Source of the DNA: Akkermansiaceae bacterium | GTDB taxonomy: Bacteria; Verrucomicrobiota; Verrucomicrobiia; Verrucomicrobiales; Akkermansiaceae | NCBI GenBank assembly: GCA_023301765.1 | Contig: JALZUC010000001.1 | Coordinates: 1 to 64,000 of the forward strand | Length of the DNA: 64,000 nt | Direction: 5' to 3' | Shown here: positions 1 to 64,000 of the stretch, piece by piece | Layout of the letters: every line of letters starts with the position of its first letter | Position numbering within the stretch: position 1 is the stretch's first letter | Notes under the pieces: generated by a model | The model's input: the letters and a program-made list of their open reading frames with translations, nothing else | Databases searched by the model: none | Told to the model about the DNA's origin: nothing | Translations under genes and position numbers: made by a program

Positions 1-9
1 CTTTGAAAA

Positions 10-195
10 TCAAAAATCAAGGACTGACCCCTTTCCTGACTTCCCCAGTTCTCGGTATCGACTCAGCCACTTATGCCCTGTTTTTCTAGATACTCCAAAC
101 CGCTCACACAGCTCCTTTATTGTATAGCGATCACTGCAAGCAAGGATCACAAATCTTTCTCTTTGTTCCATAGGCAGTTCTTTTTTCCAGGCCAT
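10..195 (-). pseudogene. IS481-family transposase, N-terminal remnant
   Basis: The 61-residue frame opens with MAWKKELPMEQRERFV and carries the helix-turn-helix typical of the start of IS481-type transposases (TIKELCERFGVSRKTGHKWLSRY, here about residues 25-47). After 'YRELG' the homology stops and about ten unrelated residues lead to a stop at 10-12, so the whole DDE catalytic core is missing. The foreign tail (about 12-48) reads AAGTCAGGAAAGGGGTCAGTCC on the minus strand and resembles the ends of the short repeats found further right. I infer a dead element whose 3' part was replaced by another mobile sequence. The element could have continued left of the window only if the break is a small rearrangement. 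Confidence 0.75.
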
Positions 196-204
196 AATTA
201 GCCA

Positions 205-256
205 TAAAAGTGTAACCTATGTCCTCGGTCAATGTGTTACCTATGTCCCCGGTTCA
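205..256 (-). mobile_element. IS481-type terminal region with paired direct repeats
   Basis: Two near-identical 20-base direct repeats lie just upstream of the transposase start: 210-229 and 233-252. On the minus strand they read ACCG(A/G)GGACATAGGT(T/A)ACAC. Repeated 'GAACCGGGGACATAGGTAACAC' blocks are typical of the left ends of IS481 elements. The outer edge appears to be near 254-256, inside the 3' end of the neighbouring 147-aa gene. Confidence 0.65.
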
Positions 257-684
257 TACCCTGCTGCTGCTGACAATTGGAGACAAAGGGATTCCCAAAC
301 ACTAAAATACTCATAAACAGAACACCTCAATGCATGCTTCCTGATCCCAAGATCATCACTCACTTTTACTATAGTAAGCACCTTCGACTTTCTCCACTTG
401 CTAGAAATCTCAACCCTTGAATCATCTAAGCATGCATAATGACTACCAGAACTCGTGGCTCCTTCCTGTAGCTTTTCCCTTAAGTCCATATACGAGTCGA
501 CTATAAACGTAGAATCATCCTCAACAAAAAACGTGTGGTTTCCATGAGGTAAACCTTCGACCTGGATCTGCTTAAATTGCCTTTCTAGCAACTGCTCACG
601 AAGAGTATCCCCGTCAAACTTCCTGTCGAAACTAGGTAGCCTCAAAAGACCGTCCAGCCGAATTTTTATATTTATCTTTTTCAT
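241..684 (-). CDS. putative cytoplasmic immunity protein, 3' end cut by IS481
   Basis: This 147-aa protein has no signal peptide or membrane segment and no family I recognise. It starts with ATG at 684, three bases after the TAG (687-689) of a toxin-tip-like reading frame, which is the usual layout of a polymorphic-toxin immunity gene. The last residues (GYEPGT) are encoded by the IS481 end (GAACCGGGGACATAG), so the natural C-terminus has been lost and replaced. The function is inferred from position only: it may neutralise the toxin whose fragment lies directly upstream. Whether the truncated form still folds is unknown. Confidence 0.5.
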   Translation of the reverse strand: MKKINIKIRLDGLLRLPSFDRKFDGDTLREQLLERQFKQIQVEGLPHGNHTFFVEDDSTFIVDSYMDLREKLQEGATSSGSHYACLDDSRVEISSKWRKSKVLTIVKVSDDLGIRKHALRCSVYEYFSVWESLCLQLSAAAGYEPGT

Positions 685-686
685 TC

Positions 687-920
687 TAGCATCCAGGAAC
701 AGGAAATGTATGAGCTTTATTGTTCGGTTTAGGTATGGTTATAGCTTTATTAGTAGGCTTAGTCACAGGCTTTCCATTTTCCATTGTTGTGACTTGTCCG
801 TCTCCTGATGGTATTTTAATGGTTTGCGCCTTCCCTTGTGGCTTGGTCATATCTGTTTGAGCTGCTGCTCGCCGAGTTGCATCTTCTGACGTCCATCGGA
901 GTATCCTATTAAGGGTCTGT
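687..920 (-). pseudogene. C-terminal fragment of a polymorphic-toxin tip
   Basis: An open minus-strand frame runs from the edge of the IS4 remnant (about 920) to a TAG at 687-689. It has no suitable start codon; the first ATG in frame would give only the last part. The peptide contains TSEDATRRAAAQTDM, then a low-complexity stretch rich in Lys, Pro, Thr and Asn, and ends HTFPVPGC. It immediately precedes the immunity-like gene at 241-684. I infer an orphan toxin C-terminus whose 5' part was removed when the IS4 element inserted. The assignment rests on context; no toxin motif is visible. Confidence 0.4.
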
Positions 921-922
921 CC

Positions 923-1975
923 CTATATACGTTTATACGAGATAAGGGGCATGCTGTCAAGTTCATCGACGGCAGCACAGTTCAGCTTGACGACACAGAG
1001 CAAAACCAAAAGCTCTACCCCCAGCCGACAAGCCAAAAGCCAGGTTGAGGCTTTCCAATCATGGGCATAATGGGAGTGCTCAACAGTGCACATGGCGGAT
1101 GGGAGGATTTTGCTGTCGGTGCACATACCGCGCATGACGCGCCCATCGCTCACAAGCTTCTAGGCAACTTTGGACAAGGTGATATCCTCTGCGGTGATCG
1201 AGCCTTCTGCACATATGAACTCATAGGAAGCCTCGCTATCCGAGGAGCGCACAGCCTAATGAGATTACACCAAGCACGGCACAAGGCACTAGACTTCAGA
1301 AAGGGAAAGAGAATCGGAAAAAACCAACGGCTCGTCATCTGGAAAAAGCCAAGAGTTCAGCCGAGATCAAGCCCACTGAGTATAGAGGACTGGGCAGCAC
1401 TGGACGAGAATATGGAAATACGCCTCATCAAGTTTTGGTATGAAGATCGAACAGGAAAGAAACGTAGTATGGTGCTAGCCACGACTTTGTTAGACGCTGA
1501 AGAGTATGACTGGTTAGAACTCAGCGAGCTCTACGCTCAGCGCTGGGATATTGAACTACGCCTACGTGATGTCAAAACCACCCTCGGAATGGAACGACTT
1601 CGGGTAAAGACGCCCGAGACCGCACACAAAACCCTAGAGATGACCATTATTGGTTACAATCTGATCAAGGCCACATGTCAGGAAGCTGCGCATGCAAGTG
1701 GACATAACATTAGATTATTCAGTTTCAAGGGAGCCTTAGACACAGTGGTAGCAAGCACATACCGCTACAGAGGCAGGCAAAAGTGTCTGAAATTTATTAG
1801 AGAAATATGGTCGAGTATAATCGAACCCATAGCCGAAAAAGTAGTTAACTCGCGCCCCTATAGACACGAACCGAGAGCTGTAAAACAGCGACCAAAAAGC
1901 TACAGTTATATGACCCGTCCACGTTCAGAATACAGTGAGATTCCGCACCGAGGAAAACCCCGATCATTTGCTTAA
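923..1975 (+). pseudogene. IS4-family transposase, 5'-truncated with an in-frame stop
   Basis: From 1061 an uninterrupted 304-residue frame encodes most of an IS4-type DDE transposase. It shows the second catalytic Asp in GDRAFCTYEL and the Y-(2)-R-(3)-E-(6)-K signature in YAQRWDIELRLRDVK. The homology continues upstream in the same frame: VKFIDGSTVQLDD, which holds the first catalytic Asp, then a TGA at 1046-1048 where relatives have a sense codon (…QKPG-stop-GFPIMGIMG). Upstream of about 923 the homology ends, so roughly the first 130 residues of a normal ~430-residue transposase are missing. The element is therefore inactive. It lies antisense to the surrounding toxin/immunity genes. Confidence 0.85.
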
Positions 1976-1988
1976 GTCAGTGCCATTC
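1962..1988 (+). repeat. Repeat C, copy at the IS4 transposase 3' end
   Basis: The sequence GATCATTTGCTTAAGTCAGTG followed by CCATTC spans the transposase stop codon. Similar sequence recurs at 4357-4395, 3334-3372 and, inverted, at 5992-6013. This copy shows where the repeat comes from: the end of an IS4-type transposase gene. Confidence 0.7.
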
Positions 1989-2151
1989 ACCACAGCCCCC
2001 TTTTACACAGCTTGCCTCCGGGAATTATAACCCCAAGTGATGTCCTCTATTAAAAGTCAGTCAATACTGTCGTTGTGCGTCCTTAATTTGATTCTTCTAT
2101 AATTTAGACATGTTATCCACACCTCAAAAATCTGGAATAATCACTAATTAT

Positions 2152-2505
2152 CTAAGCCGAATTTTTCTTCCTGTTGTATACAAATACAGTAATTAAAAAT
2201 AAGACACTTATACTAAACAACCAATACCGACTTGACCATTTTTGAGAGTCTCGCACGTTAGGAATACTACCCTCTTCCTCACCAATACCTCGTTTTACGG
2301 TAGCACTGTTTACGCCTCTAGATTTTCGATTTTTAAAAGTTTTCATTGCTTTTGGAGACGGTAATTCGCCACCAACCACAAATGTTGAATAATTCATATT
2401 CTCTTTTGAGATTCCTGTCACTTTTTTTGTTTTGAGCGAATAAAGTTCTAGTTCCTCGGTATCTCTTAAGATTTCTACTTCATAGGGATTAATTAATTTT
2501 ATCTT
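2152..2505 (-). pseudogene. Detached membrane-anchor part of the upstream secreted protein
   Basis: This frame is the direct in-frame continuation of the 146-aa gene at 2506-2946, separated from it only by a TAA at 2506-2508. It begins KIKLINPYEVEILRDTEELEL, has no good start codon before a GTG at 2421, and ends with one hydrophobic segment (YWLFSISVLFLITVFVY) followed by a short basic tail. Read through the stop, the two parts would make one type I membrane protein: signal peptide, periplasmic domain, single anchor. I infer that a nonsense mutation split one gene. A separate gene starting at GTG 2421 is the alternative. Confidence 0.45.
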
Positions 2506-2946
2506 TTAAATCGATACATCTTTACCTTCAGTAATCATTTTTAGATTATAAATAACGGTAGTCATTTTTTGTTCATAACCATCTAATAGATATTCAAATA
2601 CCACCACGCTATAACCATTTGCATGTTTTAGCAGAATACTAAACACATCCCCTTCTTCATAAAGATCGACTAAATAGTCTCCATGCAACGTACTCACAAT
2701 GAATTCTTCACTGTCATCTACCATTTTATAAAGGTTTTTAACTCCATTCGGAGATCCTCGTAATATATATATATCGCTATTTTTTTTGTAAAATGAAATC
2801 ACCTCAGACTCCTCTAAAGCAGTTTGAAACCGACCATTATGCACCCCATCCCCCCAACTAATATACTGAATACGATAAAACTCAGGTATAGGATTTGCGA
2901 TACAGCATTGAAAAAACAACATTATTAATACGCTCAAATACTTCAT
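2506..2946 (-). CDS. putative exported immunity protein (146 aa)
   Basis: The product starts MKYLSVLIMLFFQCCIANPIPEF, a clear signal peptide with a possible processing site after residue 18; a start nine bases earlier (2955) is also possible. The rest is a small soluble domain of unknown family. The upstream tip frame ends at 2956-2958, so the two genes are virtually contiguous. Export suggests that, if it is an immunity protein, it acts in the periplasm. Its stop codon may be a mutation, because the same frame continues as coding-like sequence with a membrane anchor. Confidence 0.5.
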   Translation of the reverse strand: MKYLSVLIMLFFQCCIANPIPEFYRIQYISWGDGVHNGRFQTALEESEVISFYKKNSDIYILRGSPNGVKNLYKMVDDSEEFIVSTLHGDYLVDLYEEGDVFSILLKHANGYSVVVFEYLLDGYEQKMTTVIYNLKMITEGKDVSI

Positions 2947-2955
2947 AATTACCAT

Positions 2956-3210
2956 TTATTTAATACTAATATCTAAACCGCTAGAACTCGAATACCAATA
3001 TTGATTTTCCTTCCCCCCAAGACTTCCATTAAAGCCTCCTAAACTGTTATTTAAAACCTGCTCTTCTGAAATACCACCCTTTGCCTGATATGGCCCGGAT
3101 CCATATGTAGGATCAAAATAAATATTTCCTAGTGTACTAGATGTGTATTTGACAATACAGTGTCCACCCCAATGTAGGTTGTTATCACGCCTAAGCTTCA
3201 CCAAATTCAC
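2956..3210 (-). CDS. orphan polymorphic-toxin tip, possible cysteine-protease-like fold
   Basis: An 84-residue frame begins at a weak GTG and has no ribosome binding site that I can see. It holds HWGGHCIVKY near residue 14 and IYFDPTYGSGPY near residue 30, a His followed by Asp spacing reminiscent of papain- or transglutaminase-like toxins, but no upstream Cys domain is present. It is followed without a gap by an exported immunity-like gene and is preceded by repeat A, whose end overlaps its first codons. I infer the C-terminal remnant of a larger toxin that has lost its delivery domain. The enzymatic guess is weak. Confidence 0.4.
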   Translation of the reverse strand: MNLVKLRRDNNLHWGGHCIVKYTSSTLGNIYFDPTYGSGPYQAKGGISEEQVLNNSLGGFNGSLGGKENQYWYSSSSGLDISIK

Positions 3211-3372
3211 AATTCACGGACCGGCTCCTTACAGCTCCTTTATCACCTTAAATCACTTATTAAAAAGACAACCCTCAGTCGCTTCATAGAAAAAATGACT
3301 CTTTACTTAAAAGACAGTTGCCGACCCCTCTCTGATCATCAGCTGAAGTCTGTGCCTTTCCTTCCTGTCCCT
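3188..3372 (+). repeat. Repeat A (3188-3228) and repeat C (3334-3372)
   Basis: Repeat A reads CGCCTAAGCTTCACCAAATT and continues CACAATTCACGGACCGGCTCC; it matches 4312-4352 with few changes. Repeat C reads GATCATCAGCTGAAGTCTGT then GCCTTTCCTTCCTGTCCCT; it matches 4357-4395. Here the two are separated by about 105 bases of unique sequence, whereas at 4312-4395 they are adjacent. The region 3229-3333 holds no other feature I can support. Confidence 0.6.
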
Positions 3373-3419
3373 TTATATATAGAATAGCCGTTACTTTTTT
3401 ACACCGATCACGATCTCCC

Positions 3420-3845
3420 CTATTTTTCTTTAACAGGTTCAATAATAGAACTATCCATTAACATAAGTATTTTACCTGATACTCTTTTATACGTTTTTTT
3501 ATCTGTAAATTCAAACCAATAAACCCAACAAATACCATCATCTTGTTTTCCCGTTTCATTATAGCTACTAGGATCAAGCTCTACCTCTTCTAGAAAAAGA
3601 TCAATTCCGGGGTATTTTTTTTCAGCATAATCCCATGCTTTTCTCACAGCCTTATAGAATGGAATCGGTGTTTCACCTTTCATATCCCACTTCGGCAGTT
3701 TTTTCACCTCCGATAATGAGTGTGAATAAACATGCTTTTCCCCCTTAATCAAAGAAGTATAAAAAACAACTTTTTCCTCAGCTTCACAAAACGAAGTCAT
3801 ATGCATCATACAAATCAGACATATCAAGCTAGGTATAATTTTCAT
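3420..3845 (-). CDS. putative exported immunity protein (141 aa)
   Basis: The protein opens with a signal peptide (MKIIPSLICLICMMHMTSFCEAEE), and the cysteine before the mature region could be read as a weak lipobox. The mature part of about 118 residues includes AWDYAEKKYPGIDLFLEEVELDP and a WVYWFEFTD strand, a helix-plus-sheet pattern like PepSY/NTF2-sized secreted domains, but I do not recognise a family. It stands downstream of a broken tip-like fragment (3911-4111) and upstream of a repeat block, matching the layout of the other modules. The role as immunity protein is inferred from that pattern. Confidence 0.5.
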   Translation of the reverse strand: MKIIPSLICLICMMHMTSFCEAEEKVVFYTSLIKGEKHVYSHSLSEVKKLPKWDMKGETPIPFYKAVRKAWDYAEKKYPGIDLFLEEVELDPSSYNETGKQDDGICWVYWFEFTDKKTYKRVSGKILMLMDSSIIEPVKEK

Positions 3846-3910
3846 AACAACATATTCTTACAATAAGTAATTAATAATCAATTGAATATTCTAAATCTAT
3901 TTTTTCTTTC

Positions 3911-4111
3911 TCAATGCTCCTCACACTCAAGCTGTAAAATACTCACCATACCTACAAATTTAATTGCATAATAGCTGGGGTCATCGGCAAGTTCATATTT
4001 CGTCGTGAAACCATCCATCTGGAGTTCTCCCCCCTGACTTTCAATCAAATCATCTTTTCGACAAACCAACATCATCATTCCTACAGCTTCGATAACAAAT
4101 ATATTCAACAA
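3911..4111 (-). pseudogene. Fragment of a possible toxin tip
   Basis: A 66-residue frame with no credible start region encodes KDDLIESQGGELQMDGFTTKYE and ends LQLECEEH. It has no recognisable domain. Its position between a repeat block (4244-4395) and an exported immunity-like gene (3420-3845) is the same as that of the other tips in the array, which is the only reason for this call. It may be chance open sequence. Confidence 0.25.
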
Positions 4112-4243
4112 TATTTCTGATATCTACAGACTCTTGTAACTACCAAGCCCATTAGAATGCTCCCACAGCTCAAGCATCTTCCCCATTGTAGATATTTTAC
4201 AATGCCAGCTAGTACTACTCGTGAGTAACCAAAGAGGCGGATA

Positions 4244-4395
4244 GGACAACGACGGGGCGAGGATAATTGCCGCCGCGTCAGTGGGACCTATTTACAGGGT
4301 AGCTTTCCCCACGCCTAACATTCATCAAATTCACAATGCACGGACCGCCTCCCTCGGATCATTTACTTAAGTCAGTGCCATTCCTTCCTGACCCT
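4244..4395 (+). repeat. Composite repeat B-A-C
   Basis: Three repeat blocks lie almost end to end. B (4244-4306) includes AATTGCCGCCGCGTCAGTGG and matches 5305-5366. A (4312-4352) matches 3188-3228. C (4357-4395) matches 1962-1988 and 3334-3372. One plus-strand frame stays open through all three, running from IIAAASVGPIYRVAF into the A and C blocks and ending SFT-stop, while the IS4 transposase at 1975 ends SFA-stop at the same position in C. I infer that the block is the worn 3' end of a diverged IS4-like transposase. The flank 4112-4243 shows nothing else. Confidence 0.6.
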
Positions 4396-4415
4396 GTTTC
4401 GTGTTCGTGTGATTT

Positions 4416-4841
4416 TCACAACTTGTTAAGTATATACTCCAATTCTTTGTCATTACATTTTATTTTCAAAAATGGTGAGGTCGTAGCCGCGCCTTGTAAA
4501 CTCATCATCTTTCCAGAACTATATGAAACCACACCAATAATTCTCCCAGAATTGACATACACCAAGGGCCTGTCATTGATCGCTATTTTGACTTTCAGCT
4601 TACATTGCAAATGCCAAATGCCATCCACCTTGTATATTAGCTTATCAACAATCAAGATATCTCCAAGATCAAGCGCCTTTACCTTAATGTTGTGTAATTT
4701 ACCTTTTTCATCAAAAAATTTTACTTTCTCTCCGCGTTCATCATTCGACGCCACCATTAATTTTCCGCCTAATACCTCTTGGGCATTAGATAAGAAAGAA
4801 GTAATAAATAAGATACTAATAACTAATAATTTTAACATCAT
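4416..4841 (-). CDS. putative exported immunity protein (141 aa)
   Basis: The start ATG (4839-4841) overlaps the TGA of the upstream toxin tip as ATGA, which implies translational coupling. The product has a signal peptide (MMLKLLVISILFITSFLSNAQE) and a mature beta-rich domain of about 120 residues rich in Lys, Val and Gly (for example KVKALDLGDILIVDKLIYKV). No family is recognised. Tight coupling to a tip with an RHS-core relic makes this the best-supported immunity candidate in the array. The signal peptide indicates periplasmic action. A 173-aa frame on the opposite strand is a shadow. Confidence 0.6.
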   Translation of the reverse strand: MMLKLLVISILFITSFLSNAQEVLGGKLMVASNDERGEKVKFFDEKGKLHNIKVKALDLGDILIVDKLIYKVDGIWHLQCKLKVKIAINDRPLVYVNSGRIIGVVSYSSGKMMSLQGAATTSPFLKIKCNDKELEYILNKL

Positions 4842-5239
4842 GGGTTTCTACAAATGAAGTGGCATGTCTCGTAACAAATTACCTTCGCAGCCTCAATAGC
4901 CAAAGCGCCTAATCTACCTAACGCTGTAGCAGCCGCGGCAGCAATGTCACAACCCGTCGTACACTCTGCTATACTGCAATCAATTCTGAAATCAGCATTA
5001 TGAAATGTGACTGTAGTCGTAACTCTGCTTTTGCATCCACAAAAACCAGGATTACTCATTGGCATGGTCAAATTTTCGGGGATATTTTCACAATCTACTC
5101 CGATTCCGGCCCCTCCAACTCCCAAAACATCAACATGATTGATGGCATTATTTCTCACAAAAACGTATATACTTACTAACTCCTCTCGAATACTTTTAAT
5201 TTTTTCATGTCCTGCGTAGACCTCGAGCTTTATTCTCAA
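4838..5239 (-). CDS. orphan Rhs-type toxin C-terminal tip
   Basis: Near residue 20 the frame reads IREELVSIYVFVRNNAINHV then DVLG, a decayed form of the RHS-repeat-core terminus (…GGxNLYxFVxNNPINxVDPLG) that marks the junction between the Rhs shell and its variable toxin. The following ~95 residues are the tip: cysteine-rich (FCGCKS, CSIAECTTGCD, CYETCHFIC) with an Ala-rich helix. The only start is a TTG at 5239 with no binding site, and the frame upstream hits a stop, so the shell is lost. Toxic activity is unknown. The stop overlaps the immunity start. Confidence 0.65.
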   Translation of the reverse strand: MRIKLEVYAGHEKIKSIREELVSIYVFVRNNAINHVDVLGVGGAGIGVDCENIPENLTMPMSNPGFCGCKSRVTTTVTFHNADFRIDCSIAECTTGCDIAAAAATALGRLGALAIEAAKVICYETCHFICRNP

Positions 5240-5304
5240 AAACGCTCATCGGCCAAAGGGAGCGGACAGGCCGCTGTGGTGAGATTCGGTGCGATGAGTC
5301 CATG

Positions 5305-5366
5305 GGACGACGATGGGTGAGGCTAATTGCCACCGCGTCAGCGGGATCTATTTGCAGGCTGGCTTT
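5305..5366 (+). repeat. Repeat B, second copy
   Basis: GGACGACGATGGGTGAGGCT then AATTGCCACCGCGTCAGCGG and further matches B at 4244-4306 over its whole length with about a dozen differences and one indel. It lies just 5' of the RHS tip on the minus strand, in the same position relative to a module as the block at 4244-4395. Confidence 0.6.
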
Positions 5367-5408
5367 TTGTTTACCTCATATATTGTCTGTCCCTCAGTAT
5401 GCACTGCT

Positions 5409-5795
5409 TTATTTAGCAATTTCTATCAATTGTATTTGAACCTTATACGCTTTTAATACCCCTTCCTTATCTTTTATAACTTTTTCGGGAAATCCATCAC
5501 CGTTTTGGTCAAAGACTGTTACTTCAGTATCGCCATCATTCGACATAGTTGTCACAAGGTAGCCTTTTTTAAATTCATTCCTTTTTAAAGAAATGACGTT
5601 CTCATACCCGTTAAAAATATATATACTGGAGTCACCACGGACTGGAATCTCGGAGATTAAGTCAATACTCCCCACAGGCACTCTTGTCCGACCATGAGGG
5701 AGCTTCACTGTTTTCAATTTCACTTGCTGATGGATCGCAGCTAGACAAAAACATGAGAGTGAGAAAATTAAGAATAAGCTGGCTATACGTTTCAT
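5409..5795 (-). CDS. putative exported immunity protein (128 aa)
   Basis: From the internal ATG at 5795 the product starts MKRIASLFLIFSLSCFCLAA, a signal peptide; a start at 5810 would add five residues. The mature domain is small and beta-rich and ends with an acidic motif (FDQNGDGFPEKVI) that resembles a single EF-hand or VCBS-type calcium loop. Size, export and location match the other immunity-like genes, but no tip is left upstream: 5811-5991 has only stop-ridden sequence and then an inverted repeat C. The role is inferred from context. Confidence 0.45.
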   Translation of the reverse strand: MKRIASLFLIFSLSCFCLAAIHQQVKLKTVKLPHGRTRVPVGSIDLISEIPVRGDSSIYIFNGYENVISLKRNEFKKGYLVTTMSNDGDTEVTVFDQNGDGFPEKVIKDKEGVLKAYKVQIQLIEIAK

Positions 5796-5991
5796 ATTTT
5801 TTACTAGCAAGCTTCAGAGTCTAATACTCCGCCGCTTGATGCTATTTATATTACTGGGAGGAATTACAATAGCCCCCTATCGGGTCTATTACTACTAAGA
5901 GTCTTCCCCTTTATACTACTATTATAGAAAAATATTAAAAGATAATCCGGATCTTCAAGACTAGGAGCGTATTTGTTACGGCTCTGTTCCA

Positions 5992-6013
5992 AATGACACT
6001 GACTTAAGCAAAT
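5992..6013 (-). repeat. Repeat C, inverted copy at the island edge
   Basis: The minus strand reads ATTTGCTTAAGTCAGTGTCATT, 21 of 22 bases identical to the IS4 transposase end at 1966-1987. It continues with GGAACAGAGCCGTAAC on the minus strand. It lies between the last immunity-like gene and the 593-aa secreted protein and probably marks the right edge of the accessory island. Confidence 0.6.
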
Positions 6014-6048
6014 TTTGATTAGCTAACGAATGGTTCTTGAGTAACAAA

Positions 6049-7830
6049 TCAATTACTTTCAACGATTCTGTAAAATCTAGTAGTATCAAAAGGAGGTTCG
6101 ATAATAATATATTGTAAGGGGACAATATTCTCGATATTACGTTCGAATCGCCACTCGGTAATATTCGTGGAAGTTTCCAGTCTATACGATCGATGAAGTG
6201 TGAGATGGCTAAGTGGTAAATAGAGCCTACCATCATTAAAAAAATTAAACTTACCAATGTGCGGTAGCGCATCAACAGGTTCTGCCAGCGTCACAATGTA
6301 ATGCAAACGGTCAAAAGACCCCGCGAAACCTATATCTACAATTACCCTCTCAGGCGATCCTTCTATTACGTCCATGAATCTCAGACTATCGATGGAGCGG
6401 CCGTCGAGTTGATCTCCGAGGCCGATTACTTTAAAGTAGTTTCCCTCGTGCTCTTGGTATAAGACCTGATCTACTAAAAGAAAGCGTGTACCAGCCGCAG
6501 ATTCTATGGTGGATCCTGATATAGTTATACCTGCGTCAATCGGGCTCGTTTCTACTTCTACTGATCTGAAATCCCCTCCAATTATTCCATCGCTATTGTA
6601 GCGCAAGATTGCAGATCCCTGGGAGGTTTCAACTTCAATATTAAGAACGTTATTGTCGTCAAATGATAAGCTGGATACGAAAGAAATATTACCAAACTCA
6701 GTAGCATCACCCTCTGTCAGGACTAGGTTAAAATCATTGCTGCCCCATTTTACAAATATTCGAAATAGTGAAGTAGAGCCTTCAAGGGATGTTTCAAATG
6801 CGTAAGCTTTGTCTCCTATGGCACGAAAATCTGGGAAATTAAAAGGAAGTGATTCCTCCGTTCCATTTGGCAGTTGTGTGTTTGGGCCAACTAACAGATT
6901 TAGCTGAGTTCCAATTCTTTCGAATATATAAAAACTATCAGCTCCAGAGAAATCATATGCTTCGAAGATTAACCTGTCGCCATTAATAACTGGAGGCCCT
7001 AATTCATTCACTGTAAAACCCTCAGCCACGACGTCGCTAATACTTACGATAGTTGCGAAATTTTCTCGATCACGTTGCAGTATATCATTCCCTGATACAT
7101 AGACTACAGAATCTGTTGTGGGATTATAATAAGGATACCGTGCGGTAAACGTTTCTCTGTTAGGTTCGAGAAATACAACTTGGTCGGGAATAGAAAAGCC
7201 AGATGAATAGTGGAAGTCTTCTCCTATTATTAGGTTATCCTCAAAACTGAATTGTTGAGCGAACAAAAACTGAGCGTCAGAGTAATTTGATCCCAACCCT
7301 TGATTAGTTGGAAATTCTGGAAGAGCCGCGGTATCAATAATAATATTGTCCATGCTGTATGAGTCCCGAGGGGCGGAAGCTAGAGAGACGATATCGCTAA
7401 AGTTCGCTGGAAATGTAAACGTTTCAAAGTCATCTATTCCTCCCGTGCTATCTGCCTCTCCATCAATAGTCACATTATACGTGACTATTGATCCATCCAG
7501 TTTGACACCAGTAAACCTTATTGTTTCCCTTGCCGCGAAGGAAATGCTACGTTCTGCTAGATCGATGGAAATAGGCGTAAATGTGTCGCCTTGAATATGG
7601 ACAATATTCATGCCAAGTGTATCATTAGAATAGACTGTTCCGTTTGAAATTGAGCCCAAGCTTGGTGTCCTGACACAAATAGAACCTCCCGAACTAGTGA
7701 CCTTTATTCCAGATTTAATCAACGCAGGGGAACACCCCTCCTCACCCTCAAAGTCGATCACAATATTTTCGGCTGCGACTGAACTTAATAGTAAAGTGCT
7801 AATTAGAGTAATGTTTTTAAAAATTGTCAT
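6049..7830 (-). CDS. large exported surface protein with a Verrucomicrobia-type C-terminus
   Basis: The 593-aa product has a signal peptide (MTIFKNITLISTLLLSSVAAE) and begins with a lectin-like beta domain similar to those found in PEP-CTERM proteins (IVIDFEGEEG…, with later FTGVKLDG and SMDNIIID). The middle (about residues 180-500) reads as a run of beta strands of the propeller type with repeated aromatic/Asp motifs. The end, YRLETSTNITEWRF…TRFYRI, is of the type seen at the C-termini of many verrucomicrobial secreted proteins and may be a sorting or fibronectin-like module. No catalytic motif is apparent. It is a single gene upstream of the island and 63 bases downstream of pckG. Confidence 0.65.
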   Translation of the reverse strand: MTIFKNITLISTLLLSSVAAENIVIDFEGEEGCSPALIKSGIKVTSSGGSICVRTPSLGSISNGTVYSNDTLGMNIVHIQGDTFTPISIDLAERSISFAARETIRFTGVKLDGSIVTYNVTIDGEADSTGGIDDFETFTFPANFSDIVSLASAPRDSYSMDNIIIDTAALPEFPTNQGLGSNYSDAQFLFAQQFSFEDNLIIGEDFHYSSGFSIPDQVVFLEPNRETFTARYPYYNPTTDSVVYVSGNDILQRDRENFATIVSISDVVAEGFTVNELGPPVINGDRLIFEAYDFSGADSFYIFERIGTQLNLLVGPNTQLPNGTEESLPFNFPDFRAIGDKAYAFETSLEGSTSLFRIFVKWGSNDFNLVLTEGDATEFGNISFVSSLSFDDNNVLNIEVETSQGSAILRYNSDGIIGGDFRSVEVETSPIDAGITISGSTIESAAGTRFLLVDQVLYQEHEGNYFKVIGLGDQLDGRSIDSLRFMDVIEGSPERVIVDIGFAGSFDRLHYIVTLAEPVDALPHIGKFNFFNDGRLYLPLSHLTLHRSYRLETSTNITEWRFERNIENIVPLQYIIIEPPFDTTRFYRIVESN

Positions 7831-7893
7831 AGTATTATGAATTACTAATTTATAATCGGGAAGATACCTGAACTAAGTAGATAAATTGTAATA

Positions 7894-9735
7894 TTAAGTT
7901 AGGCGGGCTGCAAGGAGTTCTTTCTGGTAGACGAGTTCCTTGGGGAGGTGATCGTAGAGGTCGAGGAAGAGTTCGCCTTGGGAGAGGACTTCGGCTTTCC
8001 ATTCGTCTTTGTTAAAGGCCATGGCTTTGTTAAAGTCTTCTTCTGTGTAATCGCCGAGGTCATCGGTGTTAAAGTCCTCGTAGTGTGGGGTCCAGCCGAT
8101 CTGGGTTTCGTGTCCGGGGATGCGGCCATGGCAGCGGTTGGTAATCCATTCTAGTACGCGCATGTTATCACCAAATCCTGGCCAGAGGAATTTACCATCT
8201 TCGTCTAGGCGGAACCAGTTTACGTGGAAGATACGTGGCACGTTTTTGATTTCATTTCGCATGGAGAGCCAGTGGCTAAAGTATTCTCCCATGTTGTAGC
8301 CTGCGAAGGGGAGCATGGCAAAGGGGTCTCTTCTTACTCCTGCCTTTAGGCCGATGGCGGCGGCGGTAACTTCTGAGCCCATGGTGGCGCCTATGTAGAC
8401 TCCGTGTGACCAGTTAAAGGACTGGTAGACGAGTGGCATGGTGGTGGGGCGGCGGCCGCCAAAGATGATGGCGGAGATGGGGACTCCATCTGGGTTCTGC
8501 CAGTCTGGGTCTATGGTGGGGCACTGGTGGGCGGGGGCTGTGAAGCGCGCATTCGGGTGGGCGGCTGGGGTCTCCGAGTCTGGTGTCCAGTCGTTCCCCT
8601 TCCAGTCGATAAGGTGGGCGGGGGCTTCTTTGGTGAGGCCTTCCCACCAGACGTCACCTTCGTCTGTTAGAGCGACATTGGTAAAGATGGCATTTTCTAA
8701 CATGGAGTCCATGGCGATGGGGTTAGTCTCGTAGGAGGTGCCGGGCGCTACGCCAAAGTAGCCGTTCTCAGGGTTAATGGCGTGTAGGGTGCCGTCTTCG
8801 TGTGGCCAGAGCCAGGCGATGTCATCACCGATGATGGTGGTCTTCCAGCCTGCGTCCGCGTATTTCTTAGGTGGTACGAGCATGGCAAGATTCGTCTTAC
8901 CACAGGCGGATGGAAAGGCGGCTGAGAGGTATGTTTTTTCTCCTTCTGGTGATTCTAGCCCGAGGATAAGCATGTGTTCTGCCATCCAGTTATGTTCGCG
9001 CGCTATGTTAGATGCGATTCTGAGTGCTAGGCACTTTTTCCCTAACAGGGCGTTACCTCCGTAGCCGGAGCCATACGACCAGATTTCACGAGTTTCTGGG
9101 AAGTGGCAGATGTATTTATCATCATTACATGGCCATGGGCTGTCTTCTACACCTTCGGTGAGTGGCATACCTACGCTGTGGGCGCAGGGGATAAAGAGGC
9201 TGTGGCCATCGCGCTTTTTAGGAGCTGCTCCGCTGCGTTCGTCTTCTAGGCGTTTGAGGACGTCTGCTCCCATGTTTGCCATGATTTTCATGTTTACAAC
9301 AACGTAGGCGGAGTCTGTGACTTGGATACCGATCTTAGCGAGTGGTGAGTCGATAGGGCCCATGCAGAAAGGGATGATGTACATGGTGCGCCCTTCCATG
9401 CAGCCGGTAAATTTCTCATGCATGGTGCTGAGCATTTCTTTATGGTCTGCCCAGTTGTTAGTGGGGCCTACTTGATCTGCACGACGCGTGCAGATGAAGG
9501 TGCGGTCTTCCACGCGGGCGACATCACCTGGGGATGAGCGTGCGAGAAAGGAGTTTGGCCGTTTCTCAGGATTAAGCCTGGTGAAGGTGCCGCTGTCACA
9601 GAGGGTCTGGGTGAGCTCGTCCCACTCTGCTGGTGAGCCATCACACCAGCGGACATCGGCTGGCTGGCAGAGGGCGGTCATTTTTTCCACCCATGTAGTA
9701 AGGGCTGGATGTGTGGTTGATGTGATTTTGCTCAT
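7894..9735 (-). CDS. pckG: phosphoenolpyruvate carboxykinase (GTP)
   Basis: The 613-aa protein converts oxaloacetate and GTP to phosphoenolpyruvate, GDP and CO2, the entry step of gluconeogenesis. The length is that of the GTP-dependent family. Visible signatures are the kinase P-loop [13 protein letters not shown] (about residues 277-290), the metal/substrate region [10 protein letters not shown], the guanine-binding part [19 protein letters not shown] and the early CMGP loop. The first half holds the PEP-binding part ([12 protein letters not shown]). It is followed closely by the secreted-protein gene on the same strand but probably forms its own unit. Start at ATG 9735 without a clear Shine-Dalgarno. 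Confidence 0.97.
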
Positions 9736-9870
9736 TGCTATAATTACTTAGCATAGTGAGATGAGGTGACAATTGTATTTCAGTGTGTATCCTGAGTTTG
9801 AAGTGATTTAGCTAAAGTCTGTTAGTTTATGGTAGTAAAAATGATAGGGTAGCTCACATATTGTTTCTAA

Positions 9871-10287
9871 ATGATGAATATACAACGATTAGGTTTAAGG
9901 TGGTGGCTGTCCGTATTTATTGCGCTTTGGGTGGTGGGTGGCGGTTTTGACCTCGCTGCGCTGGCGCAGGGTGATGAGGATTTGTATGCTCTTGCGAGTG
10001 AGGCTGCCGATAGAGAAATAGAGTTGGTCGAAAAGGTGCTACAAGAAGATGAGCTGGAGCATGGCAAGCAGTGGCTCACAGGTGAGCATTTGGTCAACAT
10101 TCTGTTAGGTTGGGTCTTTTTGCAGATGATCGTGTTGTTTATAGTGATCCGGGATCTAAGATTAAGGAAGAAGAGTGGCCTTGTCCTAGCTGGTTGGATT
10201 GTTGCTATTGGTTTGTTGGGTATTCCGGCAGGTTTGATCTACTGGTTGATTAAAAAAATTACTGTGAATAAATCAGCCGCTGCTTAA
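9871..10287 (+). CDS. small membrane protein of unknown function
   Basis: The 138-aa product has an N-terminal signal or membrane segment (WWLSVFIALWVVGGGF), an acidic helical stretch (DREIELVEKVLQEDELEHG) and two close hydrophobic helices near the C-terminus (VNILLGWVFLQMIVLFIVI and LVLAGWIVAIGLLGIPAGLIYWLI). The last helix has the look of PLDc_N-type membrane segments. It is divergent from pckG and lies 12 bases before a DUF3108 gene, so the two are probably co-transcribed. No enzymatic motif is seen. Confidence 0.6.
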   Translation: MMNIQRLGLRWWLSVFIALWVVGGGFDLAALAQGDEDLYALASEAADREIELVEKVLQEDELEHGKQWLTGEHLVNILLGWVFLQMIVLFIVIRDLRLRKKSGLVLAGWIVAIGLLGIPAGLIYWLIKKITVNKSAAA

Positions 10288-10299
10288 GTCTAAATAGAT

Positions 10300-11130
10300 A
10301 TGATTTCTAATAAGTTATGTGTGTCTCTAACCAAGAGGTCGGTGATTACTTGTCTATCGTTAATGGTCTGTGGAATGAGCTCTGCGGCAGAGCCTAGATG
10401 GTCAAGCAAGGTAAAGCCTTTTGCTAAGAGTGAGTTTCCTGAGATTCGGCCGATTACCTTAAACTATAGTATGAGCTGGAATGGGACGATTAATTCTGGG
10501 CGAGTCACCATGGTTCTGGGGAAGGAGCATAAGAATGCAAAGAGTTTGTTTTTGATGCAGGCATATGGTCGCTCTACAGGTGTCGCCGGTGCAGCATTTC
10601 CCTATTCGTTTGTGTATAACTCATTTACGCGCAAAGGAACCAATCAGCCCATCGTATTTATTTCTCAAGAGACTGATCGGAATGAGGTGACTCATGTAAA
10701 AAATACGCATCATATAGATAAGGTGAAGCATACGCGTGTGGATAAAACGCTTGCTGGTAAGGTTACCAAAAAGCGCGAGCATGAATTTAGGCACCGTAAT
10801 CTGCACGACCCCTTGTCTGCGATGTTGTATTTACGTGGACAACCCCTGAAAAACGGTGATGTGGTGCATCTGGCGCTGCATCCATTCCGATCACCTCAGT
10901 ATGCAAAAGTGACCGTGTTAGGCCGTGAAGAGCATCGTGGCTTCCCGTGTATCAAACTTGATTTAAAGATCGAAAATATAGATAAAAAAACCAAACAACT
11001 AGAGCCTTATAAGAAGCTAAAAAAAGCGACGCTTTGGATCAGTGATGACCTTGACCGTATTCTGGTCGAGCTTCGCTCCAAAGTGTTTATTGGCGATGTT
11101 AGGATGGTGCTAACAGAGAGAGCTCGTTGA
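10300..11130 (+). CDS. DUF3108 periplasmic protein
   Basis: The 276-aa protein has an N-terminal export signal (CLSLMVCGMSSAAEP) and the DUF3108 pattern: YSMSWNGTINSGRVTM strand, then 'HDPLSAMLYLRGQPLKNGD' (residues ~170-187), and a closing half with KATLWISDDLDRILVEL. DUF3108 proteins are periplasmic beta-barrel-like proteins of unclear role. It follows the small membrane protein by 12 bases. The 127 bases to convergent topB hold no other gene. Confidence 0.8.
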   Translation: MISNKLCVSLTKRSVITCLSLMVCGMSSAAEPRWSSKVKPFAKSEFPEIRPITLNYSMSWNGTINSGRVTMVLGKEHKNAKSLFLMQAYGRSTGVAGAAFPYSFVYNSFTRKGTNQPIVFISQETDRNEVTHVKNTHHIDKVKHTRVDKTLAGKVTKKREHEFRHRNLHDPLSAMLYLRGQPLKNGDVVHLALHPFRSPQYAKVTVLGREEHRGFPCIKLDLKIENIDKKTKQLEPYKKLKKATLWISDDLDRILVELRSKVFIGDVRMVLTERAR

Positions 11131-11257
11131 TTTTAATTTCTTAGGATTGAGCCCGAAGCCTTTATTTCTAAGTATTTTGTAGGTAGCCATAGGATGGCAG
11201 CATTTTGCTAGAAGCCCTATTGCTGTGAATAAGGGGCTGTCTGAATATACTTGTTTG

Positions 11258-13879
11258 TTATTCAGTTTTCTTAGTGGACTTTTTAGCTGCCTTTTTTGCG
11301 GTTTTCTTGGCCGCTTTCTTTGCTCCTTTTTTGGTGGCCTTGCGGGGCTCAAATTCGAAGCCTATTTTGCCCGTGGCGACATCATAGCAGAGGAATGCGG
11401 CGAAGGCACGCTTGGTGCGCTTTGAGACAAAACCAGGGAGGAGGTCTGTCTTACCTTTTTCGATGAGTTTTATGCCTTGTTCAGAGGGGATTTCACATTG
11501 GAGGATAGTTCGTGAGATGCGGATACCTTCTGGGTTGTCTTTATTAGTGATGGCCGGGACGTACCATGCTTTGGCGGTCTCGTAGATTTTTACTTCTTTA
11601 CCTTCTGGAGTGGTAACGTTGGCGATGATTTGGTCATCGGTAAGGTCGTCACGTTCGTCTTCTCCGTTATCAAAGACAAAGGATACTTTCCATTTGCCGA
11701 GTTTACCAGTTTTAGAAACTTCTTGTTTTAGCTCCAGTGCGGCGTCAAACGGGCGATTAAAGCGTGATTTAAATCCTTCCAGCGGGCCGATAAATTTGGT
11801 TTCTAACAGGGCTTTGGATTCGTCATCTGTGAGGGTGCGGGAGGCGATGTGACGATTGGTCTTAAAGCCGCACTCTGGGTCATAGCACTCGATGGTGGCG
11901 TCTGTGATTTTCAGCTTTCCGGCCTGACAGTTCGGGCAGATGGCGGTGAGGTCTGGGAAGGTTTTATTCTGTAGCTCAGCGGTGTATTTTTTCGCCTTGT
12001 TAACGATGTCTGAGGTGAAGCTTATGATTTCCTGCATGAAATCTGGGCGTGAGAGCTTACCTTGCTCCATCTGGCGGAGTTTACTCTCCCAGTCACCGGT
12101 CATGGAGGCTGAGGCGAGGGATTCGATACCGAGCTCGCGGGTGATTTCTATGAGGCGTAGGCCACGGCGTGTGACGTGTAGGTCACGGCCGTCACGCTCG
12201 ATGTATTTCTGGCGCAGGAGTCCTTCAATGGTGGCTGCGCGGGTGGCTGGTGTGCCTAGGCCGCGGTCTGCCATGGCTTCACGAAGTTCTTCATCATCGA
12301 TGAGCTTACCTGCTCCTTCCATGGCGGAGAGGAGGGTGGCTTCATTGTAGCGCGCTGGCGGCTTGGTCTCATCGTGTTTAACTTCGATGTGGGTGTTTGC
12401 TGCGGATTCTCCTTCGGAGACGGCGCAGAGCTCATCTTTGCCTGCGGCTACGCCAGGCTGCCTTCCGTAGACGGCGAGCCAGCCGGGCTTCACGAGAATT
12501 TTACCTGTTGTAAGAAATGCGTCTGTAGCATCTGGGGTGGTGATACGTGTGATGCGGCGGGTGTTAAGAAATTCTGCGGAGGGGTAAAAGACAGCTAGAA
12601 AGCGCTTGGTAACTAACTCGAAGAGTTTTTCTGCGGCTTCGTCCATTTTTACAAATCGGCCAGTGGGGATGATGGCAAAGTGATCTGATATTTTGGCGTT
12701 GTTAAAGACACGCTTGCTGGGGACGATGAGTTTTTTATCCTGTGCGTATTTGGCGTGTTTACCAAGTTCGCCACTTTGCTGGGCGATGGCGTCTACGGTC
12801 TCATGTACGTTGCTTAGGTAGTCTTCTGGGAGGTAACGAGAGTCTGTCCGTGGGTAGGTAAGCATCTTATACTTCTCATAGAGTGCCTGCGCGAGCTGGA
12901 GAGTGCGCTTAGCGGAAAAGCCGTAGCGTGATGATGCTTCACGCTGAAGGGTGGTAAGATCATAGAGCTGTGGGGAGGCTTGCTTAGTGGGCTTCTGCTC
13001 CTCAGTGACGGTGCCAGTCTGGCCTTCACAGCGGATGCTGATGGCTTCTGCATCTTCTTTTTTCCAGATGCGCTCTGGACGTGAGTGCGGGTGCTGTGGG
13101 TCACGCTTCCATGATTCATTTATCCAGCGACCAGTGTATTCTCCTTTTTCCACGGAGAAGTCTGCGTGGACTTCTGAGTAGGCTTCTGGGATAAATTCGC
13201 GGATTTCCATCTCACGCTTGGCAAGGATGGCTAGGGTGGGTGTCTGCACTCGTCCAGCGGCGGTGATGTTAAAGCCTCCGTGGCGTGAACGGAAGCAGGT
13301 GAGTGCACGGGTGGAGTTTAAACCAACGAGCCAGTCTGACTCTGAGCGGCACTTGGCAGCGTCTGAGAGGTCTTTCATCTCATCATCGCTGCGGAGCTGG
13401 CTCCATGCGCTGAGGATGGACTGCTGTGTCATGGACTGCATCCAGAGGCGCTGTACGGGCTTTTCAATTTTCCCTAATTCTAGAATATAGCGGAAGATAA
13501 GCTCTCCTTCACGACCGGCGTCACAGGCATTTACGATGGTGTCTATGTCTTTACGGCGGCAGAGGCGGAGGACTTGCTTTAGACGTGTCTCAGATTGTTC
13601 GATGGGCTGGAGCTCAAATGTCTTGGGAATGGCTGGGAGGACTTCGAAGTTCCATGGGAGGTTTCTGGGTTTGCCATTTTTACCAATGGGGCCTTGGGGC
13701 ATCTTAAGTTCGACTAGGTGACCTACGGCGGAGGTGATGACATAGTTGTCATTTTCAAAGTAGATATCACGGCCTTTACCTTTCTTTTCAAATTTACCGA
13801 CTTCCGGTGCCTTTGCGAGTGCGCTGGATAGATCTGTGGCGACGGAGGGCTTCTCCGCAATGATAAGAGTCTTCGACAT
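11258..13879 (-). CDS. topB: DNA topoisomerase III (type IA)
   Basis: The 873-aa enzyme passes single DNA strands and decatenates replication or recombination intermediates. It opens with a TOPRIM domain ([26 protein letters not shown] near residue 117), carries the catalytic tyrosine in [15 protein letters not shown] (about residue 340) and has a C-terminal zinc-ribbon-like part (CPNCQAG…CYDPECGF). Further repeats of the topoisomerase C-terminal type follow. The final ~27 residues are an Ala/Lys-rich tail ([15 protein letters not shown]) like bacterial histone H1 tails, longer than in the E. coli protein (about 650 aa). It follows the Y-family polymerase on the same strand with 136 bases between. 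Confidence 0.95.
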
Positions 13880-14015
13880 GAAGGGGGCATTACGCTCGGA
13901 AACGCGGATTGTAAAAGGGAAAATTTTATACGGCTCTCTTTCTTAGTCCTCAAGATGGGTAATTATGGAGGTGTTTTGCATATGATGTGGTTTTTGTTGA
14001 GGGTGGTTTTTAGGC

Positions 14016-15272
14016 TTAACTAGGGGTGTCGTTTTCGATATTTAGATCAGGGATATGGCTAAATGAGATACGCATGGGAGCGGACTGGATGGCATTATGA
14101 GCACCGCCTAGGTAGATGGCCTGTTTACCAAATTTCTGGACGAGCTGATCCATGGAGTGATTTAGTTTATGCAAATTTTTATCTGTAGTGGTGGTGGATT
14201 TTTCCTGAGGGAATAGTGATGGAGTGTAGTTCTGTGTGTGGGTGAGCTTTCCTAGCACCATGGATATTTTTAGGATGTGCTCGGTATGGTGTGGCCGCTG
14301 CTTCCATATCCAGCTGGCGGTGCGAGCGAGATCTAGGGAGTTATCGGTAGCCTCTATGGTGGTGTCATCTGCCCATTGTCCCCCACGTAGGTAGCTGAGT
14401 GAGATACTAAAGCTACGTGCGAGCATGTTCTGACTACGGAGTCTCTGCGCAGCTTTTTGGGTAAGTTTGTGAAGAACTGGGAGGGCGCTTTCTGGGGGGC
14501 GTTTATCTGGAGGGAGGACATGACTGTGGCCGATACTACGGCGTGTGCCTTCTGGCTCTTGAATTTCTTTTCCTCTGAGCTGGTACCATAGCCGATCTCC
14601 AGCTACCCCACCCCAGGCATGGTGTAGCTGCTGGCGGGTGGCTAGGCAGATGCTACGGACATCGTGAATACCGTGGGCGTGGAGACGGAGCTCCATACCT
14701 CGCCCTACGCCGTGGAGGTCACGGAGTTCTAGCTCGTAGAGGATGTCTGGCAGGTCTGTTTCTTGTATGATAAAGAGGCCGTCTGGTTTACGCATTTTTG
14801 ATGCCATCTTGGCTAGCCATTTGTTTGGCCCAGCCCCTATGGAGCCATTAATCCATGGACCTACTTGCTCTTTGATGGCGAGTTTAATTCTGTGGCCAAT
14901 TTGCTCTACTTTATCTGGAGTTCGAAGATTGTAGGGTAGCCAGCACCACATTTCATCAATGGATAGGACGTCTTCTACATGAATACAAGATTCCACTGCC
15001 GCTATTAGCTGGTGATGTAGCTCTACGTAGCGAGCAGGACTTGCTTCAACAATCTGGATACCGGGGCAGAGAATACGAGCGTCTTTAACCCGTGTGCCTG
15101 TGTTTACCCCATGGGCTTTGGCTTCATAGCTGGTAGCGATACAGCAGGAGCTTTCTGCCATTACAGGAGCTACTCCGACCGGGAGACCGCGTAGGTGGGG
15201 CTGCATGTGCTGCTCAGCAGATGCAAAGTAGGCGTCGAAATCGACAAAGAGTGCTGTAAGAGGTGTGTGCAT
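14016..15272 (-). CDS. Y-family DNA polymerase (DinB/UmuC-like)
   Basis: The 418-aa protein is a translesion polymerase. Visible motifs are the first acidic site FVDFDAYFASAEQ (residues ~9-21), the second SIDEMW (~103), the finger motif SCCIATSYEAKAHGV and the thumb helix-hairpin SIGAGPNKWLAKMASK…LHGVGRGMELRLHAHGI. The usual DinB 'SxDEAYLD' is replaced by SIDEMWCWL, so it is not a plain Pol IV and the subgroup is left open. A SLF peptide near the C-terminus (YTPSLFPQ) could bind the sliding clamp. It lies between ilvC and topB on one strand. No LexA box was identified. Confidence 0.9.
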   Translation of the reverse strand: MHTPLTALFVDFDAYFASAEQHMQPHLRGLPVGVAPVMAESSCCIATSYEAKAHGVNTGTRVKDARILCPGIQIVEASPARYVELHHQLIAAVESCIHVEDVLSIDEMWCWLPYNLRTPDKVEQIGHRIKLAIKEQVGPWINGSIGAGPNKWLAKMASKMRKPDGLFIIQETDLPDILYELELRDLHGVGRGMELRLHAHGIHDVRSICLATRQQLHHAWGGVAGDRLWYQLRGKEIQEPEGTRRSIGHSHVLPPDKRPPESALPVLHKLTQKAAQRLRSQNMLARSFSISLSYLRGGQWADDTTIEATDNSLDLARTASWIWKQRPHHTEHILKISMVLGKLTHTQNYTPSLFPQEKSTTTTDKNLHKLNHSMDQLVQKFGKQAIYLGGAHNAIQSAPMRISFSHIPDLNIENDTPS

Positions 15273-15337
15273 ATATGTTCTAATGAACAGTTATGCGGCG
15301 CAATTAGGAAGGTGTCAATGGTGAATGGGGGGCAAAA

Positions 15338-15372
15338 AAAAGGGAGCCCTTACTTGGACTCCCTTTGAAAGG
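15338..15372 (-). terminator. Rho-independent terminator of ilvC
   Basis: On the minus strand AAAGGGAGTCC - loop - GGGCTCCCTTTTTTTT forms a GC-rich stem followed by eight T residues. It begins about 26 bases after the ilvC stop. Confidence 0.8.
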
Positions 15373-15397
15373 TTTTGGTGTGCGTGTGTTACAGCAC

Positions 15398-16867
15398 TTA
15401 GATGGCTTTCATGCCGTCCATGGCTTCACGGAGCATTTCCCCTACTTCCTCGACCATGTGGCCGCGAATTTCTGCATTTACGGCAACTAGGAGACGGTTA
15501 TCTACAGAGGTGTCTTCGAGGTCTAGACCTTTACCGATGACGCTGGTGTCCATGTCTTTCATGAAGTCTTCCAGAAGTGGCACTGCTGCGTGGGCGAAGA
15601 GGTAGCAGCCGTATTCTGCGGTGTCAGAGATGATACTGTTCATCTCGTAGAGCTTCTTACGCGCGATGGTGTTTGCGATGAGTGGTGTCTCGTGGAGGGA
15701 TTCGTAGTAGGCGGACTCAGGCTCAATACCTGCTTCTACCATGGCTTCGAAGGCTAGTTCTACGCCAGCACGTACCATGGCTACCATAAGGATACCTTTA
15801 TCGAAGTATTCTTGCTCAGTGATCTCACCTACGCCGGCAGTTTTTTCAAATTCGCTTTCGCCAGTTTGTTCACGCCATGTGAGGAGGTTTTTATCATCGT
15901 TAGCCCAGTCCTCCATCATAGTCTTGGAGAAGTGACCTGAGATGATGTCGTCCATGTGCTTTTCAAAGAGTGGGCGCATGATGTCCTTTAGGTCCTCAGA
16001 GAGGCCAAAGGCGGTGATCTTAGCTGGGTTAGAGAGGCGATCCATCATGGTGGTGATACCACCGTGCTTAAGTGCTTCTGTGATGGTTTCCCATCCGTAT
16101 TGAATAAGCTTAGATGCGTATGCTGGATCCATACCTTCGCTTTTCATCTTGTCGAAGCAGAGGAGTGAACCTGCCTGGAGTAGACCACAGAGGATGGTCT
16201 GCTCACCCATGAGGTCTGATTTTACTTCTGCTACAAAGGATGACTCAAGAACACCTGCACGGTGTCCACCCTGCGCTACACAGAGAGCTTTGGCAATTTC
16301 CAGTCCGTCTCCGTTAGGATCATTTTCACAGTGGCAGGCGATGAGAGTAGGAACGCCGAAGCCACGTTTGTATTCTTCACGAACTTCTGAACCAGGTGAC
16401 TTAGGAGCTACCATGATAACGGTAAGGTCCTCGCGGATCTGCACGCCTTCTTCTACGATGTTAAATCCGTGTGCGTAGGCAAATGCTGCTCCTTCTTTCA
16501 TGTGTGGGATAACGCTAGCAACTACTGCTGTGTGTTGCTTATCCGGTGTGAGGTTCATAACGATGTCTGCTGATGGCAGCATTTCTTCGTATGTGCCTAC
16601 GGCAAAATCATTTTCAGATGCATTAAGGAAGGACTGACGCTTTTCCTCGATAGCAGCACTGCGAAGTGTGTAGGAGACGTCAAGACCGCTGTCACGCATG
16701 TTGAGTCCTTGGTTTAGGCCTTGAGCGCCACAACCGACGATGACGATTTTCTTACCTTTAGCGGCTTCGATGCCGTCGGTAAATTCGTCAGCATCCATGA
16801 AACGGCAAGTGCCTAGCTCATCGAGCTGGCGGCGGAGTGGCAGAGTGTTAAAGTAGTTCTGGCTCAT
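15398..16867 (-). CDS. ilvC: ketol-acid reductoisomerase (class II, long form)
   Basis: The 489-aa enzyme catalyses the second common step of valine, leucine and isoleucine synthesis, converting 2-acetolactate with NADPH and magnesium. The length and N-terminus ([15 protein letters not shown]) match the class II, enterobacterial/plant-type form with the duplicated knotted domain. Other marks are the nucleotide-binding loop [19 protein letters not shown] (residues ~45-63), [10 protein letters not shown] and [20 protein letters not shown], and the glutamates in [12 protein letters not shown]. It stands alone rather than in an ilv operon and is closed by a strong terminator. Confidence 0.97.
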
Positions 16868-17139
16868 TATATTATGTTAGTTAGTAACTTTGAAAAATGT
16901 TTCGCGGCTAGCGCGAGTGGAGTGATATGCACTAGGATGATCTTTATTCAAGCCTAGATCGTTCTAAATTAATACGGCACTGGAAGGATTTATATGGTTT
17001 ATGACATAATTAGGGGGGTGAAGTGTCTGGGTGAGGTGTGGTAAGTAGCTAAAATAATGTAAGCGTGTGGTTTATATACCTCAGGGGAGGTTCTACTTGT
17101 CACCCGGCCTTTTACTCCACAAACTCAATCATCTCTAAC

Positions 17140-17892
17140 GTGAATACTGCCAAATATAATCAGCCTCGTGGCTACGCACTCTTTGATCTCGATCAGACAT
17201 TAATCCCCTGGGATACTCAGCTGCTGTTTTGTAACTTTATGCTTAAGCGGGTGCCGTGGAGAAGGTGCTACCTCCTGCTACTTATTCCTTTTCTCCCTGT
17301 GGCTAAGATCTTAGGTGCAGAGGGGATGAAGCGAGTTTTTCTTAATTACCTTTGGGGTCTGGATAGAGAAGAGTTAGCAAAGCTGGGGGAAGAATTTGTG
17401 GCTGAGATCATGCCTGATGGATTTTACCCCGAGATGCTCACAGTCCTGGAGGAGCAGAAAGTAACAGGCCGCCTGATGGTGCTCAGCTCAGCTAGTCCAG
17501 ATATCTGGGTGCGACCTATCGCGCAGCGGCTGGGCTTTGACCACTACTTTGCCACAGAGGTGGAGACTAAGGATGGTGTACGCCTATTCCCTGATCTTAA
17601 TGGAGGAAATAACAAGGGGGCTAATAAACTGGTCAAGATGCGGCATATTTTGCCTGAGGGCTTTGATCTAGAAAATGATACCCTACCAAATAGCCATGGT
17701 TTCTCCGATAGTCATGCGGATTTACCCATGCTCAATATCTGTGAGGATGCTAGTATGGTGAACCCTACGGCAGACCTCGCTAAGGTAGGTAATGCAAGAG
17801 GCTGGACGCTTTATACACCAAAACGCCCGACTCAGGGTAAGAGACAGTTTACAATCGCCTGTTTACGTCAAGCACTCGGCATGTGGAAATAG
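17140..17892 (+). CDS. HAD-IB family phosphatase (SerB-like)
   Basis: Motif I is FDLDQTLIPWD, with the nucleophilic Asp about residue 15 from this GTG start. Motif II is VLSSASPDIW, Lys is supplied in the NKGANK region, and motif III is GFSDSHADLPML. A cap domain lies between motifs I and II. This combination is typical of phosphoserine phosphatase-like HAD-IB enzymes; the physiological substrate cannot be told. An ATG at 17065 would add 25 residues without homology, so I prefer GTG 17140. It diverges from ilvC across about 270 bases with no other feature. Confidence 0.85.
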   Translation: MNTAKYNQPRGYALFDLDQTLIPWDTQLLFCNFMLKRVPWRRCYLLLLIPFLPVAKILGAEGMKRVFLNYLWGLDREELAKLGEEFVAEIMPDGFYPEMLTVLEEQKVTGRLMVLSSASPDIWVRPIAQRLGFDHYFATEVETKDGVRLFPDLNGGNNKGANKLVKMRHILPEGFDLENDTLPNSHGFSDSHADLPMLNICEDASMVNPTADLAKVGNARGWTLYTPKRPTQGKRQFTIACLRQALGMWK

Positions 17893-18096
17893 TTTTACCC
17901 CACTTCGAGTTATAGAGAAAGAGTGTGGAACAGCAGAGTAATAAGAAATCAATGTTCTGTAATCATGGCTATTATTACTCTCCGCTATTACATTACTAAT
18001 TTGTAATAGAGCTGAAATAATTAGGTCATATTGAGCTGGTAGTTTCACATCGAAGTCTAGAAAGAAGCTCTTCATCTTAAATAACTATATAACATT

Positions 18097-18666
18097 ATGA
18101 AAAACTCATTTAAAGCCATCATAGCGGCCTGCGTAATTACACCAACCTTACTCACAGCAGAAACAGTGTCAAAAGAAACAGCATTAGTAGGAACACTTCC
18201 AGATACCGGAGTGGAAATCACATTAGACGATATTACAGCAGCCCAGAAAATGTGGGGTGACGCAGTAGTAGCTATCGGTAAGGCCGGTGATAAAGCTCAT
18301 GCAGTGGCAACAGAGGCAGCTAAGGCTGCGTATTCCTTTGAACTTGGAGCTATTCAGTTCAAGCCCACTCTTGCTTCTGTAACGCCATTTCGCCCTGACT
18401 TAGAGGGTACAGTATCTTACTTCGTTGCTGGTAATGATAAGTATAAAGAGGACAAAGGCTTTGCGCTTAAGCCATGGACTAAGGTTCGCTTTGATAATCA
18501 CACTGTAAAAACTTTTGGTAACAAAGCATTGGTCATGGGCCACTACTACTTTACTGACAAGACTGGTAAAGAGACTAAGGTAGAGTATAGTAAAGGATAT
18601 GTAAAAATGAAGGATGGCCGAGTATTACTTTTTCTACAGGACTCATCACTCCCTTATCAGAAGTAA
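18097..18666 (+). CDS. exported NTF2-like protein of unknown function
   Basis: The 189-aa product has a signal peptide (MKNSFKAIIAACVITPTLLTAE). The mature part begins with a helical section (TLDDITAAQKMWGDAVVAIGK) and continues with FKPTLASVTPFRP and SYFVAGND…GFALKPWTKVRF, ending VLLFLQDSSLPYQK. This is a recurrent family of secreted alpha+beta proteins related to SnoaL/NTF2 folds; members are sometimes misnamed phosphoribosyl-AMP cyclohydrolase in databases, but no HisI metal site is visible here. The gene is alone and closed by a strong terminator. Confidence 0.7.
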   Translation: MKNSFKAIIAACVITPTLLTAETVSKETALVGTLPDTGVEITLDDITAAQKMWGDAVVAIGKAGDKAHAVATEAAKAAYSFELGAIQFKPTLASVTPFRPDLEGTVSYFVAGNDKYKEDKGFALKPWTKVRFDNHTVKTFGNKALVMGHYYFTDKTGKETKVEYSKGYVKMKDGRVLLFLQDSSLPYQK

Positions 18667-18697
18667 TTTATTCCTGATTTAAGTTTATTGTATAGAG

Positions 18698-18736
18698 GTG
18701 GGGCTTTGCTAAATTACGCAAAGCCCTACTTTTTTA
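18698..18736 (+). terminator. Rho-independent terminator
   Basis: GTGGGGCTTTGC - TAAATTAC - GCAAAGCCCTAC followed by six T residues, 30 bases after the exported-protein stop. Confidence 0.85.
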
Positions 18737-18874
18737 TAAATACTTTCAACAGCAGAGTAATGTTGTTGAAAGTCATCCTGCCTCTGATGTCTTTATTTAT
18801 AATGATTATCTGAGAGTTTTCCGTATGATATGTTGTTCTACATGTTATCCGTAGTAACTCAATAATTAGCGGCT

Positions 18875-18885
18875 CCCCCCCCCCC
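18875..18885. repeat. C11 homopolymer tract in the leader of the two-component operon
   Basis: Eleven consecutive C residues lie about 33 bases upstream of the response-regulator ATG (18918), between the likely promoter and the AGGAG-type binding site at about 18905. Length changes by slippage could alter promoter spacing or leader structure. Confidence 0.6.
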
Positions 18886-18917
18886 TCTCCCATTCATACT
18901 CCACAGGAGTCACATCA

Positions 18918-19613
18918 ATGAAAGTTCTCATAATTGAAGATGACGTTAAGACTGCAGATTTTATAGCTAAAGGCTTTAAAGAATCTGGCATGGTCGTTGA
19001 TACCGCTCATGAAGGTAATGAGGGGCTTGATTATTTATTACTGAATAATTATGATGCCGCTGTGGTCGATATTATGGTGCCAGGTCTGAGCGGGCTGCAA
19101 ATTGTCCAGACCCTTCGTGAGGAAGGAAACCACACACCCATCCTCATTCTTAGCGCTAAGAGGTCCGTTCCAGAAAGAATAGAGGGACTTCGCTCTGGGG
19201 GTGATGACTATATGGTAAAGCCATTTTCATTTTCAGAACTTGTCATACGGGTGCAGGCATTAGTCAGAAGGTCACAGCAGTCCAGCAGTATCTCTGAGGC
19301 TACTGACTCTAGCACTTTGAAATTTGCCGATTTAGAGTTAGACCTCTGGAAACGAGAGGTGAGGCGTGGTGAGCAGACTGTCGCTCTTCACCAAAAGGAG
19401 TTTACTCTGTTAGAGCATCTTTTAAAAAATAGAGAGCGAGTGATATCAAAAACTTCCATTATTGAGCATGTCTATGAATATGATTTTGATCCACAAACAA
19501 ATGTTGTGGACGTACTAGTGCACCGGCTGCGTTCAAAAATCGACAAAGGTTTTGATACCAAGCTGATACATACCGTTAGAGGGATGGGCTATATACTCAA
19601 GGCAGAAGGGTAA
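18918..19613 (+). CDS. OmpR/PhoB-family response regulator
   Basis: The 231-aa protein has a receiver domain with acidic pocket EDD (residues 7-9), phosphorylatable Asp51 (VVDIMVPGLSG), the switch Ser in LILSAK and Lys in DDYMVKPFSF. A winged-helix DNA-binding domain follows (residues ~130-230; FADLELDLWKREVRRG, LLEHLLKN, VDVLVHRLRSKID). The layout is close to CusR/QseB-type regulators, but the signal is unknown. The start has an AGGAG at a good distance. It is translated just before the sensor kinase (4-base gap), so the pair forms one operon. Confidence 0.95.
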   Translation: MKVLIIEDDVKTADFIAKGFKESGMVVDTAHEGNEGLDYLLLNNYDAAVVDIMVPGLSGLQIVQTLREEGNHTPILILSAKRSVPERIEGLRSGGDDYMVKPFSFSELVIRVQALVRRSQQSSSISEATDSSTLKFADLELDLWKREVRRGEQTVALHQKEFTLLEHLLKNRERVISKTSIIEHVYEYDFDPQTNVVDVLVHRLRSKIDKGFDTKLIHTVRGMGYILKAEG

Positions 19614-19617
19614 GATC

Positions 19618-21018
19618 ATGAATTCGGGAATAAAACAGAGAAAGCTATCCGCCCTTGCGCACTCACCTCCTTTCAAGCTCGCCCTCTACTATGCATTCTG
19701 TTTTAGCCTTCTATGTGTAGCACTATTCTGGGTAGGGAACGTCATTCTCACTAACACTATCCGAGCAAAGCAATTTAAGGCAGTAGAAAATAAAGCGCTA
19801 GAATACAGAGCATGGTTTCAAAAAGGTGATACTGAGCAGCTTAATGCACGGATGAACGAGCAGAGCCTACAGGCAGGCGACATCCTTTTTGTAAGAGTTC
19901 TTGGGGGTGATATGGACTACCTTAACTACACGCCAAATAATACTCAGGAAATGCCCCTAGCAGAGCTCGCTGAATTAAGTCCTGAGGCAGAGGGCAGTGA
20001 GATAATGATAGCAGGCGAAGCGTGGACTCTGGCCTCCGTCCCCATTGAAGGCACCGAGCTTACCCTACAAGCAGGGAAAAACAGTAAAGCCCTGGAAACT
20101 ACGCTCTCTGGTTTTCGCATCAAGGCTATGCTCATCTTTATACCTGGGAGCTTACTCGCACTATTAACGGGAACCTATCTCGCCTACCGCTTTCTCTCCC
20201 CTACTCGGAAAATCATCACAACGATGAACGACATCCTAGAGAGCGGTGACTTATCTAGACGTTCATTACCAGACGCCACAGGTAACGAGCTTAACTCCAT
20301 GATCGAGCTATTTAATGAGCTCCTCAACCGTAATGAAAAGCTTATCACGGTCACACACCAATCCATGGACAACATCGCCCATGACCTTAGAACACCTCTC
20401 AGCAGGATGAAAATGAGCTCGGAAAGAGCCCTAACAAAAGAATCACCTGATAAGGAAACCTATAAGTTCGCCCTTGAGTCCTGTGCTGAAGAAGTAGAAT
20501 ACCTAGAACAGCTGCTAAATATTCTTATGGATGTGGCAGAGGCTGAGTCTGGTGCTATCACTCTCAATAAAAAACCTATAGCTGTATATAAACTGCTTAA
20601 AGGCGTCACTGATTTATACGAATTTGTAGCAGAAGAAAAACAAATCACCCTTCATGTAGAATGCCCAGAGGATCTTATTATCGCCGTTGATCGCGTAAGA
20701 GTATTACAGTCTCTCGCGAACCTGCTCGATAACTCAATTAAATACAGTAGTGCTAAAACTAAAATCAACCTAAAGGCTACAACGGTCAAAGACTGGGTGC
20801 ATATTTCGATAGAGGATCAAGGAATTGGCCTCATGAGTAAGGATATACCACATATCTGGGATCGGCTCTACAGGGCTGATCAAAGCCGGACTGAAAAAGG
20901 AATGGGGCTCGGCCTCAGCCTAGTCAAAGCTATCGTAGAAGCGCATGGCGGAAAAGTCGCTGTGATCAGCACTCCTGAAAAAGGCTCCACATTTAGTATT
21001 TTATTTCCTGCGAAATAA
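19618..21018 (+). CDS. sensor histidine kinase (EnvZ/CusS type)
   Basis: The 466-aa membrane kinase has two transmembrane helices (about residues 21-45 and 170-190) flanking a periplasmic sensor domain of ~120 residues. A HAMP linker follows, then the phosphoacceptor His in AHDLRTPLSRMK (about residue 255) and a complete ATPase domain: N-box NLLDNSIKYS, G1 EDQGIGL, G2 GMGLGLSLVKAIVEAHGG. It should autophosphorylate and pass phosphate to the adjacent regulator. The sensor domain does not reveal the ligand. The porin downstream is behind a terminator and may or may not be a target. Confidence 0.95.
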   Translation: MNSGIKQRKLSALAHSPPFKLALYYAFCFSLLCVALFWVGNVILTNTIRAKQFKAVENKALEYRAWFQKGDTEQLNARMNEQSLQAGDILFVRVLGGDMDYLNYTPNNTQEMPLAELAELSPEAEGSEIMIAGEAWTLASVPIEGTELTLQAGKNSKALETTLSGFRIKAMLIFIPGSLLALLTGTYLAYRFLSPTRKIITTMNDILESGDLSRRSLPDATGNELNSMIELFNELLNRNEKLITVTHQSMDNIAHDLRTPLSRMKMSSERALTKESPDKETYKFALESCAEEVEYLEQLLNILMDVAEAESGAITLNKKPIAVYKLLKGVTDLYEFVAEEKQITLHVECPEDLIIAVDRVRVLQSLANLLDNSIKYSSAKTKINLKATTVKDWVHISIEDQGIGLMSKDIPHIWDRLYRADQSRTEKGMGLGLSLVKAIVEAHGGKVAVISTPEKGSTFSILFPAK

Positions 21019-21107
21019 AGCCCTCTCATGTGACCCAAATTATAGCTGACACTAGAAAGCCTTACAGAACGCTCAGTTAGTCAAAAAAGGAGGGAAAGGT
21101 CAAAATT

Positions 21108-21217
21108 GCAGGTTCTGTTTATACTTCAATCACCAGTAAAGTGACCTGCACAGCTATATAAACACTACAAACAGACCGATCTTACAGACCGCGCTCCTAT
21201 CTGGAGCGCGGTTTTTT
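21108..21217 (+). ncRNA. Possible small RNA or structured leader ending in a terminator
   Basis: Between the kinase stop and the porin start there are two foldable stems: GCAGGT (21108-21113) with ACCTGC (21144-21149), containing an inner ACTT/AAGT pairing, and CCGCGCTCC/GGAGCGCGG (21189-21211). The second is followed by six T residues, a textbook terminator. The terminator is 170 bases beyond the kinase gene, farther than usual, so it could end a short independent transcript or act as an attenuator before the porin. No open frame explains the segment. Confidence 0.3.
21189..21217 (+). terminator. Rho-independent terminator between kinase and porin genes
   Basis: Perfect nine-base stem CCGCGCTCC/GGAGCGCGG with a five-base loop, then TTTTTT. 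Confidence 0.9.
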
Positions 21218-21379
21218 ACTTGCCCCCTGACACCTTGTCTTGCTAGACCGCCGCCTCCACTGTGACAAAATCGCTACGCAAAGCCTCTCTGAAAAGTGGT
21301 AATGATGTGATTAATTCCCCTCGCAATCCAACAGAAACCGAGCTTGCAACCTAAAAACTCAGTGAAACAACACTCTATT

Positions 21380-22600
21380 ATGACCAAACAACTAAAACTA
21401 AAAGCTGCATCTACAGCCGCAGTTCTAATTACTGCTCTTCCAGCATTAGCTGGATCACCTGCGCAAGAAGTCGTAGCTAAATCACACTGCAATGGGGACT
21501 GGTGCTCTGGCCTTAAAGGTATCGGAAATCTATACTCTAATGACGATGCTAAATTCATCCAGAAGGTCAAACTCTTTGGCCGTCTACACGCACAATATGC
21601 ATACACCGATGGTGAAGATGTAAATGGTGATGACTTTAGTGAAGGTTTTGATGACCTGCGTCGTCTCCGTTTAGGTGCGGAAGTCAAATTTCTCAACCAC
21701 TTTATACTCATGGGCCGTGCTAACTTCGCAACTGATGATGCACGTAGTGGTGATGGCAGAACCCTAGGCTTCCAAGACTGGGATGAGCTAAAGCTTACCT
21801 ACACTAGAAAAAACATGCTTGGCTTCGACCAAGTATCCGCATCATACGGCCGCCACAAGGTAGGCGTAGGAGCAGAGGCTCGTGAATCATCCAAAAAGCT
21901 CAGAACTGTCGAGCGGACAGCTATTTCCAACAAGGTGTTTGATAACCGTTACACAGGTATTTTACTTAATGCCAAAAAAGGTGATTGGTCAGGTACTGCA
22001 GGCTACCTCAGCCTAGATGAAACTGATGCTATTGGAAACTTTGACCATGGTAACGCCTTCTACCTACTCTCTGAGCATAAGCTAGCTACCGGCAACCTCT
22101 CCTTTGACTTCTTCTATAACCTTGATGCCGATGGCACAGATGGTGATGAAGTATTTGTAGGCTATGAGTGGGCCGCCACTGCTGCATATCTCACAACAGT
22201 TGGTAGCTGGAACCTAGACACACAAATTGTCTTTGGTGATAATGGCGGCGCTGACTACCAGGGCTCTGATAGCCGCACTGGTAATTTCTGGGGTGTAATC
22301 ATTGAGCCTTCTAAGTTCATCATTGAGGACAAACTTGAATTTGTAGCTCGCTACTCCTACCAAGGATCTGAGGAGGATGAAGGTATCCGTAGTAACAGCC
22401 GTTATGCACGTGGCGACCATGGTGGCAATGTCAATGGTGGCCGTGGTGACTCCCACCACAGTATTTATGCTGGCCTAAACTACCACTTCTGTGGTCATAA
22501 CTCCAAGCTCCTTGTGGGTGTAGAGTATGAAGATCTGGACACACCAAATGGTGACGTAGAAGCTACCACACTATGGTCAGCCTACCGCATCCACTTCTAA
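21380..22600 (+). CDS. outer-membrane porin, phosphate-selective OprO/P type
   Basis: From the ATG at 21380 the 406-aa protein has a signal peptide (MTKQLKLKAASTAAVLITALPALAGS); the longer frame from 21344 would bury it. The mature protein is a beta barrel: KVKLFGRLHAQYAY, then DDLRRLRLGAEVKFLNHFILMGRANF (the usual 'RRxRLGxxG' strand of this family), alternating aromatic strands, and a C-terminal aromatic end (SAYRIHF) for barrel assembly. A charged His/Gly/Asn-rich loop lies near residue 345. It likely passes anions or small solutes; phosphate selectivity is only a family name. Confidence 0.85.
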   Translation: MTKQLKLKAASTAAVLITALPALAGSPAQEVVAKSHCNGDWCSGLKGIGNLYSNDDAKFIQKVKLFGRLHAQYAYTDGEDVNGDDFSEGFDDLRRLRLGAEVKFLNHFILMGRANFATDDARSGDGRTLGFQDWDELKLTYTRKNMLGFDQVSASYGRHKVGVGAEARESSKKLRTVERTAISNKVFDNRYTGILLNAKKGDWSGTAGYLSLDETDAIGNFDHGNAFYLLSEHKLATGNLSFDFFYNLDADGTDGDEVFVGYEWAATAAYLTTVGSWNLDTQIVFGDNGGADYQGSDSRTGNFWGVIIEPSKFIIEDKLEFVARYSYQGSEEDEGIRSNSRYARGDHGGNVNGGRGDSHHSIYAGLNYHFCGHNSKLLVGVEYEDLDTPNGDVEATTLWSAYRIHF

Positions 22601-22640
22601 TACCTAGTTTCTCATCATTCTAATTGCTAGAATCATATAG

Positions 22641-22672
22641 TAGGTGCGGTCGAAAGGCCGCACCTATTTTTT
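22641..22672 (+). terminator. Rho-independent terminator of the porin gene
   Basis: TAGGTGCGG - TCGAAAGG - CCGCACCTA stem followed by six T residues, 41 bases after the stop. A C10 tract (22675-22684) follows at once. Confidence 0.9.
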
Positions 22673-22674
22673 GT

Positions 22675-22684
22675 CCCCCCCCCC
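22675..22684. repeat. C10 homopolymer tract
   Basis: Ten consecutive C residues between the porin terminator and the convergent end of queG. It is outside any coding region. Confidence 0.5.
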
Positions 22685-22728
22685 ACCGTAAGCTCAAAGT
22701 AACTGAAGCTGGGGGTATGTCACGCTGA

Positions 22729-23757
22729 CTACATCCGATCTTTAATCTCAGCCACCGCCCACGTAGCGTGCTCTGAGATTAAAGCATCCTGATCACCTGC
22801 CGCACGCTCTAGTGCAGGTAGATCTTTTATAGTCCCCACATTCCCCAGTGCCACACAGACATTTCTCAGAAAACGGTTTCGTTTGATCCTCTTGATCGGA
22901 GACTTCGCAAAGAGGACACGAAAACCATCGTCATCAAGCTCCAGAAAATCACGCAATTGCTTTTGAAAAACTGACTGCCGCGCATGAAACTTCGTCTCTC
23001 GGCTAATTTTAGCAAAGCGATTCCACGGGCAGACATCAAGGCAGGTATCACAGCCGTATATACGATCCCCTATCTGCTTTCTAAACTCCATAGGAATAGG
23101 CCCATGGTTTTCAATTGTGAGATAGGACACACAGCGCCGTGCATCCACTCTATGTGGCTCTGTAATAGCATCAGTGGGGCAGGCATCTATACACCGTGTA
23201 CACTTACCACAGTGATCACCAAATGGTTGATCCGGCGGTAGATCCAAGGTGGTGATAAGCTCCGCTAAAAAGAACCATGTCCCCATTTCCTTATGAATCT
23301 GCACGCAAGACTTTCCACTCCAGCCAAGGCCAGCATCCGTAGCAAAGTCTCGCTCTAACACCGGTCCGGTATCGGTATAAAATCTCTGCACGCCTCCCAT
23401 TTCCTCCAGCGCTAAATTCAAGTCCTTAAGTTTAGCATCTATAATATCATGGTAATCATCATTCCACGCGTAGCGCGCAATGCGGTAGTCCACATCAGGG
23501 TCTTCATCCCCAGGGAAATAGTTTAATGCTAGGCTGATTACTGAGCACGCACCCGGCACCACCTCTGCTGGGTTTACACGCCGATCTATATTTTTCTCCA
23601 TCCATGCCATTTCGCCGGCACATCCGTCAGCGAGCCACTGTTTATATTCTGCAGCATGGGTAGCTTCACGCGCCCGTGCGATACGGCAGTCGTCAAAGCC
23701 CAGCTCACGCGCGATACGCACGATATTTGCTTTAGCAATCTGAACATCCGGAATCAT
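22729..23757 (-). CDS. queG: epoxyqueuosine reductase
   Basis: The 342-aa enzyme reduces epoxyqueuosine to queuosine in tRNA, the last step of Q synthesis, using cobalamin and two [4Fe-4S] clusters. The cluster ligands are seen in CGKCTRCIDACPTDA and CDTCLDVCPWN. The catalytic-domain motifs RFYTDTGPVLERDFA and GLGWSGKSC are present. The C-terminus (ALERAAGDQDALISEHATWAV) is the HEAT-like repeat part. I place the start at ATG 23757, which overlaps the TGA of the upstream membrane-protein gene as ATGA; a longer frame to 23814 is overlap only. Confidence 0.95.
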   Translation of the reverse strand: MIPDVQIAKANIVRIARELGFDDCRIARAREATHAAEYKQWLADGCAGEMAWMEKNIDRRVNPAEVVPGACSVISLALNYFPGDEDPDVDYRIARYAWNDDYHDIIDAKLKDLNLALEEMGGVQRFYTDTGPVLERDFATDAGLGWSGKSCVQIHKEMGTWFFLAELITTLDLPPDQPFGDHCGKCTRCIDACPTDAITEPHRVDARRCVSYLTIENHGPIPMEFRKQIGDRIYGCDTCLDVCPWNRFAKISRETKFHARQSVFQKQLRDFLELDDDGFRVLFAKSPIKRIKRNRFLRNVCVALGNVGTIKDLPALERAAGDQDALISEHATWAVAEIKDRM

Positions 23758-24119
23758 AACTTTGTAGATTGATCTTTGGGAGCCTTCATCAGCCATGCAA
23801 GTAGTAACATCCATATCACCACCACGAGAAGACCACCTGTTTCATTACCAGATGGGTTCTCTGGATTATAGAGAATGGTCTTCGTCCACTCAATACCCTG
23901 CACCCTCACAATGGCTGCCGTCAGAGCTACCACAGCCATAGCGATATAAATAGTAATTGGGAGTCGTCTAAAAAAACTCGCTATCGAAATCAGCGCACAC
24001 AGCCCATAGCCCCCCACCCAGAGATACCACTTATCAGTGTGGTATTGATCTAAGTCATTCAGCTGCCAGTAGGTAAACAGGCAGAACAAAAGCCCCATAA
24101 ACAGAGAGACGTAACGCAT
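23754..24119 (-). CDS. TMEM220-family membrane protein
   Basis: From ATG 24119 the 121-aa protein has four hydrophobic helices and the conserved TMEM220 marks: FTYWQLNDLDQY after helix 1, and NPSGNETGGLLVVVIWML near the end. The function of the family is unknown. It is translationally coupled to queG (ATGA overlap), though the same pairing may reflect only operon packing. Confidence 0.75.
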   Translation of the reverse strand: MRYVSLFMGLLFCLFTYWQLNDLDQYHTDKWYLWVGGYGLCALISIASFFRRLPITIYIAMAVVALTAAIVRVQGIEWTKTILYNPENPSGNETGGLLVVVIWMLLLAWLMKAPKDQSTKL

Positions 24120-24182
24120 ACCCAGAGCATGCACGAATCCTTAGATTTGTCCAGATTCTCAAAGTTTCGTCAGCAGCAACTT

Positions 24183-27100
24183 TTAATTTAGTAAACCCTC
24201 CAACATCGTTTCTATTTTCTTCTCAGAAACTTTTACTCGCCTCGGCTGGCTGGGGGCGAACTCGGTGACACGCCACTCCATAAGTAGCCAGCCGCACTGC
24301 CAGAGTGAGACATTAGAGGGATCTTTCATCCAGGCAGTATGCCATGGCTGCCACAGGCGTGAGACACGCTCTCGCTTTTCATCATCCTTTACCAGAGGCA
24401 GGCTTTCTAGGCGCTTTAGCCGCTCTTCCATCGCTTGGAAATAGCGGCCATATTCTACCATTCGTGAGTATCCTGCACGCCAGACAAAGCCTGCACCTAG
24501 TAACCAGCTAATCTCCTCTGCTAAATCACTGGCTACGATGTGGAGGTGGCGATCTTTACCATTATTTTCTATCCAGTTAGAAATAGCTCGGTAAGAACTG
24601 AGCATCTCCTCGAATCCAAGGCAGACTTTTTCAGAGTAATTAAAAAGCTCTCCTTTTCCACGGTTTACCGCCTTGGTAAAAGCCGCCTCATCTCTGGGTA
24701 TAAGTTTCCCTAGGGCTCCCTCATGCGCTACACGGAGGAGATCTTTTACCAGCTCCCCCTTACCGGAGTCCATCATGGGGAGCATAACCTTGCCCATCAT
24801 ACCAAGCGGAAGTTTACGGCGCACATAGTCCGTTTGCTCAGGCTCAATAATCTGGAAGAGCCGCACACTACCAGCGCGGTGGCTCTCGTCCGCCTCCACC
24901 TCATTAAGATAAGCGCGCATCCCCACGGTTTTCTTTTCATCCACAAGAGCTGGGAATACACCATCATCGGTGACTTTAGGGATCTCTCCAAAGCTCCAGC
25001 TCTCTCCGCCAGTCATCTCCCATTGCTCATTAACATGAAGCTCTAGGCGATCACGCATCAGACCTGTTAGATCATGACGCAGATCCGCTATATCATTACC
25101 AAAGGCTATCTCCTCATCGTTATCACTCCAAATACGGATCTTTGCTCGGTAGCCGTCCGGTAGTCGTGATTCATCAAACATACCTACCTCAATACCGTGG
25201 CCAGTGCGTTTACTCAGAAAGGCGGCAAGCTCTGTGAGTAGATCACGCGCAGGCACCCAGCCCTGCCACTCCTCAAGGAATGCAGTGGTCACGTCACGTG
25301 CAGGTGAGCACGCCTGGCGCTGACTTTTTGGTAGCGAGCGGATAAGTAGATAGACCCTCTCCTCCAGTAGCCCTGGCACTACCCACGATGTTAGGAAGTC
25401 TGGAAAATGCGTTACATCCTCTAGGCTAAGTTCAATCACTAGACCATCATCACGTTCACCCGGAGTATCATTATAACTTACGTGGTAGCCTATCTCACCG
25501 TGCCAGAGGAGGTCTGGGAAATCATTGAGATCATCTATTTCACCCCATACACAGTCCTCCACCGTAAGCATGATCTGCTCTTCATTATCTCCAGTGCTAC
25601 GCCACTTCTGAAATGCCTTAGCCGTGCAAATCTCTTTAGGAATCCGCTCTAGGAAAAAATCATACACCGCCTCGTCAGACCATAGCCCCCCACTGCGGCG
25701 CAGCTTATGCTCTGCCTCTTCCACCTCTGCTTTCACCTCATCGAGGCGCGTCATAAACTTACCTTTTGTCCGTAGACCAGACTCAAGAATAGCCTCTCGG
25801 ATAAATACCTCATGCGCCTCTCTAGGGTTTACTCTGCCGTAGAAAATATTCCGCCCATCCACGAGGGTAAGGCCACCGCAGAGCACAGTTTCCTTACCAT
25901 ACACAGCACCCTGTTTCTCATCCCAGTATGGCGAATGGTAGCGTCTGTGGCAGAGGTGTGGCACCACTTCTTCCAGCCACCTAACATCTAACAAAGCCAC
26001 CTTACGTGCAAATACTCGGCTAGTCTCCACCAGCTCATAAGCCAGCAGCCACTCGTGGCGCTTTTTTCCAAATAATCCAGAGCCAGGAAATACTGAGAAC
26101 TCTCGCCCCCCGGTGCTGCGGTAGTGACGCTTCTCCTTACTCCAGAAGCCAAACTGCTTAGGTATACCAGCAAGCAGGGCCTTATGCATCTCCGCCTCAT
26201 CCCCCCACTGGCTTCGCTCCGTGGGTAAAGGCGCTGTTTTTACCTTTAACGTATCACGCACTAGGCGTCCCAGCTCATTCACTATCTGATCCCACTCCAT
26301 CACACGGCGATAGCTGATAAAGTTCTGCTTACAGAACTTCCGTAGTTGATTACGCTTAAAGTGCCGTTTTTCACGGAAGGCATTTACAGCAGACCATATA
26401 TGCAGAATTGTTAGGAAGTCAGACTCTTCATCATTAAATTTTAAATGTGCCTTATCCGCCTCCGCTTGTTTCTCCTGCGGGCGCTCGCGCACATCCATGA
26501 CACTCATACCACCCACCATCACCAGCACGGCATTAAGAACTTTACGTTCATTTGCCTCAATGAGCATACGCCCTAGCCGCGGGTCTAAGGGTAGTCTTGC
26601 CAGCTGATGTCCCACCCTTGTTAGATCACCCTCTTTCTCCATGGCTCCCACTTCCTCTAGTGTGCGGTGCCCTTCGCTAATTGCCTTTGCTGATGGTGGA
26701 CTGAGAAAGGGAAACTCTCTGACATCCGGAAGCTTAAGAGACTTCATACGCAAGATCACACCAGCTAAGGAACTCCGGCGAATTTCAGGATCTGTGTACT
26801 CATCCGCAGCATCCAGTGTCTCCTCATCATAGAGCCTTACGCAGATACCCTCCTGCACCCGACCACAGCGTCCTCTACGCTGACGCGCGCTGGCCTGACT
26901 AATCTGCTCAATCTGAAGGCGCTGGATCTGCCGCGCTGGATTCCACCTACTCACGCGTGCCTGCCCGCTATCGATTACATAAACAATACCGGGAATGGTC
27001 ACTGAGGTTTCCGCTACGTTCGTAGCTAGAACTACGCGTCTGTTAGCCCCTCCGGTATCAAAGACTCGCTGCTGCTCATCTAAACCTAGCCGAGCAAAAA

Positions 27101-27869
27101 GTGGTAGAATCTCCGTGCCGGGGAAATTTTTTCCCTCCAGAGTTTCTGCACACTCACGGATCTCTCGTTCACCGGGTAAGAAAATCAGCACATCCCCACG
27201 GCCATCCATATCCGTCACCCACTCCACCGCACGGGCACAATGCCGTGCAAGATCTTCACCATCAGTGAAAGCGGGGAGAAAATAATCCTCCACCGGAAAG
27301 GTGCGCCCCTCTACATTCACTATAGGGGCACCATCAAAGTAGTCAGAGAATTTTCCAGCATCCAGTGTGGCGGAGCTTACTACTATGCGTAGATCCTTCC
27401 GCCGGCCTATTAAGTTCTTCAGATAGCCTAGGACAAAATCAATATTAAGACTGCGCTCATGCGCCTCATCAATGATCAGAGTATCATACTGCCGGAGATC
27501 ACGGTCACGCTGGGTCTCAGCCAGCAGGATACCATCCGTCATAAACTTAATCACCGTTTCATCCTGCACTTTTTCCACAAAACGCACCTGGTAGCCTACA
27601 CGATTCCCTAACTCCGTGCCCATCTCATCAGCTACCCGCCTCGCTACGGTAGCCGCGGCTAATCTTCGTGGCTGAGTACAGCCTACTTTACCTCTTTTCC
27701 CCTGCTCCGCATCCAGCTCATAGGCCATCTTCGGCAGCTGAGTAGTTTTACCACTGCCGGTTTCCCCCACCACAATAACTACCTGATGCTCACGCATCGC
27801 ATGCATGATCTCCTCACGGCGTTTAGCCACAGGAAGGTCTGGATATTTTATCTTTGGCAGTGGCTGCAT
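24183..27869 (-). CDS. hrpA: ATP-dependent RNA helicase HrpA
   Basis: The 1228-aa protein is a DEAH-box helicase. Motif I GETGSGKTTQLPKM, motif Ia QPRRLAA, motif II DEAHERSLN, motif III SSATLDAGKF, motif V TNVAETSVTIPG and motif VI QRRGRCGR are all present in order in the first 350 residues. They are followed by the HA2/OB-like region (LPLDPRLGRML) and a long C-terminal DUF3418-type domain as in E. coli HrpA (1300 aa). E. coli HrpA rescues stalled or collided ribosomes. I prefer ATG 27869, just before the helicase core; the frame remains open to 27920. Confidence 0.93.
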   Translation of the reverse strand: MQPLPKIKYPDLPVAKRREEIMHAMREHQVVIVVGETGSGKTTQLPKMAYELDAEQGKRGKVGCTQPRRLAAATVARRVADEMGTELGNRVGYQVRFVEKVQDETVIKFMTDGILLAETQRDRDLRQYDTLIIDEAHERSLNIDFVLGYLKNLIGRRKDLRIVVSSATLDAGKFSDYFDGAPIVNVEGRTFPVEDYFLPAFTDGEDLARHCARAVEWVTDMDGRGDVLIFLPGEREIRECAETLEGKNFPGTEILPLFARLGLDEQQRVFDTGGANRRVVLATNVAETSVTIPGIVYVIDSGQARVSRWNPARQIQRLQIEQISQASARQRRGRCGRVQEGICVRLYDEETLDAADEYTDPEIRRSSLAGVILRMKSLKLPDVREFPFLSPPSAKAISEGHRTLEEVGAMEKEGDLTRVGHQLARLPLDPRLGRMLIEANERKVLNAVLVMVGGMSVMDVRERPQEKQAEADKAHLKFNDEESDFLTILHIWSAVNAFREKRHFKRNQLRKFCKQNFISYRRVMEWDQIVNELGRLVRDTLKVKTAPLPTERSQWGDEAEMHKALLAGIPKQFGFWSKEKRHYRSTGGREFSVFPGSGLFGKKRHEWLLAYELVETSRVFARKVALLDVRWLEEVVPHLCHRRYHSPYWDEKQGAVYGKETVLCGGLTLVDGRNIFYGRVNPREAHEVFIREAILESGLRTKGKFMTRLDEVKAEVEEAEHKLRRSGGLWSDEAVYDFFLERIPKEICTAKAFQKWRSTGDNEEQIMLTVEDCVWGEIDDLNDFPDLLWHGEIGYHVSYNDTPGERDDGLVIELSLEDVTHFPDFLTSWVVPGLLEERVYLLIRSLPKSQRQACSPARDVTTAFLEEWQGWVPARDLLTELAAFLSKRTGHGIEVGMFDESRLPDGYRAKIRIWSDNDEEIAFGNDIADLRHDLTGLMRDRLELHVNEQWEMTGGESWSFGEIPKVTDDGVFPALVDEKKTVGMRAYLNEVEADESHRAGSVRLFQIIEPEQTDYVRRKLPLGMMGKVMLPMMDSGKGELVKDLLRVAHEGALGKLIPRDEAAFTKAVNRGKGELFNYSEKVCLGFEEMLSSYRAISNWIENNGKDRHLHIVASDLAEEISWLLGAGFVWRAGYSRMVEYGRYFQAMEERLKRLESLPLVKDDEKRERVSRLWQPWHTAWMKDPSNVSLWQCGWLLMEWRVTEFAPSQPRRVKVSEKKIETMLEGLLN

Positions 27870-28001
27870 CTCCCCCACATAGCAACAACGGTAAGCTGAA
27901 TTGCCAAGCGGCGATTTCACCTAAAATAAAGGTTCTACCAAAAATAGATCCGTATTGTCATCAGATCCGTATTCACCTAATTACCCTCTTACATCCCAAT
28001 T
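27870..28001. promoter_or_regulatory. Divergent intergenic region with a direct repeat
   Basis: An 11-base direct repeat AGATCCGTATT occurs at 27946-27956 and 27963-27973 (17 bases apart start to start) between the divergent hrpA and HAD genes. It could be a binding site; no known operator is recognised. Confidence 0.25.
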
Positions 28002-28658
28002 ATGCAAATATCTCCTCAAGAAGCTATTCAGAGTGCAAAGGCCGTTTTTTTCGATTTTGATGGCGTAGTGCTCGATACCGAGTGGCCCATCTACATTACT
28101 TGGAAAAATCTCTTTCAGCGTGAGGGCTTTGATCTACCTCCGGAGGTCTACGTCAAATGTATCGGTAGCGACTTTGAGACCTGGTCTCCTGAAAAACACC
28201 TTGAGGAGCTGAGTGGTAAGTCTTTTGACTGGGATACAGAGAACGCAGCACGTCAGGTAAAGATCGTTCAGTCCATCGAAGGCACACCTGCCATGCCCGG
28301 AGCCGCAGAGCTAATTCAGTCGTTAGCCGGAAGTCAATCTGCGGTAGTCTCTAGCTCAACTCACGACTGGGTGGATGGCTGGTTAGATAAGCTAGAACTT
28401 ACGAAATACCTAAACACCATAGTCTGCCGTGGTGATGCACCTAAGATCAAACCAGCACCTGACCTCTACCTAGAGGCCGCTAAGCAACTGGGAGTTAACC
28501 CAGCTGACTGCCTTGTCATTGAGGACTCCATGAACGGTATGATCTCAGCACACGCAGCTGGTATGAAAGTAATAATAGTACCCAATAGACTCACCAAAGT
28601 GTTAGACTTCAGCTCAGCAGACTGGCAGATAAAATCACTGAGTTCACTGAGCTCATAG
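28002..28658 (+). CDS. HAD-superfamily hydrolase, beta-phosphoglucomutase-like
   Basis: The 218-aa protein has motif I FFDFDGVVLDTEWP (residues ~12-25), a small helical cap, motif II VVSSSTHDW, the Lys in KIKPAPDLYLEAAKQL, and motif III VIEDSMNGMISAHAAGM. This is subfamily IA with the D-x-D-x-V/T pattern of beta-phosphoglucomutase and sugar-phosphate phosphatases; the substrate is not determined by sequence. It converges with ppc, 31 bases from the ppc stop. Confidence 0.88.
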   Translation: MQISPQEAIQSAKAVFFDFDGVVLDTEWPIYITWKNLFQREGFDLPPEVYVKCIGSDFETWSPEKHLEELSGKSFDWDTENAARQVKIVQSIEGTPAMPGAAELIQSLAGSQSAVVSSSTHDWVDGWLDKLELTKYLNTIVCRGDAPKIKPAPDLYLEAAKQLGVNPADCLVIEDSMNGMISAHAAGMKVIIVPNRLTKVLDFSSADWQIKSLSSLSS

Positions 28659-28689
28659 GTAAAGGCTCTTTCAAATCTCGCAGCCTCTA

Positions 28690-31491
28690 TTAGCCTGTGG
28701 TGCGAAGACCACTGGCAATAGCATTCACGGAGTATTGAAGGGCATTTAGTAATGTGGCTTCACGCTCAGTGTCCCCTGCAGACTGAGCAGCACGCCAGTC
28801 CGCTAGCAGTGATACCTGCTGCTCATGGAGTAAACGGAGTGGTAGCTCACGCATTTCCAGTGTGCGTAGCATACGCGGGCGCCGCTCAGCAAACGAAGAG
28901 CCAAAGATGTCATCAATCATTGCACCTGTGCGCTTAAACTCGGCTACAATCATACCATGGAGGCGATCTCGTAGTGCCTCGTCTGGGACGAGTTTTGAGT
29001 ATTTTGTCATCAACTCAAGGTCTGCACTCACGAGGTTTGTTTCCACATTAGTAAGTAGGTAACGTAAAAATGGCTCCTCATGAATGAGCTTAGAAAGAGC
29101 CTTAAACTCATCTGGTTTATCTAACTTTAGCTTTTCTAAAGCAGAGCCTACACCAAACCAGCCTGGCATGTAGTAGCGCGCCTGCGTCCAGCTAAATACC
29201 CATGGGATAGCACGTAGATCATCTAGTGATGCAGTGCCCGTGCGGCGTGATGGGCGCGAGCCAAAACAACCGTGTTCGAGGGCATCTATCGGTGTGGCCG
29301 TTCTAAAGAAACTGATAAAACCTGGGTCCTCTAACAGACCCCGGTAAGTAGCGCGGCTTTCTGTAGATAGCCATTCCATGGTCTTTTGGTAATCTGCACC
29401 ACCGAGGTCTGCAGCTTTACCACCGGAGATACCTTTCTTTTTATTACCAATAGTAACACCGGCTACACCGGCAAGTAGCAGCTCTAGATTATAAGCTGCA
29501 TTTGCGTGATGAGCGTATTTGCGTGGGATAACTTCACCTTGCTCAGTAACTCTCATGGAGCCACTTAGACTGCCAGCTGGGAGTGAACGGAGGAACCACT
29601 GCACTGGGCCAGCACCACGGCTGATGGTGCCGCCTCTACCGTGAAAGAACTCGCAGTCCGCGCCTGCTTCATGGCAGGCATTGGTTATATTTGCCTGTGC
29701 CTTCTGGAGTGACCACTGACCGGAAAGTAGTCCGCTATCCTTGTTAGAGTCACTGTAGCCAACCATAACGGGCATACACTGCAGACCACTCGGTGCAGTG
29801 CGGAGGTAATTTTTACCAGCTGGCAGCGAAAGGTAGGATTTTACCATATCACCTGCGCGGTCTAGATCATCACCTGTCTCAAAGAGAGGGCACACAGGCA
29901 TACGGCTGACCCACTGACCGTCTTTGTAATCTGCAAAGAGACCTTCGCGGGCGAAAAGATGCACCAGTAGCATGTCTGAAACTTGTCTGGTCATACTGAC
30001 TACATAAGGCCCTAGACAATCTATGCTGTTTGCACGGACATGGCGGCGTAAAACGCCAAAGCAGTCCATTATCTTACCAGCTTCTTTACTAGAGTCACCT
30101 GTCCACGGTGGGAATAGGCGATCATTTTGAAGTTCTTCTAATAAGTAATCTATGCGCTTCTGCTCCGGCCACTCAGTGTAGTTCTCACCATCCTTAACAC
30201 CTGCGATAGAAAGCATCTGAGCAGCTGCATTATCATGGAAAACTGAGTTCTGGCGGACATCAAGAGTAGCTAGGTGGAAGCCAAATACTTCTGCCAAGCG
30301 GCGCAGTGGATGGATCACGCTACGTGCTGTCCGCTCAGCACCTACTTGGCGGAGCGTAGTATCTAACAGATTTAGATCCTGCACGTATTCCTCCACGTTA
30401 GCGTAGATATTCCCCCCCTCCATTTTCTCACGCATGAGGTAGACTAGACAGCGCCATGGCTCACGGCCATTTACCTCGGCTATTTTAATACCCACACTCC
30501 CGAGCTCAGTGATAAGATCAGCTATACGCTCGCTGAGCTCTTCTGGCTCATTTCCCTCACCGGGAGAAATGGTGAGTACACTGGCGGAGGCACGGAGTTC
30601 GCGTTCGTGGATACGGAGAGCGTGCTTATTGAGTCTTTCCAAGGTGTCCTTAGTAATATCCGCGGTTACTAGCGGGTGACCATCTCTGTCTCCACCTACC
30701 CATGTGCCAAAGCTAAGTTTCGGATAGGCACCGGAAGCTCTGAGCTTCTCCACATCCCAGCCGATAGATCTCCATGCTGCCTCCAGTGAGGCATCTAGAC
30801 GGACTATGACATTAGGATAAACCTCACGGAGGTAGTAAATGATATGGCGTAACTCACCTAACAGGCTCGGGCGTGAGGCATGGATCTCGCCGGTGTGCCA
30901 GAGAGTTTCCAAGGTTACATTAATAGACTCAAAGACTGCGGCTAGTGACTCAGGGTCACTGGCATTCCGGTCCCAGTGCACCAGTTCCTTATAGAGAGCC
31001 AAGTGACGTTCTCTAACAGTAGGGCGTTTTGCCTCAGTAGGGTGTGCTGTGAGCACCGGGCTAACAGCCACAGTGGGTAGAAGTTCTAGAACCTCATCTT
31101 CAGTGCAGCCTTGCTTTTGCAACCGTGTAAGAATCTGAGCAAACATACCCTGCTCAGCATCTAGACCTAGCTCACTACGGCGGCGGCTTCTGATCTTCAG
31201 GGCGGTGCGCTCCTCCACCATATTGAGGATTTCAAAACAGATGGCCTGCAGCTGTGCGGTATCCGCCGCTTCATCTGGCTCTTTAGCACGGTCTTGAAGC
31301 TCCTCACCACGCCAAGGAATACTAGCAGCAAGGTGGGATGACTCCCCAAGGAGTCCGGAGAGCATATCCATAAGAATACGGAGTCTCTCTTCCAATTCTC
31401 CAAAGCCAGCATTTCTGTAGTCCAGGTTAGCACTACGAAGTTCTTCTTTAGAGGCAGATATTACGGGCGTATAATTGGTAGGCTGAGTCAT
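28690..31491 (-). CDS. ppc: phosphoenolpyruvate carboxylase
   Basis: The 933-aa enzyme fixes bicarbonate onto PEP to make oxaloacetate, an anaplerotic reaction. The catalytic His is in VLTAHPTEAKRPTVRER. The second catalytic block is MVGYSDSNKDSGLLSGQW, and the glycine loop is FFHGRGGTISRGAGP. The allosteric/aspartate region near the C-terminus (LMTKYSKLVPDEALRDRLHG) is present. A GTG at 31524 would add 11 residues; ATG 31491 is preferred because MTQPTNYTP starts a plausible protein. The opposing enzyme, PEP carboxykinase, is in the same window at 7894-9735. Confidence 0.96.
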   Translation of the reverse strand: MTQPTNYTPVISASKEELRSANLDYRNAGFGELEERLRILMDMLSGLLGESSHLAASIPWRGEELQDRAKEPDEAADTAQLQAICFEILNMVEERTALKIRSRRRSELGLDAEQGMFAQILTRLQKQGCTEDEVLELLPTVAVSPVLTAHPTEAKRPTVRERHLALYKELVHWDRNASDPESLAAVFESINVTLETLWHTGEIHASRPSLLGELRHIIYYLREVYPNVIVRLDASLEAAWRSIGWDVEKLRASGAYPKLSFGTWVGGDRDGHPLVTADITKDTLERLNKHALRIHERELRASASVLTISPGEGNEPEELSERIADLITELGSVGIKIAEVNGREPWRCLVYLMREKMEGGNIYANVEEYVQDLNLLDTTLRQVGAERTARSVIHPLRRLAEVFGFHLATLDVRQNSVFHDNAAAQMLSIAGVKDGENYTEWPEQKRIDYLLEELQNDRLFPPWTGDSSKEAGKIMDCFGVLRRHVRANSIDCLGPYVVSMTRQVSDMLLVHLFAREGLFADYKDGQWVSRMPVCPLFETGDDLDRAGDMVKSYLSLPAGKNYLRTAPSGLQCMPVMVGYSDSNKDSGLLSGQWSLQKAQANITNACHEAGADCEFFHGRGGTISRGAGPVQWFLRSLPAGSLSGSMRVTEQGEVIPRKYAHHANAAYNLELLLAGVAGVTIGNKKKGISGGKAADLGGADYQKTMEWLSTESRATYRGLLEDPGFISFFRTATPIDALEHGCFGSRPSRRTGTASLDDLRAIPWVFSWTQARYYMPGWFGVGSALEKLKLDKPDEFKALSKLIHEEPFLRYLLTNVETNLVSADLELMTKYSKLVPDEALRDRLHGMIVAEFKRTGAMIDDIFGSSFAERRPRMLRTLEMRELPLRLLHEQQVSLLADWRAAQSAGDTEREATLLNALQYSVNAIASGLRTTG

Positions 31492-31932
31492 GGAAACTTT
31501 TGAGCGATTTTTTCGCCCTGCCACATCTTTAATAAGAGACTTACATGAGTCCAGACATTATCGGACTAATGATGCCCTATTGATGATTTACCGTCTTGAC
31601 TAGAGTGTCTCACTCCTCTGCGGCGACAAAGTATATGGCGATCACTACCTGTAGGAGTTACGGCGCTACCGCACTCTGCCTGACAAAAGAAATTTTCCAG
31701 ATCAGCGAGCCCCCCCAGACATTATAAGCACTCGCTGATTAGCCAGAATCAGTCACAAGGGAATTTCACCTATTCTAAATCATAGACTTCAGTATTACTG
31801 TGGCATAGACCCGTTTTCACTCCAAATGCGAGTATGCCGTCCAAGCTCGAGCAATACAAATCAACGCATCAAGATATGTAGATTTGTTTCTTGATTTCGC
31901 GGGTTTTGTGCATACTTTGCCCCAGCAAAGCT
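31492..31932. promoter_or_regulatory. Divergent ppc-metH intergenic region with an inverted repeat
   Basis: This stretch contains no convincing gene. Close to metH there is an inverted repeat ATCAAGA (31868-31874) and TCTTGAT (31889-31895). Its arms resemble half-sites of SAH/SAM-responsive ArsR-type regulators, which is only a resemblance. No B12 box, SAM or SAH riboswitch core was found by eye. The repeat overlaps the longest possible metH frame, which favours the start at 31933. Confidence 0.35.
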
Positions 31933-34900
31933 ATGCCTAGACCAGACTCCACTATCGAATTAACCAAAGCCCTTAAGGACCGCATTCTCGTTCTTGATGG
32001 AGCCATGGGAACCACTATCCGAGGCTACGGCCTAGAGGAATCAGACGCTCGTGGGGATAGGTTTAAGAAAAACGATAAGGATCTGCTTAATAATGGCGAT
32101 ATCCTCTCACTCACCCAGCCGGACACCATCGGAGATATCCATAAGCGTTTTTTAGAAGCTGGCTCTGATATCATTGAGACCAATACCTTTTCCGGCACAG
32201 CTATATCTCAGTCAGAGTTTTTCGTAGAAGACCCTAGAGAGACAGGTAAAGGACGCAAAGATCCGGAATTCTACCAAAAAATCATCGAGGACCCATTTCT
32301 TCAGGACCTCTCATGGGAAATGAACGTAAAGTCCGCGCAGCTCTGCCGAGACTGGTGTGACCGTATTGGCACCGAGACTGGTATCAAACGCTACGTTGCA
32401 GGTGCTATTGGTCCGCTTACAGTTTCTCTATCAGTTTCTCCAGACGCTGAGGATGCAGGATTTCGCGTAGCTACCTTTGACCAGTTAGTCGCTGACTACT
32501 CACACCAGATACGCGCACTCATTGAGGGCGGCACGGATATCCTCATGGTAGAAACTATCTTTGATGCACTCAACGCCAAGGCCGCGCTTGTAGCTACTCA
32601 AAATGTCTTCGAAGAGGATAATCTAAAGCTCCCCATCATGATATCCGCCGCTGTGGGTATGGGGGGAGAGACCATGATCTCGGCTCAGAAAGTGGAAGCT
32701 ATGTGGAATGCAGTAAAACATGTAAACCCACTCTCTGTAGGGTTAAATTGTTCACTAGGGCCTGATAAAATGCGTCCATTTCTCTCCGAGCTCAGTGGCG
32801 TGGCAGATGCTTTTGTTTCCTGCTACCCGAATGCCGGTATGCCTAATCCCCTGGCACCTACAGGCTTTGACCTAGGGCCTCAGGACATGAATGACCAGCT
32901 CTCTGACTTCGCCGGCGCTGGCTTCCTTAACTTTGCTGGTGGCTGCTGTGGTAATACTCCTGAGCACGTCGCCGCCATTGCTGAGGCTGTAAAGCAGCAC
33001 CCACCACGTGAAATCCCCACACAAGCCCCCCTCCTCAGACTCTCCGGAACTGAGGTATATAATCACACGAACGATAAAAATTTCCTAATGATCGGCGAGC
33101 GCACCAACGTCGCCGGCTCACCACGCTTCCGTAAGCTAGTGCAAGAAGGGAAACTTGAAGACGCTCTAACAGTGGCACGTCAGCAGGTGGACAACGGAGC
33201 ACCAGTCATTGATATCTGCTTTGATGATGGCCTTATCGAAGGGGCCGAGATGATGACAAAGTTTCTCCAGCTCGTACAAAGTGAGCCAGACATTACCAAG
33301 GTACCCATCACCGTAGACTCATCTAAGTGGGAAATCATCGAAGCTGGGCTGAAGTGCCTGCAAGGCAAAGGAATAGTGAACTCCATATCCCTCAAGGAAG
33401 GTGAGGAAACCTTTAAGCACCATGCTCGCACCATCATGAAGTATGGTGCGGCCACTGTGGTTATGGCCTTTGACGAAAATGGCCAGGCCGCTACTTATGA
33501 GGAAAAAATCCGTATCTGTGAGCGCGCCTACCGTATCCTAGTAGATGAAGTAGGATTTAATCCTCAGGATATTATTTTTGATCCTAACATCCTCACCGTC
33601 GCTACCGGCATCGAGGAGCATAATAACTACGCCGTTGATTTCTTTAATGCTACCAAATGGATCAAAGAAAACCTACCAGGAGCTAAGGTCTCAGGTGGTG
33701 TATCCAATGTATCCTTCTCCTTCCGTGGAAATAACGCCGTGCGTGAGGCCATGCACTCAGCCTTCCTCTACCACGCCGGCATGGCGGGTATGGACATGGG
33801 CATCGTGAACGCAGGCATGTTAGAGGTCTATGATCAAGTAGACCCAGAACTCCTTAAACACGTGGAAGACGTGCTGCTTAACCGAGATCCTGATGCTACT
33901 GAAAGGCTGTTAGACCTAGCTGAAAAGTTTAAGGGCGTGAAAAAGGAAGCTCAGGTGGAGGATCTAGAATGGCGTAAGGCAGAGGTAGAGAAACGCCTCG
34001 AATACGGCCTCCTCAAGGGGATAGATACCTTTGTAACTGAAGACACAGAAGAAGCGCGCCAGAAGTATGATAAACCACTCCACGTCATCGAAGGCCCACT
34101 TATGGACGGTATGTCCGTGGTCGGAGACCTCTTTGGTGCAGGGAAGATGTTTCTACCACAGGTAGTAAAATCAGCCCGAGTAATGAAGAAATCCGTGGCC
34201 TACCTGGAGCCTTTCATGGAGAAGGAAAAGGAAATAAAAATCCGTGCAGACATAGAGATCTTACAAAAAAACGATCCTGAACTTTCTGACTCCGATGCCC
34301 GCATACGGGTGGAGAAGTCCATGACCGCAGGCCGCGTCATCATGGCTACCGTTAAAGGCGACGTTCATGACATTGGTAAAAACATCGTAGGTGTTGTCCT
34401 CGCCTGTAATGGCTTTGAAGTCATTGATATGGGGGTGATGGTGCCCTGCGATAAAATTCTTGATACCGCTATTGAAAAGCAAGCTGACATCATTGGTCTA
34501 TCAGGACTTATCACTCCATCACTAGATGAAATGATCGCTGTAGCTAAGGAAATGGAACGTCGCAAAATGAAGCTACCACTCCTCATCGGTGGAGCTACTA
34601 CCAGCCCTGCGCACACAGCTGTAAAGATAGCCGAGCATTACAGTGGCGCCATAGTTCACGTATTAGATGCATCACGCTCCGTGCCAGTTACTACCACCTT
34701 ACTCAGCGAAGAAAAACGTGAGGCATTCATCACGGAAAATAATTCTAAACACGAGAAACTCCGCGCCAACTTTAATAAAAAGAATAAGCCCTCCATCCCC
34801 CTAACAGATGCACGCGCTAATAAGTTTACCTGTGATTGGGAAAACTACGCACCACCGCAGCCGGAGTTTATCGGCACCCGTGTTATAGAAAACCAATCCC

Positions 34901-35799
34901 TGCGCGAGCTAGTAGACTACATAGACTGGACACCATTCTTCCACGCATGGGAACTACGTGGCGTATGGGACCGTGAGACTAAAGTCCTCAAAACAAAAAA
35001 TGCTGAGGCTGCCGAAGTCGCACAAGAACTCTACGAAGATGCCCAAGAGCTACTCGAAGAAATCGTCTCTGAGAAAAAGTTCACCGCACGTGGAATCTAC
35101 GGATTTTTCCCCGCCTACTCAGATGGCGATGACATCGTGCTGCCAGATCATGACATAACCTTCCACACCCTTCGTCAGCAGATCGAGAAACAGACGGACA
35201 AGCCTCACGTAGCGCTTGCTGACTATGTAAAACCCAGCGTAGAAGAGCTCTCTAACAGCGAATCAAAAAAGAACTTGCAAAGTACCCTTACCGATCACAT
35301 CGGCGGCTTTGTAGTAGGTATCCACGGCGCTGATGAGTGGGCTGCCACTCTCCGTGATAAAAATGAGGTAGACTCTGCCATCATGGTTCAAGCTATCGCT
35401 GACCGTCTAGCGGAAGCCTTTGCTGAGCTACTTCACCACCGCGCACGTGTGGCATGGGGCTACGAGCGCTCTAATGAGTTTAACCACAACGAGCTCATCA
35501 AAGAAATCTACCAAGGTATCCGCCCAGCCCCCGGCTATCCGGCACAGCCAGATCACACGGAAAAAGAAGCACTCTTTAAACTGCTAAATGCATCCCCAGC
35601 CACTGGCGTAGATCTCACCGAGAGCTGTGCTATGCACCCAGGAGCGGCCGTTTCAGGACTACTCTTCTCTCACCCAGGCAGTAAATACTTTGCCCTCAGT
35701 GATCTACAGAAAGATCAGGTAGAGGACTACGCACAACGTAAAGGCTGGGATATGGACACGGCAGAAAAGTGGCTGGGCCCATGGTTAGGCTACGCATAG
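31933..35799 (+). CDS. metH: cobalamin-dependent methionine synthase
   Basis: The 1288-aa enzyme transfers a methyl group from 5-methyltetrahydrofolate to homocysteine through methylcobalamin. All four modules are visible. The homocysteine domain has zinc ligands in GLNCSLGPD and [10 protein letters not shown] (residues to ~350). The pterin domain has [14 protein letters not shown]. The B12 domain has [21 protein letters not shown] with the axial His. The reactivation domain has [22 protein letters not shown] and [16 protein letters not shown]. An upstream in-frame TTG at 31891 is possible but lies in the inverted repeat. The gene is single and divergent from ppc. Confidence 0.97.
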
Positions 35800-36038
35800 G
35801 CCAGAGCCACTATTACTTAACTAGAGAGACTCTATAGCCGCCCCCTCTCTTTTGCTTTTCAGCTGTGACAGTAAGAAATAACGACTGCCCAGACATGCCT
35901 GTTAGCAACAGGCTGACTATTTAATAGATAGTTGATATAGGGTATTGGAACATCTGTATTTATGCTCCTTTCTTTAGCTTAATCCTGCCATAACAGTAGC
36001 TCTACTATCTGCTTCATATCTTTTTAATTCCCGGCCTT

Positions 36039-37475
36039 CTACGTACCACAGAATGTCTCACTCACACGTTCCTCAGGTAGTGGCGGATTTTCCAGATCGT
36101 GATGCTCATCACACTCTGTAAATGGAGTTTGTAGCACTTTCACTAAGCGGTGGAACGGCGCGTAATCTCCAGCATACGCTGCTTGAATAGCCTCCTCTAC
36201 GCGATGGTTTCTAGGGATAAAGATAGGGTTCACCTCTGACATCTGCTCCTTACAAGATGCCAGCTCTTGCCATTGCTCGAACCAGCGGAGGAACGGTTTT
36301 TGATCTGAGAACATCTCCGAAAGCTCCGCGGTATCACCACCAGCTGCCACGTATGTGAGGTGACGGAAGAAAAGCGTGAAATCCACCTCCTGATTTGCGA
36401 GTAGACCAAGACAGCTTTTAATTAACTCATCCGCGCCCTCATCTGGCAGGCCTAGTTTTTTTCTAAATCTACTGTTATAGCATCGGCCAAAGTAAGTGGG
36501 AAATTCTGCGAGCACTGCTTCCACTTTCTCTACGCCCTTCTCCATGTCCTCATCGATGAGTGGCACGAGAGTTTCTGCCAGTCTGCTCATGTTCCAGAGT
36601 CCTATGTTCGGCTGATTCCCCCATGCATACCGTCCACCGGTATCGATAGAGCTAAAGACACACTGCGGGTGAAAGGCATCCATAAAAGCACATGGGCCGT
36701 AGTCGATCGTCTCACCAGAGACTGCAGAGTTATCAGTATTCATCACCCCGTGGATAAATCCGTAAGACATCCACTGCGCAATCAGCTCTGCCTGTGCCTG
36801 CATCACCCTTTTGAGGAAATTCAAATACGACTCTGGTGAATCTGCCACTTCTGGGTAGTGGCGCTCGATCGTGTAATCCGCTAATACGCGCACCGCATCC
36901 ACATCATTCTGTGCATAGAAATACTGAAAAGTCCCCACGCGGATATGGCTAGATGCCACACGTGTAAAGACACCTCCAGCAAGTGGGCCCTCCTGTCGCC
37001 TGACTCTCTCTCCCGTAGTCACTGCGGCTAGAGCCCGTGTAGTAGGCACACCTAGTGCATGCATAGCCTCACTCACGATGTATTCTCTAATCACTGGGCC
37101 AAGGGCTGATTTCCCATCGCCACCACGTGAGAAGGCAGTGCGGCCAGATCCCTTTAGCTGGATATCTCTCCGTTCACCTTTTTGATTAAGAACCTCACCT
37201 AACAGAACAGCTCTACCATCTCCCAGCCGCGGAGTGTAGCCACCAAACTGATGCCCGGCATATACCTGTGCCAGAGGCTCTGCTCCCTCCAGCACTGTAT
37301 TTCCGGATAGCACATCTAGCCCTGCAGCTGACTCCAGCCACTCTGCATCTATGCTTAGCTCCGTAGCTAAAGCACTATTAATACAGATCAACTCTGGATC
37401 TGGTACCTGTGTAGGGTCTTGCCGTGTGTAGAAATGTTCAGGTAGTCTGGCGTAGCTATTTTTAAAGAGAATCAC
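36039..37475 (-). CDS. selO: SelO/YdiU-family protein adenylyltransferase
   Basis: The 478-aa protein belongs to the pseudokinase-fold SelO family, which in characterised members transfers AMP to protein hydroxyls. Family signatures are GHQFGGYTPRLGDGRAVLLGE, QLKGSGRTAFSRGGDGKSAL and the active region HGVMNTDNSAVSGETIDYGPCAFMDAF. The C-terminal selenocysteine or cysteine of the family corresponds here to ETFCGT at the very end. The start is GTG 37475, two bases after the TAA of the sulfatase gene, so the two genes are probably co-transcribed without functional link being evident. Confidence 0.93.
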   Translation of the reverse strand: MILFKNSYARLPEHFYTRQDPTQVPDPELICINSALATELSIDAEWLESAAGLDVLSGNTVLEGAEPLAQVYAGHQFGGYTPRLGDGRAVLLGEVLNQKGERRDIQLKGSGRTAFSRGGDGKSALGPVIREYIVSEAMHALGVPTTRALAAVTTGERVRRQEGPLAGGVFTRVASSHIRVGTFQYFYAQNDVDAVRVLADYTIERHYPEVADSPESYLNFLKRVMQAQAELIAQWMSYGFIHGVMNTDNSAVSGETIDYGPCAFMDAFHPQCVFSSIDTGGRYAWGNQPNIGLWNMSRLAETLVPLIDEDMEKGVEKVEAVLAEFPTYFGRCYNSRFRKKLGLPDEGADELIKSCLGLLANQEVDFTLFFRHLTYVAAGGDTAELSEMFSDQKPFLRWFEQWQELASCKEQMSEVNPIFIPRNHRVEEAIQAAYAGDYAPFHRLVKVLQTPFTECDEHHDLENPPLPEERVSETFCGT

Positions 37476-37477
37476 AC

Positions 37478-38947
37478 TTACTGGGGTATTACTGGTTTAC
37501 CGTTTTTTTCAGGATATTGGGCATCCTCGGCTTTGAGCTGTTTCTTCATCTCAGCCATTAATTTTTTTAATTTTTCAGGCTTAGATTGAGCCAGATTGGT
37601 AATCTCGTAAGGATCTATTTTTAGATTATACAGCTCATACCTATCTTTCTTAAAGTAATGATAGATTACCTTCCAGTCACCTTTCCGGTAACTGGTAAAA
37701 TAGCTAGATCTATGTTCATGAGGGAAGTGCATAAGAAACGTGCCTGGGTGACTAGAGTCACTCATCCCAGCGAGCATCTCTTTTAAAACATGCCCATCTT
37801 GAATATACCCCTCAGGTATATCTACACCGGCAACATGCAGAACAGTGGGGAAAATATCCATCACTGTTGCTAATTGGAAATTTATGCTATTCGCCTTGAT
37901 TGGTAGTGCCCTCTGAGCTGCTGATTGTGCATTAGGCTTTGCCCACGCTACGATAAGTGGTGCTCGCATACCGCCCTCATAACAGGTGGCTTTCTTACCG
38001 CGCAGTGGAGCTGAAGAAGCATGCGCCATATTTCCGCCCAAAGGAGCATCAGACCCATTATCACCGAGGAAAAGAATCAAGGTATTATCCGCCACGCCCT
38101 GCTCCTCAAGTGTCTTCATAATATCACCCAGAGATTTATCCATCCCTTCTACTAGAGTGGCAAAGGCATTGGCCTTTTTACTTTTTTCCTTATAATGATC
38201 AATAAAACGTTCATCGGTATTAAACGGGCCGTGAACTGCATAGTGTGACATGTAGAGAAAAAATGGCTTTTTATTTGCTACTGATTTCGCAATTTCAGCC
38301 CTCGCCTCTAGCGTAATCGCCTCAGTGAGGAATATCCCCGTGTTATGGTATTTTTTAAGGCCGGGAACAGCATGGGTAGTGCCTTGTCCATAGTCCCCAA
38401 GATAGGAGTCAGGCCTCCCTATGGCTGACCCAGCTATATTCACATCAAAGCCTAAGTTAAGTGGCTCCGCCCCCTCAGAGCCGTTGGGTCCAAAGTGACC
38501 TTTACCTATAAAAACTGTTCGATAACCATTTTTTTGCATCACCAGAGGGAGTGTCGTTTGGTCTTTCTTAAGCCCCTTCCAATTCCAATGCGTAGGCCCA
38601 TTTTCACCTCTGTTATTAACAGTGGGCTTAATCCACTGAGTGGTATGGTGCCTAGTGGCATTCTGCCCCGTCATGATAGAAGCTCGTGTGGGAGAACAGA
38701 CAGACTGAGCATAGAATTGGCTAAACCTAATACCCTGTGACGCTAGCACCTCCATATTAGGTGTTTTATACCAATCATTTAACGGATACTTAACTACCAT
38801 ACCTTTATCATCTGTTAGAAAGGGAACTGAGGTGTCCATTAATCCCATATCATCCACTAAAAAAACGATAATATTAGGACGCTCCTGCGCTGTAGCAAAC
38901 CGCGGAATTAATAATATCGCAAAAAGAATAACACTTAAATTTTTCAT
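37478..38947 (-). CDS. exported type I sulfatase (arylsulfatase-like)
   Basis: The 489-aa protein has a signal peptide (MKNLSVILFAILLIPRFATAQE). The metal-binding aspartates are in FLVDDMGLMD, and the sulfatase signature SVCSPTRASIMTG (about residues 82-94) supplies the Cys that is oxidised to formylglycine. GKGHFGP, SHYAVHGPF and LFLGDNGSDAPLG complete the active site. It should hydrolyse a sulfate ester, probably from a marine or host polysaccharide; the substrate is unknown. A decayed second sulfatase fragment lies just upstream (39211-39474). No dedicated sulfatase-maturating enzyme is in the window. Confidence 0.92.
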   Translation of the reverse strand: MKNLSVILFAILLIPRFATAQERPNIIVFLVDDMGLMDTSVPFLTDDKGMVVKYPLNDWYKTPNMEVLASQGIRFSQFYAQSVCSPTRASIMTGQNATRHHTTQWIKPTVNNRGENGPTHWNWKGLKKDQTTLPLVMQKNGYRTVFIGKGHFGPNGSEGAEPLNLGFDVNIAGSAIGRPDSYLGDYGQGTTHAVPGLKKYHNTGIFLTEAITLEARAEIAKSVANKKPFFLYMSHYAVHGPFNTDERFIDHYKEKSKKANAFATLVEGMDKSLGDIMKTLEEQGVADNTLILFLGDNGSDAPLGGNMAHASSAPLRGKKATCYEGGMRAPLIVAWAKPNAQSAAQRALPIKANSINFQLATVMDIFPTVLHVAGVDIPEGYIQDGHVLKEMLAGMSDSSHPGTFLMHFPHEHRSSYFTSYRKGDWKVIYHYFKKDRYELYNLKIDPYEITNLAQSKPEKLKKLMAEMKKQLKAEDAQYPEKNGKPVIPQ

Positions 38948-39013
38948 AAATAGATGCCATCTCCTTATCCATTTACCATCGACTTACAAGTGGAATTACA
39001 AGTATCACAATAA

Positions 39014-39199
39014 TCATTTTCGTATTTGCTCAGCCTTCACAGTAAAGTGTCCCCCCTCCATATTCACCCCATTTAGCATTCTACTAGCTACCTGAATACG
39101 GCCCCCATAAAACACTCCAGAATAACATTCTTGGCAAAATACCGCACTGGCTAACATTACTTCATTAACTTCAGAAAATCCTGCTAACGCTCTAGCCAC
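39014..39199 (-). pseudogene. Unassigned frame next to the sulfatase relic
   Basis: A 61-codon frame from GTG 39199 encodes VFYGGRIQVASRMLNGVNME and ends VKAEQIRK. It shows protein-like composition but no recognisable domain, and it has no convincing start. It may be the worn 3' end of another gene that was lost when the neighbouring sulfatase decayed. Confidence 0.3.
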
Positions 39200-39210
39200 T
39201 CGTGAGAGAG

Positions 39211-39474
39211 TTATGCCAGCCTTGGAACCACCCCAAGGTGCTCCCTCTGGTGCTTATCTCCGTTCAAAAAACCTCCTTCGTTCTTACCCCAAGGCTTCCA
39301 TCCTTTTTCATAAGAGGCCTGATTTTCAGGGCTATTATAAGCTGTCTGATTAATCATGGGCACCTCTTTACGCACTGAGCCAATATGATTACACACACTT
39401 GCTACTGGTAACTGGTTAACATGCCACTTTCCTGTCATATAAGTTTCATAACCCTATTCAGAGAGAAGCTGAGA
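39211..39474 (-). pseudogene. Sulfatase fragment with in-frame stop
   Basis: The minus-strand frame reads SQLLSE, a TAG (39454-39456), then GYETYMTGKWHVNQLP…, which is the 'LxxxGYxTYMTGKWHVG' block of type I sulfatases. It continues through GKNEGGFLNGDKHQREHLG and ends at 39211. Everything before (including the formylglycine site) and after is missing. It is the remnant of a second sulfatase gene, different from the intact one, and suggests a once larger sulfatase cluster. The 347 bases from 39475 to 39821 hold no supportable gene. Confidence 0.7.
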
Positions 39475-39821
39475 CTATGACCTCCTAGTGTCCTTGCGAA
39501 TATCTGCAACTGCAGCTTGATCCCTCCACAAAAAAGCCCCCGTATTCAGATACTCCTGTTTATGCGATTCTAAGTGGCTGGCTTGGATGAGTCACATGAG
39601 TCGTTAGAAAGCAGCGGCCAACAATGTAGCTTTCTTAGTTAAATTCAGCATAGACATGCGACAGGACAATACTAAATCATTCTATTTCTGTTCGTTAATA
39701 AGTGCTACGAAGCTAAAAACCTAATGAATAACACCTTACAAAATAGGCCTAGAAGCGTTACTGACTAATTTTCCCCATCTCATGGCTTTTCTGAAAGGTG
39801 ATTTGGCCTTATACTTTCTGC

Positions 39822-42116
39822 ATGGCATCTGATGATCATACAGCGGCAAAGACCCATGGCGCACCCCCACTAGAAGACAAGGCACCTAAAGTAGGGAAGC
39901 CTAAAACCTCTGCAGCAGGTGCTACTGCTGTGGCTTCTTCTATGAACCACGTAATGCGCACGGCAGGCCCAGTGCGTGGCACTAAGGCTCTACTTGAGCT
40001 AAATCAGCAAGATGGTTTTGACTGCCCTAGCTGTGCGTGGCCAGACCCTGATGATCACCGGGCGCAGACGGAGTTTTGCGAAAACGGAGCAAAGGCCGTG
40101 GCCTCAGAGGCTACTACAAGGCAGATAGATAGAGACTTTTTCCGTAAGCACAGCATTACAGATTTATTGCAACAAACAGACTACTGGCATGATCAGCAAG
40201 GCCGCATAGTAGAGCCTATGGTCATCCGTGAGGGAGGCACTCACTACGAGCCTATTTCTTGGGATAATGCCTTTGCTATTATCGGACAGGAACTTAAGGC
40301 TCTAAATCACCCAGATGAAGCAATGTTCTACACATCTGGGCGCGCTAGTAATGAGGCGGCATTTCTCTACCAGCTCTTCTCCCGCCACTACGGCACTAAT
40401 AATCTACCAGACTGCTCTAACATGTGCCACGAGTCCAGTGGTGCGGCGATGTCTCAGGCAGTGGGTATAGGAAAAGGTACTGTGTCACTGGATGATCTCC
40501 ATGAGGCGGAGACCATCATCTGCATAGGTCAGAACCCGGGGACTAACCACCCGCGCATGCTAGCATCTCTGGAAACCTGCGTAGAGAACGGGGGTAAAAT
40601 CATCGCAGTAAACCCTATGAAGGAAGCTGGGCTCATGGGCTTTGCGCATCCGCAGAAGATCTCTGGCATGTTAGGTAAAGCTACTCCACTGGCATCTCAG
40701 TATCTTCAGGTGAAAATCAATGGAGACTTAGCACTACTACGTGGACTAGGTAAGGAAATATTTGAGCGTGGCGCAGTGGATGAGACCTTTATCGCTGAGC
40801 ATACCGTGGGGGTAGATGCCTACCGCGCACGTTGCGAGGCGGCGGACTGGGATGACATCACAGCACGCTGTGGTATTGATAAAAAAGATATTATCGAACT
40901 GGTAGATACTATTCTACGTGGTGAAAATAAACTAATCACCTGCTGGGCTATGGGGCTCACACAGCACCGTAATGCAGTAGCCACTATCCGTGAGGTATGT
41001 AATCTCCATATGATTCTAGGCGCGCTTGGCAAGCCCGGTGCTGGGCTCTGCCCCGTCCGCGGCCATAGTAATGTGCAGGGAGATCGCACAGTCGGCATTT
41101 TTGAAAAAATGCCAGAGTGGTTCCATGATGCTATTGATCAAGAGTTTGAATTTAAATCACCGCGAAAGCACGGCTATGATGTGGTGGAATCCATCCTTGC
41201 GATGCACCGTGGCGAGGGAAAGGTATTTGTAGCTCTCGGAGGAAACTTCCTTCAGGCTACTCCGGATACAAACCTCACAGCCAAGGCGCTGACTAACTGT
41301 AACCTAACAGCCCATATTTCCACTAAGCTTAACCGCAGCCATCTGGTGCATGGTAAGACCGCTCTTATCCTCCCGTGCTTAGGCCGTAGTGAACGTGATG
41401 CGCAGGAATCTGGCGAGCAGTTTGTAACTTGTGAGAACTCCATGGGCATCGTGCACATGTCTAAGGGGAAACTTACGCCATCATCTCCTGAACTACTGAG
41501 TGAGCCAGACATCGTAGCACGTATGGCGGAGGCCACTGTGGGTAATACTGCTAAGGTAGACTGGCGCTGGCTCATCGGCGACTATGACCGTATCCGTAAT
41601 CTGATCGAAAAGGTCATCCCCGGCTTTAAGCCCTATAATAAACAGGTCCGAAATCCTGGTGGATTCTACCTCCCTAACGGAGTAAAAAAACGCGTCTGGA
41701 ATACTACTAGCGGTAAGGCAGAGTTCAGCGATGAAGCACTGGAGCAGATCCAAGTGGCCAAAGGTCGACTTGTTCTCCAGACACTACGTAGCCATGATCA
41801 GTATAATACTACTATCTACGGAATGAATGATCGCTACCGTGGTATCGGCATGGGGCGCAGGATTATCTTCCTACACCCAGATGATATGAAATCACGGAGC
41901 ATCTCCCCTGTTTCTCTAGTGGATATCACCAGCTACTGGGAGGATGGCGAGAGAAAGGCTCAGCAGTTTTACGCGATACCCTATGATATCCCATCTGGCA
42001 CCGCAGCAGCCTATTTCCCAGAAGCTAATGTTCTTATACCCGTTAATTCTACGGCTCTGGAGAGTAATACACCCACGAGTAAATCCATTGAAATCAGCGT
42101 AGCACCATCCAGCTAA
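39822..42116 (+). CDS. YdeP-like molybdopterin oxidoreductase
   Basis: The 764-aa protein is of the formate-dehydrogenase-H-like family that includes E. coli YdeP. Evidence is the N-terminal block GFDCPSCAWPDPDDHRAQTEFCENGAKAVA, then QTDYWHDQQGRIVEPMV, SCH-type SNMCHESSGAAMSQAVGIGKG, IGQNPGTNHPRML and VRGHSNVQGDRTVGI. A C-terminal molybdopterin-dinucleotide domain follows (LQTLRSHDQYNTTIYGMNDRYRG). The substrate is unknown; YdeP is linked to acid resistance. ATG 39822 is chosen over GTG 39798. No fdhD or cofactor genes are nearby. It ends 11 bases before a GIY-YIG gene. Confidence 0.9.
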   Translation: MASDDHTAAKTHGAPPLEDKAPKVGKPKTSAAGATAVASSMNHVMRTAGPVRGTKALLELNQQDGFDCPSCAWPDPDDHRAQTEFCENGAKAVASEATTRQIDRDFFRKHSITDLLQQTDYWHDQQGRIVEPMVIREGGTHYEPISWDNAFAIIGQELKALNHPDEAMFYTSGRASNEAAFLYQLFSRHYGTNNLPDCSNMCHESSGAAMSQAVGIGKGTVSLDDLHEAETIICIGQNPGTNHPRMLASLETCVENGGKIIAVNPMKEAGLMGFAHPQKISGMLGKATPLASQYLQVKINGDLALLRGLGKEIFERGAVDETFIAEHTVGVDAYRARCEAADWDDITARCGIDKKDIIELVDTILRGENKLITCWAMGLTQHRNAVATIREVCNLHMILGALGKPGAGLCPVRGHSNVQGDRTVGIFEKMPEWFHDAIDQEFEFKSPRKHGYDVVESILAMHRGEGKVFVALGGNFLQATPDTNLTAKALTNCNLTAHISTKLNRSHLVHGKTALILPCLGRSERDAQESGEQFVTCENSMGIVHMSKGKLTPSSPELLSEPDIVARMAEATVGNTAKVDWRWLIGDYDRIRNLIEKVIPGFKPYNKQVRNPGGFYLPNGVKKRVWNTTSGKAEFSDEALEQIQVAKGRLVLQTLRSHDQYNTTIYGMNDRYRGIGMGRRIIFLHPDDMKSRSISPVSLVDITSYWEDGERKAQQFYAIPYDIPSGTAAAYFPEANVLIPVNSTALESNTPTSKSIEISVAPSS

Positions 42117-42127
42117 CTCCCAAGCCC

Positions 42128-42403
42128 ATGTCTACTAAAACTTACCAAGTCTACATTCTCAAAAACCGTATGAACCGCCGCTTTGTCGGTATGACGGATA
42201 ATGCAGAGAATGAACTAACATCTCATAATCAGGGAAAATACAGAGGCACTAAGGCATTTAAACCATGGCAAATGGAGTGGTTCAGTGAGCCTCTGTCACG
42301 TAATGATGCTCTGAGACTAGAAGAAAACCTTCGCCATCACAAAACTAACGTCGCTATGCTAGAGTCCATCACGAATAAACACGATATGGGAATGGGTAAA
42401 TGA
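42128..42403 (+). CDS. GIY-YIG nuclease-like small protein
   Basis: The 91-aa protein matches the YhbQ/UPF0213-like GIY-YIG type: strand YQVYILKN, a second element RRFVGMTDN in place of the canonical YIG, ELTSHNQGKYRGTK (with the helix Asn/His) and the C-terminal EENLRHHKTNVAML helix. The catalytic tyrosine of 'GIY' and the Arg are not all preserved, so nuclease activity is uncertain. It sits between the molybdopterin enzyme and the Bax-inhibitor gene on the same strand. Confidence 0.75.
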   Translation: MSTKTYQVYILKNRMNRRFVGMTDNAENELTSHNQGKYRGTKAFKPWQMEWFSEPLSRNDALRLEENLRHHKTNVAMLESITNKHDMGMGK

Positions 42404-42460
42404 TGACACCTGTAATACTTTTTCACTCGCGTAGTTAATCTTTCATAGTAATATACTGAC

Positions 42461-43186
42461 ATGGAAAATCCTTACACAAGCTCCTACGCAAACCCATACA
42501 CCGTAGCTGCTCAGCCCGTAGATGTTCGAGCTGCATTTATTCGTAAGACGTATGCTCACCTTGGTGGCGCGATTCTTATTTTTGCTTTTATTGAAGCCGC
42601 TCTGATGTCGATCCCTGGTATTGAGGGCACTGTTTCCAAACTTCTCGCCACTAGTCCCTACAGCTGGCTAATGGTGCTTGGTGGGTTTATGGCGGTGTCA
42701 TGGGTAGCTAATAAATGGGCTACGAGTGACACCTCAGTAGGTATGCAGTATCTCGGCTTGAGTCTCTATGTAGTGGGAGAGGCCATAATAATGCTTCCTC
42801 TTCTCTTGATGGCTAAATGGCAGGTGGGAGACAGCTCTCTCATCATGAAGGCTGGCGGAGTCACCTTCTTACTCTTCTTAGGCCTCACTGTCATTGCGTT
42901 TACAACTAAGAAAGATTTTTCCTTCCTAGGTGGTATGCTTAAGATAGTAGGCATGATTGCCCTTGGTATCATTGTAGTTGCTGTGATCTGGCCAGGAGCT
43001 ATAACTTTAGGACTTTGGTTCTCTGTAGCTATGGTCATTTTTGCCGCAGGCACTATCCTGTATAGCACGAGCAACATCATTCATCATTATCAGACTACTC
43101 AGCACGTAGCGGCTGCGCTTAGTCTCTTTGCTAGTGTAGCTCTACTATTTTGGTATGTTCTGCGTATCTTCATGTCGCGTGATTAG
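42461..43186 (+). CDS. Bax inhibitor-1 family membrane protein (YbhL/YccA type)
   Basis: The 241-aa integral membrane protein has about seven hydrophobic helices and the family start VRAAFIRKTYAHLGGAILIFAFIEAAL. Further helices include VVGEAIIMLPLLL and AGGVTFLLFLGLTVIAFTTKKDFSFLGGML, and the charged cytosolic end is typical of BI-1 proteins. Some relatives act as calcium leak channels or interact with FtsH. A strong terminator follows. Confidence 0.9.
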   Translation: MENPYTSSYANPYTVAAQPVDVRAAFIRKTYAHLGGAILIFAFIEAALMSIPGIEGTVSKLLATSPYSWLMVLGGFMAVSWVANKWATSDTSVGMQYLGLSLYVVGEAIIMLPLLLMAKWQVGDSSLIMKAGGVTFLLFLGLTVIAFTTKKDFSFLGGMLKIVGMIALGIIVVAVIWPGAITLGLWFSVAMVIFAAGTILYSTSNIIHHYQTTQHVAAALSLFASVALLFWYVLRIFMSRD

Positions 43187-43218
43187 ACACACTAAAAGAT
43201 AACATTTAAAATACTTAC

Positions 43219-43247
43219 AGAGGCGGCCAATAGGCTGCCTCTTTTTT
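43219..43247 (+). terminator. Rho-independent terminator
   Basis: AGAGGCGGCC - AATA - GGCTGCCTCT with six T residues, about 30 bases after the Bax-inhibitor gene stop. Confidence 0.8.
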
Positions 43248-43311
43248 ATTTATTAAAGCTACCCACTAGCTAATTCAAGAACCTTAAATTACTTAAAATC
43301 CATAAAGAAGC

Positions 43312-43866
43312 TTAGTAGTATGGCCTTAACATCAAATAGCAGATTGGCCCTGTTACAGAGACATAAAGCCATAGAGGGAATACCCAGCGTGACATCTTTC
43401 TGTGTGCAGCAAAGTGATTAGTATATCCTAGCGAAAGCGTCATCAGGATAAAGGGTAAGCTAATAGCTGCGCAGATGATGTGGCTGAACAGTAAAATCAA
43501 GTAAACGGTACGTGCTATCCCTTCGCCACTGTATCTTACCTCCTCCTGTGTGCCATGGTAGCTTACATAACAGAGCAGAAAGATCACAGAGCAAATGACG
43601 GCCCCTGAAATCATCTGTTTATGCCTTACAATATTTTTATTTTTTACCGCTAGCACCGCAAGAATAAGAAAGATCGTAACCAGTGAGTTAAGAACAGCGT
43701 GAACAGGAGGGAGAAACGAGAGATCTATACCAATGTCTAACTTGTAGCGCCCCATAAGCACCACGAGTGTAAGAACAACGGCACTGAGAGCCCAAGAAAT
43801 ACGCTTAAGAAGCCTTAGCTTAGCAACGTCTGGCTCGCGCTGTAGATAACACTGATAATCTGACAT
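43312..43866 (-). CDS. DUF420 membrane protein
   Basis: The 184-aa protein has about five helices and DUF420 hallmarks: LPPVHAVLNSLVTIFLILA, KNKNIVRHKQMISGA, and SHIICAAISLPFILMTL…AHRKMSRWVFPLWLYVSVTG. The conserved His residues (HAVLN, RHK, SHI, AAHRK) suggest metal or heme contact. DUF420 genes are usually found with cytochrome-oxidase biogenesis genes, and here it is the last gene of a Sco-Sco-DUF420 run, 13 bases after the Sco stop. Confidence 0.88.
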   Translation of the reverse strand: MSDYQCYLQREPDVAKLRLLKRISWALSAVVLTLVVLMGRYKLDIGIDLSFLPPVHAVLNSLVTIFLILAVLAVKNKNIVRHKQMISGAVICSVIFLLCYVSYHGTQEEVRYSGEGIARTVYLILLFSHIICAAISLPFILMTLSLGYTNHFAAHRKMSRWVFPLWLYVSVTGPICYLMLRPYY

Positions 43867-43879
43867 GACGTGCTCAATA

Positions 43880-44569
43880 TTACTTTTGTTCTAATACGGT
43901 CTCTACCATCTGATGTAGTGCTTTCTCTGTTTCTACAAAGACGGCTTCACCATCAATTTTAGCATGAAACAGATCACGCCGGCCGATGAGTGCAAGCTCG
44001 CGATTAAATACTGAGATGGACATATTATGAGCAATCGCTCCCTTTTCAGCCGCTTCGCTAGGATCTTTCCGCTCTTGGATAGGGTCATACTTCATCTCAT
44101 CCACCATGTAGGTTTTTAGTTCATCTGGATCGCCGGTAAGAAACCACCAGTCAGAAGTATCAGCAGCCAGTGCATCGGCGTAGCTCTTTAGCTGCTCTAC
44201 TCCATCTTTCTCAGGGTCTACGGAAATGCAGACCATTTGGAAATCTGGGTTGTTTTTAAATTTATTATAGAGAGTCTTCATCCCCTGCTCATTATTTTTA
44301 GCACACATGGGACAGGCCGCATAGAACTGGGCAAAAGCCCATACTTTACCCTTGAGGTCAGATATTTTCACCTTCTCACCGTCTTGATTCGTGAGAGTAA
44401 TATCTTTTTCCAGAGTTAGGAGAGCCTCAAGCTCTGAGTCACTAGAGTAGTAGGGCTTTACCTCTGGCTTGATTTGATTCCCTCTGATCCAGAAGGCTAC
44501 CGCAAAGATAAGTGCAGAGATAAGTGCAGCACAGGCATAGATGGAGATGATTTTTCCTTTATCAGTCAT
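43880..44569 (-). CDS. Sco1/SenC-like copper chaperone
   Basis: The 229-aa protein is anchored by one N-terminal helix (IISIYACAALISALIFAVAFWI) with a thioredoxin-fold domain outside. The core has LTNQDGEKVKISDLKGKVWAFAQFYAAC-like sequence (metal motif ACPMCAKN) and a later His in AIAHNMSISVF, the position of the Sco His ligand. Classical Sco proteins have C-x-x-x-C; this one reads C-P-M-C, that is C-x-x-C, so copper geometry may differ or the role may be thiol-redox. It lies between a Cys-less paralogue and DUF420 in one operon. Confidence 0.82.
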   Translation of the reverse strand: MTDKGKIISIYACAALISALIFAVAFWIRGNQIKPEVKPYYSSDSELEALLTLEKDITLTNQDGEKVKISDLKGKVWAFAQFYAACPMCAKNNEQGMKTLYNKFKNNPDFQMVCISVDPEKDGVEQLKSYADALAADTSDWWFLTGDPDELKTYMVDEMKYDPIQERKDPSEAAEKGAIAHNMSISVFNRELALIGRRDLFHAKIDGEAVFVETEKALHQMVETVLEQK

Positions 44570-44599
44570 AGCGTAGTTATTCTAGGGCTAAAAAGTTGA

Positions 44600-45379
44600 T
44601 TACTCACCTTTGGTACCCGTTTTTATTTCTGCCAGCACATACTCGGTATTGGCATAAAGTTTTTCCTCAAGGAGTTTGTAAGCATTTAAGTACAGGTCGA
44701 TATACTTCTCGTCTTTCAGGGCTGGGTTATTCCCTACCTCCAGCTCTGCCTGAGCCTGCAGCTCAGAGGCTTCCTTGAAATCATAGCGCTGACGTAAGTG
44801 CATATCACGATCTATTAGGGCAATCTGGGAGGGAAACTTCCATTTTCCAGCAGGGTCATTGGGCTCACGCTGAATGACCAGCCCCAGACGCACCACGTCT
44901 TTAATAAAACCACGTTGTTTGTCCGTCTCACCCGTAGTCAGCCATGATGTCCGAGTTCCAGTCATACCCAGTTCTTCTGCTGCCTTTTTAAGCTGCTCAG
45001 GCCCCACTCCCTGATCTACACCTTCCACGGAAACTAATACAAAGTGCACATTCTCATTTTCCGCGTAGCGTGTCTCCAGCACTTTCATCATCTCCAGAGC
45101 ATACTTGTTTTCCTGTAACTGAGTGACACTTACAGGAACTACAAACCATACCTCTCCCAGTAGGTGAAACATGTTAAAGAGCTCACCATCTTGATTCTGG
45201 GCTTTCAGCTTTTTACTGATTTTAGTAACAATAGGAGGTCTATCAGGATCTCTCTTTTCCTGACTAGACTGCACATAGGCATACAGCACAAAGGCTGCGC
45301 CAAAAATCATAATGCCGACAAGTATAAATGCGGTGCGTCGCAGCTCCGCTGGGTTTCTCTCTGCTGGTTCCAGTTCCAC
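44600..45379 (-). CDS. Sco-like paralogue lacking the metal-binding cysteines
   Basis: The 259-aa protein has an N-terminal membrane anchor (FILVGIMIFGAAFVLYAYV) and a Sco/thioredoxin-like core (KKLKAQNQDGELFNMFHLLGEVWFVVPVSVTQ…). At the motif position the C-x(2-3)-C of Sco is replaced by PVSVTQLQ and no cysteine is seen in the domain. Later sequence SWLTTGETDKQRGF and ALIDRDMHLRQRYDF match the Sco fold. I infer a non-copper-binding partner that may help Cu delivery or bind the true Sco. The stop is 30 bases before the downstream Sco ATG. Confidence 0.7.
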   Translation of the reverse strand: MELEPAERNPAELRRTAFILVGIMIFGAAFVLYAYVQSSQEKRDPDRPPIVTKISKKLKAQNQDGELFNMFHLLGEVWFVVPVSVTQLQENKYALEMMKVLETRYAENENVHFVLVSVEGVDQGVGPEQLKKAAEELGMTGTRTSWLTTGETDKQRGFIKDVVRLGLVIQREPNDPAGKWKFPSQIALIDRDMHLRQRYDFKEASELQAQAELEVGNNPALKDEKYIDLYLNAYKLLEEKLYANTEYVLAEIKTGTKGE

Positions 45380-45525
45380 GATAGTGTATTCCTTGTGATT
45401 GACGGTAGAACTTACTCATGCTTTTCAGTAAAGGCAAGTCATCCTCATACCATCTCAGGTAATTGTTAAATTTCTTTCAGATATCTTTCTGCACTACAGA
45501 TATTTACCCGTGATAATTAGTAATA

Positions 45526-46443
45526 CTACCCATGCCTCCAGCCAATGGCTAGTAAGCCCAATGCTAAAGGCAGATAGATTAAAGTGTAAAAGAATAGTTT
45601 ACGGGCAGCGCCCCTATCCCCTTCAATACGGAATTTCCAGCAAAGCCAGAGCATTAGTAATCCTGCAAGGGTGCCACCTATTACCCAAACCAAATTAGCA
45701 TAATTAAAAATTAGCGCGAGAGGAGCCAGTAGAGTCAGTAACACCGTAAAGCCGGCTGCTATGTTAGATGTTTTTTTCCCTGAACTATCACCATTAGTCC
45801 ACATACAGTATCCAGCCTCTTCATACTCCTCACGGCATAACCAGCTAATAGCTACAAAGTGAGGCATCTGCCAGAGAAACAGCAGGGCAAATAAATACCA
45901 GCTCTCACCATCTGCCCAGCTCCCACCTGCAGAATACGCCACAGCAGCCCAGCCAATCATAGGCGGAATAGCACCTGGAACAGCACCTAACAATGTATTG
46001 GTAGAGCTTCGGCGCTTCAGTGGAGTATAGAGAAATACATACACGCCTAATGCAATAGCCGCTAGATATGATGCCGCTGGATTCACCTTCAACGCCAGGT
46101 GAATAATACCAAAAGCAGATAGCCCCCAACCGATACCAAAAGCATTTACCGGCATCATACGGCGCGCGGGTAGAGGCCTATCCGCTGTACGCTTCATACG
46201 TGCATCTTCTTCAATTTCCATCAGCTGGTTAAATGCAGCTGAGCCAAAGGCCGTGCACGCTGTCCCCAGAATCGTATGAAAAAGTAACCAGCCATCATGT
46301 AGCCATACACTGTAGAATGAACGGCTCGCAAGTAGGTAACCAAAGAGTGTTGTAATCACCACAAAGGTGTTGAGCCTCACCTTAGTAAGTGTCGCTAAAT
46401 CTCCTCTGAGATTAGGTGTTTTGTCTTTTTTTACCCGTGCCAT
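45526..46443 (-). CDS. cyoE: protoheme IX farnesyltransferase (heme O synthase)
   Basis: The 305-aa membrane enzyme adds a farnesyl group to heme B, the first step to heme O/A for cytochrome oxidases. The prenyl-diphosphate motif NQLMEIEEDARMKRTADRPLPARRM is seen at residues ~75-97, and the second Asp-rich segment lies around LFLWQMPHFVAISWLCREEYEEAGYCMW. Multiple helices follow the UbiA fold. It leads the cluster in transcription order (cyoE, Sco-like, Sco, DUF420), 146 bases before the Sco-like gene. Confidence 0.95.
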   Translation of the reverse strand: MARVKKDKTPNLRGDLATLTKVRLNTFVVITTLFGYLLASRSFYSVWLHDGWLLFHTILGTACTAFGSAAFNQLMEIEEDARMKRTADRPLPARRMMPVNAFGIGWGLSAFGIIHLALKVNPAASYLAAIALGVYVFLYTPLKRRSSTNTLLGAVPGAIPPMIGWAAVAYSAGGSWADGESWYLFALLFLWQMPHFVAISWLCREEYEEAGYCMWTNGDSSGKKTSNIAAGFTVLLTLLAPLALIFNYANLVWVIGGTLAGLLMLWLCWKFRIEGDRGAARKLFFYTLIYLPLALGLLAIGWRHG

Positions 46444-46567
46444 GGTGTGTGATCTTGTCTACGCCACATTTACTGCTGTGAACTAGCCGATTTGTCCACT
46501 GATTCTTATCCCAACATACTAATATTCCAACATTTTCTCGGAGGAATAATGGCTCTATCTTAAATAA

Positions 46568-47173
46568 CTACTGCGCACCCGCCCGCCACTCTCGCCATTT
46601 CAGAAAAAACAAAAGAAACATACCGCATAATAAAGGCACTACAAGAAGACCATATATGTCCATAAAGCCATTTACCTTAAAAGCCTCTTCAGACGTCACA
46701 ACGGTAATCTCCCGCATTCTTTCCACCACAGCTTCTACCCCAGCAGGCCCTGTCCCCTCACTAATAACCTTTCCCGTAGCAATCTCTACTAATAATAAGT
46801 GAGGTATCCCCTCCGCTAAATACTGATTTAGCTCAGGCATAGATGACCACTCCACAGCAGGCCAAGGCATCTCATAAAGTTTCATGTAGCTTAATGCATC
46901 CTCTTCTGAGCGATCCCCGCTTACGAGAACAATCTCTACAGGCATATTCTCCATTTCACGCATACGATTATATTCAGCCACCAGAGGTGGAGTGGTCTTC
47001 CTACACGGAGGGCACCAAGAGGCAGATTGATATAAAGCCAAATACTTCGTTTCTGACTTCAGAGAGAACGGCACCTTTTCCCCACCCTTGAGACGAAACA
47101 GCTCCACATCAGGAAACACAGCACTCTGGGCTGCACCTGCTATCATAAAAAACATCAATATCCACTTTGCCAT
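46568..47173 (-). CDS. membrane-anchored thioredoxin-fold protein, nucleoredoxin-like
   Basis: The 201-aa protein has a signal peptide (MAKWILMFFMIAGAAQSAVF), a thioredoxin domain with active site SASWCPPCRKTTPPLVAEYNRM (Cys pair near residues 53 and 56), and a C-terminal hydrophobic helix (IYGLLVVPLLCGMFLLFFLKW). The type is nucleoredoxin/tryparedoxin. It is periplasmic and probably a thiol oxidoreductase; its position next to cyoE fits cytochrome-oxidase assembly or redox maturation, though the two genes are 124 bases apart. Confidence 0.82.
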   Translation of the reverse strand: MAKWILMFFMIAGAAQSAVFPDVELFRLKGGEKVPFSLKSETKYLALYQSASWCPPCRKTTPPLVAEYNRMREMENMPVEIVLVSGDRSEEDALSYMKLYEMPWPAVEWSSMPELNQYLAEGIPHLLLVEIATGKVISEGTGPAGVEAVVERMREITVVTSEEAFKVNGFMDIYGLLVVPLLCGMFLLFFLKWREWRAGAQ

Positions 47174-47273
47174 GACTACATAATCAACTAACTCGTTACA
47201 TATTTCAACCCCGCATACACAGCATTAATGACCATTGACTAATTACCGATCACTCATCTATGCTCCGCGCCTC

Positions 47274-48749
47274 ATGAGCGACCAGACAGATACGCCACAA
47301 TCCACCGAAGCAGAGTTAATCGCCATTCGCCGCGACAAACTTACTAAACTCCGTGAACTAGGAATCGACCCCTTTGGTGGTAAATATGAAACCACCACTA
47401 CCCCTGGAGCTCTGAAGGCTAACTTCTCTGATGAACAGAAAGTAACCATTGCTGGCCGGCTCACAGCTATCCGCGATATGGGAAAATCTGTCTTCGCCAC
47501 CCTCGGTGACGTCGAAGGACGCATACAAATTTACCTCAACCAGAAGGGGGTAAGCGAAACAGACTGGGCGGCCTACAAACTCCTAGATCTAGGCGACTGG
47601 ATAGGCGTAGAAGGTGAGACCTTTACCACAGGCAAAGGTGAGCCCTCCGTAAAGGTGGAAAAACTCACCGTGCTAAGTAAATCTCTACGTCCCATGCCAG
47701 ACAAGTGGCACGGCGTAGCTGACCGCGAAATCAAATACCGTAAACGTCACCTCGACCTCATGAGTAATGAAGAAAGTGCTAAGATCTTTCTCACCCGCTC
47801 GCAGATGATCGCAGAAGTCCGTAACTTCCTCCACGAGCGAGGCTACTTAGAAGTAGAAACACCTATGTTACAAAGTGTGGCTGGCGGCGCTGCTGCCCGC
47901 CCATTTGAGACCTACCACAATGCTCTAGGGATGGATCTCACCCTCCGTATTGCCCCTGAGCTATTTCTAAAACGTCTCCTCGTAGGTGGATTCACCAAGG
48001 TATTTGAACTAAACAGGAACTTCCGTAACGAAGGTATCTCACGCCGCCACAATCCAGAATTTACGATGTTGGAAGCTTACCAAGCCTTTGCAGACTTCGA
48101 AACAATGGCAGATATGGTAGAGGAAATGACCTGCCACCTCGCGGAAAAATTCTGTGGTGGCCTAGAAATCAATCACACTGATGAAGAGGGTAATCCACTA
48201 CGCACTATTAACCTCCAACGCCCATGGAAACGTGCAAACTACCATGACCTCATTAAGGAAGTCGCCGGTGATGACTTTTTCGATATCACACCTGAGGCAC
48301 GCCGTGCAAAATGCTCTGAACTAGGTGTCCAGATCTCAGAGGGTATGGAGGACTACGAAGTAGTGCAGCAGGTCTTTGAGAAAAAAGTCGAAGAGCACAC
48401 CTTTGACCCATGTTTTGTAACCCGCGTTGCATCTGAGCTCATCCCTCTAGCCAAGGTAACTCCTGGTGGAAAAACCGTAGAAGTCTACGAGCTTATCATC
48501 AATGGTCAGGAAATCTCACCCGGCTACTCAGAGCTAAATGATCCAGACGTGCAGCGCCAACGACTCGAACATCAAGCAGGTGGTGAAGAAGAACAGGAAA
48601 TCGATCATGACTTTATCGAAACTCTCGAAAACGGCATGCCGCCAGCAGGAGGAATCGGCATTGGTATAGATCGCCTTATCATGATGCTCACGGGAGCACC
48701 TACCATCCGTGATGTAGTGCTCTTTCCACTGCTCAAGAAGAAGGACTAG
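47274..48749 (+). CDS. lysS: lysyl-tRNA synthetase (class II)
   Basis: The 491-aa enzyme charges tRNA-Lys. An OB-fold anticodon domain comes first (VTIAGRLTAIRDMGKSVFATL). The catalytic core has the class II motif 1 region (LTRSQMIAEVRNFLHERGYLEVETPMLQ), motif 2 (FRNEGISRRHNPEFTMLEAY) and motif 3 (PAGGIGIGIDRLIMMLTG). The usual length is about 500 aa. I take ATG 47274 as start; the frame is open to 47235. It is divergent from the thioredoxin-like gene. Confidence 0.96.
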   Translation: MSDQTDTPQSTEAELIAIRRDKLTKLRELGIDPFGGKYETTTTPGALKANFSDEQKVTIAGRLTAIRDMGKSVFATLGDVEGRIQIYLNQKGVSETDWAAYKLLDLGDWIGVEGETFTTGKGEPSVKVEKLTVLSKSLRPMPDKWHGVADREIKYRKRHLDLMSNEESAKIFLTRSQMIAEVRNFLHERGYLEVETPMLQSVAGGAAARPFETYHNALGMDLTLRIAPELFLKRLLVGGFTKVFELNRNFRNEGISRRHNPEFTMLEAYQAFADFETMADMVEEMTCHLAEKFCGGLEINHTDEEGNPLRTINLQRPWKRANYHDLIKEVAGDDFFDITPEARRAKCSELGVQISEGMEDYEVVQQVFEKKVEEHTFDPCFVTRVASELIPLAKVTPGGKTVEVYELIINGQEISPGYSELNDPDVQRQRLEHQAGGEEEQEIDHDFIETLENGMPPAGGIGIGIDRLIMMLTGAPTIRDVVLFPLLKKKD

Positions 48750-48943
48750 TAATTAAAAACTATTCCTGAGTGACTCCCTAGCACTCAAATATACCTCATC
48801 GTTTTTTAGAAAAGCGAGCTAGCTTTTTAAAGCTTAAGTTTGATGCTAAGTGTATGCAAGTGTCCCTCTAAGGCATATCATCATAGATATACCTCAGAGC
48901 GGCTGTAAGTTAACCTTGCTCCCCTGTTACAGCTTTGTAAATT

Positions 48944-50206
48944 TCACTTTGCTTTAGCTAGTTTTTCTATAGCCGTTCTTAGCCATTTAGAGATTTCTAC
49001 TCTATCAGGCATACGCCCTTCCTTCACAGTTTCAGCGAAACGTGTATAGGCAATAACACTTGCTTCAGTATTTCTGTTACTATTTTGGGCAGCCTCTATA
49101 GATCTATTGGCAGTGCTAATCGCACTTTTCTTATCTCCCATATGCCATTGTATGTTACTTAAATTACTGAAGTGGCTAGCCCCTTTTAAAGGAGCCTCAA
49201 CCAAGACGTAATCTGAATATAATCCGATTAAAGCTTTTTTAAATTCTTCAGAATATGGGTGTATATTACCTATAATGTAGCGACCCGTCTTGGATATCAA
49301 ACTATTTTTAGCCTCGCCATCAGGCAGTAATTTAAGAGCCTTAAGAGCCGCAGGCCAGTCCCTACGATTAATCAAAATTTGAAGTTCCAACGTAGGAAGA
49401 TCAGGGTGATCCGGATCAATAGTCTTAAGCTCCTTAGTCATTTTCACCATTTTATCTACATCTCCTTTGTAATCAGCATTCCCGATCGCCATAACAAGCT
49501 CATCTGTTTTAGGTTGGTTATTTTGAGCTGCCGACATGATCCCAGATGCTTTTTGCGCACCAGCATCGCCTGAAAGTAACGATTCAATCAGACTAGTTGT
49601 TAATCGTGAAACCTGTGTAGAGCCTAAAAGAATTCCATTTCTTACAATAAATGCATGAGGAATGGAATCCACACCTGCAGCGTCTAACCAATCCCTTGAA
49701 AAATCTGATTCATTACCTGTAAAGGCAACTGGGTATGCCATTCCATCCCCCTTATTGGTAACGAAACTTTTAGCCTTCTTTTGATCATCCTCCCAAACAC
49801 TCATCCCCAAGACTCTTAGCCCCTGATCATAGTATTTTTTATAAAGCTCGTTTACATGAGGAATTGCGGCGATGCAAGGAGTGCACCATGTAGCCCAGCA
49901 TTCTATAATATAGACTTTCCCTGGCTCGAAGACTTCTGGACTATCCCCCTTAAGCCATACAGCTTTACTTAGAGCTGACAAATTAACCTCAGAGCCTACC
50001 TCAAGCTTCGGCTTTTCTACGGTATTAGTCTCCTGAGCCGTAGCTGACACAGAAGCTGCCATAAAAGCTATAATACTGTTCAGTTTGAGTAGTTGAACAT
50101 GAAACTTTCTCTTTCCTGCTATAAGTTGACTGAAGTACGACTGAAATTTGGGGAGAATAGTAAAACCCCTATTACAGAAAACCCAATAGCTTAATAGTTT
50201 ATTCAT
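48944..50206 (-). CDS. TlpA-type thioredoxin with TPR-like C-terminal domain
   Basis: The 420-aa product has an export signal (about residues 45-60, NSIIAFMAASVSATAQE; the first 40 residues are basic and may not belong). A thioredoxin domain follows with active site WATWCTPCIAAIPHVNELYKKY and the extended TlpA features (VLGMSVWEDDQKKA, VDSIPHAFIV). The C-terminal ~190 residues are helical with TPR-like periodicity and no catalytic motif. The protein is periplasmic and probably reduces or delivers thiols to partners. Confidence 0.78.
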   Translation of the reverse strand: MNKLLSYWVFCNRGFTILPKFQSYFSQLIAGKRKFHVQLLKLNSIIAFMAASVSATAQETNTVEKPKLEVGSEVNLSALSKAVWLKGDSPEVFEPGKVYIIECWATWCTPCIAAIPHVNELYKKYYDQGLRVLGMSVWEDDQKKAKSFVTNKGDGMAYPVAFTGNESDFSRDWLDAAGVDSIPHAFIVRNGILLGSTQVSRLTTSLIESLLSGDAGAQKASGIMSAAQNNQPKTDELVMAIGNADYKGDVDKMVKMTKELKTIDPDHPDLPTLELQILINRRDWPAALKALKLLPDGEAKNSLISKTGRYIIGNIHPYSEEFKKALIGLYSDYVLVEAPLKGASHFSNLSNIQWHMGDKKSAISTANRSIEAAQNSNRNTEASVIAYTRFAETVKEGRMPDRVEISKWLRTAIEKLAKAK

Positions 50207-50655
50207 GAGTCTTCATGTAAATTATTTACAATAAACAAAAAAGCCAAAACATCTAATATTTTCAACGAGTTAGCTTTATATAGTTAGATCCCGTTATAAG
50301 CGATTAGCCTGGAACTTTTATAGAGAATTTATACCCCTGAAAATTTGCCCCCCCCCCATTTCGCCATAACACATAATGCGTCTCACCTAATCAATAGAGA
50401 CTACTGTCCAATCTACCTCGTCAATGCAGCAAATAAAACCATCTGTAAAAACAACCTTACCTACAGACACTTTGAGACGTCTCCCACCATGATATAAAAG
50501 GGCTTTGGCTTACATAAGAGCGACACATATTAGATTTCTCATACTAAATTCTTAAAAGATATTTACTCTAAACTTCATCACAAAGTGCTATATGCTGACC
50601 ACAATATATCGGTCCCACTCGTCGACTCATCGTGAAACTGGTATTACTCAAGTGC
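50207..50655. other. Intergenic segment with a C9 tract and a short protein-like frame
   Basis: No full gene is seen. A C9 run lies at 50349-50357. On the minus strand, stop-to-stop frame 50387-50509 encodes 40 residues (LLYHGGRRLKVSVGKVVF, then …CCIDEVDWTVVSID) that look protein-like but have no start codon. It may be the 3' relic of a lost gene. Confidence 0.3.
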
Positions 50656-51924
50656 CTACCTCTGGCTAGAGCGTGCAGTAAAGACGCGTGCGCCCGGCTT
50701 ATCCTTAATATATGCCCAAGCCCACTGAAGGAGCACAGAGAGCTTATTACGGAAACCAATGAGAAATAGGAGATGAATAACTAACCACGCAATCCATGCC
50801 AGAAGTCCACGCATCTTTATACTACCTAGCTTCACCACTGCAGCGCTCTTGCCAATAATCGCCATCATACCTTTATCCAAGTATATGAACGGCTCTACAA
50901 TATGCTCTCCAGGTGCACTGCTAAGGGTAATAATCCTATCACCAATATAAGATCCCATCTGGCTAGCTGCAGGAGCCAATCCAGGCACTGAAACACCCTT
51001 AGCATCACTATGATTCGTAACATCACCTGCTAGAAATATATGAGCATGATCAGTAATAGAAAGATCCGGTTTCGTCTCTACACGCCCTCCACGATCTGTC
51101 TCCACACCTAGCATTTTAGTCAGTGGACTAGCCGTAACTCCGGCAGCCCAAATAAGAGTCTCAGCCTTAATAGGCTCACGGTTATCAAAGAGTAAAGTAT
51201 GCTTTTCCACACCTGTGACACGATGCCCTAGCACCACCTCCACACCTGATTTTTCTAGACGAGCTTTAGCATACTCAGATTGATCAACGTCAAAGGGCTT
51301 AAGGATACGATCACCACTCTGAACCACCACTACACGTAAGTCATTAATGTTAAGTCTGCGAAAATTTGTCTTTAAAGCACGTCTGGCCAAATCTGAATAA
51401 GCACCAGCCAGTTCAATACCAGTAGGTCCACCACCCACGATACCAATGGTCATAAGCCTCTTCCGCTCTTCTAAATCATCCGTAAGTTCCGCTCGCTCCA
51501 GTGCACCAAAAAAACAACGGCGCACATCTGCCGCATCATCCAGAGACTTCAGCCCTAAAGTATACTTTGCCCAGTCATCATTACCAAAATAAGAAGTTTG
51601 TGCCCCAGCAGCGAGCACCAGATAGTCATAATCATAGCAGCGGCGCTTTGAGCTAGCCTGCTGTATCTCAGGGTTGATTTTCTCAATGGTGTCCATCAAG
51701 ACTGTAACATTAGCTGCATAACACATCAGCTGACGTAGCGATCTAGCAATGTCTGGCGCCGCTAATGCTGCAGTAGCTACCTGATAGAGTAACGGCTGAA
51801 AGAGATGATGGTTCTCTCTATCCACCAAGGTTACATCTAACCCTGGCTTGTTTGCCATCTTTTTGGCACAAGCAAGACCGGCGAAACCACCACCAATAAT
51901 AAGTACACGTTTATTCTCTTCCAC
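50656..51924 (-). CDS. ndh: type II NADH:quinone oxidoreductase
   Basis: The 422-aa flavoprotein passes electrons from NADH to quinone without proton pumping. Two Rossmann sites are present: the FAD site VLIIGGGFAGLACAKKM (residues ~6-22) and the NADH site TIGIVGGGPTGIELAGA (~165). The quinone-site motif AxxQMGSYIG (APAASQMGSYIG) and a late amphipathic membrane helix (LLAWIAWLVIHLLFLIGFRNKL) for membrane docking are also seen. The usual length is 400-430 aa. It follows typA by 50 bases on the same strand. Confidence 0.95.
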   Translation of the reverse strand: MEENKRVLIIGGGFAGLACAKKMANKPGLDVTLVDRENHHLFQPLLYQVATAALAAPDIARSLRQLMCYAANVTVLMDTIEKINPEIQQASSKRRCYDYDYLVLAAGAQTSYFGNDDWAKYTLGLKSLDDAADVRRCFFGALERAELTDDLEERKRLMTIGIVGGGPTGIELAGAYSDLARRALKTNFRRLNINDLRVVVVQSGDRILKPFDVDQSEYAKARLEKSGVEVVLGHRVTGVEKHTLLFDNREPIKAETLIWAAGVTASPLTKMLGVETDRGGRVETKPDLSITDHAHIFLAGDVTNHSDAKGVSVPGLAPAASQMGSYIGDRIITLSSAPGEHIVEPFIYLDKGMMAIIGKSAAVVKLGSIKMRGLLAWIAWLVIHLLFLIGFRNKLSVLLQWAWAYIKDKPGARVFTARSSQR

Positions 51925-51974
51925 AGCGGTAGAATGACCAGTGTCTCAGGTGAGTCAAGCAGGAGACGGTAAGT

Positions 51975-53804
51975 CTACATACCAGCTTCTGCCTTACGTG
52001 CCTTTTCAGCGCGCTTACGCTCGTTTGGATCGAGGATACGTTTACGCAAGCGTAAATGGCTGGGTGTAGCCTCCAGTAGCTCATCAGCCGAGATGTATTC
52101 GATCGCACGCTCAAGTGACATCTTGATTGGAGGAGCAAGTCCCACAGTGATACCCTTAGTAGCTGAGCGGTGATTAGTAAGGCTCTTTGCCTTTACAGGA
52201 TTTACCGGAAGATCATCCTTACGTGGGTTTTCACCAATAATTTGCCCCTCGTAAACCTCATCACCCGGGGCGACAAATAATTTACCACGCTCCTCTAGAG
52301 GTAGTAGTGAGTATGCCATAGCTGTGCCAGTGCTCATACTAACAAGCGTGCCTGTATTACGCGTAACAATCTCACCACAGTGAGGTGCATACTCCTTGAA
52401 CAGGTGAGACATTACACCATGCCCGCTCGTTAAGTTTAGCAGCTCAAACTCAAAACCAATCAGGCCACGTGTAGAAATAGTAGCTTCAATCGTGGCACCA
52501 TGAGTATTACTTCCCATGTCTTCAATACGTGCGCGACGGTTGGCCAGAGACTTCATAACACCCCCAGTATATTCCTCTGGGACTTCTACAAAAACAGACT
52601 CAAACGGTTCTAACACCTCACCACTATCACTCTTTTGAGTAATTACCATTGGGCGAGAAACGAGCACTTCATACCCCTCACGGCGCATTGTCTCTACCAG
52701 AACGGAGATCTGCATGGCACCTCGTGCAGCGACCTCAAAGACTCCAGCTTTGTCAGTGTCTTTCACCTCAATAGAAACATTGGTTTTCACCTCACGTTCC
52801 AGGCGGTCTCTAATGGCACGCGAAGTAACATGTTTACCCTCACGGCCACCGTATGGTCCATCATTAATGGAAAACTGCATCTGCACAGTTGGAGGGTCAA
52901 TAGCTACAAACGGTAATGCCTCTGCCTCAGGGTCAGCAGAAAGCGTCTCACCAATGTCTATGCCCTCAAATCCTGCAACCCCCACAATATTTCCCGCAAC
53001 ACCTTCTGCTGACTCTTGATTAGAGAGTGAGCTGTATTCAAAAACTTTAGTCACCTTACCTCGGGCATTACTACCATCCTTACGGATTAGGTAGATACTA
53101 TCACCCTTTTTCACAGAGCCAGACTGGACCTTACCCAGTGCTACACGACCTACGTAATCATCCCAAGAGATGTTAGAAGCCAGCATCTTAAATGGCGCCT
53201 GCTCATCTGAGTCTGGTGCCTCTACGTGCTCAACGATCGTTTCTAAAAGAGGAACTACATCCTTTTGCTCATCATCTAATGATTTTACAAAAAATCCATT
53301 CTTAGCAGACCCATAAACAAATGGCGCCTCAAACTGATCTTCACTAGCCTCAAGCTCTAGGAAAAGTTCAAGCACACGATCATGCACACCCTCTGGGTCT
53401 GAGTGATCACGGTCGATCTTATTTACCACTACAATGGGAGTCAGCCCCTGCTGAAGAGCCTTACGTAGGACAAAGCGTGTCTGCGCCTGCGGGCCGTCAT
53501 GCGCATCTACAAGTAGAAGCACACCATCCACCATCTTCATTACTCGCTCTACCTCACCACCAAAATCAGCGTGACCTGGGGTATCAACGATATTAATGGT
53601 GTAATCATTCCATTTTACAGAAGTATTTTTTGCCTTGATGGTAATACCCTTTTCACGCTCAAGATCCATCGAGTCCATAGCTCGTTCACCGGCTTGCTGG
53701 TGCTCACCATAGGCTCCGCCAGCTTTAAGTAGCTCGTCAACGAGCGTGGTCTTCCCGTGGTCAACGTGGGCGATAATGGCAATATTACGGATGTTCTTGG
53801 TCAT
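51975..53804 (-). CDS. typA: ribosome-associated GTPase TypA/BipA
   Basis: The 609-aa translational GTPase has G1 [15 protein letters not shown], switch I region with [15 protein letters not shown]3 [15 protein letters not shown]4 NKIDR and G5 GSAKNG, followed by EF-G-like domains and the BipA-specific C-terminal domain ([36 protein letters not shown]). It acts on 50S assembly and adaptation to stress or cold. The gene starts at ATG 53804. Downstream ndh may be in the same transcript. Confidence 0.96.
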
Positions 53805-54095
53805 GAGTCTCTTAGAGGATAAATGCAGCTACGAAGCTGAGATTAGGGAAAGCGCGCGGAGACTCTTCTATTTTTCATAAATTGCAATCACGAAATATTA
53901 CACACTCCTCTAATAGAGTCACGCTAGGTGATTTTCTTACCAAATTCTTAAATCCTACAGCCGCCTTTAACTTATAAAAAAATCGCGCAGGCCATTCTCA
54001 AACAATTGATTCCTGACAGTAGCTATAGCCATCTTAGAGTGTAGCATTCCATTCACCCCATCAATTGTTCGCATCTAAAATTACTCCTCCTAAAA

Positions 54096-54557
54096 CTATT
54101 TTTCCTTCTTCAATTTGGAAATAAGATTTACCGCTAGATCAATATCACACTCACTCGCCAGAATAAATAATCCATACCCCTCTTCAATACCGCAGTATAT
54201 AACCACAATATCATCCATTTCCATCGTAAGTCTATGCACCCTGCGGCCAGATTTACCTAGCTGCTTACAGTTAGTTAAAAAGGTCCTGCAAGAAGTTCTT
54301 GCAGCCTCTTCACCTAAAAACGTTTCATTATAAATCAACTCACCAACATCATCGCTGATAGCGAAACCCAGCAAACTATCGTTTTCATATAATGGCTGAA
54401 GATGCTTACGTATGGAGCTAAAACTCCCGCTCTCCTCCGGACAAAAACGATCTCCAGATAATAAGGTATCCTTACTAGTTGAAGGCTTCTCATCCATTAC
54501 CTCAACGATTGGGGCATCCATCGGTGTCTCAATTCTTTTAATGATTTTTTTACTCAT
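54096..54557 (-). CDS. roadblock/LC7-like domain protein
   Basis: The 153-aa product has a charged N-terminal tail of about 40 residues and then a roadblock/LC7-like unit: helix SIRKHLQPLYEND, strands LLGFAISDDVGELIYNE, helix ARTSCRTFLTNCKQL, and strands VHRLTMEMDDIVVIYCG and GLFILASECDIDLAVNLISKLKK. MglB-type LC7 proteins regulate small Ras-like GTPases in cell polarity, but no partner GTPase is nearby. It is the last of three minus-strand genes, 11 bases after the 94-aa gene. The fold assignment is by eye. Confidence 0.55.
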   Translation of the reverse strand: MSKKIIKRIETPMDAPIVEVMDEKPSTSKDTLLSGDRFCPEESGSFSSIRKHLQPLYENDSLLGFAISDDVGELIYNETFLGEEAARTSCRTFLTNCKQLGKSGRRVHRLTMEMDDIVVIYCGIEEGYGLFILASECDIDLAVNLISKLKKEK

Positions 54558-54568
54558 TGATACAATGT

Positions 54569-54853
54569 TTAGCCAACTCCTTCATCAAGGGACACCAGAC
54601 AGTCTCGTATACTTTCTTGCTTAGCTTCTAGAATAGCGCAGTCCACATCTATCACCATCTTATCCGGATCTTCGTTGCCTGTGGTCTTTCTCATAACTAC
54701 CACCACCGTATACTCAATCTCCTCACTGACTATTTTCATATTACCATCATTCCCAAACACTTCATTTAGAGGTGAAAATGCCTGTGCAAAATAATTAGCG
54801 TTCTCGGCTACAAAGGCTGAATAAACACCCTTCTCAGATTTTTTACTATTCAT
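54569..54853 (-). CDS. conserved-looking small protein of unknown function (94 aa)
   Basis: The 94-aa product has no signal peptide or membrane segment. Its central strand-like part EIEYTVVVVMRKTTG and terminal helix AILEAKQESIRDCLVSLDE give an alpha/beta pattern that could be a second roadblock-type or an adaptor domain. It stands 19 bases after the metallophosphoesterase stop and 11 before the LC7-like gene, so all three are probably one operon. I do not recognise a family. Confidence 0.5.
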   Translation of the reverse strand: MNSKKSEKGVYSAFVAENANYFAQAFSPLNEVFGNDGNMKIVSEEIEYTVVVVMRKTTGNEDPDKMVIDVDCAILEAKQESIRDCLVSLDEGVG

Positions 54854-54872
54854 TATTCTCGGAGGGAGGGAG

Positions 54873-55622
54873 TTAGGGCTTCATCGCCAGAGAAACTTCA
54901 GCCTCGGGCTTCTGTAACCTCAGTGCATTATGCTCTGGCAGCCCAGCTTTAAGAATTTTCCGGCAGGCTTCTTCTATATCATATTCGACTTTTTGAGGTT
55001 CGATAGACTTTTTACTACTGTCATAAATCACATATTCGGCACGTTTATCATCACTCCGGGGCTGCCCTACTGATCCTACATTCACAAAATACTGATATTC
55101 CCCCTCTAGATTAAATTGACTGTAGTCCCTGAACGTTCGCCTTTCCTCCGTAGAAAAATAAATCTGCTGATGAATATGACCAAAAAAGCACAGGCGCGAT
55201 TTTTGAAAATGGAAATGCAAAATAGCCTCTATCCCATTGACCACATAATGCCAGTTTTCTGGCTCATACATACTCGCATGCACGAGTTCCATATCCCCTA
55301 CACGCCGGTATATTGGTAAATTTCGTAACCATTCGAGTTGCTCAGCACTTAAATGATCACGTGTCCACTCCAGTGAGGCTCGAGCACGAGCGTTCACCCC
55401 CTCTGGCATAACATCTCCAGATGCATAAGCATCATGATTCCCCTTAACCACCGCGCAGTTAAGATCACGGATTATATTCAGACACTCGGAAGGGTTTGCA
55501 TTATAGCCCACTATGTCTCCAAGACATATAAACCTCTTTACACCTTTTGAGTAGGCATCCTCCAGCACGCTCGTAAGAGCTTCTAGGTTCGAATGAATGT
55601 CTGAGATGATTCCGTATTTCAT
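54873..55622 (-). CDS. calcineurin-like metallophosphoesterase (YfcE/DUF2437-like)
   Basis: From ATG 55622 the 249-aa protein shows the full two-metal site: SDIHSN (D-x-H), CLGDIVGYNANP (GD-x-x-GY), VKGNHDAY (GNHD/E), and later H in LVHASMYEPENWHY and FFGHIHQQIYF (GH-x-H). A helical domain lies between. It is the single-domain protein-phosphatase/PDE-like type with unknown substrate; cyclic or dinucleotide phosphodiesters are common in the family. The frame to 55658 adds 12 residues without homology. It leads the operon with the 94-aa and LC7-like genes. Confidence 0.85.
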   Translation of the reverse strand: MKYGIISDIHSNLEALTSVLEDAYSKGVKRFICLGDIVGYNANPSECLNIIRDLNCAVVKGNHDAYASGDVMPEGVNARARASLEWTRDHLSAEQLEWLRNLPIYRRVGDMELVHASMYEPENWHYVVNGIEAILHFHFQKSRLCFFGHIHQQIYFSTEERRTFRDYSQFNLEGEYQYFVNVGSVGQPRSDDKRAEYVIYDSSKKSIEPQKVEYDIEEACRKILKAGLPEHNALRLQKPEAEVSLAMKP

Positions 55623-55914
55623 AATGACTACCTGGCAGATATGTTCATTTGCTGACAAATAATTGTCTAACAGGTAAATATACTAAATAAAAAATATCCA
55701 CCTGTAAACAACCTAAGCTCAACATTGTTTAAATTAATAATAAATCTCAAAATACTTATATAGAATAATGCCAAAACCTCTATAAATACGTAAAAACACT
55801 GATTTACCCCCGCCACCACCATCTGTGAGTTAAATCATCTCTCCCCACGGTGAATCCTCAGTAGAACAGAGATAAGCCTTGCTTACCATGCTTGTATTCA
55901 GAATGCTTTGCAGA

Positions 55915-58122
55915 ATGAATGATGATAGATCTCCCCGTTTGATTAACCTGACAATGCGTGACGGCCAACAATCCACTCTCGACTCTGGCGATTGGATTTT
56001 TGAGCCCAGAGATTTTGCTAAAATCATCTCCGCCTCAGCAGCAGCTGGATTTCATGGAGCAGAAGTTGCAGGCGGGCAAAGTTTTCAGATTGCTATCAGT
56101 AGAGGCTATAACCCCTTTACCATCCTTGGAGCGGTCAGCCACGCCATTTCAGAGTCTGATAAAATTCAGGACTTTGAACTCCAAATGCTCTTCCGTGGCG
56201 CTAATGCCCTTGGATTTAGACACTACGATAAAGATCTTATTGAAATGACACTCAACGAGTTCATCAAAAACGGCATCACTAAGATTCGGTTTTTTGATGC
56301 CCTCAATGATATTGAAAACCTGGAACTACCGGAATCTATCAAAGGCCTAGAACGTATCGTTCTCGAAGGCGCCATTTGCTTCACCCATTATGCAGACGCA
56401 CCAGAGCGCTACACAGATGCCTACTTCTGTGCCTACGCTGAAGAGCTTATCAACGCTGGTTATAACGCCATCGCCATCAAAGATATGTCAGGCCAGCTTA
56501 CAGCAGACCGTATCTCCACGCTCCTCCCCGCGCTCCTAACCATTCTCGAAGTAAAAAATATCCCCTTTACCCTTCACTGCCACTCGACAAATGCGGAAAG
56601 CTCTAAAAATGCCATCGCACGTGCCATTGAACTTGGAGTACACACCATCGAGACTGCGGAAGGCTGTCTAGCCGGAGGGTCCTCCCACCACTCACTCGCC
56701 ACAGTAGCCCCCCAGCTCATCCCTAATCAGGTTAACTACAACAAATTTGAAAAAAGTATCGAAAACATATGGGGCAAACACCCCGACCGCAAAGATAAGG
56801 AAATCCCCCAAGACCTTAAGGAGCAACTCTGTGCAGCAGGTGTCCCAGGTGGTGCCATGCCATTTGTCATCCGCGACTTACAGCAGCAAGAGGCCACCAT
56901 TCGCGCAAAATATTTAGCCTCTAATAAATCCATAAAAACTCGCGAAGACCTTAATAAGTTCTCCACCATTGTAGACCTCTTTATCATCGAATTAAAACGC
57001 GTCTGCCAAGATGCCGCCCTCCCTCTCCTGGTCACACCCACAGCTGACATCTGCTGTAAGCAAGCTATCGCCAACCTTGCCATCGGAGCAGACCCACACT
57101 CAGACTCACTCGCAGAGCGCTATCTAAACAGAGGTGGTCAGCCAAACCCTGACCCTCGATACGCCAAGCTCATTCTCGGCTACTATGGTGAACTAAAATC
57201 ATATGATTCCTGTGGGCAAACTCATACCCCCTCTACAGACGTAATCCAGTTTTTCGAGTCTAACAATAGCCTTCAACTTCTGGCCATTACCCACCATCCA
57301 TCCCAAACAATCGGTGGTGATGATCTACGTGAGGCACAACATTCCGCATGGCAACTAATCCAGCGGCTCGGCACTCAGGCACTCTCCTATGCTGACTTCG
57401 ATCAACTTACCATCCTCTATGCACTTAAACCCTCAGGAGCCACACAAACAGACCCTATCGAGCAGGCCGTGCAAACGTATATCAAACGTGCAGAAAGATC
57501 CAAGATCGACGGCAGTGGTAGCACCTTCCCTGACTATGAAACACTAATGCAGCCTATGCTCACTCACCTAAGTGCCATGTTTGTCCTGCAGCCAGAACTT
57601 AAAGCAAAAGATATCCCCAAACTCCCCCTTGCCAAACTCGGGAACAATCTCTGCAATCAACTATTTGACATCTACATAGATCTCCCAATCTGGTCTAATG
57701 TCACTTCGTTAAGTAATCACCTCTCCAAGCTGTTATCTTCATCTCACATTTCCCCGGAACTATTAGAAGCAGTCCAAAATGTAAGCCAAAGTCTCACTAT
57801 GTTAGATGCACGCCCATCTAAACAAGAAAAAGATACACTCCACGCGGCGCGGATACAATTCAGTCAACTCAGCATCTCAGACCTCCTCAATAGCGTTGCT
57901 CTTATCAATAGTTTCATCAATGACATCGCCAAATATGCAACTAACCCTAAAGCATACGCCGCACGCAGTATTGGCTTCGCAGATTTAGACCGGCTTACCA
58001 AGCTCCCCAGCTCTGACCAAAAAACAAACCCATGGGAAATCGGCATTCAGCAAAGCATCACGGGGAAATACCTACGCCTAGAAAACGACTTTCGCCGCCG
58101 TGCAGAAAACTGGAAAGCTTAA
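55915..58122 (+). CDS. stand-alone biotin-type carboxyltransferase (pyruvate carboxylase/oxaloacetate decarboxylase alpha-like)
   Basis: The 735-aa protein has the TIM-barrel carboxyltransferase domain: start LINLTMRDGQQSTL (residues ~8-21), the strand AIKDMSGQLTADRI with the carbamoylated-Lys position (~185), metal His in LHCHSTNAESS and ETAEGCLAGGSSHHSL, then PGGAMPFVIRDLQQQ and LLVTPTADICCKQAIANL. The next part has KLILGYYGELK. The last ~250 residues are helical and unlike known family members, and no biotinyl lysine site (E/A-M-K-M) is present, nor is a biotin carboxylase nearby. It would need a separate biotin carrier or act differently. ATG 55915 is preferred to 55879. Confidence 0.75.
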   Translation: MNDDRSPRLINLTMRDGQQSTLDSGDWIFEPRDFAKIISASAAAGFHGAEVAGGQSFQIAISRGYNPFTILGAVSHAISESDKIQDFELQMLFRGANALGFRHYDKDLIEMTLNEFIKNGITKIRFFDALNDIENLELPESIKGLERIVLEGAICFTHYADAPERYTDAYFCAYAEELINAGYNAIAIKDMSGQLTADRISTLLPALLTILEVKNIPFTLHCHSTNAESSKNAIARAIELGVHTIETAEGCLAGGSSHHSLATVAPQLIPNQVNYNKFEKSIENIWGKHPDRKDKEIPQDLKEQLCAAGVPGGAMPFVIRDLQQQEATIRAKYLASNKSIKTREDLNKFSTIVDLFIIELKRVCQDAALPLLVTPTADICCKQAIANLAIGADPHSDSLAERYLNRGGQPNPDPRYAKLILGYYGELKSYDSCGQTHTPSTDVIQFFESNNSLQLLAITHHPSQTIGGDDLREAQHSAWQLIQRLGTQALSYADFDQLTILYALKPSGATQTDPIEQAVQTYIKRAERSKIDGSGSTFPDYETLMQPMLTHLSAMFVLQPELKAKDIPKLPLAKLGNNLCNQLFDIYIDLPIWSNVTSLSNHLSKLLSSSHISPELLEAVQNVSQSLTMLDARPSKQEKDTLHAARIQFSQLSISDLLNSVALINSFINDIAKYATNPKAYAARSIGFADLDRLTKLPSSDQKTNPWEIGIQQSITGKYLRLENDFRRRAENWKA

Positions 58123-58268
58123 AATAAGTGGAGTCCACTATACAAATACTCCAGAAAACAGCACGGGTAGAGCACTCACATAATACACTACCCCAGTAGT
58201 TTACACACCTCTAAATAGATGCCGCTTTGCGCTGGTAATCTCCTATTAAAACGGGCAAAATCACTCTC

Positions 58269-60806
58269 ATGCCGCAACCACAAATCAAAGGTTATAAAAT
58301 TGATAGCCTCGTAGGCGAAGGAGCATGCGGCAGCATATACATTGCCCGTAAATCCACTAAGCCTAAATTAGGCGAATGGTTTGCGGTAAGATCATTTGAT
58401 TCTCTCGCAGTTAATCGACCTCTGCTCGAAAGTATAACTAGTAGGCTTAATCAAAGTAACTACCCAGATGGTCTAGCCCCCATCACTTGGGTTCAGCCTA
58501 AGCGAGGCAGCGACTGTATCATTATGCCCATGCTTGCAGACGTAGATGAGGCCAAAAGCACCATCAAAATACGCTCTCTCCAAGAACGCATAACAGAATA
58601 CCCCAAGGGTGACGCATGGGACATCATCGATAAAATGGCCCACGCACTAGCCAGTATGCACGAGCGCCGTATCCCTCACGGAAATCTAAAACCAGGCAAC
58701 ATATTTTTTGACGATAAGGGCGAGCTATTACTAACAGATTTCGCCATGGGGCACATGCCAGATGTCAGTATGCTCCCATATACAGATGCCATTCTCTACG
58801 CGCCACCAGAACAGCTGCGTGATCCTGCTGGCTACCACTCTGAGAAAGGCTACCGCTGGGACACCTACGCCTTTGCAGCCATCTCATACCGCCTCCTCAC
58901 AGGTAAATTCTCCCGTTGTGACAACAACTTTCAAAAAATAGTCCAAGAAGCCGAGCAAGGCTCCATCACCAGCAGTAAGGACTACGTCATCAAACTAGCA
59001 GAGCAACTAGAAAATAGTGACTTAGAAGACGGCCCAGAGAAAAAACTTAGTCCGCGTGAAATAAAACGTCTAAAAGTCCTCAAGCGCTGTCTATCGATCA
59101 ATCCTGATGAGCGATACCATAACCTCCCCACAGTCATTCAAGCTTGGAAGGACATTGACACCCAAACTCGCGTTGCGAAAGACCGCTCCAAACTCAAAAA
59201 GAAAATAGCCCTCTGTGCAGTCGGTATGGTCACGGCACTTCTTCTTGCCGCAGCTGGTGCAAAAAGATGCCTAGTAGTATCTGAACTTCTAAAATCTGAA
59301 AAATCCGCGCGTAGCTCAGACGTCAACGAACTCAATACATACATACAAACACTCACTCAAGAGCGTAAAAATGCTCAAGAGTCTGAAAGTGCTGCCATCA
59401 CGAGGCGCGATCAAGCCGTTACTCGTGAAGTTAAAATCCGTGACCAACTCATCGCATTAGGTGTTACCAATGACCACCTACTAGCCTGGATGCTGCGTGA
59501 TAAAAACGCCGACCTCCCTGAACTCAGGAAAACTGGACCAGATAAAACAGCCGTTGAAGCCATGAAGCGTGAACTCCGTAACTTCCTCAAAATTACAGAG
59601 GGCGAAGAACACTTCCAAGACATCCGCGCGCGTATCCTACTCCAGCTCTCTGAGCTTGAAGTCCACCAAGGGAACCCCTCCACTAGCTCCGGCCTGCTGG
59701 ACAAAGCCATCCCAGCATTAAAAAAAGCAAATGTCACAGAGCCGGACCTTAACTACCGCATAGCACGTGCACGCTTAATCGGCCTCATGCAGGCTCAAGA
59801 TCAAAAGAACCAGGAACTAGTTATCGCTCAGCTCCCAAAAGCTCGTGAAGCCATCGCTCAGCTTAAATCATCTGACCCCACAGAAACTCAAAGAATCCAT
59901 GCCACCATGGAAATTATCGATGGCCGCCTCATAGAGGATCAAAATCCCACTAAAGCCATCAGCCACTTTCAAAATGCCATCGAAAACCTCAAAGGTATAC
60001 AAAAAGCACTACCTGAAAACATCGGTATCCGCTCTGACTTAGCTAAACGTATTCTGCACTGCTCTACACTAGCAGAAAGCCTCGACCGTATAGATGATGC
60101 TACCAAACTCCGCGGTGAAGCCGCAAACCACCTCCGGTGGCTCTTAGCAAAAAACCCCAAAATCACCTTTGCAAGAATTAGACTAGCGGAAATAGAGATC
60201 ATATCCGCAGAAGCAGATTTACTCTCAGGCCTAGACAGTGCTGGCCAGAGAAAACTCGAGAAAGCCGAAGAACTATTAAACGGCCTAGACACCACAGACA
60301 TCACCCCCACAGGTGCTGCTATGCAAATTGCACTCACCAAAGGTCTACGTTCGGTATTACTACGTGATATTGGTCAGACTTCAAATTCAGCCAAGAGCCT
60401 AGACTCAGCCATAGGAATTTGTAAAAGAATCGTAGCCGCAAACCCAGACGCCCACGAGCCACTCTACCGCTTAGCTGGATTCCACTGGCAACGCGCCAGT
60501 CTCGCTGGAAGCACAGGAGACTACACCACTGAACTCAAACTCGGTAAATCAGCGGCAGACATGATGGAACAAGTCCTTAAAAAGGGCGCTGGTAAACATG
60601 ATAATGAACTACGCCGCTCACTAGCATACCTCTACGGAAACCTTGCAAAAACAAGCTCACGTAAAAAGAGAAATTCAGACGCTTTAGCCTATTACAAAAA
60701 CGCCGCCACCATCTGGCAGAGCCTCGTAGATAAAGACAGTAAGAGCAGCGAATATACTGAAGGCCTCAAATGGAGCCAGCAGCGAGCTAAAAGCCTTTCG
60801 CAATAA
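58269..60806 (+). CDS. membrane pseudokinase with TPR-like domain
   Basis: The 845-aa protein has an N-terminal Hanks-type kinase fold: glycine loop VGEGACGSIYIARK, then FAVR (Arg41 where Lys is usual), HGNLKPGN (His137-Gly-Asn139 where HRD has the catalytic Asp), LTDFAMG (Asp157-Phe-Ala instead of DFG) and the APPEQLRD motif (APE analogue). One transmembrane helix follows (about residues 315-338, KKKIALCAVGMVTALLLAAAG). After it come a coiled coil and a long helical region with TPR-like periodicity to the end. Loss of Lys and catalytic Asp suggests it does not phosphorylate. It follows the carboxyltransferase by 146 bases. Confidence 0.8.
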   Translation: MPQPQIKGYKIDSLVGEGACGSIYIARKSTKPKLGEWFAVRSFDSLAVNRPLLESITSRLNQSNYPDGLAPITWVQPKRGSDCIIMPMLADVDEAKSTIKIRSLQERITEYPKGDAWDIIDKMAHALASMHERRIPHGNLKPGNIFFDDKGELLLTDFAMGHMPDVSMLPYTDAILYAPPEQLRDPAGYHSEKGYRWDTYAFAAISYRLLTGKFSRCDNNFQKIVQEAEQGSITSSKDYVIKLAEQLENSDLEDGPEKKLSPREIKRLKVLKRCLSINPDERYHNLPTVIQAWKDIDTQTRVAKDRSKLKKKIALCAVGMVTALLLAAAGAKRCLVVSELLKSEKSARSSDVNELNTYIQTLTQERKNAQESESAAITRRDQAVTREVKIRDQLIALGVTNDHLLAWMLRDKNADLPELRKTGPDKTAVEAMKRELRNFLKITEGEEHFQDIRARILLQLSELEVHQGNPSTSSGLLDKAIPALKKANVTEPDLNYRIARARLIGLMQAQDQKNQELVIAQLPKAREAIAQLKSSDPTETQRIHATMEIIDGRLIEDQNPTKAISHFQNAIENLKGIQKALPENIGIRSDLAKRILHCSTLAESLDRIDDATKLRGEAANHLRWLLAKNPKITFARIRLAEIEIISAEADLLSGLDSAGQRKLEKAEELLNGLDTTDITPTGAAMQIALTKGLRSVLLRDIGQTSNSAKSLDSAIGICKRIVAANPDAHEPLYRLAGFHWQRASLAGSTGDYTTELKLGKSAADMMEQVLKKGAGKHDNELRRSLAYLYGNLAKTSSRKKRNSDALAYYKNAATIWQSLVDKDSKSSEYTEGLKWSQQRAKSLSQ

Positions 60807-60883
60807 ATCTAAATAGAGCCGCTAGTCCAGACTACTCAAGAACCATACTTCACTCTCTAGTGAACCAAGTTCCTGATAGAACT

Positions 60884-63694
60884 TTAAAGTTTATCTTCAG
60901 CCGCCTTTTTTAGCGCCCCTGCCTTATCACGCTCTGGTGCTGCGCCGCGTGCCATATCAGGCTTACCTCCACCTTTACCCCCCGCTATAGGAGCCAGATC
61001 TTTGATCAGATTTCCAGCACCGTGACCAGAGTCATTACCATCTTTCCCGCAGAGAGCCCCTAAGTGAAGTCGCTCGCCATCATCAACGATCAAGAATGCC
61101 GCGTGGCTAAAATGCACTTTTTTAAGCCCATTGAGCAGTTCCTGGAGTAAAGCCGCTGGCCCCTCCGTAGAAACTACAATATTACTAGTTAGATTTTGCT
61201 CAGCCAGCATGGCATCTGCCATTTTTGCCGCGGCTCCGGCTTGCGCCTTTTTAAGTTTTTTCTCGGCAGAGATCCCCGCATCTCGCAGCTTACTAATATA
61301 GTTAAAAAACTGCTTAAAGGTAGAGTTAATCTGATGAAAATCACCCCCCGCCACCAGCATTGCACTCATGATATGAGGAAATTCATGATACTCCACGGGC
61401 TCTACGCCAATAGCCTCTAGTGCTGTATTCGCATTACTAAGCTTTGCTCGGAGCTCAGCCCCCTCAGCATCATTTTTCTCTACCTCCTCAGCCATCCAGT
61501 CCCACGCAGGGTCACCGCATACCGCCTCTATTCTGCGAATACCTGATGCGATAGCCCCTTCTGATTTAATTTTGAAAACACCAATCTCGCTAGTATTTCT
61601 TACGTGTGTCCCACCACAAAGCTCCATGGAATAACCATTTAACTCACCAGCTTCCCCACCAACCTGAACTACCCTAACAATATCACCATACTTATCACCA
61701 AAGAACTGCTGAATGTCCTTACGTCCTTGAATATCTAGGTGTGGCACCTCTCTCCATGAAACTGTATCAGACGCACTTATCCAGCCATTTACCTTCTCCT
61801 CAATAGCATCAATCTGAGCCTGTGACAGCGCACCTGCGTTAAAATCAAAGCGGAGGCGATGCCTACTCACCATGGAGCCTTGCTGTGAGGCATCCTCAGA
61901 AACTACCTCATGCAGTGCTAAATGAAGTAAATGCGTGGCCGTGTGATGAGCCTCGATAGGACGGCGTCTCCCCACCTCTACACTTAAAGTCACCGTATCA
62001 CCCACAATGATATTTGCAGACACCTCCACAGCATGAGCACGGGCGTCACCTAACTGCTGCACAGCAGAAACACTAAACTCCCCGTCCTCATGAGTAAGCG
62101 TCCCCTGATCTCCCATCTGGCCACCCATCTCCACGTAAAAAGGTGTCTTATCCGTAATAATTAATAAATGCTCCGGCTGCTGATGAACCTCTAATACTTT
62201 AGCCTCAGTAACATCCTCCTCAAATCCAGTAAACTCCGTGGTAACCTCCGTAGCAATATCTGCCGCACGGACCAGCTCACGAGTGCGGGCAGCACGCCCC
62301 TTTTCACGCTGTTCCTCCATGAGCTGTTGAAATTTCTCCATATCCACCCCCAGTCCACGCTCCTCACAGAGCAGCTGAGTAAGATCGATAGGGAAACCAA
62401 AGGTATCATAAAGCTGGAAGGCAAAGCTACCATCAAGCTCGTCACCAGAAGCTATTGCCTTTTCCTCAAACATAGACAACCCACGATCAAGAGTTTCATT
62501 AAAACTAGCCTCCTCACGCTGAAGGTTCTCCTTAATAGCAGCTGATCGCTCCGCTAACTCTGGAAAAACACAAGACATCTGATCTACCAGTGTATCCACT
62601 AGCTCAGGCATAAATGGCTTATCACCTGAAAAACCCAGTGTGCGGCCATACCTAACGGCACGGCGTAGAATTCTACGCAGCACGTAGTTCCGTCCATTAT
62701 TCCCTAATAATATACCATCGGCTAAGGAAAAGGAAAGTGTCCGGATGTGATCCGCAATCACGCGAAAAGCGATCGCCTCTTTTACCTCTGGAGAGAGTGT
62801 TGACTTATCCGCCTCTACCGAATCAGGGTAGATATCATGATACGTCCTGCCACTCAGTTCTTCGAGTTTTCTAAAGATCGGCTGGAAGGCATCTGTAGCA
62901 TAATTAGTTGGCTTTTTAGAAAAATCCTTAAAGCCGTCTGTGCCCTGGTAGATAGACACCGCACGCTCGAAGCCCATACCAGTATCCACATGTTTAGCTG
63001 GAAGATCACGGAAGGAACCGTCCGCCTCCGCATTATATTGAATAAACACAAGGTTCCAGATTTCAATACAGAGATCTGAGTCCATATTAACAAGTTTACC
63101 ATCGGTATCACCGTTAGGAGTTAGATCTACGTGAAGTTCAGAACATGGACCACATGGGCCGGTTTCTCCCATCATCCAGAAGTTATCTTTAACATTACCA
63201 TTTACGATCTGGCGCTTGGGGTCTAACCCCTTTTTTTCAAAAAGAGCTGCCCAGAAATCATAAGCCTCTTGATCAAAATACCCCGGATCACCTTCAGCAG
63301 GCATATACACAGTAGCGTAGAGACGGTCTGCAGGGAACCCCCAGCGCTCCACTACCAGCTCCCATGCCCACTCGATGGCCTCCTTTTTAAAATAATCCCC
63401 AAAAGACCAATTACCCAACATCTCAAACATCGTGTGATGATAAGTATCATAGCCCACATCCTCGAGATCGTTATGCTTTCCTCCAGCACGGATACACTTC
63501 TGAGTATCTGTAGCACGCGGCGGTGAATAAGGTGCTTTTTCTGTACCTAAAAAATACGGCACAAACTGATTCATACCCGCATTGGTAAACAATAGCCCGG
63601 GGCTCTGCGGCATCAGTGAAGCAGAAGGAACAATGCTGTGTTGCTTTTCCTTAAAGAAGTCGAGAAAGCTTTGGCGTATTTCAGAAGCGGTCAT
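60884..63694 (-). CDS. alaS: alanyl-tRNA synthetase
   Basis: The 936-aa class II synthetase charges tRNA-Ala. The start is MTASEIRQSFLDFFKEKQHS; the catalytic domain has FTNAGMNQFVPYFLGTE and RATDTQKCIRAGGKHNDLEDVG, and the tRNA-recognition region follows. The editing domain shows HTATHLLHLALHEVV and later the Cys-x-x-x-His zinc ligand in ELCGGTHVRNTSEIG. The C-terminal DHHA1/oligomerisation part includes GGKGGGKPDMARGA. The length is typical. An extra two residues from 63700 are possible. Confidence 0.97.
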   Translation of the reverse strand: MTASEIRQSFLDFFKEKQHSIVPSASLMPQSPGLLFTNAGMNQFVPYFLGTEKAPYSPPRATDTQKCIRAGGKHNDLEDVGYDTYHHTMFEMLGNWSFGDYFKKEAIEWAWELVVERWGFPADRLYATVYMPAEGDPGYFDQEAYDFWAALFEKKGLDPKRQIVNGNVKDNFWMMGETGPCGPCSELHVDLTPNGDTDGKLVNMDSDLCIEIWNLVFIQYNAEADGSFRDLPAKHVDTGMGFERAVSIYQGTDGFKDFSKKPTNYATDAFQPIFRKLEELSGRTYHDIYPDSVEADKSTLSPEVKEAIAFRVIADHIRTLSFSLADGILLGNNGRNYVLRRILRRAVRYGRTLGFSGDKPFMPELVDTLVDQMSCVFPELAERSAAIKENLQREEASFNETLDRGLSMFEEKAIASGDELDGSFAFQLYDTFGFPIDLTQLLCEERGLGVDMEKFQQLMEEQREKGRAARTRELVRAADIATEVTTEFTGFEEDVTEAKVLEVHQQPEHLLIITDKTPFYVEMGGQMGDQGTLTHEDGEFSVSAVQQLGDARAHAVEVSANIIVGDTVTLSVEVGRRRPIEAHHTATHLLHLALHEVVSEDASQQGSMVSRHRLRFDFNAGALSQAQIDAIEEKVNGWISASDTVSWREVPHLDIQGRKDIQQFFGDKYGDIVRVVQVGGEAGELNGYSMELCGGTHVRNTSEIGVFKIKSEGAIASGIRRIEAVCGDPAWDWMAEEVEKNDAEGAELRAKLSNANTALEAIGVEPVEYHEFPHIMSAMLVAGGDFHQINSTFKQFFNYISKLRDAGISAEKKLKKAQAGAAAKMADAMLAEQNLTSNIVVSTEGPAALLQELLNGLKKVHFSHAAFLIVDDGERLHLGALCGKDGNDSGHGAGNLIKDLAPIAGGKGGGKPDMARGAAPERDKAGALKKAAEDKL

Positions 63695-63746
63695 GAGCAC
63701 GTGCTGATAAGGAAAGATTACCTCAGAGTAAAGCGCGGAGGTACTA

Positions 63747-64000
63747 TCACTTCATCATCTTCTCTACTAATCCCACCCATTCTGCCGCCTCACGCTGGTA
63801 ACTAAACAGCTCTGCTCGCTCAGAAACTTGCTGTTTCAGCAACTTATAGAGCCCTTTTTCGGTAAAAACACGCCGCAATAACTTAGCTAAATCATCCACA
63901 TCATCTGACGTAAAAAAACCAGCGTAATCCTGCCCTAGCATGCCTACATTACCATCTATCCTGCTAGCTATCACTGGCAGACCTATGGCCACAGCCTCAC
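63747..64000 (-). CDS. glycosyltransferase group 1, C-terminal end (partial)
   Basis: The frame is open to the window edge and encodes EAVAIGLPVIASRIDGNVGMLGQDYAGFF…, the E-x7-E nucleotide-sugar region and following GT-B C-terminal helices (LAKLLRRVFTEKGLYKLLKQQV) of family-4 type glycosyltransferases. The remainder lies beyond 64000. It is 52 bases upstream of alaS on the same strand. Confidence 0.75.
   Translation of the reverse strand, partial: EAVAIGLPVIASRIDGNVGMLGQDYAGFFTSDDVDDLAKLLRRVFTEKGLYKLLKQQVSERAELFSYQREAAEWVGLVEKMMK

Follow-up and report, generated by a model that had tools for sequence, protein, structure and literature searches.

A probable orphan Rhs toxin–immunity module in a decayed cassette array of an Akkermansiaceae bacterium

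Introduction

Poole et al. described orphan modules of the rhs-CT/rhsI and cdiA-CT/cdiI kind that retain little beyond the boundary motif, and in E. coli EC93 such an immunity gene, though orphaned, is both expressed and functional (2011, PMC3150448). For polymorphic toxin systems, Zhang et al. list Sec export among the routes of delivery (2012, PMC3482391).

Here we describe a locus on contig C1 of an Akkermansiaceae draft genome (2.46 Mb, 68 contigs); the 64,000 nucleotides with which this contig begins are called the window. We are confident, short of certainty, that the locus is an orphan Rhs-CT/RhsI (toxin–immunity) module lying in a decayed cassette array (Table 1). The arrangement itself is well known, and the novelty is confined to the two amino-acid sequences.

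Table 1. Features of the array in window coordinates
Feature	Position	Strand	Basis or remarks
DDE transposase remnant	1061-1975	(+)	N-terminal part missing; Pfam DDE_Tnp_1 matched from position 52
Small exported protein, probable orphan immunity gene	2506..2955	(-)	Directly after 2956..3210 frame; signal peptide
Orphan tip-like frame, 84 aa	2956..3210	(-)	Position between spacer and exported protein
Small exported protein, probable orphan immunity gene	3420..3845	(-)	Signal peptide; decayed frame before it, about 3911-4160
Intercassette spacer	4156..4395	(-)	Repeat pieces common to 3186-3372, 1953-2000 and contigs C45 and C39
Candidate immunity gene (partner)	4416..4841	(-)	141 aa, Sec signal peptide; ATGA overlap with tip
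Orphan Rhs C-terminal frame	4838..5239	(-)	133 aa; starts only TTG, GTG or late ATG
Cys-rich tip, candidate toxin domain	4841..5116	(-)	92 aa, 9 Cys; relatives not found
Relic of Rhs core/tip boundary, VSIYVFVRNNAINHVDVLGV	5117..5176	(-)	Family Rhs-core HMM, 17.5 bits, E 3.1e-4
Spacer repeat upstream of tip	5319..5367	(-)	Same piece behind the small-protein gene at the C39 Rhs end, 90% over 49 nt
Small exported protein, probable immunity gene of preceding decayed cassette	5409..5810	(-)	Signal peptide, position

A relic of the Rhs core/tip boundary

The window was scanned, as 2136 six-frame chunks, with a hidden Markov model of the Rhs-core end, trained on some 100 Rhs genes from the family to which the window genome belongs. 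The only significant match was the 20-residue segment VSIYVFVRNNAINHVDVLGV, with the runner-up at E 2.4. With this single outstanding match in a window-wide scan, the shell/toxin boundary that the first-pass annotation had placed in the frame proves to be real, and the fragment thus retains what marks an orphan Rhs-CT module. The model was a second profile, derived from the hits of a first; that smaller profile contained no sequence from the window genome, and with it the tip frame scored higher than each of 5000 shuffled versions of itself and than any other frame in the window (E 0.025). The recognisable core comprises only its last 20 or so residues: the GRW-SRDP block is absent upstream of the relic, the model found no further Rhs core in any of the six frames of the window, and comparison with the genome's own Rhs ends at the DNA level gave nothing usable. 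This shortness of the relic counts against reading the locus as an orphan Rhs-CT/RhsI module.

The frame is bounded by stops at 135 codons, its listed length being counted from the TTG at 5239. As no ATG precedes residue 59, its start is uncertain. At its other end, bases 4841-4838 read ATGA, so that the tip's stop codon overlaps the start of the next gene, just as the first-pass annotation had it, coordinates included. A small gene thus follows the tip directly, where an orphan module would carry its rhsI. Shine-Dalgarno sites occur in only 3 of the 37 genes of the window and are uninformative for this pair.

The cysteine-rich tip and its partner

The tip had been described as holding at least nine cysteines in about 95 residues, and our count agrees. 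Such a content is far above the cysteine frequency of the window (1.3%, P 4e-6) and also exceeds that of tips in the family (2.7%, P 0.001), among which 3 of 96 are equally or more Cys-rich, placing the window tip at the top end without making it unique (compare L085, L091 and L095). The tip at L095 (genome G024, contig C30) carries the motif CCNEHDKCY, has the look of a phospholipase A2 and is followed by a membrane protein. A twin-CX3C architecture was also considered as a tip family, being present in 5 of 100 tips against a mean of 1.05 and a maximum of 4 in 200 shuffle runs; we claim no such family because the five tips are dissimilar and one of them is phospholipase A2-like.

Polymorphic tips commonly lack detectable relatives. 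For the window tip none were found in 58 relatives, 388 genomes of the phylum and 384 of the class (overlapping sets), with peptide seeds in a collection of 84,980 species or in viral contigs, on plasmids, or in PDB, Pfam, NCBIfam and PADLOC. Weak matches at L158, L160, L165, L167, L173, L203 and other loci turned out on inspection to be chance similarities in unrelated frames. Likewise, the partner had no relatives in some 390 phylum genomes, in the 84,980-species collection searched with peptide seeds, on plasmids, or in Pfam, NCBIfam and PADLOC, and its PDB matches did not go beyond chance. Because seed-based searches reach close relatives only, distant relatives of either protein may exist. 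The first-pass annotation had proposed looking for homologous tips at the ends of complete Rhs proteins; the collections searched held none, kinship of that sort being usual but not required for an orphan module. Since neither tip nor partner has a relative on any complete Rhs protein, their toxin and immunity roles are assigned by position. Single-sequence AlphaFold models reached a pLDDT of 37 for the tip and 40 for the partner and were unusable.

The partner begins with a clear signal peptide of the Sec type (MMLKLLVISILFITSFLSNA). The first-pass annotation had linked this export to the tip, arguing that a Cys-rich domain stabilised by disulfides would suit an exported partner. Across the family the link finds no support: exported partners are equally frequent after Cys-rich tips (8/13, taking at least 5% Cys as Cys-rich) and after Cys-poor ones (30/58, P 0.56), so cysteine content does not predict an exported partner. 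A simpler reason would be that the Rhs proteins themselves are exported. Of that earlier reading, then, the core relic, the tip and the coupled exported partner in the position of an immunity gene stand, while the step that led from disulfide-bonded cysteines to an exported partner is not supported.

Rhs tips across the family

To place the pair in context, 97 genomes of the family were surveyed and yielded 100 distinct Rhs tips, which we took together with their next genes. The tips vary widely, and not one shows a convincing relationship to the window tip. The next gene lies within 30 nt of the tip's stop in 56 of 71 cases and encodes a protein of median length 149 aa. By a crude signal-peptide rule, 38 of 71 next genes are exported or lipoprotein-like, compared with 30 of 184 other nearby genes (P 9e-9); a looser rule had too high a base rate and was replaced by this one. 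Exact ATGA overlaps of tip and next gene recur in 8 of 92 cases. Given this spacing, the share of exported products and the recurrent overlaps, a coupled exported partner is typical for Rhs tips of the family. At 12 of 82 loci, a stretch of a few kb contained two or more core-bearing frames. The survey is of wider use than the single locus, in that it shows partners to be exported or lipoprotein-like far more often than other genes.

Signal peptides are found at Rhs N-termini in the window's genus and most related genera, and genus g3 mostly lacks them; the rule used scored 10 of 20 N-termini positive, and reading them showed one of these calls to be false and at least one signal peptide to have been missed. 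Genomes of g3 (G061, G070, G092 and G117) carry many Rhs genes each, up to 16, mostly without a signal peptide. Exported partners accompany 13 of 32 tips in g3 and 34 of 60 in the rest, so that partner location did not differ significantly between the two groups (P 0.19). A type VI sheath gene (VipB/TssC) is absent from the window genome and from 58 of 60 family genomes, the other two having one; with no such gene in the genome, we rejected a T6SS-delivered Rhs effector as a reading of the locus.

Rhs-core matches in the window genome are confined to two contigs, C45 and C39, close to the start of each, and an RHS repeat lies near the end of C60. Matches at contig ends are what an assembly broken within rhs genes would give; no complete rhs gene is readable in the draft genome, and the Rhs signal peptides were read in related genomes. 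Both Rhs ends, on C45 and C39, are followed by a small protein with a signal peptide.

A decayed cassette array

The region around the pair is AT-rich, with 37.6% GC against 46.5% for the window. Spacer pieces are common to several cassettes within it (3186-3372, 4310-4395 and 1953-2000), and the window spacer matches C45 at 73% over 166 nt. A repeat at 1962/4357 was considered as the end of an insertion sequence, but with only two copies in the genome this is unsupported.

Neighbouring cassettes show decay. The frame at 3911-4160 is full of stops, and no recognisable tip precedes the gene at 5409..5810. The product of the latter shows a weak match, below the cut-off (E 0.003), to the NCBIfam model JUQZ_fam_ocin (BLB8/JUQZ-1 family). 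The frame at 2956-3210 has no homologs in family loci; it contains HWGGHCIVKY...FDPTYGSG and may be a cysteine-protease-like end. Further along, a short Lys/Pro-rich frame at 686-850 (-), MTKPQGKAQTIKIPSG...FPVPGC, lies directly before a 147-aa gene at 241-684 (-) that has neither a signal peptide nor a database match, and the two may be a further decayed cassette.

Origin and possible role of the module

The following history would account for the locus. The tip would once have been the end of a full-length Rhs protein, and recombination at the core would have displaced it, leaving the last 20 or so core residues, the tip and the immunity gene. Before its detachment, the tip would have passed through the inner membrane together with the Rhs protein exported by Sec, and the immunity protein would have bound and neutralised it in the periplasm. 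A need for periplasmic immunity against a tip exported in this way would be the simplest reason for the partner's signal peptide. We consider this displacement the most likely history because it agrees both with the pattern in the family and with known orphan modules (PMC3150448). Today the detached tip is probably not delivered, and the module most likely serves as leftover immunity or as a silent donor cassette, though it may have no present use.

How much of it still works is a separate matter. Both frames could be open simply because decay is recent, with neither protein now functional, a possibility that we take seriously without favouring it: the adjoining cassettes are visibly decayed, the tip frame has no early ATG, and the array lies near a contig end among transposase relics. 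Against this, 133 codons of tip and 141 of partner, signal peptide intact, have both stayed open and exactly coupled, and the EC93 case (PMC3150448) demonstrates that an orphaned immunity gene can keep working. It is improbable, on the other hand, that the tip has a structural, adhesive or signalling role at the end of an Rhs shell and that the partner is a chaperone or an unrelated neighbour. Short Cys-rich tips without resemblance to toxins do recur in the family (L085, L090, L091) and need not all be toxins, but highly diverse tips tightly trailed by differing small proteins are the signature of polymorphic toxins.

More specifically, the tip, read as a helical hairpin with a CX3C pair on either side, might found a new family of Cys-rich, disulfide-stabilised toxins that act on the inner membrane or within the periplasm and are neutralised by a new family of exported immunity proteins; we regard this proposal as rather unlikely. 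If the orphan-module reading is right, the locus contributes one untyped toxin–immunity pair, along with an example of how Rhs cassettes turn over in bacteria that lack a type VI secretion system.

Comparison with known systems

The locus resembles the orphan rhs-CT/rhsI and cdiA-CT/cdiI modules (PMC3150448) in its detached polymorphic tip, which keeps a core boundary motif and has a small gene of the immunity type right behind it, and in its setting in an array that also contains spacers and relics of mobile elements. It differs from them in that the partner is Sec-exported, in the boundary itself, which reads N-x5-D-x-L-G in place of the canonical DPxGL, and in that a full-length rhs gene is not seen beside the array. 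With the RHS-repeat polymorphic toxin systems of Verrucomicrobia (Zhang et al. 2012, PMC3482391) it shares the Rhs scaffold and its exchangeable C-terminal tips, the window tip and partner standing apart from those systems in matching no Pfam, NCBIfam or PADLOC model.

Follow-up and report, generated by a model that had tools for sequence, protein, structure and literature searches.

The stretch of DNA analyzed here (64,000 nucleotides of an Akkermansiaceae contig; hereafter, the window) carries three consecutive reverse-strand genes, which encode a metallophosphoesterase (MPE), a 94-aa protein, and a 153-aa protein with a modeled roadblock/LC7-type fold; we refer to this trio as the type A triad (Table 1). 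The intergenic gaps of 19 bp (MPE/94-aa) and 11 bp (94-aa/153-aa), confirmed from the ORF coordinates, are those given in the original prediction, which had been made from the DNA letters. The MPE starts with an ATG at 55622, its stop ends at 54873, and the alignment of its relatives begins at the same ATG. As the same gene order recurs in 18 other loci (eight type A and ten of a paralogous kind, type B), the window trio is a real unit, beyond chance. None of the three genes encodes a GTPase; the nearest same-strand gene, 291 bp downstream, encodes TypA. A promoter and terminator scan was uninformative as to promoters (5 found vs 5.5 expected).

Table 1. Coordinates of the triad genes and of the neighboring typA gene in the window
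Feature	Coordinates	Strand	Basis
Metallophosphoesterase (MPE), 249 aa, gene 1 of the type A triad	54873..55622	-	PF12850; PDB 3rqz
94-aa small protein, gene 2	54569..54853	-	homologs between MPE and LC7 in relatives
153-aa protein, roadblock/LC7 fold (model), gene 3	54096..54557	-	AF2 core model; Foldseek; VIA-align
Parts of the 153-aa protein: N-terminal tail ~1-43 (non-conserved); core ~44-153			
TypA/BipA translational GTPase gene	51975..53804	-	TIGR01394, E 1.2e-247

Two further genes lie upstream of the triad. The one at 55879-58122 matched a pyruvate carboxylase subunit B/oxaloacetate decarboxylase alpha-like family of NCBIfam (E 6e-45, far below the cut-off) in a manner that leaves its C-terminal part uncovered, and Pfam gave no match at E<=0.001, which is the picture of a divergent carboxyltransferase-like protein. 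The other, at 58269-60806, two genes upstream and on the opposite strand, encodes an 845-aa protein kinase (Ser/Thr-type) with TPR repeats; a kinase-like ORF likewise lies near the triad of another locus (L202).

Products of the window triad

The window MPE matched Metallophos_2 (PF12850, E 1.4e-18), with PF00149 also above its cut-off, and its closest solved relatives by sequence were PDB 3rqz (E 2e-37) and 3qfm (E 2.6e-10), neither of which is known to be linked to a roadblock protein. Its residues SDxH (7-10), GD (35-36), GNHD (61-64), H115, and GHxH (148-151), which we take to be the usual calcineurin-like metal-site motifs, are invariant among 13 aligned triad MPEs, which bears out the original description of the metal site as complete. 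By its profile match and its full set of metal ligands, the protein is a calcineurin-like metallophosphoesterase with a predicted activity.

The 94-aa protein, already called unrecognized in the original prediction, had no match of weight in Pfam or NCBIfam, and we put the weak rows that this and the 153-aa protein produced (YchJ_M-like, E 0.053; DS1_1_antiphage, E 0.0055, 15.7 of 330 bits) down to chance. Its single-sequence AF2 model was unusable (pLDDT 38.8). Since a profile comparison with roadblock profiles returned a prob of 0.2, we do not call this protein a second roadblock domain. Its homologs sit between the MPE and LC7 genes in eight other type A and ten type B loci, and the small-protein gene adjoins the roadblock-like gene in every accepted member locus.

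For the 153-aa protein, too, Pfam and NCBIfam held no match of weight. A single-sequence AF2 model of its core (residues 44-153; mean pLDDT 66.8) showed the element order a-b-b-a-b-b-b-a, which is that of the roadblock fold. In a Foldseek comparison with the PDB, the 50 rows listed had a probability of 1.00 and E values of 5.5e-5 to 1.1e-3, and included archaeal roadblocks, MglC (7ct3), MglB (6izw, 3t1r, 6hjm), a Streptomyces protein (3leq), Ragulator, Rag GTPase complexes, and axonemal entries. With VIA-align, the 50 rows listed, Mon1-Ccz1 and KICSTOR chains among them, reached Z scores of 8.9-10.5 on 92-106 aligned residues. The check on the fold thus came out in favor of a roadblock-type fold, as a model. 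Sequence comparison was far less telling: Robl_LC7 (PF03259) found no match at E<=10 in the genome of the window and matched 1/13 members of the 153-aa family (E 0.13); an hhalign comparison of this family with 20 PF03259 domains from the order was weak (prob 8.3 over 27 columns); and phmmer and profile searches of the PDB gave no relatives (AetF rows at E 0.5-0.6 and one other at 0.71). The single-sequence nature of the model, its pLDDT, and the low hhalign value are weak points that we count against the reading favored below. The original prediction had also mentioned a long charged tail. Such a tail exists, but it is N-terminal and is missing from 6/8 other type A proteins, so that a role for it is not supported.

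Conservation of the triad and its type B paralog

Among 98 genomes searched, that of the window included, the type A triad is present in nine, with small-protein and LC7 matches in the same nine and the order MPE-small-LC7 in 9/9 loci. Raw matches at E<=0.1 had extended to 12/98 and 13/98 genomes for the 94-aa and 153-aa queries, respectively, of which nine were kept as type A in each case; G015, G045, and G092 (first search) and G033, G042, and G050 (second search) were dropped as chance, and G030 in the second search was a type B match. Within the genus, the type A MPE occurs in the same 8/14 genomes as the small and LC7 proteins; two genes would share the same 8/14 genomes by chance about 1 time in 3000, a figure to be read with the genomes being non-independent through shared descent. 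The pairwise distances among the three type A proteins correlate moderately (r 0.54-0.78), which we count against the module reading favored below.

The typA gene follows the type A triad in five loci (the window, L003, L004, L006, and L007); it is absent after the triad in L005, L008, and L009, and the contig of L010 ends before this position. Its identity was tested by TIGR01394 for the copies in the window and in L198, and judged by eye for the others. With TypA behind five triads and not behind three, it is the triad itself that is kept and not its neighborhood, and TypA is probably a neighbor rather than a part of the module.

A second triad, type B, lies on the same contig outside the window (~70.8-72.7 kb), ~15 kb from the first, and encodes an MPE, a 99-aa small protein, and a roadblock-like protein of 230 aa that is extended at its C-terminus. 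Across the type B LC7 proteins, this extension of ~80 residues (KRVAP.G.A..MI ... IPNA.RRK) is best seen in L002, L029, L030, and L118, is looser in other members, and is partly lost in L027; Pfam found no convincing match to it. A small-protein profile gave strong matches (E<=1.6e-21) in 10/260 genomes of the family, that of the window included, all of them type B, and the order MPE-small-LC7 held in 10/10 of these loci. The same profile matched 15/260 genomes in all, the other five being either type A (G011, G012, G013) or long ORFs (G508, G511); additional rows in genomes already counted belonged to type A (the second ones of G000, the window genome, and G008), to a long ORF (G013:C8), and to the L131 pair of G631. 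Gene order is therefore co-conserved in relatives (nine loci of type A, ten of type B), as the original prediction had proposed to check, but a spread over Verrucomicrobia is not supported: the module was found in one family only. Two small-protein profiles run on 387 phylum genomes (197-198 genera, drawn evenly, with the window genome and family members included) revealed no other triad: they matched the window genome alone, apart from one match (G121, E 6e-4) that was rejected, there being no MPE or LC7 gene beside it.

One locus of G631 (L203; 3866-5689 of that stretch, contig G631:C30) has the order small-LC7-small with no MPE, which we count against a module built on the MPE. The family profile A8 recognizes both small proteins of this locus (2e-26 for the one that is a profile member, 9e-12 for the non-member). 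Given this pair without an MPE, small protein and LC7 may be the core unit. Read by eye, the 312-aa LC7 protein of L203 combines a hydrophobic segment with a long region of charged repeats.

In a tree of 78 MPEs, which took in 40 of the 80 best loci from a collection of named genomes, the type A and type B MPEs each formed one clade (SH-aLRT 100 and 97, respectively); the two were sister clades with an SH-aLRT of 80, which is not decisive. The best reading of the sequences is that the type A triad would be a diverged paralog of type B. The ordinary MPE of the family genomes, which the window genome also encodes (on C18), grouped with records named as Akkermansiaceae, Roseibacillus, and Prosthecobacter, from which we take the family to be, probably, Akkermansiaceae or a near neighbor. 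This MPE family is widespread: its 80 best loci in named genomes, out of at least 560 and from a scan that possibly left out the records nearest to the window genome, belong to Verrucomicrobiota, Kiritimatiellota, and Lentisphaerota. No small or LC7 homolog lay near the MPE in the fetched stretches of these 80 best loci, and a glycosyltransferase-9-like gene stood just downstream in 40 of them (by motif; two checked with Pfam).

Two other features of these MPE genes were seen. In a number of the 80 loci (L034-L113), a short ORF whose product ends in FRGFEI precedes the ordinary MPE. A fourth MPE of the window genome (703-2253 of L187; G000:C27, ~33.35-34.06 kb) continues, after an apparent membrane helix, into a fused C-terminal part that contains an F5/8 type C domain, and has long-ORF relatives in G001, G002, G007, G008, and G013 (L184 and L185 by eye, the others by frame length and tree).

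Ammonium transporters linked to type B triads

In 9/10 type B loci, the next same-strand gene, 15-71 bp downstream, encodes an ammonium transporter (Amt). All nine linked Amts were found by PF00909 (E 1.1e-107 for that of the window genome). The exception is the genome G030, where no amt gene adjoins the type B triad and no Amt has Asp at the position discussed below (D50), which we count against the reading favored below. No amt gene stands beside the type A triads in the stretches read.

The nine linked Amts formed a single clade (support 100/99) in a tree of 42 rows from 20 genomes, which were of our own choosing, four of them without a triad, and for which the tree program warned of long branches meeting; the 33 other rows include four duplicates from overlapping loci. 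For a comparison of residues, the duplicates were removed, three genes added, and two fragments left out, so that 41 of 43 PF00909 places remained (9 linked and 32 others). We took the residues of the ammonium site of Ks-Amt5, a sensor Amt that carries its output domain in fused form, from the parts of PMC5764959 used here, and the site positions below follow its numbering.

At positions 24, 31, 47, 50, 51, 109, and 112, the residues of the linked Amts are Q, E, N, D, M or F, T, and S, respectively, so that the acidic site (E31 and D50 with Q24, N47, and T109) is complete in 9/9. As E31, N47, and T109 also occur in 15/32 unlinked Amts, it is D50, Q24, and F34 alone that discriminate, being present in 9/9 linked and 0/32 other Amts; the unlinked proteins have I (23), M (8), or L (1) at position 50 and always L at position 34. 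Three further residues of Ks-Amt5 differ in the linked Amts, namely T51 (M in six, F in three), T112 (S in nine), and the pore-blocking Tyr30 (L in four, I in five).

Among solved structures, the linked Amt of G008 scored best against Ks-Amt5 (6eu6, 281.6 bits), followed by 8qj3 (265.5 bits), whereas the unlinked Amt of the window genome scored best against 8qj3 (265.8 bits), followed by 6eu6 (236 bits). Since an unlinked Amt also prefers these two structures, the best structure match alone proves little, and the site residues carry the point. By these residues, the linked Amts look like sensors. With T51, T112, and Tyr30 changed and the pore residues intact, they may simply transport, which we count against the sensor reading.

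At their C-termini (L188-L196), the linked Amts end in (A/S)EHS..AYPDF and acidic residues; the full-length unlinked ones have EHG, DHG, or SHG..AY. The C-terminus of a linked Amt is possibly a docking tail.

Interpretation and comparison with known systems

Members of the roadblock/LC7 superfamily are known to dimerize and act as adaptors. Given the co-conserved gene order and the roadblock-type model, a small signaling module without a Ras-like GTPase is a reasonable reading of the triad; this much of the original proposal stands, while a role of the tail and a spread over the phylum are not supported. The further idea that the LC7-type protein senses the phosphoesterase output is conjectural. 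We favor, tentatively and with somewhat less than even confidence, a GTPase-free roadblock module of which the family keeps two or more copies: in type B it would couple the phosphoesterase to a sensor-like Amt, and type A would be a diverged paralog. The roadblock and 94-aa proteins would form a hetero-oligomeric cytoplasmic adaptor that binds the MPE and controls its activity toward a putative substrate, where MglA/MglB or conservon systems control a Ras-like GTPase. In type B, the Amt would bind ammonium at its intramembrane Q24/E31/N47/D50/T109 site and, by way of its C-terminus, pass the signal to the adaptor, which would in turn act on the MPE. The type A copy would have lost, or never had, this Amt link and may answer to some other input. 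That the type B unit directly precedes an Amt gene may point to a mode of ammonium sensing that has yet to be described. The stronger claim, that a stand-alone sensor Amt acting through the roadblock/small adaptor on the MPE constitutes a new ammonium-signaling system, with type A as a second, rewired channel in the same genome, is possible but, in our estimate, doubtful.

A competing account, which we regard as unlikely, is that the type B unit controls ammonium uptake: the Amt would work as a transporter that the roadblock-small-MPE complex opens and closes, as a family-specific alternative to GlnK, and the type A unit would control some other membrane protein. The pore residues W144, H171, F223, S227, and H326 are intact in the linked Amts (selectivity filter, Phe gate, and twin-His are kept in 9/9), and Tyr30 is replaced by Leu or Ile. 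The C-terminal tail (AEHS/SEHS..AYPDF plus acidic residues), as opposed to that of unlinked Amts, would suit such control as well, and P-II, encoded once in the window genome, is on C51, away from the operon; visual reading of the type B stretches revealed no P-II-like gene. The confinement of D50, Q24, and F34 to the linked Amts, however, argues for more than transport.

It is improbable, in our judgment, that a GTPase is involved after all, with the 153-aa protein as a divergent MglB-like regulator of a distant or unrecognized Ras-like GTPase and the MPE only loosely associated. MglB and MglC are among the structural neighbors of the model, the sections of PMC4316618 drawn on here count 328 MglB homologs not coupled to MglA, and a translational GTPase, TypA, follows five of the type A triads. 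Against this, a search of the 98%-complete window genome with one Arf/Ras-type model, PF00025 (E<=0.01), returned a single match, ObgE. Moreover, by eye, no small GTPase was recognized beside the roadblock gene at the 19 triad loci, where the constant neighbor is the MPE.

A role in housekeeping nucleotide or phosphate metabolism, in which the MPE is a general phosphoesterase that the small proteins stabilize or localize, would suit the wide spread of the MPE family, with its partnerless loci and glycosyltransferase-9-like neighbors, but has little probability in our view, as the window genome already holds an ordinary MPE and the triad MPEs form clades of their own in which two additional genes are retained, with one copy tied to an Amt.

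Discussion of bacterial roadblock proteins usually centers on their partnership with small GTPases, yet orphans are numerous among them. A unit found across a family in which a roadblock-type protein goes with a phosphoesterase, and whose twin stands with a sensor-like Amt, would give such orphans a concrete role. In the parts of PMC4316618 used here, the superfamily is described as predicted NTPase regulators, and no orphan MglB had been characterized at the time. Within the open-licence PMC literature, as far as the passages retrieved extend, we found no description of a unit of a roadblock protein with a metallophosphoesterase and/or an ammonium transporter. The one candidate for an earlier description, PMC3992018, was rejected: it lists amtB, a metallophosphoesterase, and a roadblock protein in table rows whose locus tags are far apart, and the roadblock protein is RarB, adjoining RarC and RarD.

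The nearest known architecture is the actinobacterial conservon, an operon of the kinase CvnA, the roadblock protein CvnB, the small protein CvnC, and the GTPase CvnD, according to the sections of PMC13343842 consulted. The MglA/MglB and conservon (AGPS) systems resemble the triads in that (i) a roadblock protein shares an operon with a small partner and an enzyme, joined in conservons by a membrane sensor, and (ii) several paralogous copies occur per genome (PMC13343842 and PMC4316618, in the same parts). They differ in that the triad has no Ras-like GTPase gene and has the MPE in the place of the enzyme, in that the Robl_LC7 profile is blind to the triad sequences, and in phylum; and type B has a sensor-like Amt instead of the histidine kinase of conservons. 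With the MPE in place of the kinase and GTPase, the triad is not a member of the conservons, but by analogy it may work like one.

As regards the input, two fused sensor Amts are the closest comparison, and the likeness is limited to the type B paralog, outside the window. PDB 8qj3/8qpf (644-661 aa), probably the sensor Amt of Shewanella denitrificans with its fused diguanylate cyclase, aligns with Q, E, N, D, F, T, and S at the Ks-Amt5 site positions, as do three linked Amts, but is a longer chain with an extra C-terminal part, whereas any type B output would lie in separate operon genes. With Ks-Amt5 itself, the linked Amts share residues of the ammonium site and pore block (Q24, E31, N47, D50, T109, F27, and F34), while T51, T112, and Tyr30 are changed and there is no fused kinase or other output domain. 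If our reading is right, dividing sensor and output among separate genes would offer cells a further means of registering ammonium, beside the fused output of Ks-Amt5.
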